The position numbers and the translations under genes are program-made. Positions 1 through 42,348 of a stretch of 42,348 nt of DNA are shown in pieces (position 1 is the first letter of the stretch; every line of letters starts with the position of its first letter). The DNA comes from Chloroflexota bacterium. Lineage in GTDB: Bacteria; Chloroflexota; Anaerolineae; DUEN01. Location of the stretch: contig JAADGJ010000041.1 of assembly GCA_013152435.1 (NCBI GenBank), positions 1 through 42,348 on the forward strand, read 5' to 3'. Below the pieces are notes generated by a model that saw only the letters and a program-made list of their open reading frames with translations, was not told the DNA's origin and made no database searches.

Positions 1-345
1 GACTCCTTCCCTCTTGCCGGAAGAGCAAGATGGCGGCCAGAAGATGATTGCCTCCCTGACATCTCGCTCATTCCACGCAGAATAGGTGTGTCCTCAAGGA
101 CGCACCGGCGGGAACAAGCAGTAATAGGGGTTTGGACCTATAACAACCCTCCCTTCTCCGTCTCGCATCGGCTGCCTTTGCCCGGGGTAAGAGCTTTCCG
201 CTCATTTTTGGAATAGGCGACATGAATTCCCTTAAAGGACGTCTAACCATTCACCACGAAGGCACAAAGACGCTGAGAATTGTATTGAAGCAGAGCCTTT
301 TTCGTCCATTTGGGGACAGGCGGCGGGTATCGGTAACCCCGTCGC
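1..345. other. Non-coding stretch downstream of mannonate dehydratase
   Basis: I see no convincing gene here; the short open frames lack ribosome sites and recognisable protein character. It holds an imperfect hairpin at about 85-106 (9-bp arms, TCAA loop, one G-T pair). It also holds a 28-nt word at 252-279 starting CACCACGAAG that recurs at 22282-22309 with 23 of 28 positions identical. A GC-rich hairpin at 319-346 abuts the stop codon of the next gene. Confidence 0.5.
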
Positions 346-346
346 C
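319..346 (-). terminator. Hairpin at the stop codon of mannonate dehydratase (possible terminator)
   Basis: The arms are GGCGGCGGG (319-327) and CCCGTCGCC (338-346), with one mismatch and a 10-nt loop. The hairpin touches the TAG stop on the minus strand. No T-tract follows, so intrinsic termination is only possible, not shown. Confidence 0.3.
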
Positions 347-1374
347 TATGCATATCCTTCAATCATCGTCAGGGCGGCGCGCATGTAGCCCAGCGCGTAA
401 GCCATGCCCGCGTGCCAGGGCGCGGCGCAGGTCGCCTGCGGCGTGTGGTCGGGAATGATCACCCCGTCGTAGCCACACTCCTGATAGATTCGCAGAGCCC
501 GGATCATGTCCACGTCGCCCTCATCGATGAAGACCTCCCGATAGTTGGGCGCCTTGCCTCGCACGTTGCGGAAGTGGACGTAGCAGATCCTTCCCGTGGA
601 TGCGTAGCGCCGGATCGCCTCGTACACGTCCGCACCGGGCATCTCGGCGATGGTGCCCTGGCAGAACTCGAGGCCGTTGTAGGGGCTGGGGACGATGTCC
701 AGCAGGCGCTGATAGTGGTCGGGGTGGGTGATGAGCCGGGCCGTGCCGCGCAAAACGGGGATCGGCGGATCGTCAGGGTGCGCCGCCAGCCGGACGTCGG
801 CCTCGGCCGCCACGGGCACCAGGTTCTCCAGGAAGTAGGCGAGGCGCTCCCACATCTCCTCGTGCGTGACCGTGCCGATGTCTCCCGGCGGTGCGTCGTC
901 TTTGATCTTAGTACCCCACACTTCGCCGTGGGGGATCGGCGTCTGCTCGGGGGCATGGTTCTCGATGTAGCCGGGGGAGAGGGCGCCGCCGCGAGCGAAC
1001 GGGCCCGTCACCCGGCCCCACACGCCCGCCAGGCTGAAGTAATATCCCATGATGGGAATGCCCGCCCGGCCCATGTTTCGGATGGTCTTCTTCAGATTCT
1101 CCATCTGCCGCTCTCGTCCGGGGCCATCCAGCAGGATCTGGTCCCAATGGTGTGGCGGGAAGTTCTCGATGGCCTCCAGCTTGAGCCCGCTATCTTCCAC
1201 GAACGTCTTCAGGCGGTGCAGATCCTCGTAGGACCAATATCCCTCGCGTGTCGAGGGGAGCATCTCCTCCCCCGGCAGGTGGGCGATGATGTGGGTGGCT
1301 CCCATTTGCCGGGCGAACCGCAGGTTCTCCTCCGTGATCATTCCGGCGGATAGTCCGAGGCCGAGTTTCATCAT
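346..1374 (-). CDS. uxuA: Mannonate dehydratase (UxuA-like)
   Basis: Predicted to dehydrate D-mannonate to 2-keto-3-deoxygluconate in hexuronate catabolism, in the cytoplasm. The 342-residue protein reads as a TIM-barrel of the UxuA family. It carries the HPDDPP segment, the EFCQGT strand, a CYVHFRNVRG strand, FIDEGDVDM and a C-terminal IIPDHTPQ metal-site region, all typical of the family. It is somewhat shorter than the enterobacterial enzyme (about 394 aa), as in many non-proteobacterial homologues. It is the last gene of a minus-strand series. A UxaC-like isomerase lies far away at 28168, so a pathway link is possible but not by operon. Other sugar-acid dehydratases of the same fold cannot be excluded. 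Confidence 0.85.
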   Translation of the reverse strand: MMKLGLGLSAGMITEENLRFARQMGATHIIAHLPGEEMLPSTREGYWSYEDLHRLKTFVEDSGLKLEAIENFPPHHWDQILLDGPGRERQMENLKKTIRNMGRAGIPIMGYYFSLAGVWGRVTGPFARGGALSPGYIENHAPEQTPIPHGEVWGTKIKDDAPPGDIGTVTHEEMWERLAYFLENLVPVAAEADVRLAAHPDDPPIPVLRGTARLITHPDHYQRLLDIVPSPYNGLEFCQGTIAEMPGADVYEAIRRYASTGRICYVHFRNVRGKAPNYREVFIDEGDVDMIRALRIYQECGYDGVIIPDHTPQATCAAPWHAGMAYALGYMRAALTMIEGYA

Positions 1375-1477
1375 GTTCCTCTCATCTCATGATGTGACAA
1401 AGGACGAACGACGAATGGAAGATGATCGCCGTTTTTCCATTCGTGATCATGCGCGTATATAGTAATCCTGTGGGGCT

Positions 1478-2068
1478 TCATGCTTTCTTCGCCGCGAATA
1501 GAGCGACATCGGGGGCTATCGTCATCCCCAAGTACGTTCGGACTTTTCCTGCCCCACAGGCTTTCGCAAACTTCCCTCGTGCCTTGTCAATCCACCCCTG
1601 TGCTCTCCACCGATGTTGATACAGCACCAGCCAATCGCCTTCTGATAGCACTCCCCATATCGCCTTGATCTCCTCTACGGTGACGTGTTCCGGTCGCACG
1701 TTCCTCGGCTCGATCCCGGTATCTGGATCCAACAACACGATCTTTCTCTCCGTCCCGTTTCGTTGTACGAGTCCCTTCACAAATTCCAGGTACTCCCGTC
1801 GCTTCCTCTCATCGAAGGGGCGATCTATCACCTCGATCTCTATCCCTGTACGCTGGCCCAGAGCCTCGATGTTCCGCAGGTCGCGGAAATGCTTCCATAC
1901 TTCCCATGCGATCGGGAATTCCTCCCCATTGGATCGGAGGCGGGGCCGCTCCGTCTCTCGGAGGAAGGCCACCTGTACGAGCTTGTTGATCCTTTCCTCC
2001 CGTGCTAATTGCACCAGAGTGCCCCACTTCACTAAATCTCGGTTGTCGCCATACCAGAGCTCCCTCAT
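1478..2068 (-). CDS. Conserved protein of unknown function (MRELWYGDNRDL type)
   Basis: I do not recognise a named family. The 196-residue protein starts MRELWYGDNRDLVKWG and carries a central VLLDPDTGIEP segment followed by VTVEEIKAIW and LVLYQHR. This gives an alpha/beta look with an acidic DPDTG loop that could bind metal or nucleotide. No signal peptide or membrane segment is visible. The start at 2068 is chosen because GGAG lies about 8 nt upstream; an upstream ATG (2080) and TTG (2083) in frame lack a ribosome site. It follows the nucleotidyltransferase-like gene by 61 nt on the same strand, so the two may be co-transcribed. Confidence 0.6.
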   Translation of the reverse strand: MRELWYGDNRDLVKWGTLVQLAREERINKLVQVAFLRETERPRLRSNGEEFPIAWEVWKHFRDLRNIEALGQRTGIEIEVIDRPFDERKRREYLEFVKGLVQRNGTERKIVLLDPDTGIEPRNVRPEHVTVEEIKAIWGVLSEGDWLVLYQHRWRAQGWIDKARGKFAKACGAGKVRTYLGMTIAPDVALFAAKKA

Positions 2069-2129
2069 TTCCGGCTCCATCAAACGCTAACGGGTAGCCG
2101 CTTCCTCGCACAAAAGGAGAGGCTACGAC

Positions 2130-3164
2130 CTATTCGGGATAACCGGCCACAATCTCGTCGGCGAATTTAAAAACTTCCGTCTTGAGGTCATGTGCGGACT
2201 GCATTCGCGATCGCCGCTGGCTTACATTGCCCAAACCGAGCAGATTCAAGGTGTGATCAAAGCCAGCCTGGTAGATAGACTTCTCTTCCTCAGGACCGTC
2301 ATTCTGGATAGCTTTGTTGGCAAGGTAGTGGATGATCGCGATCCAGAACATGGCCTCGCGATGGTAACCCTCGCGGAGCATCTCATAAGAACCCTCAATC
2401 AGGTAAGGACGGGCGTCATGGCTGATGTCAAAGTCGCCATAGAAAGGCGTGCGAATCACCTGCACAGCCTTGTCAAAGCACCATACGCATTGTTCCAGGC
2501 AGGACTCGACTTCATCGAGGGTCAAGTCCGCACACCCCCACGTCGCGAGGATAGCTTCGTGCAGATCTGCCCTCTGTTGTGCCTGGAGCAACTCTTTGCT
2601 CAAGGCCAGGCACCTGCGGACTGTGGGCGGTCTTAGATGAGCGACGGCGATGAGCCCCCCGATGCCAAGCACGAACCAGAGCAGGTGATAGAACATCTCA
2701 TCGGCAAGGCCTTTAGGGTCCATCGCTCCAAGGTGTTCCAGGGCCATCCGCTTCTCATACTGGCAACGGGCCTTTACCCATCTTCGGCGCGAGTATTCTC
2801 TCTCCACAATCTGCTGGAAATTCGACAAGATGCCCCTGGGATCAGCAAGAATCCTGCCGACAACTATATTTGGGGCATAGAGAGGGGAGGACAAAATGGC
2901 TTTGGAGGACGAATGTCCCTCCAGACTCATGAACACGCCTTCAATGAAACATCCTTTGTAGAGATGTTTAACCCGCTGGGCGGGGACTTGGTCCAAATCC
3001 TCCACGACCATGTAGATGTCCACATCCCTGTAGCTAGGGAACGTCTCCTCCTCCTGTAGCTGGTTGATCGAGCCAGCGAGGTAAGCCCCGCAAAATCCGG
3101 GAGTCTGACTGGCCATCTCCTGGACCCAATCATGGGCGATCTGGATAACCTGGCTGACTTGCAT
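2130..3164 (-). CDS. Nucleotidyltransferase-like protein
   Basis: The N-terminal part contains GAYLAGSINQL followed about 20 residues later by YRDVDIYMVVED. This is the G-S...D-x-D pattern of the DNA polymerase beta-type nucleotidyltransferase fold (as in aminoglycoside adenylyltransferases and MNT proteins). The remaining 250 residues look largely helical, with many Trp, His and Cys residues, and could be a HEPN-like or substrate-binding domain. The substrate is unknown. Start 3164 (MQVSQVIQ) is preferred because GAGAGGGAG precedes it closely; ATGs at 3182/3185 and a GTG at 3230 are alternatives without a good ribosome site. Antibiotic modification, RNA modification or a toxin-type function are all possible from sequence alone. 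Confidence 0.6.
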   Translation of the reverse strand: MQVSQVIQIAHDWVQEMASQTPGFCGAYLAGSINQLQEEETFPSYRDVDIYMVVEDLDQVPAQRVKHLYKGCFIEGVFMSLEGHSSSKAILSSPLYAPNIVVGRILADPRGILSNFQQIVEREYSRRRWVKARCQYEKRMALEHLGAMDPKGLADEMFYHLLWFVLGIGGLIAVAHLRPPTVRRCLALSKELLQAQQRADLHEAILATWGCADLTLDEVESCLEQCVWCFDKAVQVIRTPFYGDFDISHDARPYLIEGSYEMLREGYHREAMFWIAIIHYLANKAIQNDGPEEEKSIYQAGFDHTLNLLGLGNVSQRRSRMQSAHDLKTEVFKFADEIVAGYPE

Positions 3165-3415
3165 CGCCTCCCTCTCGAGCATCATAGGCGAGATCGTCTC
3201 GTTCAACCAACGGATTCCGCAGGGATACACAGCCGTGCGCTCTGCACCATCTGTGAGTGGCGGAAGGCACTACCCTCCGCCACCCGGAAGAGAGGTTAGC
3301 ATGACGTTGCGGTTGATGCCTATGGAATGCTCCTTGTAAACATCTTACCCTTGTAGGTACCCGTGTCCCTCGTGGGCACTTGGCGGGTCAGCGTGGCGCT
3401 TGAATTGACCCCAAC

Positions 3416-3438
3416 GGGGCTGCCACGAGGGCAGCCCC
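3416..3438. repeat. Palindromic repeat (GGGGCTGCC-N5-GGCAGCCCC)
   Basis: Perfect 9-bp inverted repeat with loop ACGAG, ending on the first base of the GH3 stop codon. It resembles the other short intergenic palindromes in the window (7107-7119, 7405-7422, 22391-22419, 34034-34061). A weaker inverted repeat, GTGTCC/GGGCAC, lies just upstream at about 3363-3379. No T-tract follows. Confidence 0.6.
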
Positions 3439-5741
3439 TACAGCTCGATCTCTGTCACCTCGCCGGTGACGGTGAAGTGTCCGGTCAGCACGTTGCTCTC
3501 GCCGTCTCTCGTCTTCACGTCGGGCTGGCGGCCGCCGACCGCGATACGAAACTCGCCCGGCTCGATCACGCGGCGATCACGGTCATCGATCACGGACATC
3601 TGAGTGGGGGTTAGAGTGAACGTGACCGTCTTCGTCTCCCCAGGGGCCAGGTGGACGCGGGTGAAGCCCTCCAGATGCCGGATCGGGACGGGGACCGAGG
3701 CCTCCACGTCCGTCACGTAGAGCTGGACCACCTCGTCGCCGGCCCGATCGCCGATGTTGGTCACGTCCACGGCCACCTGCACGTTCTCGCCCGGCCGGAT
3801 GCTCTGCGGCTCGATCCTCAGATTGCCGTACTCGAAGCGCGTGTAGCTCAGTCCGAAGCCGAAGGGATACAACGGCTCCTCGGTCATGTACCGATAGGTG
3901 CGGCCGGCCATGTTGTAGTCCTCGAAGGGGGGGAGCTGGTCGACCGATTTGTAGAAGGTGACCGGCAGCCGCCCGGCCGGGTTGTAGTCGCCGAACAGCA
4001 CGTCGGCGATGGCGGTGCCGCCCTCCTCGCCCGGGTACCATGCCTCGATGATGGCCGGCACGTGCTCGTCGGCCCAGTTGACGGCGACGGCGCTGCCGTT
4101 GATCAGCACGAGCACCACCGGCGTGCCGGTCTCGTACACGGCCTTCAGCAGGTCCTCCTGCACGCCCGGAAGGTCGATATCCGTGCGGTCGCCCTGGCTG
4201 ACCAACCCCTTGGGCAGCCCCTCCCGCTGTCCCTCCTCGCCCTCGACGGCCTGGGAGAGGCCCAAACACAAGATGGCGACGTCCGCCTTCTTCGCCGCCT
4301 CCACGGCCTCGGCGAGCCCACTCCTGTCGTCGCCCACCACCTCGCAGCCCTTGGCGTAGTAGATCGTCGTCCCTGAAGAGAGCTTGTTCCGGATGCCCTC
4401 CAGCGGGGTGATGGCCTTCGAGGGGGTGCCGTTGTAGTTCCCCAGCAGCACCGGGACGTCATCGGCGTTGGGGCCGATGACGGCGATGGTCTGGAGCTCC
4501 TTCGACAGCGGCAGGAAGCCGTTGGCGTTCTTCAGCAGGACGATAGACTCCCGGGCGGCCTGCAGCGCCAGCGCCCGGTGCTCCGGGCAGTCGTTGACCT
4601 CGTAGGGGATCTGGGCGTATGGGACCATCTCCGGCGGATCGAACATGCCCAGGCGGAAACGGGCGGTGAACAGTCGTTTGACGGCCCGGTCGATGACCTC
4701 CTCGGAGATCAACCCCTTCCCCACCGCCTTGAGCAACGCGTAGTACGTCTCGCCGCAGTTGAGATCGCACCCGGCCTTGACGGCCATGGCCGCGGCCTCC
4801 TCTGGCGTGTCCACCACCTTGTGGTACATATAGATGTCCCGGATGGCGCCGCAATCGGAGACGACATAGCCCTCGAAGCCCCACTCTTTGCGCAGGATCT
4901 CCTCCAGCAGCGTCTTGCTGGCGCAGCAGGGCTCGCCGTTGGTCCGGTTGTAGGCCCCCATGATGGAGTAGGCTTTGCCCTCTTTGATGCAGGCCTTGAA
5001 CGCGGGCAGGTAGGTCTCCCGCATATCCCGCACCGAGGCCCGGGCGTCGAAGTGATGGCGGTCGGCCTCGGGTCCGCTGTGCACGGCGTAGTGTTTGGGG
5101 GTGGCCACGACCTTGAAGTAGCGCGGGTCGTCGCCCTGGAGCCCCTTGACGAAGGCCACGCCCATGCGAGAGGTAAGATAGGGATCCTCGCCGTAGGTCT
5201 CCTGCCCCCGGCCCCAGCGCGGGTCTCGGAAGATGTTGATGTTAGGCGACCAGAAGGTGAGCCCGGTGTAGCGGGCGCGAATGCCCTGCCGCACGAACTC
5301 GTGGTGCTTGGCGCGAGCCTCGTCGGAGATGACGGTGGCCACGCGGTGCATGAGATCCACGTTCCATGTGGCGGCCAGGCCGATGGCCTGCGGGAATACG
5401 GTGGCGATCCCGGCGCGAGCTACGCCGTGCAGGCACTCGTTCCACCAATCGTACTCCGGGATATCCAGCCGCTCGATGGCCCGGGCGGCGTGCACCATCT
5501 GTGAGACCTTCTCCTCCAACGTCATGCGGGAGACGAGATCGTCCACCCGCTCCTCGACGGGCCGTGAGGGGTCTTTGTAGATCGGCTGGCCCTGATCGGA
5601 TACCGTGGCAGTCATCTGTGCGTCCTCCCTGGGAGTAGATGTGGGTGTGGCGGCCGATTGACAGGCGGCCATGGCGGCGGCGGCCGTCACCGTTGCCGCT
5701 GAACGCAGGAATTGGCGGCGGGTGAGCCTGCTTTCCCTCAT
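3438..5741 (-). CDS. Exported glycoside hydrolase family 3 (beta-glucosidase/beta-xylosidase)
   Basis: Predicted to cleave terminal beta-linked glucose or xylose outside the cytoplasm. The 767-residue protein begins with a twin-arginine signal (TRRQFLRS) and a lipobox-like MAAC near residue 27, so it is probably a Tat-exported lipoprotein. The GH3 N-terminal barrel has WWNECLHGVAR, RWGRGQETYGEDP, the KH pair at 216-217 and the nucleophile D296 in YVVSDCGA. The GH3 C-terminal domain follows, with AIEAWYPGEEGG. The final 80 or so residues form a fibronectin type III-like domain (ELYVTD...GFTRVHLAPGETK style). The order matches the BglX/XylA architecture. Substrate specificity cannot be read. 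It lies 82 nt downstream of the small membrane protein gene. Confidence 0.9.
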   Translation of the reverse strand: MRESRLTRRQFLRSAATVTAAAAMAACQSAATPTSTPREDAQMTATVSDQGQPIYKDPSRPVEERVDDLVSRMTLEEKVSQMVHAARAIERLDIPEYDWWNECLHGVARAGIATVFPQAIGLAATWNVDLMHRVATVISDEARAKHHEFVRQGIRARYTGLTFWSPNINIFRDPRWGRGQETYGEDPYLTSRMGVAFVKGLQGDDPRYFKVVATPKHYAVHSGPEADRHHFDARASVRDMRETYLPAFKACIKEGKAYSIMGAYNRTNGEPCCASKTLLEEILRKEWGFEGYVVSDCGAIRDIYMYHKVVDTPEEAAAMAVKAGCDLNCGETYYALLKAVGKGLISEEVIDRAVKRLFTARFRLGMFDPPEMVPYAQIPYEVNDCPEHRALALQAARESIVLLKNANGFLPLSKELQTIAVIGPNADDVPVLLGNYNGTPSKAITPLEGIRNKLSSGTTIYYAKGCEVVGDDRSGLAEAVEAAKKADVAILCLGLSQAVEGEEGQREGLPKGLVSQGDRTDIDLPGVQEDLLKAVYETGTPVVLVLINGSAVAVNWADEHVPAIIEAWYPGEEGGTAIADVLFGDYNPAGRLPVTFYKSVDQLPPFEDYNMAGRTYRYMTEEPLYPFGFGLSYTRFEYGNLRIEPQSIRPGENVQVAVDVTNIGDRAGDEVVQLYVTDVEASVPVPIRHLEGFTRVHLAPGETKTVTFTLTPTQMSVIDDRDRRVIEPGEFRIAVGGRQPDVKTRDGESNVLTGHFTVTGEVTEIEL

Positions 5742-5823
5742 GTGAGAATGCTCCTGGGGCGAAGGGCTCCCGTGGCTTCTACCGCTTTGTCAGATGGCGG
5801 GGACAGCATGTTGGTCCCCTGCT

Positions 5824-6111
5824 CTATCGGCGTCTCAACAACCGGCCGACGATGGCCAGCACGGCGCCGAAGGTGGCTCCGAGCAGCAGCGCCGTGGAGG
5901 CCTCCATGAGCACCTGGGCTTCGCCCTCAACCGAGCCCGCGGCGGCGACCAGGATGAGCGAGTCGTGCACGGTCATATTCCCGGCGGCGGCGGTGCCGAT
6001 CAGGGAATTCCTGATCTCGACCTGATCGCCCGCCACGCCCAGGGCGATGGTATCGTGCGCCGCGATGATTCGCTCCGGCGCTTGTGTCGTCTCGTTCTCC
6101 GTTGTGGACAT
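5824..6111 (-). CDS. Small tail-anchored protein with beta-rung repeats
   Basis: A 95-residue protein with no family I can name. After a polar N-terminus there are three consecutive segments of about 16 residues built alike (DTIALGVAGDQVEIR, NSLIGTAAAGNMTVHD, SLILVAAAGSVEGE...). The spacing of hydrophobic residues and Gly suggests a short left- or right-handed beta-solenoid, as in bactofilins or polymer-forming proteins. A single hydrophobic segment (TALLLGATFGAVLAIVGRLL) and RRR end the chain, so it is probably anchored by its C-terminus. The start at 6111 is supported by GGAGGG 6 nt upstream; an ATG at 6135 is unlikely. It sits between the creatininase and GH3 genes. Confidence 0.6.
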   Translation of the reverse strand: MSTTENETTQAPERIIAAHDTIALGVAGDQVEIRNSLIGTAAAGNMTVHDSLILVAAAGSVEGEAQVLMEASTALLLGATFGAVLAIVGRLLRRR

Positions 6112-6241
6112 GGCTTTCCCTCCGTAGGATGCCAATCCCTCTGCAGTTCTGAGCGCTGACGTTGATCTTTAAGACGATGGACGGTGGGCGGCGGATGGAG
6201 CGCGCCGCTCGCTTTCTTGGCGCGTCGCGGGGACGTGGTGA

Positions 6242-7069
6242 CTACTCTCCAATCTCGAGTCGCCACAGCCCCTCGCGTAGGGAGTTCCCATGCCCCCGGT
6301 ACATCTCCCGGTGCCTCAGCCGGTGGTGCACTTCCCGGATGGCGAGCTCCGCGGCGGCCTCCAGCGTCTCCCAGCCGAACTCGGCCGTGGCGTCTTGGGG
6401 CGGCATGCGCCCACCCACGCCGATGAGCTTCTCGCCCTTGGGCGGCAGCAGGCTCAGATCGACGGTCTCCGGGTGCAGGGCCAGCAGGTGGGAAGTCTCC
6501 CATCCCGCCGCGTGATCCCCGGCCTCCTCGTACTGGTCCTGGACCAGCAGATAGTCGACGAAGGCCCAGGCCAGCATGCCGTGACGCTTGCTGTGCTCCC
6601 GCTGGTTGAATTGGAGCACGGCCGCGCGGGCGTGGTCGATGAGCGGGTAGTGCCCGGCCACGAGCACGCCCACTTCAAAGCCGAGGCTCTCCGCCTCGGC
6701 CAGGATGTGGAGCAGCAGCTTGTGGTAGTTGAGCGCCTGTTCCGTCGCCGTGAAGGGCTGCCGATCCGGGAGGAAGTTGTCCGGGGAGAGCCCCATCCGC
6801 TTGGCGATGAGATCCCGATCCGAGGCGTTGGCCTCCATGAGCGCCTCCACGCGGCTCTCGCCGTAATAGAGCGGGGGGAGGACCAATCCGCCGCCCTTCT
6901 GGGCGCACAGGATAGCCAGCCCCTCGGCCTGCAACGTATCCGCCCCCACCGGATTGTGGACGCCATGCCACTCCAGCGTGCCGATGGGGATATACACGAC
7001 GGGGCACTCCTCCCGTCGAGCCACGATCTGATCGGGTCGCAGCATATGGTATCGGACTTCTGGGGTCAT
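6242..7069 (-). CDS. Creatininase-family hydrolase
   Basis: A 275-residue member of the creatininase/creatinine amidohydrolase family of metal-dependent amide hydrolases. The signature YIPIGTLEWHGVHNPVGADT lies at 27-46, giving candidate metal ligands E33, H35 and D44. GVLVAGHYP corresponds to the later GNHG-like motif. True creatininase activity is only one possibility: relatives act on formamidopyrimidines and in F420 or mycofactocin synthesis. The start at 7069 has GAGAGG 8 nt upstream and is preferred to the in-frame codon at 7093. It is separated from menC by the repeat-rich intergenic 7070-7447. Confidence 0.8.
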   Translation of the reverse strand: MTPEVRYHMLRPDQIVARREECPVVYIPIGTLEWHGVHNPVGADTLQAEGLAILCAQKGGGLVLPPLYYGESRVEALMEANASDRDLIAKRMGLSPDNFLPDRQPFTATEQALNYHKLLLHILAEAESLGFEVGVLVAGHYPLIDHARAAVLQFNQREHSKRHGMLAWAFVDYLLVQDQYEEAGDHAAGWETSHLLALHPETVDLSLLPPKGEKLIGVGGRMPPQDATAEFGWETLEAAAELAIREVHHRLRHREMYRGHGNSLREGLWRLEIGE

Positions 7070-7106
7070 GGGAGTTCCTCTCTCGGTTGTCACGTAAGGA
7101 GCGACT

Positions 7107-7119
7107 CAACGGGTCGCCC
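7107..7119. repeat. Direct-repeat copy of CAACGGGTCGCCC, left of foldback element A
   Basis: The 13-mer CAACGGGTCGCCC occurs here and again at 7410-7422, either side of the foldback element at 7190-7362. With its upstream GCGAC it makes a poor palindrome; the right-hand copy makes a better one. Confidence 0.55.
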
Positions 7120-7189
7120 TATTCGCATCAACTGAACAGCATGGGCGAGGCTCCCGCTTGTCGCTTCTTCCCTCCACGAGCGGTCGCAC

Positions 7190-7362
7190 CTGAAAGGGGA
7201 GGTGCGGAGGGGCTTCCCCCTCCGCAGAAAGACTCTTTTTCCCGCCCTTTCCCTGCCTGGTTGGGGCTTGGGCCGGTGGCCTCTGGCCCCACGGGGCAGG
7301 TGAAGGCCTGAAAATAGATTTCTTCGGAGGGGCGGCAGCCCCTCCGAGCCACCCCAGAGGTG
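7190..7362. mobile_element. Foldback element A (MITE-like intergenic repeat)
   Basis: About 170 nt built as an imperfect large inverted repeat with a small hairpin in each half. The left half has AGGGGAGGTG, hairpin GCGGAGGGG-CTTC-CCCCTCCGC, then GAAA, a CTTTTTC run and CCTGCC. The right half has GGCAGGTG, a run of A, then hairpin CGGAGGGGC...GCCCCTCCG and CCACCCC. The same order is seen at 22489-22656 and 41805-41972. It encodes no protein; the peptides read on both strands are repetitive Gly/Pro/Arg artefacts. MITE, structured RNA or protein-binding element are all open. Confidence 0.6.
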
Positions 7363-7404
7363 TGGGGCCACGCTTCCGTATCGCTGAACTTGATACCAAT
7401 GGGA

Positions 7405-7422
7405 CGACCCAACGGGTCGCCC
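7405..7422. repeat. Palindrome CGACCC-AAC-GGGTCG with CCC, right of foldback A
   Basis: The inverted repeat CGACCC/GGGTCG with loop AAC extends into the second copy of CAACGGGTCGCCC (7410-7422). The core word GGGTCGCCC is also the right arm of the perfect palindrome at 22391-22419. Confidence 0.55.
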
Positions 7423-7447
7423 GGCTACGCCCGTCATCAGGGCGAGA

Positions 7448-8554
7448 TCATGGCAGGCGGAGCCTGGCCAGCGTGAACCGCTCCAGCGCGGCCGGGTCGA
7501 TGCTCACGCCTAGGCCGGGGCCGTCCGGGACGTCGATGGTGCTGTCTGGGTTCAGGACGAACCGCTCTTGGGTGACGTCCTGCTCGTAGTAGCGGTCGGA
7601 TGCCGAGATGTCGCCCGGGAGCGAGAAGCCGGGCAGGCTGGCCAGCGCCAGGTTGGCCGCCCGGCCGATGCCCGTCTCCAGCATGCCGCCACACCAGACC
7701 GGCACGCCCTGCGCCCGGCACAGATCATGAATGGCGACGGCGTTCGTCAGCCCACCGACCCGTCCCTGCTTGATGTTGATGACGCGGCAGGCTCCCATCT
7801 CCAACGCCTGACGGGCATGGCGAGGGGAGTGGATGCTCTCGTCCAGGCAGATGGGCGTCTTGAACTGGGCCTGCAGCCGGCTGTGGTCCCACAGATCATC
7901 CTCGGCCAGCGGCTGCTCGATCAACAGCAAATTCAGGTCGTCCAGCGGACGCAGCGCCGCGGCCGTCTCCAGCGTGTAGGCCGAGTTGGCGTCCACCTGC
8001 AGCCGGATGTCGGGAAAGGCCTGGCGTACCGCTTGGGCGTCGGCCACGTCCCGGCCGGGCTTGATCTTGATCTTGATGCGGCCGTAGCCCTGATCCAGAT
8101 ATCCGGCTACCACCTTCACCAGCTCCTCAGGCGACGGCTGGATCCCCACCGACACGCCGACCTCCACGCGAGTGCGCTCGCCGCCCAGCAGCTCTCGTAG
8201 CGACTGCCCCTCGCGCTTTCCCTGCAGGTCCCATAGCGCCAACTCCAACCCGGCCTTGGCCATGGGATGGCCGCGCACGGCCGCCACGCGGCGCTGGAAA
8301 TCCTCAGGGCCGGCGACGTCCTGGCCCAGCACGGCCGGGATCAGGAAATCGCGCAGGATGTGCCAGGCCGTGCCGCTGGTCTCGTATGCGTAGCCGGGGG
8401 ACCGATCGGCCACGCACTCCCCGTAGCCGATCAATCCCTCCGAACGGACCTCGAGCAGGATACACTCCCGCTCGTACGCGCGGCCGAAGGAGGTCTCAAA
8501 GGGGGACCGCAACGGCATCCGCAGGTGATAGAGAGTGACTTGGTCGATTTTCAT
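7448..8554 (-). CDS. menC: o-Succinylbenzoate synthase / N-acylamino acid racemase (enolase superfamily)
   Basis: A 368-residue protein of the MenC type 2/NSAR subgroup. Visible enolase-superfamily landmarks are the N-terminal capping start (LRMPLRSPFETSFG), the K-x-K catalytic lysine in RIKIKIKPGRD, metal ligands in QVDANSAYT, LIEQPL and CLDESI, and the second catalytic lysine in VINIKQGRVGG. Such enzymes make o-succinylbenzoate for menaquinone, racemise N-acyl amino acids, or both. A GNAT-family gene directly upstream (a known partner of this subgroup) favours the N-acylamino acid role. No other men gene is nearby. ATG 8554 has GAGGAG 7 nt upstream. It is followed by an intergenic stretch holding foldback A. 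Confidence 0.85.
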   Translation of the reverse strand: MKIDQVTLYHLRMPLRSPFETSFGRAYERECILLEVRSEGLIGYGECVADRSPGYAYETSGTAWHILRDFLIPAVLGQDVAGPEDFQRRVAAVRGHPMAKAGLELALWDLQGKREGQSLRELLGGERTRVEVGVSVGIQPSPEELVKVVAGYLDQGYGRIKIKIKPGRDVADAQAVRQAFPDIRLQVDANSAYTLETAAALRPLDDLNLLLIEQPLAEDDLWDHSRLQAQFKTPICLDESIHSPRHARQALEMGACRVINIKQGRVGGLTNAVAIHDLCRAQGVPVWCGGMLETGIGRAANLALASLPGFSLPGDISASDRYYEQDVTQERFVLNPDSTIDVPDGPGLGVSIDPAALERFTLARLRLP

Positions 8555-8572
8555 GATGGCTCCTCGGGCAGG

Positions 8573-8638
8573 GTACAGGATGCAGGATTCAGGATGCAGG
8601 ATGCAAGATGCAAGGTTTGGGATTCAAGACGCAGGATT
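8573..8638. repeat. Decayed tandem octamer array (CAGGATGC-like)
   Basis: About 66 nt in which the unit CAGGATGC or a one-to-two base variant (CAGGATTC, CAAGATGC, CAGGATTT) is repeated about seven times between menC and the GNAT gene. Most differences are A/G or C/T transitions. It is not coding. Confidence 0.65.
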
Positions 8639-8667
8639 TTCTCGCTCCACGCCTCCCGCTCCACGTC

Positions 8668-9612
8668 CTACGTTCCAGGCGTGTCATGCGTCAGAACGTA
8701 AAAGCTGCGCGGTGGTGTTCCCGACTCGTGAATAAATTCGGTGACCAGGTATCCGTTGGCGAACAGCTCCTCGAATAGGGCGCGGGTGTGAAGCCGCCAG
8801 GCCAGGGCCAGATCGGGCCGGGCGGCCTTGAGCGCCAGGAAGTCGGCCGGGATCTCCACCAGGACGGTGGGGAGGGGGCGCCCACCCTCCATCGCCGTCT
8901 GTGGGGATTCGGGCGGGAGTGGCCTTCCCGCCTCGTCCCACCTGGCCGAGTTGAGCACCCTTGTCCCGACCTCCAGATAGTGTGACAGGCCCCGGCGGGG
9001 CGGCGGTTCCCCCGTGAGCCGCTCCACGACCCGGCGGGAGTTGACCCACCAATCGACCCGGAATCGGTCCGATGGCAGGCCCACGTTCAGCCCGTCCCGC
9101 ATCTGCCCGTAGACCTCCCGCAGGTACGTGTTGCACACGGCCCCCAGCTTGGTGATGTTCAAGTGGGCATTGCGGCTGAGCAGCGGATCGTATGTCCAGA
9201 TGACGTGATCGATCCCCTGCTCTCGCACGGCCTGCCATTGGGCCCGCTTGAGGGCGAACCCCAGGCCCTGATCCCGATAGTCGGGGTGCACGCCCAGCAT
9301 GTGGGAGCAGTGCTTGAGCCTGGGGCCCTCGGGCGTGAGGTCGAATCCGGGGAAGCTGAACACGAACCCGACCAGCCGGTCCCTGACGTAGGCGCCGATC
9401 ACCAGCCCGCCGTTGTGAGCGGCGGTCAGCAGGATATGGCCCGGCGCTACGTCGGTCTCACTGCCGGGCCAGACCTGCCGCTGTAACTCCTCCACAGCCG
9501 TCATCTCCTCGGGAGTCTCCAAGGAGCGTAGCTCCCAATCCTGCCATTTCGATGTACGGATCCCATTGGGACGCTCTCTACTCAGGTGACGATGGCCTGC
9601 TTCCTGACTCAC
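8668..9612 (-). CDS. GNAT-superfamily acetyltransferase (menC/NSAR partner)
   Basis: A 314-residue protein. The N-terminal half contains the acyl-CoA binding region of a GNAT fold (LVGFVFSFPGF, then HSHMLGVHPDYRDQGLGFALKRAQ with the R/Q-x-x-G-x-G/A element). The second half contains ITKLGAVCNTYLREVYG and a DRFRVDWWV segment typical of the predicted GNAT group found next to N-acylamino acid racemase genes. It probably N-acylates an amino acid that the downstream enzyme racemises; that is inference. The start is the GTG at 9612, with GGAGGAG 5-6 nt upstream. The open frame continues to 9882, but that extension lies inside the UroD gene and is low-complexity. It begins 25 nt after the UroD-family stop. 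Confidence 0.75.
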   Translation of the reverse strand: MSQEAGHRHLSRERPNGIRTSKWQDWELRSLETPEEMTAVEELQRQVWPGSETDVAPGHILLTAAHNGGLVIGAYVRDRLVGFVFSFPGFDLTPEGPRLKHCSHMLGVHPDYRDQGLGFALKRAQWQAVREQGIDHVIWTYDPLLSRNAHLNITKLGAVCNTYLREVYGQMRDGLNVGLPSDRFRVDWWVNSRRVVERLTGEPPPRRGLSHYLEVGTRVLNSARWDEAGRPLPPESPQTAMEGGRPLPTVLVEIPADFLALKAARPDLALAWRLHTRALFEELFANGYLVTEFIHESGTPPRSFYVLTHDTPGT

Positions 9613-9637
9613 CGTATCTCCTCCGAATCGGATCTTC

Positions 9638-10723
9638 TCAAGCCGCCGCCTCGTCCACCATGGCCAGGTAGTTGGCGACGGGAACATAACTGGGGACGGA
9701 GTTGCCGGAGCCGACAGCGTATCGTCTTCGGCTCCCGCAGACCTCCATGAGATATCTCGTGTGCCGGCGCACCTCTTCAGGCGACGCCGCGGCCAGGATG
9801 TTGAGATCGATCCCGCCCAGGGCGGCGATCCGCTGTCCGTATCGTGCCTGGAACTCCTGGACCGGTAGGATGGCATCCTCAAAGGAGTGCTTGCCGTCGA
9901 TGCCCACTTCGACGATCAGGTCCTCCATGATCGCTTCCAGATCGCCGCAGGAGTGCAGGAAGTAGGGAAGGCCGCGCTCGTGGGTCATGGCGGCGAAGCG
10001 TTTGTGCCAGGGCAGGCAATACTTTCGCAGGTCGTCAGGGGAGACAAGCGTGCCGGTGCGGAATCCCATATCGTCGCCCGGGAAGATGGCGATCACTCGG
10101 TCCAGGTCCAGCAGATGCTCGTAGTAGCGCACCATGAGCTCGCCGATGCGGTTGGCGACGGCCTCGACCAGATCGGGCGTGTCGTACAGCGCCAGGCAGA
10201 GCCCCTCGTACGACATGATCTGCGAGATGTGCTCGAAGACGCCCCCCGCGTGGGAGAGGATCAGCCCCATGCCCTCCGGCAGGTGGTCGTTCAGGTACTC
10301 GTAGGGGGAGAAGTCCACCTCCTCGATCCTGGGCCAGGGGTAGCGCTCGAAGTCCTCCCATGTGCGGATCAGCCCGTGGTGCTGGTCGACCCATGCCCGT
10401 TGCTTGGTGGAGCCCGGCGCGGGGTCGGCCGCCAGGACCTGGCCGACCTCGAATCCCATGTTGCGCTCAAATCGCACGAAGTCATAGCCCATGCGGTACC
10501 AGAACTCGATGAAGTTGTCCAGATAGGCCCTCTCGGCCTCCCGGCTGCCATCCGGATCGACCCATGTCCGGCCCAGCAGGTTCGTGACGATGGGGCGCAT
10601 GACGACTTCGTCTACCAGGTACTCGACCAGCGGGGGCTTGGAGGGGTGGGCGCGCCCCATGAGGGCGTCGATAAATCGTCGGGCGTCCGGCTTGGGGTGA
10701 GCGAGTGGTACGTGGTGCGTCAT
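9638..10723 (-). CDS. Uroporphyrinogen decarboxylase (UroD/MtaA)-family protein
   Basis: A 361-residue member of the URO-D superfamily. Recognisable parts are the N-terminal FEVGQ/IRTWEDFERYPWP stretch, LILSHAGGVFEHISQIMSYEGL, IFPGDDMGFRTGTLVSPDDLRKYCLPWHKRF and PYFLHSCGDLEAIMEDLIVEVGIDGKHSFED. The H-x-C near the C-terminus resembles the zinc site of corrinoid methyltransferases such as MtaA, so a methyl-transfer role is more likely than haem synthesis. This is inference: no corrinoid protein gene is adjacent. ATG 10723 has GGGAG 6 nt upstream; the longer frame to 10810 has no support. It heads a probable operon with the GNAT gene. Confidence 0.8.
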   Translation of the reverse strand: MTHHVPLAHPKPDARRFIDALMGRAHPSKPPLVEYLVDEVVMRPIVTNLLGRTWVDPDGSREAERAYLDNFIEFWYRMGYDFVRFERNMGFEVGQVLAADPAPGSTKQRAWVDQHHGLIRTWEDFERYPWPRIEEVDFSPYEYLNDHLPEGMGLILSHAGGVFEHISQIMSYEGLCLALYDTPDLVEAVANRIGELMVRYYEHLLDLDRVIAIFPGDDMGFRTGTLVSPDDLRKYCLPWHKRFAAMTHERGLPYFLHSCGDLEAIMEDLIVEVGIDGKHSFEDAILPVQEFQARYGQRIAALGGIDLNILAAASPEEVRRHTRYLMEVCGSRRRYAVGSGNSVPSYVPVANYLAMVDEAAA

Positions 10724-11180
10724 GGCTGGCTCCCGGATCCTGGGATAAACGCAACCGTGGCGGCCGGCCATCCGGCGAGGGCCGCCACGGCGCGCTTCGA
10801 TCGCCGTCATGATTTATTGTAGCATATAGGCATGGGGAGGGGAAGGGGTTACATGACTGTTCACATCCTGCTGAAAATGGGACACTGATCCCGCTGATGC
10901 GCGCTGATCAGCATGGATCTCTCAAAGAAACTGCGGAGATCAGCGGGGATCCGCGTCGTCTGCGTTCCATGCCAGCTTCGGTGGCGAAGGGACTGAACAG
11001 TTACGGGGGATCGCCGGGATCCAGACGATCCAACAACGGACGGAGCTGGGCAGCCCGACGATAAGTCGACGATCCAACCGCAGGCTGAGCTCCCATGCTC
11101 AGCCGGTGGCAGCGTGGGAGCCGCCGCTGCTAGCCCATTGTTCAAGCTTTTCCCATAAGATGGTCGAGTCTGGGGCGCCC
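10724..11180. other. Intergenic region with dispersed-repeat-like sequence and a hairpin
   Basis: No gene is seen. Positions 10867-10975 contain oppositely oriented GATCAGC words (about 10889-10955) resembling intergenic repeat debris. A perfect hairpin GGCTGAGC-TCCCAT-GCTCAGCC lies at 11083-11104, downstream of the repeat-protein gene on the minus strand. It has no T-tract. Confidence 0.45.
10816..10821 (-). promoter_or_regulatory. Extended -10 promoter element upstream of the UroD-family gene
   Basis: On the minus strand the sequence TGCTACAAT matches an extended -10 (TGn-TATAAT with one mismatch), about 90 nt before the ATG. A clear -35 is not seen. Confidence 0.4.
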
Positions 11181-11897
11181 TCAGCGGGATTGCAGCGCCG
11201 TGACGGCCGCGCGGACCGTCTCGATGTCGGGAACGGCCTCGCTCTGGATGAGGTCCTTCATCGCGGTGCCCGGATCGGTGTCCGCCGGTAGCCCCAGCGT
11301 CTCCAGCAGGTCGGGCAGGGGAACCTTCGCCTGATCCGAGATCTCCCGCAGCGTGTGCCGGCCCTTGATGTCGGATCCGGCCAGGACTTCCCCCTCCGGC
11401 ACGGGCGTCGGCCCTGTGCCGCTGCCGTCACCCTGAGGGATATGTTCGGCCTCGACGGGCTCGGCGGGTGTGGGGGTGACGGCGGTCCCTGCTTGCTCGT
11501 CACCCTCGCTCAACGAGGGCGCGTCGGTGGGCTGCTCTTCCATCTCCTGCGGCTCCGACGCCTCGGCCTGCCCCTCCAGATATGCGGCGAGCGCATCCCG
11601 GGCCTCGCTGACCTCGAAGTCGGGCAGGATCTTCTCGATGTCCTTCAGCGCCGTCTCCGGTGGGATGTCAGCCGGGATGCCCATGACCCGGTACAGTTCC
11701 GTCTGGTCGATGCCGAAGCCGTCCGCCACCTGCTGCAGCGTCATCCATCCCCTGACGTCAGCGCTGGACGTCAGGTTCGTGACATCGATCCGCTCGCGAC
11801 CACTGACGATCCATTGGCCGGTGGCCTGTGCCACGATCACACTCCCTAATAGAATGGCGATCACGAGCCCGGGCATGAGATATCGGTTGACTTTCAT
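11181..11897 (-). CDS. Membrane-anchored protein with two M-T-L/helical repeats, partner of the NapH-like protein
   Basis: A 238-residue protein with an N-terminal membrane segment (about 8-25) and two copies of a domain of roughly 62 residues (45-107 and 174-235). Each copy runs 'D-(V/I)-(R/K)-G-x-x-T-L-x-x-(V/I)-(A/S)...(T/D)-(E/L)-L...G-(I/L)-P-A-D', followed by an amphipathic helix. An acidic Pro/Glu linker joins them. I know this kind of repeat from proteins next to NapH-type iron-sulphur proteins, but no function is established to me; a scaffold or docking role is inferred. Its ATG overlaps the NapH-like stop codon by 4 nt (ATGA), with AAGGAGG upstream, so the two are translationally coupled. 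Confidence 0.65.
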   Translation of the reverse strand: MKVNRYLMPGLVIAILLGSVIVAQATGQWIVSGRERIDVTNLTSSADVRGWMTLQQVADGFGIDQTELYRVMGIPADIPPETALKDIEKILPDFEVSEARDALAAYLEGQAEASEPQEMEEQPTDAPSLSEGDEQAGTAVTPTPAEPVEAEHIPQGDGSGTGPTPVPEGEVLAGSDIKGRHTLREISDQAKVPLPDLLETLGLPADTDPGTAMKDLIQSEAVPDIETVRAAVTALQSR

Positions 11898-12802
11898 GGC
11901 GTGACCTCCTTGGTGGTGGACGGGCGACGGAGGCGATGGGCCAGCGAGCGGAACCCGTCGAGCCAGGCCGGTGCGAGTTGCACCTCCAGGGCGCCGTGGC
12001 GCGGGCAGGCATCCACGCAGGCCAGGCAGCCGATGCAGTCGGTGCTGACCCTCGGGTTGGCGCTGGCTACGGGCAGACCCACCGGGCAGGGCGTCTCACA
12101 CAGGGCGCAACTCTTGCAACTGGGGGCGTCGCGGCGAATGCGCAGCAGGCTGAAGTGCCCCAGCAGGCTCAGCACGCCGCCCAGTGGGCAGAGGTACTTG
12201 CACCAGAAACGGGGGATGAGGAAGGAGAGGGCGAGCACCGTGATGGCGACCAGGTAGGCCGGCCAGTGCTCGGCCATGTTGAACTCGAACAGCCAGCCCA
12301 ACCCGAAGATGGTGCGGTAGGGATCATAGCTGGCGAACCACAGCTTGACCGTGCTGGCGGTCATGTAGAGGATCAGCGCCAGGGTGACGAATCGCCCGTA
12401 ACGCAGCCAGCGATCAAGCCGGGACGGCACCCGCACCTGGGGCAGGCGCAGCTTGGTGCGCAGCCAGGTCAGCGCGTCCTGGAGTGCGCCGAAGGGACAT
12501 ACCCAGCCGCAAAAGGCCGCTCCGCCGATCAGGGTGCCGAGAAGCAGGCCCAGCCCTAACACGAGGTTCGACGTGTGGGTCTTGGGCACATAAGCGCCCT
12601 CGGTGAGAAAGCGCCACAGCGTCTCCAGCCCGCCGAAGGGGCACAGGGCATCGATGGAAGCGGTGGTCGTCGTCCCCTCCAACAGGCCGTGTCGAACGCT
12701 GGCGGCCAGGATGTACAGCGCGAAGGCCGCCTGGGTCGCACGGCGGAGGATCTGCGTCCACGATCTCTTGCGCGAGCGTCGAGTTCGGCCCGTCGTTGTC
12801 AT
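11894..12802 (-). CDS. NapH-like membrane 4Fe-4S protein
   Basis: A 302-residue integral membrane ferredoxin of the NapH/MauN/NosR type, likely passing electrons between the quinone pool and a periplasmic partner. About five hydrophobic segments alternate with the two hallmark cytoplasmic C-x3-C-P motifs (CGWVCP, 98-103; CKYLCP, 201-206). Two 4Fe-4S ferredoxin motifs follow: C229/C232/C235/C239 and C256/C259/C262/C266. An extra Cys (C54, in ALCPFGGLE) precedes the first pair. The start at 12802 has AGGAGG 7 nt upstream; the in-frame extension to 13048 has no support. It lies 314 nt downstream of the cytochrome c gene, behind a strong hairpin, so it may have its own promoter. The gene for the two-repeat protein is coupled to it. 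Confidence 0.85.
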   Translation of the reverse strand: MTTTGRTRRSRKRSWTQILRRATQAAFALYILAASVRHGLLEGTTTTASIDALCPFGGLETLWRFLTEGAYVPKTHTSNLVLGLGLLLGTLIGGAAFCGWVCPFGALQDALTWLRTKLRLPQVRVPSRLDRWLRYGRFVTLALILYMTASTVKLWFASYDPYRTIFGLGWLFEFNMAEHWPAYLVAITVLALSFLIPRFWCKYLCPLGGVLSLLGHFSLLRIRRDAPSCKSCALCETPCPVGLPVASANPRVSTDCIGCLACVDACPRHGALEVQLAPAWLDGFRSLAHRLRRPSTTKEVTP

Positions 12803-13116
12803 GGGAAAGCCTCCTGATCTCGTGTTTCGATCCGATCTCTCCCCCACTCCTTCTCCCCCGGGCCTTGTCCTCTCGCTGGGATGATGGCGGGATATGGCTT
12901 GAAACATCGATCCCACACGCGAGGCGCTGTAGGGGAGTGAGATCGGTTCCCATTGTGCGCGGTGAATATGGAGAACTGGTGGAGACATCATGGGGATCTG
13001 GTGGACCAGGGGCGGGGCGTCGTCAGAGGATAAGGAAAGGGCGCTCACGTCGCCGGGCGGCGAGCATGAGCGCCCTGATGGTGGCAGTGTCGTAAGAGGG
13101 CTTTAGGGGGTACCTA
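12803..13116. other. Intergenic between the cytochrome c and NapH-like genes
   Basis: No gene is seen. It contains the terminator-like hairpin at 13030-13076. The NapH-like gene's promoter is expected here, but I could not pick a convincing -35/-10 pair. Confidence 0.4.
13030..13076 (-). terminator. Terminator hairpin after the Rieske-cytb-cytochrome c operon
   Basis: The perfect 10-bp arms AGGGCGCTCA (13038-13047) and TGAGCGCCCT (13067-13076) enclose a further CGCCG/CGGCG inner stem. Read on the minus strand, the hairpin is followed by TTTCCTTAT. It lies 40 nt after the cytochrome c stop. Confidence 0.65.
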
Positions 13117-14781
13117 TCAACCTTCCGAGGAGCCGTTGCTGGCGGACCCCTCCGCCTCCTGGAGCTGGCGATACAGCTCGCGCCGGAGGACGGAGAGCGT
13201 GGCGACGATGATCACGATGATGCCGACGGCCACCACCATGGAACGTCGGCGGAAGATGTATTCGGCCACTTTATCGGCGGCGATCTCCTGGGCGGAGAGG
13301 GCGGAGGCCGTCGCGTCATCGGTGAGCTCGGTCACGACGGGCAGCTTGGTGGTGTGTGTGGCGGCGCGAGCGCGGATCAGGCTGGTCCGGGCCGCGGCCA
13401 GTTTGGACTCCGCCTCCGTGACGATCATCCCCAGCGCTACGGCGCGCTGGATCGTCTCCTCTGCCTCCAGGTAGGCTCGATTCGCCTCCGTCAGGGCGTT
13501 GTAGAGGGCCAGCACCTGGACCATGATCCGGGACCCCTCGTGGTGGCAGGTGTCGCAGCGACGGTCCTCGGGGCGTTCGAATCGCTCCTTGTTCATCCGG
13601 AACGTCTTCTCATCGACGTGGCAGCTCCCGCAGTATTTCTCCTCGTCCTGGCGGGGCTCCTGGTGGATGAACAGGCTCTCATCCGTCTTGAAGACGTCAT
13701 GGGTGCCGTGGCATGTCCAACACTTGGGCGCGTTCTCCCCGATCTTGTAGTGCCGGCTTTGCTGATAGTAGTCCTCCGTCGCCGTGTGGCATTTGCCGCA
13801 GACGTTGACCACCTCCTCGTCGTCGGGAGGGCGCGCGCCATGAGAGCCATGGCATGAGGCGCAGGATGGCGCCCGCAGGTACTGATCGTTCAGCAGGCGC
13901 TGGCCGTGGATGCTGTTCTTGTAGAGATCGTATTGGTCGGTGGGGATGTTGTAGGGCTCCATGAGATCGGCATCTGAGTGGCAGCGGGCGCACAGCTTGG
14001 GGATGTTGAGCGGGTACACGTCTGCCGAGGGATCCGATGCCTTTTTGACGTCGTGCGCTCCGTGGCAGTCCACGCAGATGGCCACCCGGATGTCTCCCTG
14101 CTTGACCTTTGAGCCATGTACGCTGCTGACGTATTTAACGTACTGGTCGGTGGGGAGATTGTACTGGCGCATACGCTCCACGTCGGAATGGCATCCGCCG
14201 CAGATCTCGGGGATGACGATCCGAGGGGGCACGCCGATGTAGCCCGCGTCCGGGAGCATGGCCAGGTTCATCTCGTCCGTGCGGGGATCGCCGCCGTGGC
14301 AGTCGGCGCAGCCGACCTCCGCCTTTCCGTGGACGCTTTTCTCCCACTGCTCGGAGATCTCCGTGTGCTTGTCCCCCAGCTTCACGTGACAGTCGAAGCA
14401 GGTGTTCTGGCCGTCGGCCGGCGGATGGGGGATCGGAGGTGGAAGCTCGCCGGGAGGCACCTCGAAGAAGGAAGGCAGGATGTCGGAGACGACGCTGGGC
14501 TCGTGGCAGCGCTGGCATTCCTCGTTCTCATAGCCTGCGTGATCGGCGGGGATGATGTTCGCCCCCTTGAAGCCCTCCGCGTGGCAGATCAGACAGTTTG
14601 AGTGCCCGATGAGGGTGTGAGGGATGGGCGGGCCGGTCTCTGATGGTGCTTCGGAGGCCGGCGCGCCCGGCTCCTGGGGCGTTGAGGATTGCGCCTGGAC
14701 CGATCCTGCCGTCAGCAGGATCACCAACGCGATCAGCAGGAGGCCGGCTACCAGGTGAGGTCTCGCTTTCTTCTCCGACAT
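13117..14781 (-). CDS. Dodecahaem cytochrome c, membrane-anchored
   Basis: A 554-residue exported protein with 12 CXXCH haem-binding motifs. It has a signal peptide or anchor (LVAGLLLIALVILLTAGSVQA) and a Pro-rich linker, then the motifs between about residues 63 and 400 (CLICH, CQRCH, CFDCH, CADCH, CGGCH, CVDCH, CARCH, CASCH, CGKCH, CWTCH, CGSCH, CDTCH). A helical, probably coiled stretch follows, then a C-terminal membrane segment (MVVAVGIIVIIVATL) and a basic cytoplasmic tail. Repeated 'SVHG...C..CHG.H' units suggest internal duplication of NapC/NrfH- or octahaem-type modules. It lies 70 nt after cytochrome b, so it probably takes electrons from that complex to a periplasmic or extracellular acceptor. 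The acceptor is unknown. Confidence 0.9.
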   Translation of the reverse strand: MSEKKARPHLVAGLLLIALVILLTAGSVQAQSSTPQEPGAPASEAPSETGPPIPHTLIGHSNCLICHAEGFKGANIIPADHAGYENEECQRCHEPSVVSDILPSFFEVPPGELPPPIPHPPADGQNTCFDCHVKLGDKHTEISEQWEKSVHGKAEVGCADCHGGDPRTDEMNLAMLPDAGYIGVPPRIVIPEICGGCHSDVERMRQYNLPTDQYVKYVSSVHGSKVKQGDIRVAICVDCHGAHDVKKASDPSADVYPLNIPKLCARCHSDADLMEPYNIPTDQYDLYKNSIHGQRLLNDQYLRAPSCASCHGSHGARPPDDEEVVNVCGKCHTATEDYYQQSRHYKIGENAPKCWTCHGTHDVFKTDESLFIHQEPRQDEEKYCGSCHVDEKTFRMNKERFERPEDRRCDTCHHEGSRIMVQVLALYNALTEANRAYLEAEETIQRAVALGMIVTEAESKLAAARTSLIRARAATHTTKLPVVTELTDDATASALSAQEIAADKVAEYIFRRRSMVVAVGIIVIIVATLSVLRRELYRQLQEAEGSASNGSSEG

Positions 14782-14851
14782 GATTCTTCCCCCGTTGTAT
14801 GCGAAAATGCCTGTGGTGTTTGGGCCCTTTGCGTCTGTGTGGGGTGGCGCG

Positions 14852-15940
14852 CTAGCTGAACAGCCCCAACAGGGTCAGCACGATGATGCCGATCACCGTC
14901 GCGAGGCCGAGAAAGATGGCGATGGGGCGCTTACGCGGCACCACTTCTGGGTTGCGGTCGATGAACGGCAGCAACAGCAGCAGGACGATGGCGCCCATAG
15001 GGGCGAGCACTCCCACCGTTCGTGGAACCCACTTCAGCACCTGGTATAGCGAGAGGAAATACCACTCGGGCTTGATGTGGGGTGGCGTCTGCAGCGGATC
15101 TGCCTTCTCCTCCAGGCCGGCCGGGAACACCGAGGCCAGGACGATGAGGATGGCGATGATCACGTACCAGGCGATGACCTCGCTGAGGACGTAGTGGGGG
15201 AAGAAGGGCAAGGCCTTCTTCTCCTCCTCTTCGGTCGGTTGGGATGGCCCTCCCGCCGGCTTACGCGGGTTCGCCAGCCCCTGCTGGTGGATCAGGACGA
15301 TGTGCGCGGCCAGGATGGCGCCCAGCGTCAGGGGCAGCAGCAGGGTGTGTACGCCGTAGAAGCGGCTGAGCGTCGCGCTGGTGATGTCCATCCCACCGCG
15401 CAGGAAGCGCAGGAGGTATTCCCCGACCACAGGCACGGCGCCGGCCATCTCGGTGCCTACCGTCGTGGCCCAGTAGGCTCGCTGATCCCAGGGCAGCAGG
15501 TAGCCGGTGAAGCCAAACCCCAGCGTCACGCCCAGCAGGGCGACGCCGATCATCCATGTGAGCTCTCGGGGGGGCTTGTAGGCGCCCTGGAAGTAGACGC
15601 GCAGCAGGTGCAGAATGCAGAAGAGGATCATCAGGTTGGCGCCCCAGGCGTGGATGCTGCGGATCAGCCACCCGAAGGTGACATCGCTCGTGATGAAGAG
15701 GACGCTATCATAAGCCGTATCCGGGGTGGGCTGGTAGTAAAGGGTGAGCAGGCTGCCGGTGATGACCTGCACGGCGAAGAGGAAAAGCGTGATCCCGCCC
15801 AGATAGAAGGTCTTGGCCTCCCTGGGGATGTAAACGTGCAGGAGAGCCTGCATGAGCGCTCGCAACTGATAGCGCTCGTCAAGCCAGTTGATGAGCCGCA
15901 GCCATCGGCTGGAGGGGTGTTCAATCCGTTGGCTCGTCAT
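14852..15940 (-). CDS. Cytochrome b (b6 + subunit IV fusion) of a Rieske/cytb complex
   Basis: A 362-residue quinol-oxidising membrane subunit. The N-terminal b6-like part has four haem-ligand histidines at H97/H111 and H198/H213; the 14 and 15 spacings are of the b6 rather than the mitochondrial type. It also carries the GFGFTGYLLPWDQ segment. An acidic loop (about 230-242) joins the subunit IV-like part, which carries the Qo-site PEWY motif (291-294). The Cys that binds haem c-i in true b6 is not seen at the expected place (FYLGG instead of FYCLGG). The start ATG lies one base after the Rieske stop, with GGAGAGG upstream, so the genes form one operon. Confidence 0.92.
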   Translation of the reverse strand: MTSQRIEHPSSRWLRLINWLDERYQLRALMQALLHVYIPREAKTFYLGGITLFLFAVQVITGSLLTLYYQPTPDTAYDSVLFITSDVTFGWLIRSIHAWGANLMILFCILHLLRVYFQGAYKPPRELTWMIGVALLGVTLGFGFTGYLLPWDQRAYWATTVGTEMAGAVPVVGEYLLRFLRGGMDITSATLSRFYGVHTLLLPLTLGAILAAHIVLIHQQGLANPRKPAGGPSQPTEEEEKKALPFFPHYVLSEVIAWYVIIAILIVLASVFPAGLEEKADPLQTPPHIKPEWYFLSLYQVLKWVPRTVGVLAPMGAIVLLLLLPFIDRNPEVVPRKRPIAIFLGLATVIGIIVLTLLGLFS

Positions 15941-15941
15941 G

Positions 15942-16406
15942 TTACGCCTCTCCTACGTAGATGTTCTCGCCTTCCACGGAGACCGGCATCGTCGGCAGGG
16001 GCGCGGGTGGAGGGCCGGCGATCACCGCGCCCGTGACCGGGTTGAACAGGCCGTCGTGGCACGGGCATACGATAACCCGACGTGTCGAGTCCCACACCAC
16101 GATACAGCCCAGATGCGTGCAGATGGCGGAGAACGCCTTCACGCCGTGGTCGGTGTTCGTTACGATGATGGGCTTGTTCCCCAATGAGACCACCTTGCCC
16201 TGTCCAATCGGGATGTCCTTGGTGGTGCCGACCTGAACCAGTCCGGCCCCCTTCGCGCTTCCCCTCTCTGGAGGGATAAGATAACCGATGATGGGAGTGA
16301 GCACACCGACCAGGGTTGAGATGACGGAAAAGCCTAGCAGGAATTTGAGCACGCGACGTCGACCGAATGTAGTGACTTCCTGAAGCTCGCTCCGTAACGA
16401 TGCCAT
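15942..16406 (-). CDS. Rieske 2Fe-2S protein
   Basis: A 154-residue subunit with one N-terminal membrane segment (about 19-44, preceded by GRRRVLKFLLGFS) and a Rieske cluster domain. The cluster ligands are C96/H98 in CTHLGC and C114/H117 in CPCHDG, and the disulphide pair is C101/C116. A Pro-rich GPPPAPLP loop follows. It would oxidise quinol with cytochrome b and pass electrons on, here probably to the 12-haem cytochrome encoded next. The start at 16406 has AGGAGG 7 nt upstream; the longer frame to 16880 is unsupported. It is the first gene of the Rieske-cytb-cytc operon, with a good promoter upstream. Confidence 0.93.
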   Translation of the reverse strand: MASLRSELQEVTTFGRRRVLKFLLGFSVISTLVGVLTPIIGYLIPPERGSAKGAGLVQVGTTKDIPIGQGKVVSLGNKPIIVTNTDHGVKAFSAICTHLGCIVVWDSTRRVIVCPCHDGLFNPVTGAVIAGPPPAPLPTMPVSVEGENIYVGEA

Positions 16407-16566
16407 CGGGTTCCCTCCTGCGTAGAGATGGGCGTGTGGTTTCTGGGCGCGACGGGATAATCGAGATGATTGAGAAGATAGTAGAGGTAATCGCTTGTAG
16501 AAGCGCCGTTTGCGCTCGGCCATCGAGCCAAACGGTGGGGTTGGGGGATCGTGATGCTTTGTGGTA

Positions 16567-16595
16567 ATTATATCACATAAGTTCCTCGCTGTCAT
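16567..16595 (-). promoter_or_regulatory. Promoter of the Rieske-cytb-cytc operon
   Basis: On the minus strand: ATGACA (16595-16590), 17-nt spacer, TATAAT (16572-16567), with TGA before the -10. It stands about 160 nt upstream of the Rieske ATG. Confidence 0.65.
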
Positions 16596-16789
16596 CACGT
16601 TTTTTGTGAAAACCTGTTCAGAGTTACAGATGGGCGTCGTATATAAACGCTCCGGTGCGGGGTCGTAGGGGGAAAGGGCGGGCTTGCTCCTTTGGGTTGC
16701 CCCGGAGATGGGGGGAGCCTGCTCTCGGGCGGCCCCGGTTGACGCCGACCGGAGCCTGCCGCGTGAAAAGCGCCGTCGCGCGGGTGCAT

Positions 16790-16819
16790 TTGTCCGCCGA
16801 TTCTCTGTTGTGGTATAAT
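16790..16819 (+). promoter_or_regulatory. Promoter of the bifunctional nuclease gene
   Basis: TTGTCC (16790-16795), 18-nt spacer, TATAAT (16814-16819) preceded by TGG. It stands 60 nt before the ATG. Confidence 0.65.
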
Positions 16820-16878
16820 CGCTCCACACAATGACCGGGTCGGGAGCCCCATCCCCGGCCACATGTGGGAGGTCGTGC

Positions 16879-17418
16879 ATGATAGAGGTATCGATAGATA
16901 GTGTGCGCGTGAGTTTGATGTCTCAGCATCGGATCGTGGTTCTGAAGGAGATCGATGGCGACCGATATCTCCCCATCTGGATCGGTCCCTTTGAGGCAGA
17001 CGCCATCACCATCGAGCTTCAAGGCGTGGAGGTAGCCCGGCCGTTGACTCACGACCTCCTGAAACGCATGATCGAGACGCTGGGCGCCCGCGTATCGCAC
17101 GTCATCATCAACGACCTGCAGAACGACACCTACTATGCCCGCATCATCCTGGACGTGGACGGCGAGGAGATAGAGGTGGACTCTCGCCCCTCCGACGCCA
17201 TCGCGCTGGCCGTGCGCACCAAAGTCCCCGTCTTCGTGGCGGAAGAGGTCATGGACCGGGCGAGCATCGTCGCCGAGGAGGGGGTGGAAGAGGTCAGCGA
17301 GGCGGAGGAGCGTCGCCGACCGGAGCCGGATGACGAGCCCTCCGAGGAGGACCTGGAGATCTTCCGCGATTTCGTGGAAGGACTGGACATGGAAGGGCTC
17401 GGCGACGACGACGAGTGA
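16879..17418 (+). CDS. Bifunctional nuclease-family protein (DUF151)
   Basis: A 179-residue protein of the BFN/DUF151 family. It has the full domain: [46 protein letters not shown], and the [25 protein letters not shown] signature. The last 45 residues form an acidic Glu-rich tail ending in EGLGDDDE. Relatives in plants were described as having RNase and DNase activity; the bacterial role is unclear. ATG 16879 has GGGAGG 6 nt upstream; the in-frame extension to 16831 is unlikely. A hairpin at 17477-17498 follows the gene. Confidence 0.88.
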
Positions 17419-17476
17419 GCGGCTGCGATTCGTCTGGAGCGGCCGTTGGCCTCCTCCGACGTATATCTGGATCCAG

Positions 17477-17498
17477 GGCGAGGCTCACCGGCCTCGCC
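17477..17498 (+). terminator. Putative terminator after the bifunctional nuclease gene
   Basis: GGCGAGGC (17477-17484) and GCCTCGCC (17491-17498) form an 8-bp stem followed by TTCATATT. The rest of the 283-nt gap to dnaB also holds a GC-rich bulged hairpin (about 17559-17583) and the inverted repeat CGATAGCC/GGCTATCG just before dnaB. Confidence 0.5.
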
Positions 17499-17701
17499 TT
17501 CATATTCCGATCGCTCATATTGGAATAGAGGGTGTGACTTTCCTGGCCATCGTGTTGTAAGGGCGCGGCGCCGCCGCGTGCCCTGCCATCTGCCCATGCT
17601 GGTGGGGCGGGGCTACCTTGCCCTGCGAGTGTCGCGTACGTCGACATGGGCGATCCCGATAGCCTACGTGTACCTCAATTCGGGCTATCGCCACCAGTCA
17701 C

Positions 17702-19087
17702 ATGCTGGGTGCTCGTAAGATGGACCGAACCACGGACACAACAGAACGGCTCGTGCCCGCCAACGTCGAGGCCGAAGAAGCCGTCCTCGGCTCGATCCTC
17801 ATTGACCCGGACGCCATCATCAAGATCGCTCCGAGGCTGCATCCCGAGGACTTCTACCTGGAGAAGCACCGGTGGATCTACCAGGCGGCGTTGGATCTGC
17901 ACGAGCGTCGCCAGCCCGCCGACTTCGTCACGCTCTGTGACGAGTTGGAGCGGCGCGGGCAGCTTCAGGACGTAGGGGGGCCGGCTTACATCACGGAGCT
18001 GATCAACGTGGTGCCCACGGCGATCCACGTTGAGCACTACGCGGGGATCGTCGAGCGCACCGCCGTGCTGCGGCGGCTTATCACGGCCGCGGGCCAGATC
18101 GCTCAGCTGGCGTACGAGGACTCCGGCGACGTCGAGGAGATCATCGACGAGGCGGAGAGCATCATCTTCGGCGTCTCGGAGCGTCGCTTGCAACGGGAGC
18201 TCGTCCCCATTCGTCAGGTCATGAACGAGGTGGTCCAGCGCATCGACTACCTGGCCAGCCATCAGGGCGAGCTCATGGGGGTGCCCACCGGCTTCCGACT
18301 GCTGGACAAGCTGTTGGGTGGCTTCCAGAAGTCCGATCTGATCATCCTGGCCGCCCGGCCCTCCGTGGGGAAGACGGCGCTGGCGCTGAACATCGCCGTC
18401 AACGCCGCCAAGCGATATGGCCAGCGCGTGGCCTTCTTCTCGCTGGAGATGTCCAGCGAGCAGCTGGTGCAGCGGTTGCTGTCGGCGGAGACCGGGATCG
18501 ACCAGCAACGGCTGCGCCTGGGCCAGGTGGATGAGCATGAGTGGCCCCTGCTGATGGAGGCCGCGGGCGTGCTGTCTGACACGCTGCTGTTCATCGATGA
18601 CACCCCCGCCCTCTCCGCCATGGAGCTGCGGACCAAGGCCCGGCGCGTGCACGCCGAGCACGGGCTGGATCTGATCATCGTCGACTACCTGCAGCTCATG
18701 CGCGGCGATCTCCGCTCCGAGAACCGGGTGCAGGAGATCTCCTACATCTCCCGCGCGCTCAAGGGGCTGGCGAGGGAGCTGAACGTGCCCGTCCTGGCGC
18801 TGTCCCAGCTCTCACGCGCCGTGGAGGCCCGCACGGATAAGCGCCCCCTGCTCTCCGACCTTCGCGAGTCCGGCTCCATCGAGCAGGATGCGGACATCGT
18901 CATGTTCATCTATCGAGAGGAGATGTACGACGAGACAACTGATCGGCAGAACATCGCCGACGTGATCGTGGCCAAGCATCGCAACGGTCCGACGGGAACC
19001 GTCTCCCTCTACTTCAAGAAGGAGCTGACGCAGTTCCTGGAGCTGGAGCTCTATCGCGAGGAGTTGGAGATCCCAGAGTTCGAGTAA
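17702..19087 (+). CDS. dnaB: Replicative DNA helicase DnaB
   Basis: Unwinds the replication fork as a hexamer. The 461-residue protein has the DnaB N-terminal domain ([16 protein letters not shown] at about 18-33, KHRWIYQA) and a RecA-like helicase domain. That domain carries Walker [10 protein letters not shown] (218-226), Walker [11 protein letters not shown], and the ALSQLSR and [14 protein letters not shown] motifs. No intein is present. The start is uncertain: neither ATG 17702 nor ATG 17720 has a good ribosome site, although GGGTG lies 8 nt before 17720. It is followed after 15 nt by the DnaD-domain gene and then the loader gene, forming a helicase-loading operon. Confidence 0.95.
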
Positions 19088-19102
19088 AGGAAGGGGCGAT
19101 CG

Positions 19103-19834
19103 GTGGAGCGGATGCGAGGGTTTGCCGGGTTTCCGGCCGGGAAACTGCGCCAGGTCAAGGTCCCGGAGCTGTTCTTTCAGGAGCTGCTGCCGGTCATTGA
19201 CGACCTGGCGGAGCTGAAGCTGACGCTCTACTGCTTCTGGCGCCTGGTCCGGCAGCGGGGGGAGATTCGCTACCTGCGTCGGGCCGATCTCTTCGCGGAT
19301 GAGCGGTTGCTGGAGGCGCTGGCTGCGACCGGCCGGCCCGCCCAGGAGGCGCTGGCGGAGGCCATCGACCGGGCGGTGGCCCGGGGCACCCTCCTGCGCA
19401 TCTACGTGCGGCGTGAGGGCCATCCCGAGGAGGAGTGGCTTCTCATGAACACCGCCCGCAGCCGCGAGATCGTCTCGTGCATCCGGCGCGGCGACACCAC
19501 CGATCTAGAGGAGCTGCTGGCGTCGGAGGAGGTCACACACCTGCGCGCCGAACGGGCGAACATCTTCAACCTGTACGAGCAGAACATCGGCTTGCTTCAG
19601 CCGTTGATCGCGGATGAGCTGAGGGAGGCGGAGCAGACCTATCCGCCCGAGTGGATCGAGGAAGCCTTCCGCGAGGCGGCGCGAATGAACAAGCGCAGCT
19701 GGCGATACGTGCGGGCCATCCTGGAGCGGTGGGCCGCCGAGGGGAAGGACGATGGAATCGCTGAACGAGATTCTGCGGAGGCTCGGCGCCGACGTTACAT
19801 CCCCGACGAATATGCCGACCTCATCGAGCACTGA
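19103..19834 (+). CDS. DnaD-domain primosome protein
   Basis: A 243-residue replication-initiation protein. The N-terminal 130 residues look like a winged-helix region (VPELFFQELLPVIDDLAELKLTLYCFWRL). Residues about 153-212 form the DnaD/DnaB_2 domain (IFNLYEQNIGLLQPLIADELREA...WIEEAFREAARMNKRSWRYVRAILERW). DnaD proteins in Firmicutes remodel DNA and recruit the helicase loader. The start is a GTG at 19103 with AAGGAAGGGG upstream; an ATG at 19112 is an alternative. The last 83 nt overlap the loader gene in another frame, so the two are probably translationally coupled. Confidence 0.85.
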   Translation: MERMRGFAGFPAGKLRQVKVPELFFQELLPVIDDLAELKLTLYCFWRLVRQRGEIRYLRRADLFADERLLEALAATGRPAQEALAEAIDRAVARGTLLRIYVRREGHPEEEWLLMNTARSREIVSCIRRGDTTDLEELLASEEVTHLRAERANIFNLYEQNIGLLQPLIADELREAEQTYPPEWIEEAFREAARMNKRSWRYVRAILERWAAEGKDDGIAERDSAEARRRRYIPDEYADLIEH

Positions 19835-21152
19835 ACCCGAGGTAGATTCCACGGAGAGCTGTCCCATCTGCCACGGCACGGGATGGATCGTTCGGGATGT
19901 CCCGGTCGGCCATCCCGACTTCGGGCGCGCCGTCCCGTGTCGTTGCCGGGCGGTCGAGATCGAGCGGCGGCGCCAGGCCCGGCTGCGGGCGCTCAGCAAC
20001 CTGGATGCGCTGCAGCATATGACCTTCGATACCTTCCTCCCGGAGGGGATCGGGCTTTCGGACGACCGACGGCGCAACCTGCGCGCCGCCTATGACATCG
20101 CCCGGCGCTTCGCCGAACGTCCGGAGGGGTGGCTGTTGCTTCTGGGCGGCTACGGCTGTGGCAAGACCCATCTGGCGGCCGCCATCGCCAACGCCCGCCT
20201 GAGCCAGGGCGATGCGGTGCTCTTCGTCGCCGTCCCCGATCTGCTGGACCACCTGCGCGCCACCTTCAGCCCCGCCAGCACCATCGATTACGACGAGCGC
20301 TTTGAGACCATCCGCCAGGCCCCGTTGCTCGTGCTGGATGATCTGGGCGCGCAGGCCAGCACGCCGTGGGCCCAGGAGAAACTCTACCAGATCTTCAACT
20401 ATCGCTACAACGCCCGCCTGCCCACCGTGATCACCAGCAATCAGCGCCTGGAGGACATCGAGATCCGGGTGCGGTCCCGGCTCTCCGATCCTGCGCTGGT
20501 TCAGATCGTGACCATTCTGGCGCCCGACTTCCGGCGGGCCGGCGTCGAGCAGTTCCAATCCGAGTTGAGCACCCTGGGCCTGCACCGCCATCAGACCTTT
20601 GAGACGTTCGAGTCCCGTGACCAGGAGTTGACGGCCAGCGAGCACAAGAACCTGCAGCGGGCCGTAGCGCTGGCCCGGGCCTACGCCGAGGACCCCAAAG
20701 GATGGCTGGTCTTCACCGGCACCTTCGGCTGCGGCAAGACGCACCTGGCCGCCGCGATCGCGAACCGTCAGATCGCCCTGGGACGCGGCGCGCCGATGTT
20801 CGTCGTCGTGCCCGACTTGCTGGACCATCTGCGCGCCACCTTCAGCCCCGATAGCCTGGTCTCCTACGACAAGCGATTTGAGGAGATCCGCACCGCCCCA
20901 CTGTTGATCCTGGATGACCTGGGCACGGAGAGCGCGACCCCCTGGGCTCGGGAGAAGCTGTTCCAGCTCCTCAACTATCGCTATGTGGCCCAGCTTCCCA
21001 CGGTCATCACCACGTCGGATCCCATCGACCAGGTGGAGCCCCGGCTGCGCACCCGCATGCTGGACACCTCGCGCTGCACGGTCTTCGCCATCGAGGCGCC
21101 CGCATATCACGGCGAGCCCCCTCCACGAAAGCGTAGCCGCCGCCGTCGCTGA
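19752..21152 (+). CDS. Helicase loader with two tandem AAA+ domains (DnaC/DnaI-like)
   Basis: A 466-residue protein that would load DnaB onto DNA. An N-terminal zinc-binding-like region (CPIC at 37-40, CRC at 63-65) is followed by two complete DnaC/DnaI-type ATPase modules. Module 1 has Walker A GGYGCGKT (132-139), Walker B LLVLDDLG (192-199), sensor VITSN and RVRSRLSD. Module 2 has GTFGCGKT (323-330), LLILDDLG (384-391), VITTSD and RLRTRMLD. The modules share long words such as VVPDLLDHLRATFSP, so they arose by duplication. Usual DnaC/DnaI proteins have one module (about 250-310 aa). A basic tail (RKRSRRRR) ends the chain. ATG 19752 has GAGGGGAAGG upstream; ATG 19812 is a weaker option. Confidence 0.88.
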   Translation: MESLNEILRRLGADVTSPTNMPTSSSTEPEVDSTESCPICHGTGWIVRDVPVGHPDFGRAVPCRCRAVEIERRRQARLRALSNLDALQHMTFDTFLPEGIGLSDDRRRNLRAAYDIARRFAERPEGWLLLLGGYGCGKTHLAAAIANARLSQGDAVLFVAVPDLLDHLRATFSPASTIDYDERFETIRQAPLLVLDDLGAQASTPWAQEKLYQIFNYRYNARLPTVITSNQRLEDIEIRVRSRLSDPALVQIVTILAPDFRRAGVEQFQSELSTLGLHRHQTFETFESRDQELTASEHKNLQRAVALARAYAEDPKGWLVFTGTFGCGKTHLAAAIANRQIALGRGAPMFVVVPDLLDHLRATFSPDSLVSYDKRFEEIRTAPLLILDDLGTESATPWAREKLFQLLNYRYVAQLPTVITTSDPIDQVEPRLRTRMLDTSRCTVFAIEAPAYHGEPPPRKRSRRRR

Positions 21153-21171
21153 CCTGTCCTTCCTCCCGTTC

Positions 21172-21199
21172 TTGTCGCCCGCGAGCGGCATGGTATAAT
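21172..21199 (+). promoter_or_regulatory. Promoter of the SH3b lipoprotein gene
   Basis: TTGTCG (21172-21177), 16-nt spacer, TATAAT (21194-21199) preceded by TGG. It lies 20 nt after the loader stop and about 130 nt before the ATG. Confidence 0.6.
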
Positions 21200-21327
21200 A
21201 CCGCCCGATCGACCCCTTGTATCGGGTTATCCCTGTCGGGGGGAGGTGAATGAACGGCCGGGGCTCGTCGAGGGCTTCGGCTTCGCACCCGTCCCCCCGG
21301 ATCTCATTCCTCACCCTGGGGGAAACT

Positions 21328-22263
21328 ATGCATCGCTTGCTGAGAGGGAGCCATCCCCTTGTCCTGATCGGGGGACTTCTCCTGTCGTTATTCCTGACCT
21401 CGTGCACGGTCGATATCAGCCTGAATCCGACGCCCACGCCCTCGCCGACGCCGACGCGCAAGCTGCGCCCCACCTTCACGCCCACGCCCACACCCGAGCT
21501 GAAGCCCACCCAGGCGCCGACGCCGACGCCCGTGCCGCCCACGCCCACACCCACGGACACGCCGACGCCCTTGCCGCCGGCTGCCGTCCCCACCACGAAC
21601 ATGAATGTGCGCCAGGGGCCGGGCACCAACTATCCGATCATCGGGGCCGCCCGGGCGGATCAGGCGTATCGCATCATCGGGAAGAATCCGCGCGGCGATT
21701 GGTGGCAGATCGATTACAAGGGACGGGCCGGCTGGCTGTACGCCCCGCTGACCCGGCCGCAGGGTAACGTGGCCGAGGTCCAGATCGCGGCCAACATCCC
21801 GCCGCCGCCACCGCCGACACCGACCCCGGTGCCAACCCCCACGCCGGTGCCGCAGCCGGCGCAGCCGCAATATCAGTGGATGCTGGTCAAGGACAGCCCT
21901 CGACCGGCGCCCCAATGCGGCACCATCCACTTCGATGGCCAGGTCCAATACGCTGATGGATCGCCGGAGAACGGCGTCTGCGTTCACATCGCCTTCTATG
22001 GGCCAAGGAACACGAAGTGCTCGGGGTGTGGTGGCGTCGGGGCGGGCAATTGGAGCTTCGCTCCCTTCGGCAACCAGGATCCCAGGGGGGTGACGGTGGA
22101 GATCTATATCGTGGCCTGTCCCCCCAATCTGCCGGAGTATGGCTTGACGCATAACCCCAATGATCCGCCGTTGACGCCCCTGTCCGACAAGTTCGTCGTG
22201 ACCATCAACAACAAATGTGAGGTCGGGCAGTGGACCAACATCATCTTCCGGAGAACGCGGTAA
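21328..22263 (+). CDS. SH3b-domain lipoprotein with Pro-Thr linkers
   Basis: A 311-residue exported protein. The signal peptide ends in lipobox LTSC, then comes a long Pro-Thr-rich linker and a bacterial SH3 domain (MNVRQGPGTNYPIIGAA...GDWWQIDYKGRAGWLYAPL). A second Pro-Thr linker follows, then a Cys-containing C-terminal domain (about 130 residues, with KCSGCGGVGAGNW and NNKCEVGQWTN). The C-terminal part looks like a carboxypeptidase-regulatory or beta-sandwich carbohydrate-associated domain, but I cannot name it. It probably binds the cell envelope. ATG 21328 has GGGGGAA upstream; the longer frame to 21250 is unlikely. Confidence 0.8.
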   Translation: MHRLLRGSHPLVLIGGLLLSLFLTSCTVDISLNPTPTPSPTPTRKLRPTFTPTPTPELKPTQAPTPTPVPPTPTPTDTPTPLPPAAVPTTNMNVRQGPGTNYPIIGAARADQAYRIIGKNPRGDWWQIDYKGRAGWLYAPLTRPQGNVAEVQIAANIPPPPPPTPTPVPTPTPVPQPAQPQYQWMLVKDSPRPAPQCGTIHFDGQVQYADGSPENGVCVHIAFYGPRNTKCSGCGGVGAGNWSFAPFGNQDPRGVTVEIYIVACPPNLPEYGLTHNPNDPPLTPLSDKFVVTINNKCEVGQWTNIIFRRTR

Positions 22264-22281
22264 GTGGGTGTCTGAAAAACA

Positions 22282-22309
22282 CACCACGAAGCCGCTAAGA
22301 CACCGAGAA
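22282..22309. repeat. CACCACGAAG-type dispersed word
   Basis: A 28-nt stretch matching 252-279 at 23 of 28 positions, located just after the SH3b lipoprotein gene. It is non-coding; it could be a dispersed intergenic repeat. Confidence 0.4.
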
Positions 22310-22390
22310 GGGATTAAGGGGAGTATATCGAGGTCACTTCTTCACTATTGATCTTCGCTTAGATAAGGCGACATATGAACCCTGGTTTTC

Positions 22391-22419
22391 GTAAGGGCGA
22401 CCCCCCGGGTCGCCCTTAC
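22391..22419. repeat. Perfect palindrome, 13-bp arms, loop CCC
   Basis: GTAAGGGCGACCC (22391-22403) and GGGTCGCCCTTAC (22407-22419) are exact reverse complements. It lies between the convergent SH3b and AEC genes and about 70 nt before foldback B. The word GGGTCGCCC is shared with the repeats around foldback A. No T-tract follows. Confidence 0.7.
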
Positions 22420-22488
22420 TGAATCCGAAACGAATGACGCGGCCCACATTTCTTTCACCACGCGAAGCTCAATAGCGTCTTAGAGCTC

Positions 22489-22656
22489 CACAAGGGGAGG
22501 TGTGGAGGGGCCCTCCCCTCCACGAAAACCCCGCTTTTCCGGCCTGTACCTGCCCTTCTCGGTCCTTCCCGAAGGGCCCAGGCCGAGGCCAGGCAGGTCG
22601 AGGGCAAAAGAAGGGCTTTTTCCGGAGGGGCTCCGCCCCTCCGGGCCTCCCCACAG
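22489..22656. mobile_element. Foldback element B (MITE-like intergenic repeat)
   Basis: Second copy of the element at 7190-7362, with the same order: AGGGGAGGTG, hairpin GTGGAGGGG-CCCT-CCCCTCCAC, GAAAA, CTTTTC, CCTGCC, GC-rich centre, GGCAGGTCG, AAAAG, hairpin CCGGAGGGGC...GCCCCTCCGG, CCTCCCCACA. The reverse complement of the right half closely resembles the left half. Compared with copy A, the second base pair of hairpin 1 is changed on both arms (C-G to T-A). It lies in a convergent intergenic space, ending about 30 nt before the AEC stop. Confidence 0.6.
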
Positions 22657-22686
22657 CAGAAGCAACGGCACTTCTCAGACACACTC

Positions 22687-23610
22687 TTACATCCCGGCCA
22701 GCATCCCCTTTCCCACCCAGCTGAGGAGCACGGGCATGGTGAGGATGCTCAGCAGCGTGGTGGCGAGGATCACCATCGCCACGTAGCGGGGCTTGCAGTC
22801 GTACTGGGTGGCCAGCACGGCCGTGAACACCGCTGTGGGCGTCCCCCACTGGGTGATGCCCACGATCCGCACGAGCCCCTCCAGCCCCAGGAGGCCGGAC
22901 AGCGCTACCGCCAGCAGGGGGGAGAGCACCAGGCGGATGCCGGTGGCGATCCAGGCGGGCTTCATCTCATCACGGGTATCTATACTGGACAACTGCATCC
23001 CCAGGATCATCATCATGACGGGGACGGCCGCGTTTCCCAGCAGATTGACGGCCCGCATGAGGGGCAGCGGCGGCTCCAGCGCCAGGGCGCGCAGCAGGAT
23101 CGCGGCCACGGTGGCGTAGATCATCGGCACTCGCAGCAACCCCTTCAGCGCCAGCTTCAGATCGGTGTTCCCGCTGGAGGCGATGAGCACCCCCGCCGTG
23201 TTGGCGAAGATGGCGTTGGCCGTGTAGAACAGGACGGCGAGCTGCGATCCCACCTCTCCGAAGGCGAAACGGTTGAGCGGGATCCCGTAGTTGCCATTGT
23301 TGACCAGCACCAGGGTCAGCACGAAGGCGCTGGTCATGGCCCGTTCCCAGCCCAGGATCCGGGCGATGAGCAGCCCCAGGATGAGAAGTGTCGCGACCAT
23401 AGCCAGGAAGAACCCCAGGATCCTCCCCAGGTCCTGCCAGGCGATCTGGATCCGGAACAGGGAGTCGAAGACCAGGGATGGCGTCAGGATGTAGAACGCG
23501 GCTACGGAGAAGGAGCGGCTGTCGATCCCCAGCCGCCGGCGTCCCCACCAGCCGGCTCCGGCGACCAGGAAGATCGGGACCAGGATGTTCCAGAGGACTT
23601 TTAGCAGCAC
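22687..23610 (-). CDS. Auxin efflux carrier (AEC)-family permease
   Basis: A 307-residue membrane protein with about ten hydrophobic segments in the typical 5+5 AEC arrangement. Features are ILVPIFLVAGAGWWGRRRLGID at the start, YILTPSLVFDSLF, NNGNYGIPLNRFAFG and the later PTAVFTAVLATQYD. Bacterial members export or import small organic acids such as malate or malonate; the substrate cannot be read. The start appears to be GTG at 23610 without a strong ribosome site, so it is uncertain. It diverges from arsR. Confidence 0.85.
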   Translation of the reverse strand: MLLKVLWNILVPIFLVAGAGWWGRRRLGIDSRSFSVAAFYILTPSLVFDSLFRIQIAWQDLGRILGFFLAMVATLLILGLLIARILGWERAMTSAFVLTLVLVNNGNYGIPLNRFAFGEVGSQLAVLFYTANAIFANTAGVLIASSGNTDLKLALKGLLRVPMIYATVAAILLRALALEPPLPLMRAVNLLGNAAVPVMMMILGMQLSSIDTRDEMKPAWIATGIRLVLSPLLAVALSGLLGLEGLVRIVGITQWGTPTAVFTAVLATQYDCKPRYVAMVILATTLLSILTMPVLLSWVGKGMLAGM

Positions 23611-23724
23611 GGGTGACGGTTACCTTGTGTTTGCGAGATCGTTGAGCCATTTTACCATGGGCGCGGCAATTGGACTACATGAGCCCGATCATGCCGAAGC
23701 GGGATGTATCGGCGTATCATGTAC

Positions 23725-23740
23725 ATGCGAATCTTTGCAT
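23725..23740. promoter_or_regulatory. Imperfect palindrome before arsR (possible ArsR operator)
   Basis: The arms ATGCGAA and TTTGCAT match at 6 of 7 positions around a 2-nt centre. It lies 15 nt before the arsR ATG. A related palindrome precedes acr3 at 24176-24185. Operator function is inferred. Confidence 0.4.
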
Positions 23741-23755
23741 GGATCAGGAGACAAG

Positions 23756-24091
23756 ATGGTGAGCCCCCGGTACGAGAAGGCTGCTCGCCTGTTCAGGGCG
23801 TTGGCGCATCCGGCCCGGCTGCGCATCCTCGATGCGTTGCGCTATGGGGAGGAATGCGTTTGCCATCTGGAAGCGTTGTTGGGCAAGCCACAGGCTTACG
23901 TGTCGCAGCAATTGGCCGTGTTGCGAGAGGCCGGATTGGTGCGGGACCGTAAGGATGGGCAGCGGGTGTATTATGCCATCTGTGATGAGCGCATGCTCTC
24001 CTTGCTGGAGGAGTTTCTAGGGCCGCGGACATCCCCGACACGGCTTGACCATTGCCGCTGCCCCAAATGCCAGGTTTCAGTGAGAGTGTAG
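23756..24091 (+). CDS. arsR: ArsR-family metalloregulator
   Basis: A 111-residue winged-helix repressor. It has RLFRALAHPARLRILDALR, the metal-sensing ECVCHLE segment (C34 and C36), the recognition helix QAYVSQQLAVLREAGLV, and the wing RDRKDGQRVYYAI. A Cys cluster at the C-terminus (C100, C102, C105) may add a thiolate ligand. It would release DNA on binding As(III). ATG 23756 has AGGAG 5-6 nt upstream; the upstream in-frame part to 23585 is not coding. The arsenite transporter gene acr3 follows after 209 nt. Confidence 0.88.
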   Translation: MVSPRYEKAARLFRALAHPARLRILDALRYGEECVCHLEALLGKPQAYVSQQLAVLREAGLVRDRKDGQRVYYAICDERMLSLLEEFLGPRTSPTRLDHCRCPKCQVSVRV

Positions 24092-24175
24092 CCCGCCGCG
24101 TCCGCTATGAGATGATTGTGACGGTGACGTACGTTGAGTGCCGGCCGCGATGCAGCGGCTTCTCTTTGGCGTTCA

Positions 24176-24185
24176 TTGCATGCAA
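24176..24185. promoter_or_regulatory. Perfect palindrome TTGCATGCAA before acr3 (possible second ArsR site)
   Basis: A 10-bp perfect palindrome followed by AAATCTCTATATAAA, an AT-rich stretch with a -10-like TATATA (24192-24197). The half-site ATGCAAA resembles the half-site before arsR. Operator role is inferred. Confidence 0.4.
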
Positions 24186-24300
24186 AAATCTCTATATAAA
24201 GGTCTTCTTGGCAGGTCTTGCTATTAATGAGACTGGCCCTTTGATGGGCTGCATCGCATGGATCCATGCTCTATTCATGAGGATCGGAGGTATTCCCAGC

Positions 24301-25422
24301 ATGAAACAGGTTGCAGCACCAGGCGTCACAATTGAACAGAGGGAAGGTGTCTTTGAGCGGTTGTCATTGCTCGATCGCTTCCTTCCGTTGTGGATCTTTC
24401 TGGCCATGGTTGTTGGCGTGGCGTTAGGAGCGGTCCTGCCTGGCATCAAGGACGTGTTCAGCGCACTCAGCATTGGTACGGTATCTCTTCCCATTGCCCT
24501 GGGGCTTCTGTGGATGATGTACCCTGTGTTGGCCAAGGTGCGATATGAGGAGTTAGGGAAGGTGGCTATGGCCTGGCAACAGTTCGGCGTCTCGCTGACA
24601 TTGAACTGGGTTGTTGGGCCTGCCATCATGTTCGTTTTAGCGTGGGCTTTCCTGCCTGATCTGCCTCACTACCGCACGGGACTCATCATCGTGGGCTTGG
24701 CCCGCTGCATCGCCATGGTGCTGATCTGGAATATGTTGGCTGGCGGCGATGCCGAATACTGTGCTGTATTGGTTGCTCTCAACTCTATTTTCCAGATCTT
24801 GATGTACAGCCCTCTGGCGTACTTCTATCTGCGGCTGGTGCCGGGATGGTTCGGAGCGGAAGGTTCTGCCGTCAACGTGGGTATGTGGGAGATCGCCCGT
24901 AGCGTGTTGATCTTCCTGGGCATCCCACTGGCGGCTGGTATCATCACCCGGTTCACACTGATCCGCCAGCGCGGCCGGGAGTGGTATGAGACGCGATTCA
25001 TGCCCAAGCTGAGCCCAACGGCGCTCTTCGGCCTCTTGTTCACCATCGTGGTTATGTTCTCCATGCAAGGGGATCGCATTCTTGCCCAACCGTGGGATGT
25101 GTTACGGGTGGCCATCCCGCTGGTGGCTTACTTTGTCTCGATGTTTGCTGTCTCCTTTGCGATATCACTGTGGCTTAAGTTCCCCTACGAGCTGGCAGCG
25201 ACTCAGTCTTTCACCGCGGCGAGCAATAACTTCGAGTTGGCGATCGCGGTGGCGGTGGGTACCTTCTCCATCGCATCGTCAGAGGCGCTGGCGACGGTGA
25301 TCGGTCCGTTGATCGAGGTCCCGGTCCTGGTTGGACTAGTCTACGTAGCACTGTGGCTTAAAAGAGCCCTTTTCAACACCGATGGCACGCTGAAGCGAAC
25401 GGTTGTGTCACAAGACGGATAG
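24301..25422 (+). CDS. acr3: Arsenite efflux permease Acr3
   Basis: A 373-residue membrane protein with about ten transmembrane segments that exports As(III). The family signature LIIVGLARCIAMVLIWN holds the essential Cys (C136). Later FPYELAATQSFTAASNNFELAIAVAV matches the conserved segment with the functional Glu. The N-terminus (about 1-25) is cytoplasmic. The start at 24301 has GGAGG about 10 nt upstream; ATG 24277 in frame is possible. It forms an arsR-acr3 unit. No arsenate reductase gene is adjacent. Confidence 0.9.
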   Translation: MKQVAAPGVTIEQREGVFERLSLLDRFLPLWIFLAMVVGVALGAVLPGIKDVFSALSIGTVSLPIALGLLWMMYPVLAKVRYEELGKVAMAWQQFGVSLTLNWVVGPAIMFVLAWAFLPDLPHYRTGLIIVGLARCIAMVLIWNMLAGGDAEYCAVLVALNSIFQILMYSPLAYFYLRLVPGWFGAEGSAVNVGMWEIARSVLIFLGIPLAAGIITRFTLIRQRGREWYETRFMPKLSPTALFGLLFTIVVMFSMQGDRILAQPWDVLRVAIPLVAYFVSMFAVSFAISLWLKFPYELAATQSFTAASNNFELAIAVAVGTFSIASSEALATVIGPLIEVPVLVGLVYVALWLKRALFNTDGTLKRTVVSQDG

Positions 25423-25728
25423 TAGTCCTCGTGCTGACTCAAGGGGTAACCGTATGGGGGGTGTGGTAACGGACTACGTCGCTCTATCGCAGTTCTCAGT
25501 CAGTATGATGACGGACTATCTGCTTGGGCGAGTGTTGGCGGTGCTGGGGTAGAGGGTGGTGCTTGGCGATGGAGGCTCGTTGCAACCGGAAGCGAAAGGT
25601 GTGCCGCTGTCCATGTCAGGGTGGAAAAGGCCCAGGTGTTAAGCGTCCACCGCCGGGTGAATGAGACGCAAGAATCGTCAATGGTGCATTTTATCGCTTG
25701 CGTTGATTTCATACGGAGGTGGATGGTC
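25423..25728. other. Intergenic between acr3 and the TauE/SafE gene
   Basis: No gene is seen. An inverted repeat CGCAAG/CTTGCG lies about 30 nt before the permease start region (about 25668-25706). I found no convincing terminator for acr3. Confidence 0.4.
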
Positions 25729-26559
25729 ATGGATGTGACGTTTTTTATCTGGTTACTGCTCGCCGGCGCAGGCGTTGGCTTCATCAACGGCATGTTTGGC
25801 GTAGGCGGCTGCTTCCTGATGGTGCCCACGATGTTTTTTCTGTTCAAGGGCTTGGGTGTGCCGGTGGATACGGCGATGAAGATCTCCCTGTGCACCAATA
25901 TGGCGGTGGTGGTTCCCACCGCCCTGAGCGGTGTGTTGCGCCATGCTAAGATCAGGAAGTTCTCCAGGTCTCACTACTGGAATTTCGCCATCCCGGTGGG
26001 AGTCGGTTCACTGTTGGGGAGTGGCCTCGCCGTCTTCGTGCCGGGGGTGATCTTGAAAGTGCTGTTCGGTGTGCTGTGCCTCATTGGAGCATGGCGCTTC
26101 ATGACGGCCAGGCCGCGTCCGGTCGACAAGATGCCGTCGATAAGACGGAGCAGGTTCTGGCCCATGGGCTTGGTCGGCGGGTTCATCGCCCATTTCCTGG
26201 GCATCGGTGGCGGGTTGGTCTATGTGCCGGCGTTGAACACGATCCTGGAGGTGCCGATCCATCAGACCGTGGCTCTTTCCCAGGCGACGATGGTCATTGG
26301 GTCCTCAGTGGGCGCGTTGGCGTTTGTGTTTCTTGGCCTGTTCCGGAACCTGACCGATCTTCCGCCGTGGAGCCTGAGCTACTTCAATCTGGCGGCGTGG
26401 CTGGCGTTGGTCGTAACCAGTATCCCGATGGCCCAGGTGGGAGCGATCGCGGCCCACAGGTTGAGCGCCAGACGACTGAAGTTCCTGCTGGCGTTACTGT
26501 ATGTCTATGTGGGCCTGAAGCTGATTGGTGTGTTCTCCTGGCTGGGATTGCCGTTGTGA
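25729..26559 (+). CDS. TauE/SafE-family permease
   Basis: A 276-residue membrane protein with about eight hydrophobic segments of the sulfite exporter TauE/SafE family. The family repeat is seen twice: GAGVGFINGMFGVGGCFLMVPTMF and GLVGGFIAHFLGIGGGLVYVPAL. Members export sulfite, sulfoacetate or other oxyanions; the substrate is not readable. Proximity to arsR-acr3 hints at an oxyanion role but is weak evidence. The start at 25729 has GGAGG 8 nt upstream; ATG 25723 is too close to it. Confidence 0.85.
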   Translation: MDVTFFIWLLLAGAGVGFINGMFGVGGCFLMVPTMFFLFKGLGVPVDTAMKISLCTNMAVVVPTALSGVLRHAKIRKFSRSHYWNFAIPVGVGSLLGSGLAVFVPGVILKVLFGVLCLIGAWRFMTARPRPVDKMPSIRRSRFWPMGLVGGFIAHFLGIGGGLVYVPALNTILEVPIHQTVALSQATMVIGSSVGALAFVFLGLFRNLTDLPPWSLSYFNLAAWLALVVTSIPMAQVGAIAAHRLSARRLKFLLALLYVYVGLKLIGVFSWLGLPL

Positions 26560-26590
26560 TAGGCTGGTAGATCCCTTTTACCGTGCTTTC

Positions 26591-26630
26591 AGGTGCGACG
26601 TGTTGTGAAAGGCGCGTCGCACCTTTCTTT
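26591..26630 (+). terminator. Intrinsic terminator after the TauE/SafE permease gene
   Basis: AGGTGCGACG (26591-26600) and CGTCGCACCT (26615-26624) form a perfect 10-bp stem followed by TTCTTT. Confidence 0.8.
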
Positions 26631-26689
26631 ACCCGTGAGGGATCGTCCCCCTTTGACTGCGGACACCAGATGGCGTCAGGTACTCCGCT

Positions 26690-27958
26690 TTAAAGACCGG
26701 AGCTGGTGTAGGTCTGTCGTCCCATCGCGGCCGCCCAGCCGGCGATGATCAGCATCAGCGCGGCACATCCCAGATAGATGGCGGGCAGCCCGGTGAGCGG
26801 CAGGAGGGCATACGCGGCCAGGGGACCGATGGCGCTGCCCAGGTCGCCCATGGTGTAGAGCACGCCCAGCCCCCGCCCGTGTCGTTCGCCGGCGGATAGA
26901 TCCCCGATCAACGCGGTTGCCAGGGCCTGGATGCTGCCGCCCGCGGCCGCCCCGATCAGCGGACCCACAATCAGGGCGAGGCCGCCCGGTGCGGCCAGGA
27001 GCCCGATCCCCACCGCGCCGGCCACCAGGCTCCACGCCAGCAATCCCCAGCGGTGGCCGGAGCGATCCGAGAGCTGGCCGGAGAGGGGGGCGCCCACCAG
27101 GCTGACCAGCGTGCGCCCTGCCAGCAGCCCGCCCGTCACCGTGGCCACGCCGATGCTCCACCCATCCCCGTGTAGGCCGCCCCCCACGCGATCCTGTACC
27201 AGAAGCCCCAACGTGGCGGACAGGACGCCTGCGACCACCAGGCGGTTGATCCCATGAGCGGCCGCGGCTGCCCACATCGCGGGCGTGGCCAGGGACAGGC
27301 TGCGCAGGAGGGAACGTCCCCCGACCGTCTTCCAGGATCCGATGCGTGCGGACTGGGGATTGCGGGTGTGGCGGGCGGATAGCGCCATGGCCGCCGTCAG
27401 CGCGCCCACGGCCGATACCCCGGCGCCGATTCCCAGCGCCGGGCGGTACCCCACCGCGTCGGTCAGCACGCCTCCCAGGAGGTATCCCAGCGCCGCTCCC
27501 AGGAAGAACCATAGCTGATAGACCCCCACCCAGGCGCCGCGCCGGGCGGGCGGGGCCATCTGCAACACGATGGCGTTCCCGCCCACCCAGATACCCGACC
27601 AGGCGATACCCCACATCAGCCGACCCACCAGGAGCGATGGCAATCCCGAGCTCAGCGCATAGATCGCTGTGGACAGCACGCCCAGCCACAGCGCGCCCAG
27701 AAAGAGCCGCCGTCGATCGGCCAGGCGGTCGTAGAGCCACCCGGCCGGCCCGTTGGAGGCCAGCCGGATGAAGCGGTTCACGCTCAGAACCACCCCGATG
27801 GCTCCCAGGGTGATGCCGGCCTCCCCAGCGTGGGTGGGCAGCACCGCGTAGAGGGTGGCGTCCCCCATCAGGGAGAGTGCCGTGGCCAGGCCGAGCGGCC
27901 AAAGCATTCGCATCGCGCCGACGTCGCCGGGCGTGATGCCATCTATGGCTTGGGACAT
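26690..27958 (-). CDS. Major facilitator superfamily transporter
   Basis: A 422-residue membrane protein with about 12 hydrophobic segments. MFS marks are the loop 2-3 sequence NGPAGWLYDRLADRRRLFLGA (the G-x-x-x-D-R-x-x-R-R type) and its half-repeat GAPLSGQLSDRSGHRWGLL between segments 8 and 9. The substrate is unknown; a drug or sugar efflux role is possible. The start at 27958 has AGAGGA 8 nt upstream; the upstream frame to 28087 is not supported. It diverges from the UxaC-like gene. Confidence 0.85.
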   Translation of the reverse strand: MSQAIDGITPGDVGAMRMLWPLGLATALSLMGDATLYAVLPTHAGEAGITLGAIGVVLSVNRFIRLASNGPAGWLYDRLADRRRLFLGALWLGVLSTAIYALSSGLPSLLVGRLMWGIAWSGIWVGGNAIVLQMAPPARRGAWVGVYQLWFFLGAALGYLLGGVLTDAVGYRPALGIGAGVSAVGALTAAMALSARHTRNPQSARIGSWKTVGGRSLLRSLSLATPAMWAAAAAHGINRLVVAGVLSATLGLLVQDRVGGGLHGDGWSIGVATVTGGLLAGRTLVSLVGAPLSGQLSDRSGHRWGLLAWSLVAGAVGIGLLAAPGGLALIVGPLIGAAAGGSIQALATALIGDLSAGERHGRGLGVLYTMGDLGSAIGPLAAYALLPLTGLPAIYLGCAALMLIIAGWAAAMGRQTYTSSGL

Positions 27959-28091
27959 CGCGGGATCATCCTCTGTCTGGGCGTTGGAATCCGTCCCATT
28001 GTGCCTGATCCTCCTCCTCGCGTCAACTGATGTTGTCCATGCCGGCCTGAACGACCTTGAATGCAGCCCTCTCCCTTCGGCGGCCATATCC

Positions 28092-28120
28092 TTGGCAGCC
28101 GTTCAGATCACGGGTATACT
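28092..28120 (+). promoter_or_regulatory. Promoter of the UxaC-like gene
   Basis: TTGGCA (28092-28097), 17-nt spacer, TATACT (28115-28120), 47 nt before the ATG. A small inverted repeat GGGTA/TACCC spans the -10. Confidence 0.65.
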
Positions 28121-28167
28121 TTACCCGTTGGCGATCTACTGAGATACAAAGGCTTCAGGAGAGGATC

Positions 28168-29436
28168 ATGCACGAGACCGTACGCCAGCGCTTGCAGGCC
28201 GCCATTGAGCAAATCCCTGCCGTGGACATTCATTCTCATATCGATTTTCGTCGCCCTGCCGCTACGGATGTGGGCGATGTCGTCTTTTATCACTATATCG
28301 TCAGCGAGCTGATGACCGCAGGGATGCCTCGCGCCCTCCTCTCGTCGGAGAACGCGCCGCGTGATCGCCTCCGGGCTGCGGTGCCGTACCTGTCGCGCAT
28401 CGCGAATACCAGCACCTATTGGACCTTGCAGCGCATCGTTCGCGATCTATACGAGATCGAGGGGCCCTTGGATGAATCCGCGTGGATGCGGTTGTGTGAT
28501 CGCGTTGAGGCGGATGCTCGCCAGCCTGAGCGCGCCGCGTATGTGCTCCGGGAAAAAGCTCGCATCCGGCGCACCTTCCTGACGTTTCGGTGGAATGCCG
28601 CCTGGGAAGGGGTGGATACGGCGCTCTTCTGCCCCACGGTGCGGGTGGAGGCGCTGGTCAGCCAGCCGTGGGATGATGATCTGGTGCAGCTCTTGGAGGA
28701 TCGAGCCCAACAGAGCATCCGCACCGCTGCCGACGTCGAGCGGGCCATGCAGCAACTCGTCAGCTCGTGGCGGGAGCAGGGGGTGGTCGCCCTCGCCGCC
28801 TCCTTCGAGCGCGAGCGGTTGTGGGATTGGTCGGCGCCGTCGCCCAGCCGGGTGGACGCGGCGTTGCGCGCCCTCCGCCGCTCCGAGGCGCTCAGCAACG
28901 TGGAGGCGGATGCGCTCAACGTGTTCGCGTGGCGCAGCCTGCTGGCCGCGTGCGATGCCAGGCGCATCCCTGTGCAGATCATGGTGGGGATACGCCGGCT
29001 TCCCGGGGGGCTCCGGCTGCCGGTGACGAAGCCCGACACATTGGCCGCCCTCGCGGTGCTCTTCGCCGATTTCCCCAATCTGCGCTTCGACGTCGCTCTG
29101 GCCAACCCCGTTCAGTCGCACGAGCTGGCCTCGTACGCCAAGATGCACCCCAATGTCTCCGTCGCAGGCTACTGGTGGTATGCTCTGAATCCCAGCGTGA
29201 TCCGCCGCATGTTGCGGGAGAGGATCGAGCTGCTGCCGGCGAACAAGATCCAGGGATTCTTCTCCGATGCCTATTGCGTGGAGTGGAGCTACGGCAAGAT
29301 TCAGTTGGTGCGCCGCCAGATCGCACATGTGTTGGCCGGCATGGTGGAAGAGGGGTATCTGGAGGAGGAACAGGCGGTCGATCTGGCAGCCGATCTATTG
29401 GATCGCAATCCAGGGCGGCTTTACTTGGGAGAGTGA
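28168..29436 (+). CDS. UxaC-like (glucuronate isomerase family) metal-dependent hydrolase/isomerase
   Basis: A 422-residue protein of the amidohydrolase superfamily. The first metal site is HSHIDF in PAVDIHSHIDFRRPA. The middle strand has ACDARRIPVQIMVGIRR, then FPNLRFDVALANP and a C-terminal FFSDAYCVEWSYGKIQLVRR segment. The length and the C-terminal sequence resemble the glucuronate/uronate isomerase (UxaC) branch, but the match is not close enough for a firm call. A role in sugar-acid breakdown would fit the mannonate dehydratase elsewhere in the window. ATG 28168 has AGGAG 7 nt upstream. Confidence 0.65.
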   Translation: MHETVRQRLQAAIEQIPAVDIHSHIDFRRPAATDVGDVVFYHYIVSELMTAGMPRALLSSENAPRDRLRAAVPYLSRIANTSTYWTLQRIVRDLYEIEGPLDESAWMRLCDRVEADARQPERAAYVLREKARIRRTFLTFRWNAAWEGVDTALFCPTVRVEALVSQPWDDDLVQLLEDRAQQSIRTAADVERAMQQLVSSWREQGVVALAASFERERLWDWSAPSPSRVDAALRALRRSEALSNVEADALNVFAWRSLLAACDARRIPVQIMVGIRRLPGGLRLPVTKPDTLAALAVLFADFPNLRFDVALANPVQSHELASYAKMHPNVSVAGYWWYALNPSVIRRMLRERIELLPANKIQGFFSDAYCVEWSYGKIQLVRRQIAHVLAGMVEEGYLEEEQAVDLAADLLDRNPGRLYLGE

Positions 29437-29455
29437 TATGGGCGATACTTGCCGC

Positions 29456-29484
29456 TTGACAAGGAGGTCGTGACCCGCTACAAT
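29456..29484 (+). promoter_or_regulatory. Strong promoter in front of the cobalamin riboswitch
   Basis: TTGACA (29456-29461), 17-nt spacer, TACAAT (29479-29484). Transcription would begin near 29491 and run into the riboswitch. A second TTGACA at 29495-29500 has no clear -10. Confidence 0.75.
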
Positions 29485-29518
29485 CCCTGTGTAACTTGAC
29501 AACCGATGACATAGCGCG

Positions 29519-29647
29519 CGCAGAGGTGCTCCAGTGGCCCGGAAGCCCGGAGCACAATGGGGGAAGACCGGTCAAAGTCCGGCGCTGTCCCGCAACTGTA
29601 GCCTGAGCCACTTGGCGGCTCGGGGAGCCAGGATACCCGCCTCTGCG
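29519..29647 (+). ncRNA. Cobalamin (B12) riboswitch
   Basis: An aptamer of about 129 nt. The closing stem P1 is CGCAGAGG (29519-29526) with CCTCTGCG (29640-29647). Next is stem GTGCTCC/GGAGCAC (29526-29532 and 29549-29555). The conserved core contains GGGGGAAGACCGGT, AGTCCGGCGCTGTCCCGC and AACTGTAGCC, and the B12 box is GCCAGGATACCCGCC just before the P1 return. It should lower expression of the downstream gene when adenosylcobalamin or another cobalamin is bound. Confidence 0.9.
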
Positions 29648-29704
29648 TTTGCTCGTCACCACCTTCGAGGCAAAGGGGGCCGAGCGTGCGAGATCGCTTA
29701 TGCC

Positions 29705-29740
29705 CCCGCCGCGCTTCACAGCGCGGCGGGCTTGCTTTCT
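29705..29740 (+). terminator. First hairpin after the riboswitch (candidate expression platform)
   Basis: CCCGCCGCGC (29705-29714) and GCGCGGCGGG (29721-29730) form a perfect 10-bp stem with a TTCACA loop, followed by CTTGCTTTCT, a weak T-rich tail. Confidence 0.65.
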
Positions 29741-29748
29741 GCACACAG

Positions 29749-29779
29749 GCCCCTCCCGATGCGGAGGGGCTTTCGTTTC
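29749..29779 (+). terminator. Second hairpin after the riboswitch
   Basis: GCCCCTCC (29749-29756) and GGAGGGGC (29763-29770) form an 8-bp stem with a 6-nt loop, followed by TTTCGTTT. It lies 47 nt before the ATG. Confidence 0.55.
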
Positions 29780-29816
29780 CCCGCGATGCCTCCCCACACA
29801 TCTGAGAGGAGCCATC

Positions 29817-30203
29817 ATGGAACAACAGCTATTGCCCTTCTCCGACGCAGGGGATCACGCGCGTCAGGAGCGCGTCCTGGCGCCGATCCTGGCCAGCGCC
29901 GCGCTCGGCCAGCGTGTGTTGATCGTCACGTTGCGCTTTGGCGCCGATGTCTGGTGGACCATCCACGCCGAACGGCATGATCTGGATATCACCGTGCTGC
30001 CGCTGGAGCTTCCGGTCGGCGTCGGATCGTTGCCGTGGCTGGTGTCGCTGCGCCTGGCCGAGGCCGTGTGGCGGGCGCTGCTTTACGACGTCGTCGTGCT
30101 CTATGGCGCCCGGGAGGCCTTGAGCGCGGGGCATGTCATGCCTGACGCCTTGCTGGCCTACTGTCGCGTCATCGCCAGGTACACGCAGCTGTTCCTGATC
30201 TGA
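29817..30203 (+). CDS. Small CobA/BtuR-like protein lacking ATP-binding motifs, under B12 riboswitch control
   Basis: A 128-residue protein. By eye it follows the CobA/BtuR cob(I)alamin adenosyltransferase along most of its length. LLPFSDAGDHARQERVLAPILASAALGQRVLIVTL takes the place of the first strand, P-loop and helix. AEAVWRALLYDVVVLYGAREALSAG takes that of the Walker B helix-strand, and YTQLFLI that of the next strand. The P-loop (GNGKGKTT in the family) reads DAGDHARQ and the Walker B Asp-Glu is gone, and the chain stops where the enzyme would continue. If related, it is a pseudo-enzyme that might still bind cobalamin or a partner; this is inference. ATG 29817 has GAGGAG 6 nt upstream. 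The only close context is the riboswitch. Confidence 0.55.
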   Translation: MEQQLLPFSDAGDHARQERVLAPILASAALGQRVLIVTLRFGADVWWTIHAERHDLDITVLPLELPVGVGSLPWLVSLRLAEAVWRALLYDVVVLYGAREALSAGHVMPDALLAYCRVIARYTQLFLI

Positions 30204-30224
30204 TCTCGGCGCTCTTCGTGGGGA

Positions 30225-31172
30225 TCAAAGTGTGGAGGGGACCTCTCCTCTTGCCCACTCGGCGGGAAAGGTCGCCAGGCGAATCTCGTTGGTGTTGTTC
30301 GGACGCGCCGCCTCAAAGTATACGAACACCTGTTCCCCAACGACCATCCAATGGGAGTAACGGAAGGTGTGATAGTCGCCAGGCGTTGTGCTCTTCAGTA
30401 AGGGCTCGTGCGGTGTCAGGTCTACAAACGTTCGAAGATCTGGCGAATAGGCTAGGCCGGTCGCGATGTTGTACACGGGATCTCGCCATCGCAGGTTCGA
30501 TCCCTCGTAGACGAACAGGTAGCCCACCGCCATAGGGAGGACGCTGGCCGGGCGAGTGAAGAAGTTATGCCAGCCTTGGCTCTCCATGATCGGGCCCTGT
30601 GCGGCAGGTCGCCATCTTTCTCCATCCTCGCTGACGAAATGATAAGGCCGTTCAACGCGGTCGGTGCCGATGACGAACATATGCCACCGCCCTTTGGCCC
30701 ACAGGACGACCGGGTCCTTGTAGCCGGTGACGTGTACGAACTCGTCGTCGGGATAGTCGGCCGTGAGGACCGGCCGCGCGGAGCGGGCATCGAAATCCGC
30801 AGGGTCTGCCACGTCTTCGAACTTCAGGATCACCCAGCCGCGCTCCAGCCCGCTGCATCCATACAGCTTGTATCCGCCCGTCATCGGATCGCGCACAAGC
30901 GCCGGCCGCTCGAAGACGGGCACGCCCGCGTCCTCTCGCAGGATGTGGTGGATCGGCTCGAAGTGATGCCCATCCGCGCTCTTGAGGATGCGGATCTCGT
31001 ATCCCCTTCGGCCGCGCGGTGACCTGCCCTCTCGCATACGAGCGGCCATGTAGAACGTCCCATCGTCGGCCCGGACGACGGACGGGGCGCCCGCCCACCA
31101 CTCGGGCGTGTCCTCATCGGGCTCGAGGATGACCTCATATCGTGACATCGCGGAGACGATCCTTTCGAACAT
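30225..31172 (-). CDS. Beta-propeller glycosidase-like protein
   Basis: A 315-residue protein with the repeated strands of a five-bladed beta-propeller, as in GH43, GH32 or GH130 enzymes. Examples are WWAGAPSVVRADDGTFYMAARMR, GYEIRILKSADGHHFEPI, ALVRDPMTGGYKLYGCSG, YKDPVVLWAKGRWHMFVIG and DPVYNIATGLAYSPDLRTF. Candidate acidic residues sit at blade starts (RDP, KDP, DPV). No signal peptide is visible. I cannot assign a family or substrate. The start at 31172 (ATG) has GAGGGA 9 nt upstream; ATG 31148 is an alternative, and the TTG at 31181 is unlikely. It follows an amidohydrolase gene by 42 nt on the same strand. Confidence 0.6.
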   Translation of the reverse strand: MFERIVSAMSRYEVILEPDEDTPEWWAGAPSVVRADDGTFYMAARMREGRSPRGRRGYEIRILKSADGHHFEPIHHILREDAGVPVFERPALVRDPMTGGYKLYGCSGLERGWVILKFEDVADPADFDARSARPVLTADYPDDEFVHVTGYKDPVVLWAKGRWHMFVIGTDRVERPYHFVSEDGERWRPAAQGPIMESQGWHNFFTRPASVLPMAVGYLFVYEGSNLRWRDPVYNIATGLAYSPDLRTFVDLTPHEPLLKSTTPGDYHTFRYSHWMVVGEQVFVYFEAARPNNTNEIRLATFPAEWARGEVPSTL

Positions 31173-31214
31173 CGCCTTCAATCCCTCCGTGTGAGCGCTG
31201 GAGGTCGTTCCCGA

Positions 31215-32249
31215 CTATAGCTTCAGCAGGCGGGTTGCGTTCTCCTGGTAAACCCCCTGCAGTACCTCATCCGGCAGGCATACGCCGTAGATCCGCCAGC
31301 GGCCCTGGGGTGGGATAGGGGCGCCCGGGGCGTATTCAAAGTACTCGTCCGCCGTCTCCAGGAAGCGAAAGTAGGTCTGATATGTCGGGATGTCGGGGCG
31401 CGCGTCCGTGCCGAAGAGGATGCGATCAGAGTGCTTCAGGAACCATGCCCGGGCGGTGTAGGGTGCCCGGCCCAGCTCCGCGATGCGGGCCGAGATGTCC
31501 GTATAGAGGTTCGGGTATCGATCCATCATCCGCGATACGAAGCCCTGGTTTTCGGGATAACAGCCGACATGCGCGGTGATGAACGTGGTGCCGGGGTGCG
31601 TCTCGATCATCCGGTAGAGTGCGTCGATGAGCTCCTCGAAGGAGGGATATTCCGGGCCGTAAAAGTGCCACTCGGGACGGCGGCGGAGCTCATCCCAGCG
31701 CTCGTTGAAGCGATCCAGTGGGCGGAAGAAGGCCACCGGGTCGGCGGTGTGGATCAGCACGGGGATCTCGAGTTCGCCGGCCTTGTCCCACAGATCGGCG
31801 ATGCGCGGGTCGTCGGGCATCACCAGGTGCCCCTTCTGATCCCGGATCTGCAGCCCCAGGCGTTTGAAGATCTTCAGCCCCCGTGCCCCGGCCTTCACAT
31901 CCTCTTCCAGCCGGGCCGTCGCTCTGTCCGCCCAGCCCGGCCGGCCGACGTCGGTCCAGTCCACGTTGCAGAAGGTGACGAATCGGCCGGGGTAGGCGGC
32001 GTCGAGCTTCTCCACGCTCTCCTTCAGCCGGTCACCCGTGCCGCCGCTGAGATTCACGATGGTGGCGATGTTGAGGTAATCCATCATCCGGACGAGTTCG
32101 TCCAGATCGACGCCATGCATGCGTTTGTCCCATACGGGCAGGTGATTGTGAACGTCTACTACGGGGAATTTCGCCCGAGGTACGTGATGCTGAGGTACGA
32201 CGAGCTCCGAGCGCGGTTGATAGTCCTCGGCGAGTAGCACATCGCGCAT
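31215..32249 (-). CDS. Amidohydrolase-family protein (COG2159-like)
   Basis: A 344-residue TIM-barrel metal hydrolase. Metal-site marks are VVDVHNHLP (H-x-H), the lysine strand GARGLKIFKRLGL, IPVLIHTADP, FITAHVGCYP and ILFGTDARPD with the catalytic Asp. This set matches the decarboxylase/hydrolase branch that includes ACMSD and gamma-resorcylate decarboxylase (Amidohydro_2). The substrate is unknown. The start at 32249 has GGGAGG 7 nt upstream. It lies between the sulfatase and glycosidase-like genes. Confidence 0.8.
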   Translation of the reverse strand: MRDVLLAEDYQPRSELVVPQHHVPRAKFPVVDVHNHLPVWDKRMHGVDLDELVRMMDYLNIATIVNLSGGTGDRLKESVEKLDAAYPGRFVTFCNVDWTDVGRPGWADRATARLEEDVKAGARGLKIFKRLGLQIRDQKGHLVMPDDPRIADLWDKAGELEIPVLIHTADPVAFFRPLDRFNERWDELRRRPEWHFYGPEYPSFEELIDALYRMIETHPGTTFITAHVGCYPENQGFVSRMMDRYPNLYTDISARIAELGRAPYTARAWFLKHSDRILFGTDARPDIPTYQTYFRFLETADEYFEYAPGAPIPPQGRWRIYGVCLPDEVLQGVYQENATRLLKL

Positions 32250-32370
32250 GGCAGATCCTCCCAGTTTATGGCGTGCAGTGGGCACGGCGAAACGTGAGTA
32301 CATAATACGTGACGAACGATGGAGGCTGACAGACGCGCGCTGGATGAGCGGCGAGAGGGGGATCTCACGA

Positions 32371-33849
32371 TCACCTGCTTCGCCATCTCCACAGATCCGA
32401 TCGGGGCTCTACCTCGAACATGGTCGGCAGCCAGTGATGGAAGTTGTCGCCCGCTGTCACGAGGTGCTCGTAGAGCCGGGTCATGAGGTCTCGCTGGATG
32501 TCGGCGTAGGCCGGGTGATCGTACAAATTATGGAGCTCGTACGGGTCGGCTTCCAGATCGTACAGCTCGTTGATGTCGGGCGGGTTGACGACGAGCTTGT
32601 ATCGGTGCGTGCGGATCATCCGTTGCGGGTATGGAAAGTGATGGCCGTGGAACTCGGCGAAGACGGCGTCCGGCCAGTTGGCCTCTGGATCCCGCAGCAG
32701 CGGGATCAGGCTGCGGCCGTCCAGCCCGTCCGGCACGGGCACTCCCGCCATGTCCAGGAACGTCGGCATCAGATCGGTCAGGGATACCAGCGCGTCACAC
32801 GTGCTGCCCGGCCGCGTCACCCCCGGCCAACGGATGATCATCGGGATGCGGTAGATGTCATCATACATCATCGGCCCCTTATCGGCCAGTCGGTGGTTCC
32901 CCACGAATCCCCCGTGGTCGGAGGTGAAGCAGACGGCCGTGGCGTCCGCTAACCCCAGCGCCTCCAGCTCGGCCAGGATGCGACCGATCTGCTGGTCGAT
33001 TAGGTTTACATAACCCCAGTAGGCGGCGGTCACCCGTTGCCACACGGGCCAGGGGTAGGTGTCGAAGGCCCAATGCTCGTGGTAGCGTTTGTGGACGGCG
33101 GGCTTGCCGGCGAAGGTCTCCGCCATCGATGGGTGGCGTTCGACCTGATCCGGGGGATAGCGATTCAGCACGGGCTCGGGCAGGAAGTAGGGGAGATGTG
33201 GGCCGAAGAAATGGCAGGCCAGGAAGAAGGGATCCCCCGTGCGGTGGAAGCGATCGGCGTAACGGCGCAGGAATTGGATCGTCCGCTCCGCCAGGTAGTA
33301 GGGATAGGTCGCCTCGACCGGCGCGTCGTGGACGCCCATCATCGGCAGGGAGGGGCGCCCGTTGGGGAACGTGCCGCGCACTTCGTCCCGCACGGAGAAG
33401 CGGGGCAGGCCGCGCTCTTCCAGATAGCTCAGATAGTCCGGGTGGTCGTAGGGCGGCGCCCAGCCGGGGTAGTGCTCCCCCTCGAAGCCGTAGTAGGCGG
33501 GGCCGCGCTCGACGCCCACGTGCCATTTGCCGACGTTGCCGCACGCGTATCCCGCCGGGAGCAAGTAGGCGGGCAGAAGGGTATTGTGCTCGGGGATCTC
33601 CCACGGGTAGCCCACGTTGCGCTCAAAGTTGGCCAGCATGCCGTGGCGGAACGGGGCCACGCCGGTGAGTAGCGATGTGCGCGCCGGTGTGCAGATGGCC
33701 GTGCAGGTGAAGGCGTGGGTGAAGCGGGCGCCCTCCGCCGCCAGCGCGTCCAGATGGGGCGTCTCGCAGATCTCGGCCCCGTAGCATCCGATCGTGTCCA
33801 GCCGGTGCTGGTCGGTGGTGATCAGCAAGATGTTCATTCGATCGCCCAT
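32371..33849 (-). CDS. Type I sulfatase
   Basis: A 492-residue arylsulfatase-type enzyme. NILLITTDQHRLDTIGCYG binds the metal. ICTPARTSLLTG holds the C-x-P-x-R motif (C53), whose Cys must be converted to formylglycine by a maturation enzyme not seen here. VGKWHVG, CHFFGPHLPY and FTSDHGGFVGNH complete the active site. No signal peptide is visible, so it may be cytoplasmic or exported by another route. Substrates could be sulphated sugars released from polysaccharides, in line with the glycosidase-like neighbour. ATG 33849 has GGGAG about 5 nt upstream; ATG 33837 lacks a ribosome site. Confidence 0.9.
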   Translation of the reverse strand: MGDRMNILLITTDQHRLDTIGCYGAEICETPHLDALAAEGARFTHAFTCTAICTPARTSLLTGVAPFRHGMLANFERNVGYPWEIPEHNTLLPAYLLPAGYACGNVGKWHVGVERGPAYYGFEGEHYPGWAPPYDHPDYLSYLEERGLPRFSVRDEVRGTFPNGRPSLPMMGVHDAPVEATYPYYLAERTIQFLRRYADRFHRTGDPFFLACHFFGPHLPYFLPEPVLNRYPPDQVERHPSMAETFAGKPAVHKRYHEHWAFDTYPWPVWQRVTAAYWGYVNLIDQQIGRILAELEALGLADATAVCFTSDHGGFVGNHRLADKGPMMYDDIYRIPMIIRWPGVTRPGSTCDALVSLTDLMPTFLDMAGVPVPDGLDGRSLIPLLRDPEANWPDAVFAEFHGHHFPYPQRMIRTHRYKLVVNPPDINELYDLEADPYELHNLYDHPAYADIQRDLMTRLYEHLVTAGDNFHHWLPTMFEVEPRSDLWRWRSR

Positions 33850-34033
33850 AAGCTCCCTCGCCGATGAGAACGTTCGTGGATTTCGATCCGTTCGCCTGCC
33901 CACCATACACGTCCGGCTGGGTGATGTCAAGGCGGCGGCGCCGGAGGGCGAATCCCGTGGGGGCGGACGCCCGGTTGTAGGGCGATACGGGGGAAAGCTT
34001 TGAGGGGCTTTTCCCCAGACGGGGAATTTATCT

Positions 34034-34061
34034 GCAGGGGCGATTCATGAATCGCCCCTGC
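34034..34061. repeat. 28-bp perfect palindrome
   Basis: The arm GCAGGGGCGATTCA (34034-34047) is followed directly by its exact reverse complement (34048-34061) with no spacer. It has the GGGGCG... core seen in the other intergenic palindromes of the window, but a different centre. Confidence 0.7.
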
Positions 34062-34206
34062 CCCGGTAACACCCATGAGGGAGACCCCAGGGTTCAGAGG
34101 CCCCTCCGCACCACTCCTGGGAGTTTGCGATGGGCATCGTGGGTTGTTTCGCGGCATTTCCACCATTGGATACGCCACCTTGCTGGCTATTCCAACATGG
34201 GCGTGG

Positions 34207-34212
34207 TAGAAT
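34207..34212 (+). promoter_or_regulatory. Extended -10 element before the DUF362 gene
   Basis: TGG-TAGAAT matches an extended -10 element 45 nt before the ATG. No good -35 is seen. Confidence 0.4.
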
Positions 34213-34257
34213 AAATCGCAAGGTATGAGGATCGATCTGAGAGAAAGGACGGGGACC

Positions 34258-35235
34258 ATGTCTGAGATGTGGAATCGGCGTGAGTTCGTGAAGCGATTGC
34301 TGGCGTTGTCCGCGATCGGGGCTGTGTTGAGCGCCAATGGATGCCGTTCAGAGCAGCCGGCTGCCCCGGAGGCGGAGACCTTGCCGTCCACTCCACCCCC
34401 GACCGCCCCGGCGGGTGCGGTGGACCTGGCCGTGGCGCATGGCCCGGATGCCGATCCGGCCGAGCTCACCCGGCGCGCCATCGCCGCACTGGGCGGGATC
34501 GAGCGGTTCGTGAAGAAGGGAGATGACGTCATCGTCAAGCCGAACATCTGCACCGCGGCGCATACCTACGAGTACGCGGCCACCACCAATCCCCAGGTCG
34601 TGGGAGCGATCGTGGCGTTGTGCGTGGCCGCGGGCGCCAAGCGGGTTCGGGTCATGGATGCCCCCTTCTCCGGGACGCCGCAGCAGGCCTACGAGCGATC
34701 CGGGATCGCGCAGGCGGTAGGCGAGGCCGGGGGCGTCATGGAGGTGATGAGCCCGGTCAAGTACAAGGATACCCCGATTCCCCAGGGCAAGGATATCAAG
34801 AGCTGGCCCATTTATCAGGAGATCTTTCAGGCGGACGTGGTCATCGATGTGCCCATCGCCAAGCATCACAGCCTGGCCGGGCTGACGCTGGCCATCAAGA
34901 ACCTGATGGGTGTGATCATCCCCAACGGCCGTGGGCGCTTCCATCGCAATCTGCATCAGCGCTTGGCCGACCTGGCGACCGTCGTGCGGCCCACGCTGAC
35001 CATCGTGGACGCGGTGCGGATCCTGACGGCTCATGGGCCGACCGGTGGCAACCTGGATGATGTGAAGAAGATGGACACGGTGATCGCCAGCAGTGATATC
35101 GTGGCGGCCGATGCCTACGCGACCACCCTGTTCGGCAAGAAGCCCTCGGACATCGGCTACATCGTGAGGGCAGCCGAGATGGGCCTGGGCCGGATGGACC
35201 TGGACGCCCTGAAGATCGAGAAGATCGCCCTTTGA
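34258..35235 (+). CDS. Exported DUF362-domain lipoprotein
   Basis: A 325-residue protein with a twin-arginine-type signal (NRREFVKRLLALSAIGAVL) and lipobox-like ANGC, then a Pro-Thr stretch and a DUF362 domain. Marks of the domain are KKGDDVIVKPNI, NPQVVGAIVALCVAAGAKRVRVMDA, VVIDVPIAKHHSLAGLTLAIKNLMGVI and the C-terminal IVAADAYATTLFG. DUF362 proteins are often found with ferredoxins; their role is unknown. This one has no 4Fe-4S motifs of its own, but a polyferredoxin follows two genes later. ATG 34258 has GGGGA upstream; the frame from 34225 is less likely. Confidence 0.82.
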   Translation: MSEMWNRREFVKRLLALSAIGAVLSANGCRSEQPAAPEAETLPSTPPPTAPAGAVDLAVAHGPDADPAELTRRAIAALGGIERFVKKGDDVIVKPNICTAAHTYEYAATTNPQVVGAIVALCVAAGAKRVRVMDAPFSGTPQQAYERSGIAQAVGEAGGVMEVMSPVKYKDTPIPQGKDIKSWPIYQEIFQADVVIDVPIAKHHSLAGLTLAIKNLMGVIIPNGRGRFHRNLHQRLADLATVVRPTLTIVDAVRILTAHGPTGGNLDDVKKMDTVIASSDIVAADAYATTLFGKKPSDIGYIVRAAEMGLGRMDLDALKIEKIAL

Positions 35236-35327
35236 GCGGATTTTCCTTTGGGCAGGCCTGATGGCGTTCCGCTGGGACGAGGCATCACTCGCCCAGCGGG
35301 GCCGACATTTCGCGAGGAGAGGGGATC

Positions 35328-36533
35328 ATGGCGACTTATTGGACTTTCCACACGGCTGGGGAGACCTTCTTCGGTCCGGGAGCCGTTCAGGAGCTGAAGG
35401 CACAAGCCCGTCGGCGCGGGCTCAAGCGCGTCCTGGTGATCACCGACGCGCCGTTGGTCCAGGCGGGGCCGGTGGACCGGGTCACCGATGTCTTGAAGGC
35501 CGCGGGTGTGGCCTTCGAGATGTTCGACGAGGGTGAGCCAGAGCCGCCCATGCACGTCATTCTCGCCTGCGCGGAGCGAATTCGGGCTGGTGATTACGAC
35601 GCGTTGGTGGCCGTGGGCGGTGGCAGCAACACGGACCTGGCGAAGGCGGCCGCGGTCGTTGCCCGATACGGCGGCCATCCCCGGGACTACATGGGCGAGG
35701 ACCTGGTGCCCGGCCCTATCATGCCGCTGATCGCCGTCTCCACTACGGCGGGGACGGGATCGGAGGTCTCCTCGGCGGCCGTGCTCAAAGATCCGGATAC
35801 GGGGGTCAAGGGGGCCATCCTCAGCAATCTGATACGCCCGGCTGTCGCCCTGTGCGATCCCGAGCTTACCCTGACCTGTCCGCCCCGGCTCACCGCCGCG
35901 GCGGGCATGGACGCGCTCACCCATGCGATCGAGGCCTATATCAACATCGATTTCCACGCCAAACCCGCGCCGCCGGAGGGGCCCGCCCTGTTCCAGGGCA
36001 AGGGCCCGCTGACCGACGTCCTGGCCCTGCGCGCCATCGAACTCATCGGCCGGAACCTGGAGCGCGCTGTGCATCACGGGGACGATCTGGAGGCGCGCAC
36101 CGCCGTCCATCTGGGCAGCCTGATGGCCGGGATGGCCTTCTCCAACGCGGGCGTAGGGGTGGTGCACGCCATGGAGTATCCCGTGGCCGAGCTGGCGCAT
36201 CGCCCTCATGGGGAGGGGAACGCGTTGCTCCTGCCGTACGTGATGGAATTCAACCTGCCAGCACGCCCCAAAGCGTTCGCGGAGATCGCCCGGGCCATGG
36301 GCGAGGACGTGGAGGGCCTGCCGGAGGATCAGGCGGCGGCTCGGGCGGTGGAGGCCGTGCGTCGCCTGGAGCGGGCTGTGGGTGTGCCCATGCGCCTTTC
36401 GGAGATCGGCATCACGGCCGAGCAGGTGGACTACATCGCCGAGAGGACCTTCAGCCTGAAGCGACTGATGCTCATCAACCCTCGGCCGGTGACGCTGGAT
36501 GATCTGAAAGAGATCGTGCGTCGGGCGTTGTAA
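35328..36533 (+). CDS. Iron-containing alcohol dehydrogenase
   Basis: A 401-residue group III (Fe-ADH) oxidoreductase. The NAD site is VAVGGGSNTDLAKAAA. The family signatures STTAGTGSEVSSAAVL, AAGMDALTHAIEAYI and GVVHAMEYPVAELAHRPHGEGNALLLPYVMEFN are intact. Predicted metal ligands are the Asp of ALCDPELT (about 185) and the His residues in HAMEYP and HRPHGEGN. The substrate alcohol is unknown. ATG 35328 has GAGGAG upstream. It is followed by a strong terminator, so it ends a unit with the DUF362 gene (92 nt apart). Confidence 0.9.
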   Translation: MATYWTFHTAGETFFGPGAVQELKAQARRRGLKRVLVITDAPLVQAGPVDRVTDVLKAAGVAFEMFDEGEPEPPMHVILACAERIRAGDYDALVAVGGGSNTDLAKAAAVVARYGGHPRDYMGEDLVPGPIMPLIAVSTTAGTGSEVSSAAVLKDPDTGVKGAILSNLIRPAVALCDPELTLTCPPRLTAAAGMDALTHAIEAYINIDFHAKPAPPEGPALFQGKGPLTDVLALRAIELIGRNLERAVHHGDDLEARTAVHLGSLMAGMAFSNAGVGVVHAMEYPVAELAHRPHGEGNALLLPYVMEFNLPARPKAFAEIARAMGEDVEGLPEDQAAARAVEAVRRLERAVGVPMRLSEIGITAEQVDYIAERTFSLKRLMLINPRPVTLDDLKEIVRRAL

Positions 36534-36557
36534 GGGGGGCTTTGCCGATTCGGAATC

Positions 36558-36595
36558 CTCTGCCTGGGTGCTCACAGCCCAGGCAGAGTTCTTTC
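36558..36595 (+). terminator. Intrinsic terminator after the Fe-ADH gene
   Basis: CTCTGCCTGGG (36558-36568) and CCCAGGCAGAG (36578-36588) form an 11-bp stem followed by TTCTTTC. Confidence 0.85.
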
Positions 36596-36649
36596 ATCCG
36601 CCGTCGCCGGAGATAATCCTTCAAGCGTTTGACCATGGGAGGAAGATCT

Positions 36650-38176
36650 TTGCGAGCACAGACCTGGCGCCGGGTGCGTCCCTGGATACAGGCCGTCTTG
36701 TTCCTGCTTTTCCTCTATCTGTTCCTAACAGCGGGCCGTGATTCCTGGCTGCCGGCCGACCTCTTCTTCCGCCTGGACCCGCTGGCCGGCCTGGCCGGCA
36801 TGCTGGCCAGCCGACGTCTCATTCCTTCCCTGCTCCTGGGCACCCTCCTCGCACTGGTCCTGGCGCTGGCTCTGGGGCGGGTATGGTGTGGCTGGATCTG
36901 TCCCCTGGGCACTGTATTGGATTGGACGCCCGGTCCTCGCCCGCGGCTGGACCAGCCGGATCCCTCGCCGCGCTGGCGGCAGACCAAGTACTTCCTGCTG
37001 ACTTTGATCCTCGTCGCGGCCCTGGCGGGGAACCTGACATTCCTGATCCTTGATCCCATCACGTTGCTGTATCGCACTTCGGCGACCGTTCTCTGGCCGG
37101 TGTCGAACTTCCTGATCTCTCGCGCTGAGACGCTCGCCTACACGGTGCCCTTCCTGCAGGCCCCCATCGATGTCTTTGAGGCCGCGGTTCGTGGGCCTAT
37201 CCTGCCCCTGTATCAGCCGCTGTACCGGGGAAACGTGTTGGTCGCGTTGTTCTTCGTCGCCATCCTGGCGCTCAACGCGATTCGTAAGCGGTTCTGGTGT
37301 CGTTATCTGTGTCCGCTGGGGGCTCTGTTGGGGCTGGTAGGCAAGGTGGCCTGGCTGCGGCGGGTGGTAGGGGACGAGTGCATCGATTGTCACCTGTGCG
37401 CCCGGGCCTGCCCCATGGGGACCATCGACCCGGCGCGCGGCCACGCGAGCGATCCGTCCGAGTGCACTCTGTGCCTGGATTGCGTACCGGTGTGCTCGCG
37501 TTCCGAACAGCACTTCGTCGGGCATTGGCGGCCGGCTGCCTGGCGCGCGTACGATCCCTCACGCCGTCAGGTCCTCACGTCGGCCGGCGCCGCGCTGGCG
37601 CTGTTGGGGCTTTTCGGCGCGGAGCCCGCGGCCGGCCGGGAGCATCCCTATCTTATCCGGCCACCGGGCGCCCGCGAGAACGACTTCCTCTCCAAGTGCA
37701 TCCGGTGCGGCATCTGCGTGAGGGTGTGCCCCACGTCGGGGCTGCAGCCGAGCCTGGGGGAGGCCGGGTGGGCCGGGCTGTGGACGCCGGTGCTGATTCC
37801 CCGGCTGGGATACTGCGATTACGCCTGCAACGCGTGTGGGCAGGCCTGCCCGGTGGGCGCCATCCCGCCGCTCACGCTGGAGGAGAAGCGGCAGGCCGTG
37901 ATCGGCCATGCGTACATCGATCAAAACCGCTGCATCCCCTGGGCGGATCTGCGGGACTGCATCGTGTGCGAGGAGATGTGTCCGGTTCCGGATAAGGCCA
38001 TCGTGTTGGAGGAAGTAGACGTTCAGACGCCGGATGGGGAGCTCGTGCACGTCCGGCGGCCGCATGTGGTGCGAGAGCGCTGCATCGGCTGTGGGATTTG
38101 CGAGAACCACTGCCCGCTGAACGGCGAGGCGGCTATCCGGGTCTACGTGCCCACCGATCTGAGCGTAGGGTTTTGA
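36650..38176 (+). CDS. NapH-NapG fusion polyferredoxin
   Basis: A protein of about 508 residues joining two nap-type modules. The NapH-like half has about five membrane segments with WCGWICPLG and WCRYLCPLG, then CIDCHLCARACP and CTLCLDCVPVC. A twin-arginine-like membrane segment (SRRQVLTSAGAALALLGLFG) begins the NapG-like half, which has IRPPGARENDF, CIRCGICVRVCP, CDYACNACGQACP, CIPWADLRDCIVCEEMCP and CIGCGICENHCP. NapG and NapH are normally separate proteins that pass quinol electrons to periplasmic nitrate reductase; no napA is here, so the acceptor is unknown. The start is probably TTG 36650, because GGGAGGAAG lies 7 nt upstream; ATG 36635 and TTG 36629 lack one. Confidence 0.85.
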   Translation: MRAQTWRRVRPWIQAVLFLLFLYLFLTAGRDSWLPADLFFRLDPLAGLAGMLASRRLIPSLLLGTLLALVLALALGRVWCGWICPLGTVLDWTPGPRPRLDQPDPSPRWRQTKYFLLTLILVAALAGNLTFLILDPITLLYRTSATVLWPVSNFLISRAETLAYTVPFLQAPIDVFEAAVRGPILPLYQPLYRGNVLVALFFVAILALNAIRKRFWCRYLCPLGALLGLVGKVAWLRRVVGDECIDCHLCARACPMGTIDPARGHASDPSECTLCLDCVPVCSRSEQHFVGHWRPAAWRAYDPSRRQVLTSAGAALALLGLFGAEPAAGREHPYLIRPPGARENDFLSKCIRCGICVRVCPTSGLQPSLGEAGWAGLWTPVLIPRLGYCDYACNACGQACPVGAIPPLTLEEKRQAVIGHAYIDQNRCIPWADLRDCIVCEEMCPVPDKAIVLEEVDVQTPDGELVHVRRPHVVRERCIGCGICENHCPLNGEAAIRVYVPTDLSVGF

Positions 38177-38194
38177 CGGACGAGGAGGCACATT

Positions 38195-40465
38195 ATGGCG
38201 AGGACGGGTATGACCGGAGGCAGTGACCTGGCTTATCTGCGAAGGGAATCCTTCCAGATGATCCTCATCCTCGTCATGGGCGCCCTGTACCTGTGGATCG
38301 GAGTCCTATTCTCGCGCAATCTCTGGTTCAATCGCTCCTGGTTAAGCCCCCTTCCGATCATCGTGGGGTTGGCCGCCGCGTTCGTCCTTCAGAGGGAGAA
38401 GCTATCCTCCGCCGCCATCAGCGCCATCACGGGCATTACGCTGGCCGTATCCCTCCTCATGTGGCGTTCCGGCCTCGACGTCGCCCCCTACATGCTGGTC
38501 ATCGTCGTCAGCCTGACCAGCCTGCTGTTCAGCCCGCAAGTCGTGGCCGGCGTTGCCCTCCTGTGCAACGGCCTGGTTCTCGCCATCGGCGTCCTCCGCT
38601 TCGGCTATTCCCCTCTCTCGTCGGAAGTTCTGGGGCCGATTCTCCTCATCAGCGCGGTTGGCATCCTCTCCTCGCTTTCGGTCCGCAACCTGTACCTGGT
38701 GCTTCACTGGGCCTGGGAGCGCGCCATGACCGCGCAGCGTCGCGAGGAGGAGCTTCGAGATCAACAGGCCGAGCTGGCCCGCACGTTGAAGGCTTTAGAC
38801 GAGGCCTGTCGGCGATTGCAGCACCTGAACTATGAGCTGGCCCAGGCGCGCGAGGCCGCCGAGGAGGCGCGACTCGTCAAGCAGCAGTTCGTGACCAATA
38901 TCAGCCACGAGCTGCGCACGCCGCTGAACGTTATCGTCGCCTTCAGCGAGATGATGTACCTGTCCCCGGAGAGCTACGGGGGCGTCCCGCTACCCCCGGA
39001 GTATCGCGGGGACATCCGGGAGATCTACCGCAGCAGCCAGCATCTCCTCCGCCTGATCGATGACGTGCTGGACCTGTCCCAGATCGAGGCCGGCCGGATG
39101 CAGATCTATCTGGAGCCGGCCGACCTGCGTGCCGTGATCACGGAGGCTCTCGACATCATCCGCCCCCTGATGCGGGGCGCGCAGATCGAGCTGCGCGTCG
39201 ACATCCCCTCCCATCTGCCTTCGGTGTTGATGGATCGGGCCCGGATACGACAGGTGTTGCTCAATCTCCTCAACAACGCCCGGCGCTTCACCCATCGCGG
39301 CCATATCACCGTGCAGGTCGCCCAGGAGCACGAACAGATCAGGGTGACCGTCGCGGATACGGGGATCGGCATCGCGCCGGAGGATCATCACAAAGTGTTC
39401 GAGGAGTTCCGGCAACTGGATGGCACTACAACCCGATGTCAGAACGGTAGTGGGCTCGGGTTGGCCATCAGCAAGCGGTTTGTGGAGATGCACGGGGGGC
39501 GCATCTGGGTGGAGAGCGATGGGATCCCCGGCCACGGCAGCCGGTTTCACTTCACGTTGCCCCTGGCAGGCACCCAGATGGTGGAGAGGAGCTCGGTGCA
39601 TCGGACGCCGGTGGCCTGGATGCGGCCTCGCGGCCGCGGCCGAACCGTCTTGCTCCTGGATCAGGACCCGACCATCGTCCGCATGATGGAACAAACCCTA
39701 GAACAGTATGTGGTCGTGCCCGTTGAGGACGCCTCGGAGGTCCCCAAACTCGTCGCGGAGCTGCATCCCCGCGCTGTAATCCTCAACCCGGCCCGAGGGC
39801 GCCAGGCGTGGCGACAGATGCGAACGTTGCGCCAGCGCCTGGGGGACGCCGCCCCGCCCGTCATCCTGTGCCCTTTGGTGGGGGAACGCCAGATAGGGCG
39901 GGCCCTGGGCGTGATGGACTATCTCGTCAAGCCGATCTCTCGCGCCGCGCTCATGGACTTGCTCGATCGGCAGGACGAAGGCGTGCGTCGGATCCTCATC
40001 CTGGATGACGACCCTCGGATGGCCCGGCTCCTCTCGCGCATGATCCGCTCGGCGCCACGCGAGTATGAGGTGGTGCGCGCGTACAGCGGATCGGAGGGGC
40101 TGCGCAAGATGCGACGTCAACGCCCGGATCTCGTCCTCCTGGACCTGATCATGCCGGAGATGGATGGCTACGCTGTATTGGCCCAGATGAGGGCGGACGC
40201 CAGGTTGCACGATATCCCGGTCGTGGTGATCACCGCTCGCGAGCGCACTCCGGAGGAGGAACGTCGATTGGGGAAGGGGATGCTGATGGTCACCAGTGGG
40301 TCGGGCTTCACCAATGAGGAAGCGCTGCGTTACCTGAACGGGCTCCTCGAGGCCGTCCCCCCGCCTCCTCCCTCACGGTTACGACGCGCCGGACAGGTTG
40401 GCCAAAACGGACAGGAGGTCGGCCTGCGTGACCGGCTTGTGCAGGTAGGCGACGGCTCCCAATGA
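38195..40465 (+). CDS. Hybrid sensor histidine kinase with two receiver domains
   Basis: A 756-residue membrane kinase. About six membrane segments (20-170) and a coiled stretch precede a HisKA domain with H238 in FVTNISHELRTPLN. The HATPase_c domain has NLLNNARRFT (N box), VADTGIGI and GSGLGLAI. A first receiver (about 483-592) has Asn (N531) where the phospho-Asp should be, though KP is kept at 579-580. The second receiver (599-710) has D605/D606 and D650, but no Lys-Pro where the conserved Lys is expected. The chain ends in a Pro-rich and basic tail (about 716-756), most of which is encoded antisense to the next gene. The signal sensed is unknown. It lies 18 nt after the NapH-NapG fusion. 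Confidence 0.85.
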   Translation: MARTGMTGGSDLAYLRRESFQMILILVMGALYLWIGVLFSRNLWFNRSWLSPLPIIVGLAAAFVLQREKLSSAAISAITGITLAVSLLMWRSGLDVAPYMLVIVVSLTSLLFSPQVVAGVALLCNGLVLAIGVLRFGYSPLSSEVLGPILLISAVGILSSLSVRNLYLVLHWAWERAMTAQRREEELRDQQAELARTLKALDEACRRLQHLNYELAQAREAAEEARLVKQQFVTNISHELRTPLNVIVAFSEMMYLSPESYGGVPLPPEYRGDIREIYRSSQHLLRLIDDVLDLSQIEAGRMQIYLEPADLRAVITEALDIIRPLMRGAQIELRVDIPSHLPSVLMDRARIRQVLLNLLNNARRFTHRGHITVQVAQEHEQIRVTVADTGIGIAPEDHHKVFEEFRQLDGTTTRCQNGSGLGLAISKRFVEMHGGRIWVESDGIPGHGSRFHFTLPLAGTQMVERSSVHRTPVAWMRPRGRGRTVLLLDQDPTIVRMMEQTLEQYVVVPVEDASEVPKLVAELHPRAVILNPARGRQAWRQMRTLRQRLGDAAPPVILCPLVGERQIGRALGVMDYLVKPISRAALMDLLDRQDEGVRRILILDDDPRMARLLSRMIRSAPREYEVVRAYSGSEGLRKMRRQRPDLVLLDLIMPEMDGYAVLAQMRADARLHDIPVVVITARERTPEEERRLGKGMLMVTSGSGFTNEEALRYLNGLLEAVPPPPPSRLRRAGQVGQNGQEVGLRDRLVQVGDGSQ

Positions 40466-41581
40466 GCGCGCCAGATCCGGGTCATCCAGCACCGAGCAGA
40501 TGATCACCGGGATGTGCTGCGTGGCGGGGTCGTTCTTCAGCGCCTGCAGGATCTCCCACCCATCCTGGGCGGGCATCATCACGTCGAGGGTGATGGCCGT
40601 AGGTTCCAACTCCCGCGCAAGCCGCAGCGCCTCGGCCCCGGTGGTGGCCCCGACGACCTGGTACTCGTATCCGGCCAGGAAGCGGCGAAACGCCCGAATG
40701 ACGGATTCGTTATCCTCCACGACGAGGAGGACCTTCTGGCCATCGGTCGGGAAGGAGAAGCGGCACGTATACCCCGCCGGACTGACCTGCAAACCCTGCC
40801 ATTGCCCGCCCATCATCTCCACCAGCCGTTGTGAGAAATCCAGCGCCGGTACGTGGGGATCGGATACGTCTCCCGAGAGAGATGAGACGTCCGCTCCGGC
40901 GACCAGCTCAATGAGGACCCTTCTCCTCTCATATCGCATGTGGAGGCTGATCTTCTGGATGCCCGGCAAGGTGATCAGGCGGCTCAGGGCGTTCAGGAGG
41001 ACTTGCCTGAGCAAAGTGCGGTTGCCGTAAATGGACGGGAGCCGGGGGCTCAGCGCACATTCCAGGGCCACACCGCGTTGCTCCGCGAGATGGCCGATGG
41101 CCTTCAACACCCCACGGACTACCTCGATGGGATCCACAGCCTCGCGCTGGCTAAAGATGCGCTCCGCCTCGGCGACGATCGGGTCTTCCGCCTCGGCGGG
41201 TGGCGACGTCTGTCGTGGAAGCTTCTCCCACAATACGTCGGCCAGCGCCATAAGCGCCTTTTGTTGCTCGCGGAAGAACTGCCGTCGGCTGCACGCCAAT
41301 TCCCGCAGGATCTCGGGCAGCGGCCACCGCTCCACGTAGCGGTATACCAAGAGGGAATAATATCGGGCATGAGGCGCGTCCGAAAGCGGCGTATCGGGGG
41401 GATACAGCTCCTCAATGCTCTCCAGCAAGAGGCGGTGAAGCCGCTGGGCCCGGCTGGGGCCCTCGTGTTCATCCCTGGGCCAATATTGCAGGGCCAGTGG
41501 ATGATCTTGAAGGTGCGGGTAATCGTATAGATGGGCCAGGGCGTCCTTGACCAGCCGGATAAACTCCTCCCGTGTGCGCAT
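40379..41581 (-). CDS. Receiver protein with HATPase-like domain and N-terminal helical domain
   Basis: A 400-residue protein convergent to the hybrid kinase and overlapping it by 87 nt. Residues 1-120 form a helical region of unknown family (REEFIRLVKDALAHLYDYPHLQDHPLA...CSRRQFFREQQKALMALADVLWEKL) that may bind DNA. Residues 150-280 resemble an HATPase_c fold (NRTLLRQVLLNALSRL) but lack a phospho-acceptor His region and clear G boxes. Residues 283-395 form a complete receiver, with D290 in the acidic pocket, D333 in TLDVMMP and K382 in LHKPV. It may be phosphorylated by the neighbouring kinase; that is inference. Confidence 0.8.
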   Translation of the reverse strand: MRTREEFIRLVKDALAHLYDYPHLQDHPLALQYWPRDEHEGPSRAQRLHRLLLESIEELYPPDTPLSDAPHARYYSLLVYRYVERWPLPEILRELACSRRQFFREQQKALMALADVLWEKLPRQTSPPAEAEDPIVAEAERIFSQREAVDPIEVVRGVLKAIGHLAEQRGVALECALSPRLPSIYGNRTLLRQVLLNALSRLITLPGIQKISLHMRYERRRVLIELVAGADVSSLSGDVSDPHVPALDFSQRLVEMMGGQWQGLQVSPAGYTCRFSFPTDGQKVLLVVEDNESVIRAFRRFLAGYEYQVVGATTGAEALRLARELEPTAITLDVMMPAQDGWEILQALKNDPATQHIPVIICSVLDDPDLARSLGAVAYLHKPVTQADLLSVLANLSGAS

Positions 41582-41701
41582 ATCGCCGTCCCAGGTTCAC
41601 GGTAAACTGTCACCAATCGGGCACTGACGTGGCACTTTCCTGCCCTCTCCAATAGCCTCTCCAGCTATACTTAAACATGGGAGCGATTTAGCCCGGCTGT
41701 C

Positions 41702-41726
41702 ATTATACCACCTTCTATTCCCCCGT
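41702..41726 (-). promoter_or_regulatory. Candidate promoter of the receiver-protein gene
   Basis: On the minus strand TATAAT (41707-41702) is preceded by TGG; a 4-of-6 -35 (CTGTCA) stands 18 nt upstream. It is about 120 nt from the start codon. Confidence 0.5.
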
Positions 41727-41804
41727 GACAGACGTTCCAAGAGGGGTGATGTATCCGAAAGGGTGGAAATCCCGCGAGACGGTCCACAACGCTTACCGCA
41801 AGCC

Positions 41805-41972
41805 CACAGGGGGGATCGGAGGGACCTCCCTTCGCCAGGGCATCCCCTTGCCGCCTGGCACCTGCCCTTTCCTGACCTGATTCGGGTAGACGGAGTCGGG
41901 CGAGGCAGGTCAGGGGCGGAAACCAGGCAGTTTCTTATTGAGGAGCCCAGCTCCTCAAGGCTCCCCGCTGCA
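41805..41972. mobile_element. Foldback element C (diverged copy)
   Basis: Third element with the order of copies A and B: ACAGGGGGGAT, hairpin CGGAGGG-ACCT-CCCTTCG (one G-T pair), CCTTGCCGCCTGG, CCTGCCC, centre, GGCAGGTCA, hairpin TTGAGGAGC-CCA-GCTCCTCAA (perfect 9-bp arms), CTCCCCGC. The primary sequence of hairpin 2 has changed from the GGAGGGGC form of A and B, yet both arms changed together, so pairing is kept. Confidence 0.5.
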
Positions 41973-42210
41973 TTTCCGCCGAAAAAGGTGCACGACCAAG
42001 AGGTCATCCACACGTCGGTTCATCACCAGCCGTGTATTGCGGAGAGAGGAGGTGAGACTGGGACAAAGAAAGGTTGATGGCCAAGCTCATCGTGCCCACC
42101 CGCGAATACGGAGAGGGGACGCTGTATGGGCGGAAGGACGGCTTGCCCCTGAATCGGCGGGCGAGGCACACGGATCTCCGGCGGTTCTCTGTGAGCCCGA
42201 TGTCTATACC

Positions 42211-42256
42211 TGTCACGTTTAGCAAACATCCCACATGTGGGATGTTTGGCGTGACA
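42211..42256. promoter_or_regulatory. Long palindrome (26-bp perfect core plus outer arms) before the last gene
   Basis: The core at 42223-42248 is a perfect palindrome with no spacer (arm CAAACATCCCACA). Outer arms TGTCACG (42211-42217) and CGTGACA (42250-42256) are also exact reverse complements, offset by a few bases. It ends 15 nt before the start codon, directly abutting the ribosome site. It could be an operator for a dimeric or tetrameric repressor, or an RNA hairpin blocking translation. Confidence 0.6.
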
Positions 42257-42270
42257 AAGGAGGGAGAGCG

Positions 42271-42348
42271 ATGTCCGTGCTAAACGAGATGGCGCGCAAG
42301 TGCGTCACACGACGGGAGATGCTGCGGTTTCTGGGGGTGAGTGCGGCG
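42271..42348 (+). CDS. Start of a Tat-exported protein (partial, cut by window end)
   Basis: Only 26 codons are inside the window: MSVLNEMARKCVTRREMLRF then LGVSAA. The twin-arginine segment TRREMLRFLGVSAA is a Tat-type signal as used by exported solute-binding proteins or enzymes of this lineage. The ATG has AAGGAGGGAG 4-5 nt upstream, the best ribosome site nearby. The function cannot be read. Confidence 0.75.
   Translation, partial: MSVLNEMARKCVTRREMLRFLGVSAA

Follow-up and report, generated by a model that had tools for sequence, protein, structure and literature searches.

Bacterial MITEs such as RUP, Correia/NEMIS, QMITE2 and MITEAba12 are gene-less elements of less than 500 bp that have inverted ends, duplicate their targets and are present in many intergenic copies, often with a stable predicted foldback. 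The usual account treats MITEs as copies of a single transposon that have decayed, with an interior that is disposable and ends that are expected to be conserved. Among insertion sequences, the IS1031 group of IS5 has a target duplication that is exclusively a 3-bp TNA, and ISLrh, a published element of the IS1031 subgroup, has ends beginning GAACCTGTCT... and a TNA target. The published ends of the IS1202 family begin 5'-TGT, and its long-duplication group generates duplications of 16-28 bp with no recognisable target. REP and REPIN sequences are tagged palindromes of 20-40 bp linked to a RAYT/Y1 transposase.

The window considered here, that is the whole stretch of 42,348 nucleotides from a Chloroflexota bacterium of the class Anaerolineae, carries three foldback elements that a sequence-only reading, made without database searches, had described as copies of one family. 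In these elements it is the interior that is conserved and the ends that are exchanged. They are probably non-autonomous MITEs moved in trans, which share a foldback chassis behind at least three unrelated sets of ends.

Results

Element families and copy number

Each of the three window copies, used as a query against the host genome (G000; a draft MAG of 4.97 Mb in 149 contigs), returned a separate high-copy set, and in flank alignments each set runs on beyond the core into ends of its own. The three stretches are one copy each of families A, B and C, and the single family of the sequence-only reading has to be replaced by three that have unrelated ends and different duplications and share the core alone. 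The consensus lengths are 257 bp for A, 280 bp for B and 253 bp for C; full units measure 253-281 bp, within the MITE size limit of 500 bp, and have no coding capacity. All open reading frames of at least 120 aa that touch the window copies reach in from the flanks, and the core is foldback throughout.

The family counts in the host genome are all lower bounds: at least 157 A left ends (with up to 3 mismatches; the reversed pattern gave 0), at least 60 B right ends (reversed-pattern control 0) and at least 40 C matches, some of them partial (40/66 candidates scored). All 150 of the 150 candidates scored with the core covariance model match it at E<=2e-14. The original count of three was therefore a large undercount, and the absence of further copies, which had been named in advance as a refuting outcome, was not borne out. 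Only 3 of 111 copies lie within a rough gene call, the remainder being intergenic. Plasmid and phage sequences were searched and contained no match to the elements, and exact-pattern scans of genome and viral contigs, a set from which the host is possibly absent, likewise yielded none.

Two groups of candidates were set aside. Model hits whose ends were not known (L151-L180) were considered as extra families and are mostly diverged or truncated A copies, while L035 and L056, which have A ends and apparently no core, were considered as autonomous elements and are internally deleted copies instead. The core of the latter two is hairpin I fused to part of hairpin III via GGAGGGG repeats, a recurrent inter-hairpin deletion.

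Anatomy of the window copies

All features of the window copies are given on the forward strand. The family B unit occupies 7120-7400 (281 bp) and is bounded by the terminal inverted repeats TATTCGCATCAACTGAACAGCA (7120-7141) and TATCGCTGAACTTGATACCAAT (7379-7400). Outside these lie the target-site duplications, on the left one of about 22 bp at 7098-7119, the imperfect palindrome GGAGCGACTCAACGGGTCGCCC, and on the right GGGACGACCCAACGGGTCGCCC at 7401-7422. Its cloverleaf core (7190-7359; covariance model E 2e-35) contains, as judged from folding, hairpin I (TGCGGAGGGG-loop-CCCCTCCGCA) at 7203-7226, the inner part of the long middle arm (CCTGCC ... GGCAGG) at 7252-7300 and hairpin III (CGGAGGGGC-loop-GCCCCTCCG) at 7325-7346.

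The family A copy is shorter, 204 bp at 22483-22686, with its core at 22488-22656 (E 6e-33) and its right terminal inverted repeat, CGGCACTTCTCAGACACACTC, at 22666-22686. Relative to the 257-bp consensus it appears to have lost about 53 bp of the left sub-terminal region, leaving TTA-GAG-CTCCAC; despite this deletion it is still flanked on both sides by the 3-bp duplication TTA (22480-22482 and 22687-22689), which conforms to the family rule TNA. The family C unit, 253 bp at 41745-41997, has its left terminal inverted repeat (consensus GGTAGTGTATCCAAAATGGTGGAAAT) at 41745-41770, its core, more diverged than those of the other two window copies, at 41803-41970 (E 1e-19) and its right terminal inverted repeat at 41972-41997. 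Its target duplication of about 8 bp lies at 41737-41744 and 41998-42005, with 7/8 positions matching after a 1-base shift of both borders. The sequence-only reading had thus placed the cores correctly, while the mobile units extend further than it had drawn them.

Ends and target duplications

Family A has GAGYGTGTCTGA ends and a 3-bp TNA duplication, family B has ATTSGYATCAA ends and a duplication of about 21 bp that is often a hairpin, and family C has GGTAGTGTATC ends and an 8-bp duplication; the target-site duplications that had been proposed as something to look for are present in every family. The terminal inverted repeats match at 15 of the first 26 positions in A (ungapped) and at 20 of 26 in C, and ATTSGYATCAASTKAA stands at each end of B with a 1-base offset. 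The 3-mers flanking A are identical in 53 of 91 copies, against an expectation of 14.8 and a maximum of 26 in 2000 re-pairings; the signal is essentially limited to a length of 3 bp, and the left flank is TNA in 74 of the 91. Identity between the flanks of C peaks at 8 bp (0.53 vs 0.25 in cross-pairs). A flanking direct repeat of about 21 bp is found in 15 of 18 B copies, its sequence varying among copies and often forming a GC hairpin. Two nested insertions serve as empty-site comparisons. In one, an A copy (L019) bordered by TCA at either end interrupts hairpin III of a C element; in the other, a B copy (L074) interrupts hairpin III of an A element, the 21-bp hairpin being duplicated.

Comparison of the ends between families gave similarity z-scores of 1.2 (A/B), 3.5 (A/C) and 0.6 (B/C) for the left ends and of 0.7, 1.2 and -0.6, in the same order, for the right ends. 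Given the weak likeness of their left ends (z 3.5), the end sets of A and C may not be fully independent.

Short palindromes of the GTAAGGGCGACCCCCCGGGTCGCCCTTAC type, variable in their inner sequence, occur at 22391-22419 of the window and in the flanks of B copies; they are likely to form a repeat class of their own and to be the sites into which family B usually inserts. The sequence TCTTCGCTTAGATAA, at 22351-22367 of the window, is also found near A and B copies, to the left of B copy L082 and, inverted, to the right of A copy L154, and is possibly yet another end type.

Homology and fold of the core

Behind their unrelated ends and three kinds of duplication, A, B and C have a homologous core in common. 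The cores, about 165-170 nt in the family consensuses, are 61-70% identical between families and align with z-scores of 9-12 when dinucleotide shuffles are the reference and of 12.7-13.5 when base shuffles are; an alignment no better than that of shuffled GC-rich sequence, the other adverse outcome that had been envisaged, was not obtained. The alignment is colinear across linkers and bulges, and homology between families starts and stops at the outer stem. The description of each element as self-complementary as a whole was borne out for the cores (z 4.2-6.2).

Folding of the three window copies individually gave z-scores of -5.4, -5.9 and -3.5 against dinucleotide shuffles, and unconstrained folding of the three consensuses led to one cloverleaf topology, composed of the outer stem GGGGAGG/CCTCCCC, hairpin I, the long middle arm CCTGCC/GGCAGG and hairpin III. 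A covariance model built from the three consensuses matches the window at the three core intervals given above, in agreement with the common plan that the sequence-only reading had recognised, and its next match has an E of 0.11. Because the model was built from families of these same copies, the strength of the three matches is partly by construction; they indicate that within the window the plan is specific, and the claim of core homology is based on the alignment tests.

A MAFFT alignment of 63 copies gave a poor fold because the families were out of register, and a model-based alignment was used instead. In the latter, which comprises 74 copies from four genomes, many stem pairs show two or three Watson-Crick types; compensatory changes between families, and between the four genomes, preserve the four core helices. 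At three loci (L182, L172 and L164) a further repeat, TTTGGCCCTTTGGGTAGCGAAGGGCAGTGCCCTTCGCTACCC..., interrupts the core, within or at the end of A or B copies, and it is probably a fourth mobile family of the same genome.

Near-identical copies of A and of B can differ in the orientation of the apical loops of hairpins I and III, with CTCCG counted 19 times and CGGAG 4 times, and GAAGC 12 times and GCTTC 5 times; one flipped loop was seen in C. Flipped loops are expected where hairpins that are extruded or single-stranded undergo strand exchange or template switching, and the process that flips them may also be able to join cores to new ends.

Related genomes

Further copies were found by covariance-model search, as had been proposed, both in the host and among 60 relatives, where cores are present in a genome of the same genus (G001), one of another genus in the same family (G003) and one of another family in the same class (G021), with best E values of 1e-25 to 1e-18. 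A fourth end type, D (CTGCAYTTAA.CGTGGT), is borne by copies in G021 and G003 and probably also by one copy (L223) in G001. The core tree sorts by end type: A of G001 is nested in A of the host genome (100/99), D of G003 groups with D of G021 (100/98), and B of G001 groups with B of the host. The association of core and ends was therefore in place before the species separated and, in the case of D, before the genera did.

One copy in G001 (L198) departs from this pattern. Its left end is C-type (alignment score 27; shuffled maximum 13) and its core B-type (score 61, against 35 for A and 31 for C), which on these alignment scores identifies it as a recombinant with a C-type left end joined to a B-type core. 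Diverged cores at L186, L189, L200, L205, L207 and L211 (in G001, G021 and G003) have ends that could not be placed in types A to D, and further end types may exist.

A class-wide scan of 396 genomes, with 7 candidates scored per genome, produced no convincing further relative, and at that depth of scoring the distribution of the core may be wider than the scan indicates. Weak matches in families f10, f50 and f57 were rejected as relatives, being foldback repeats of different sequence. GC-rich multi-hairpin foldbacks of the form CCCCTCCCCTCTCCCG...CGGGAGAGGGG (L233, L234 and L240, in class relatives G266 and G394) have a partly similar plan and unconvincing homology.

Transposases

No autonomous element with A, B or C ends was found in a search that covered four Pfam transposase families in draft MAG data. 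In the host genome PF01609 gave one solid hit only, PF13586 and rve gave none and Transposase_mut gave one fragment; across four genomes the last three families were almost absent. Multi-copy IS are often lost in MAG assembly, and for this reason, as well as the restriction of the search to four families, the absence of a transposase is weak evidence. An IS that adjoins an A end at L182 was considered as an autonomous partner and rejected; it has a DDE_5 transposase and other ends (TTAGCTCGACTTTGTAC), and is merely adjacent.

The window also encodes, at 19752-21152 (+), a 466-aa protein made of two IstB/DnaC-like AAA+ ATPase halves, the gene containing an internal 228-nt repeat that is 74% identical. 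IstB is the helper of IS21; as the genome yielded no rve transposase, the protein is more likely a duplicated DnaC-like loader. A Cobalamin riboswitch (RF00174, 69.9 bits) lies at 29507-29658 (+). A cytochrome b encoded in the window has its closest named relatives, at identities of up to 70%, in Chloroflexi and Anaerolineae MAGs, which places the genome in Chloroflexota and probably in the class Anaerolineae.

Discussion

Alternative explanations

The sequence-only reading had left the choice between a MITE and a structured-RNA element, and its first half is upheld by the inverted repeats, duplications, copy number, non-coding character and intergenic location of the elements. A functional structured RNA, regulatory or small, dispersed in many copies would be in keeping with a fold that is strong, conserved and compensated, and with the excess of G.T over A.C mismatches, both across genomes (275 vs 152, in a model-based alignment that favours G.U) and at A-T stem pairs within families (156 vs 70). 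However, single changes at G-C stem pairs within families are near-symmetric (G.T 242 vs A.C 201), loops occur in both orientations, and the copies bear the scars of transposition. Moreover, the genes flanking the copies stand in all arrangements without orientation or strand bias, no family among the Rfam covariance models matches the elements, and the window B copy, when scanned, had no terminator or promoter; a terminator role for the element was rejected, given that no T run follows the hairpins. Thus, an RNA gene is not supported, and a functional structured RNA is very unlikely. Compensated double changes within families are few (33 cells), and divergence is 0.05-0.10 in stems and 0.05-0.14 in linkers, stems being the less diverged of the two in A and C, though not in B; hairpin-templated repair could be an alternative source of matched stem changes. 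It is concluded that decay is the usual fate of individual copies, whereas source lineages retain the fold; DNA-level selection for propagation is the likeliest candidate reason.

The sharp limits of the homology could also be read to mean that the core is an independently mobile foldback, with ends GGGGAGG/CCTCCCC, that was inserted separately into three unrelated MITEs. More specifically, inter-family homology is bounded by the outer stem, and in some A copies the left end, immediately beyond the core, is missing. Such nesting is nonetheless unlikely, as no solo core with a target duplication of its own was recognised, the right A end is mostly retained in A copies truncated close to the left of the core, and the TTA-flanked window A copy looks like a normal A copy that has lost an internal segment; the clustering of cores by end type across genomes also makes the association an old one. 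A mere likeness of GC-rich palindromes, with cores that have no common descent, might be entertained in view of the GC-rich foldbacks of somewhat similar plan in other Anaerolineae, but it is scarcely credible against colinear cores with z-scores of 12.7-13.5, a single covariance model that finds all families, and matches in the genomes of relatives at E down to 2e-25.

A probable shared chassis with exchanged ends

Under the preferred explanation, that of non-autonomous MITEs with a shared foldback chassis, the unit of about 250-280 bp is built as terminal inverted repeat, short sub-terminal arm, core of about 165 nt, second sub-terminal arm and second terminal inverted repeat. Each family would be mobilised in trans by a DDE-type transposase of its own, the putative A enzyme being of the IS5/IS1031 kind, the B enzyme one whose cuts in hairpins lie about 21 bp apart and the C enzyme one that yields 8-bp duplications. 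Before the genera diverged, recombination at the GC hairpins would have joined the core to new ends, and the core may have been kept since copies with a DNA foldback propagate better, and not for any service to the host by each copy. A more speculative extension, which is advanced only tentatively, is that the cloverleaf is a selfish DNA chassis that captures the ends of active transposons, from at least three and probably four systems in several genera, the folded DNA itself (e.g. on the lagging strand) aiding mobilisation or tolerance. The conserved interior and exchanged ends make it testable whether a folded non-coding DNA module can be the persisting unit, and with what contribution. The preference of family B for hairpins and its duplication of about 21 bp suggest that its transposase spaces its cuts, and chooses its targets, in an unusual way.

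Comparison with known systems

Family A resembles IS5/IS1031, and ISLrh in particular, in its 3-bp TNA duplication and in its inverted repeat (GAGCGTGTCTGA beside GAACCTGTCTAG), a likeness that concerns the printed end letters only; unlike those elements it has a foldback core as its interior. Family B shares a long duplication of about 21 bp with the IS1202 group, but its ends are TATTCGC / ATTGG and it enters hairpins; because the 5'-TGT ends are missing, it is not filed in the IS1202 family. Family C is placed in no IS family. REP, REPIN, BIME and GTAG palindromes are likewise GC-rich, intergenic and high-copy, and are known in Chloroflexi too. The present elements are far larger and have long inverted repeats and duplicated targets, so that neither their unit size nor their targets fit a REP or REPIN, and the short palindromes of this genome are instead the targets of B. 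TIMEs, the mosaic miniature elements derived from Tn3, are similarly non-autonomous and able to form mosaics by recombination. Tn3 elements have Tn3 ends and 5-bp duplications, both of which are absent here.

The closest likeness in general form is to bacterial MITEs of the RUP, Correia/NEMIS, QMITE2 and MITEAba12 type, which are AT-rich whereas the elements described here are GC-rich. A search of mostly open-access literature brought up no account of MITEs in Anaerolineae, nor of any conserved foldback core with exchangeable unrelated ends. The MITEs compared here are each defined by a single end type, in contrast to the one cloverleaf core with three or four unrelated end sets found here. 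MITEs are a known kind of element; a conserved core behind at least three, and probably four, unrelated sets of ends appears to be new.
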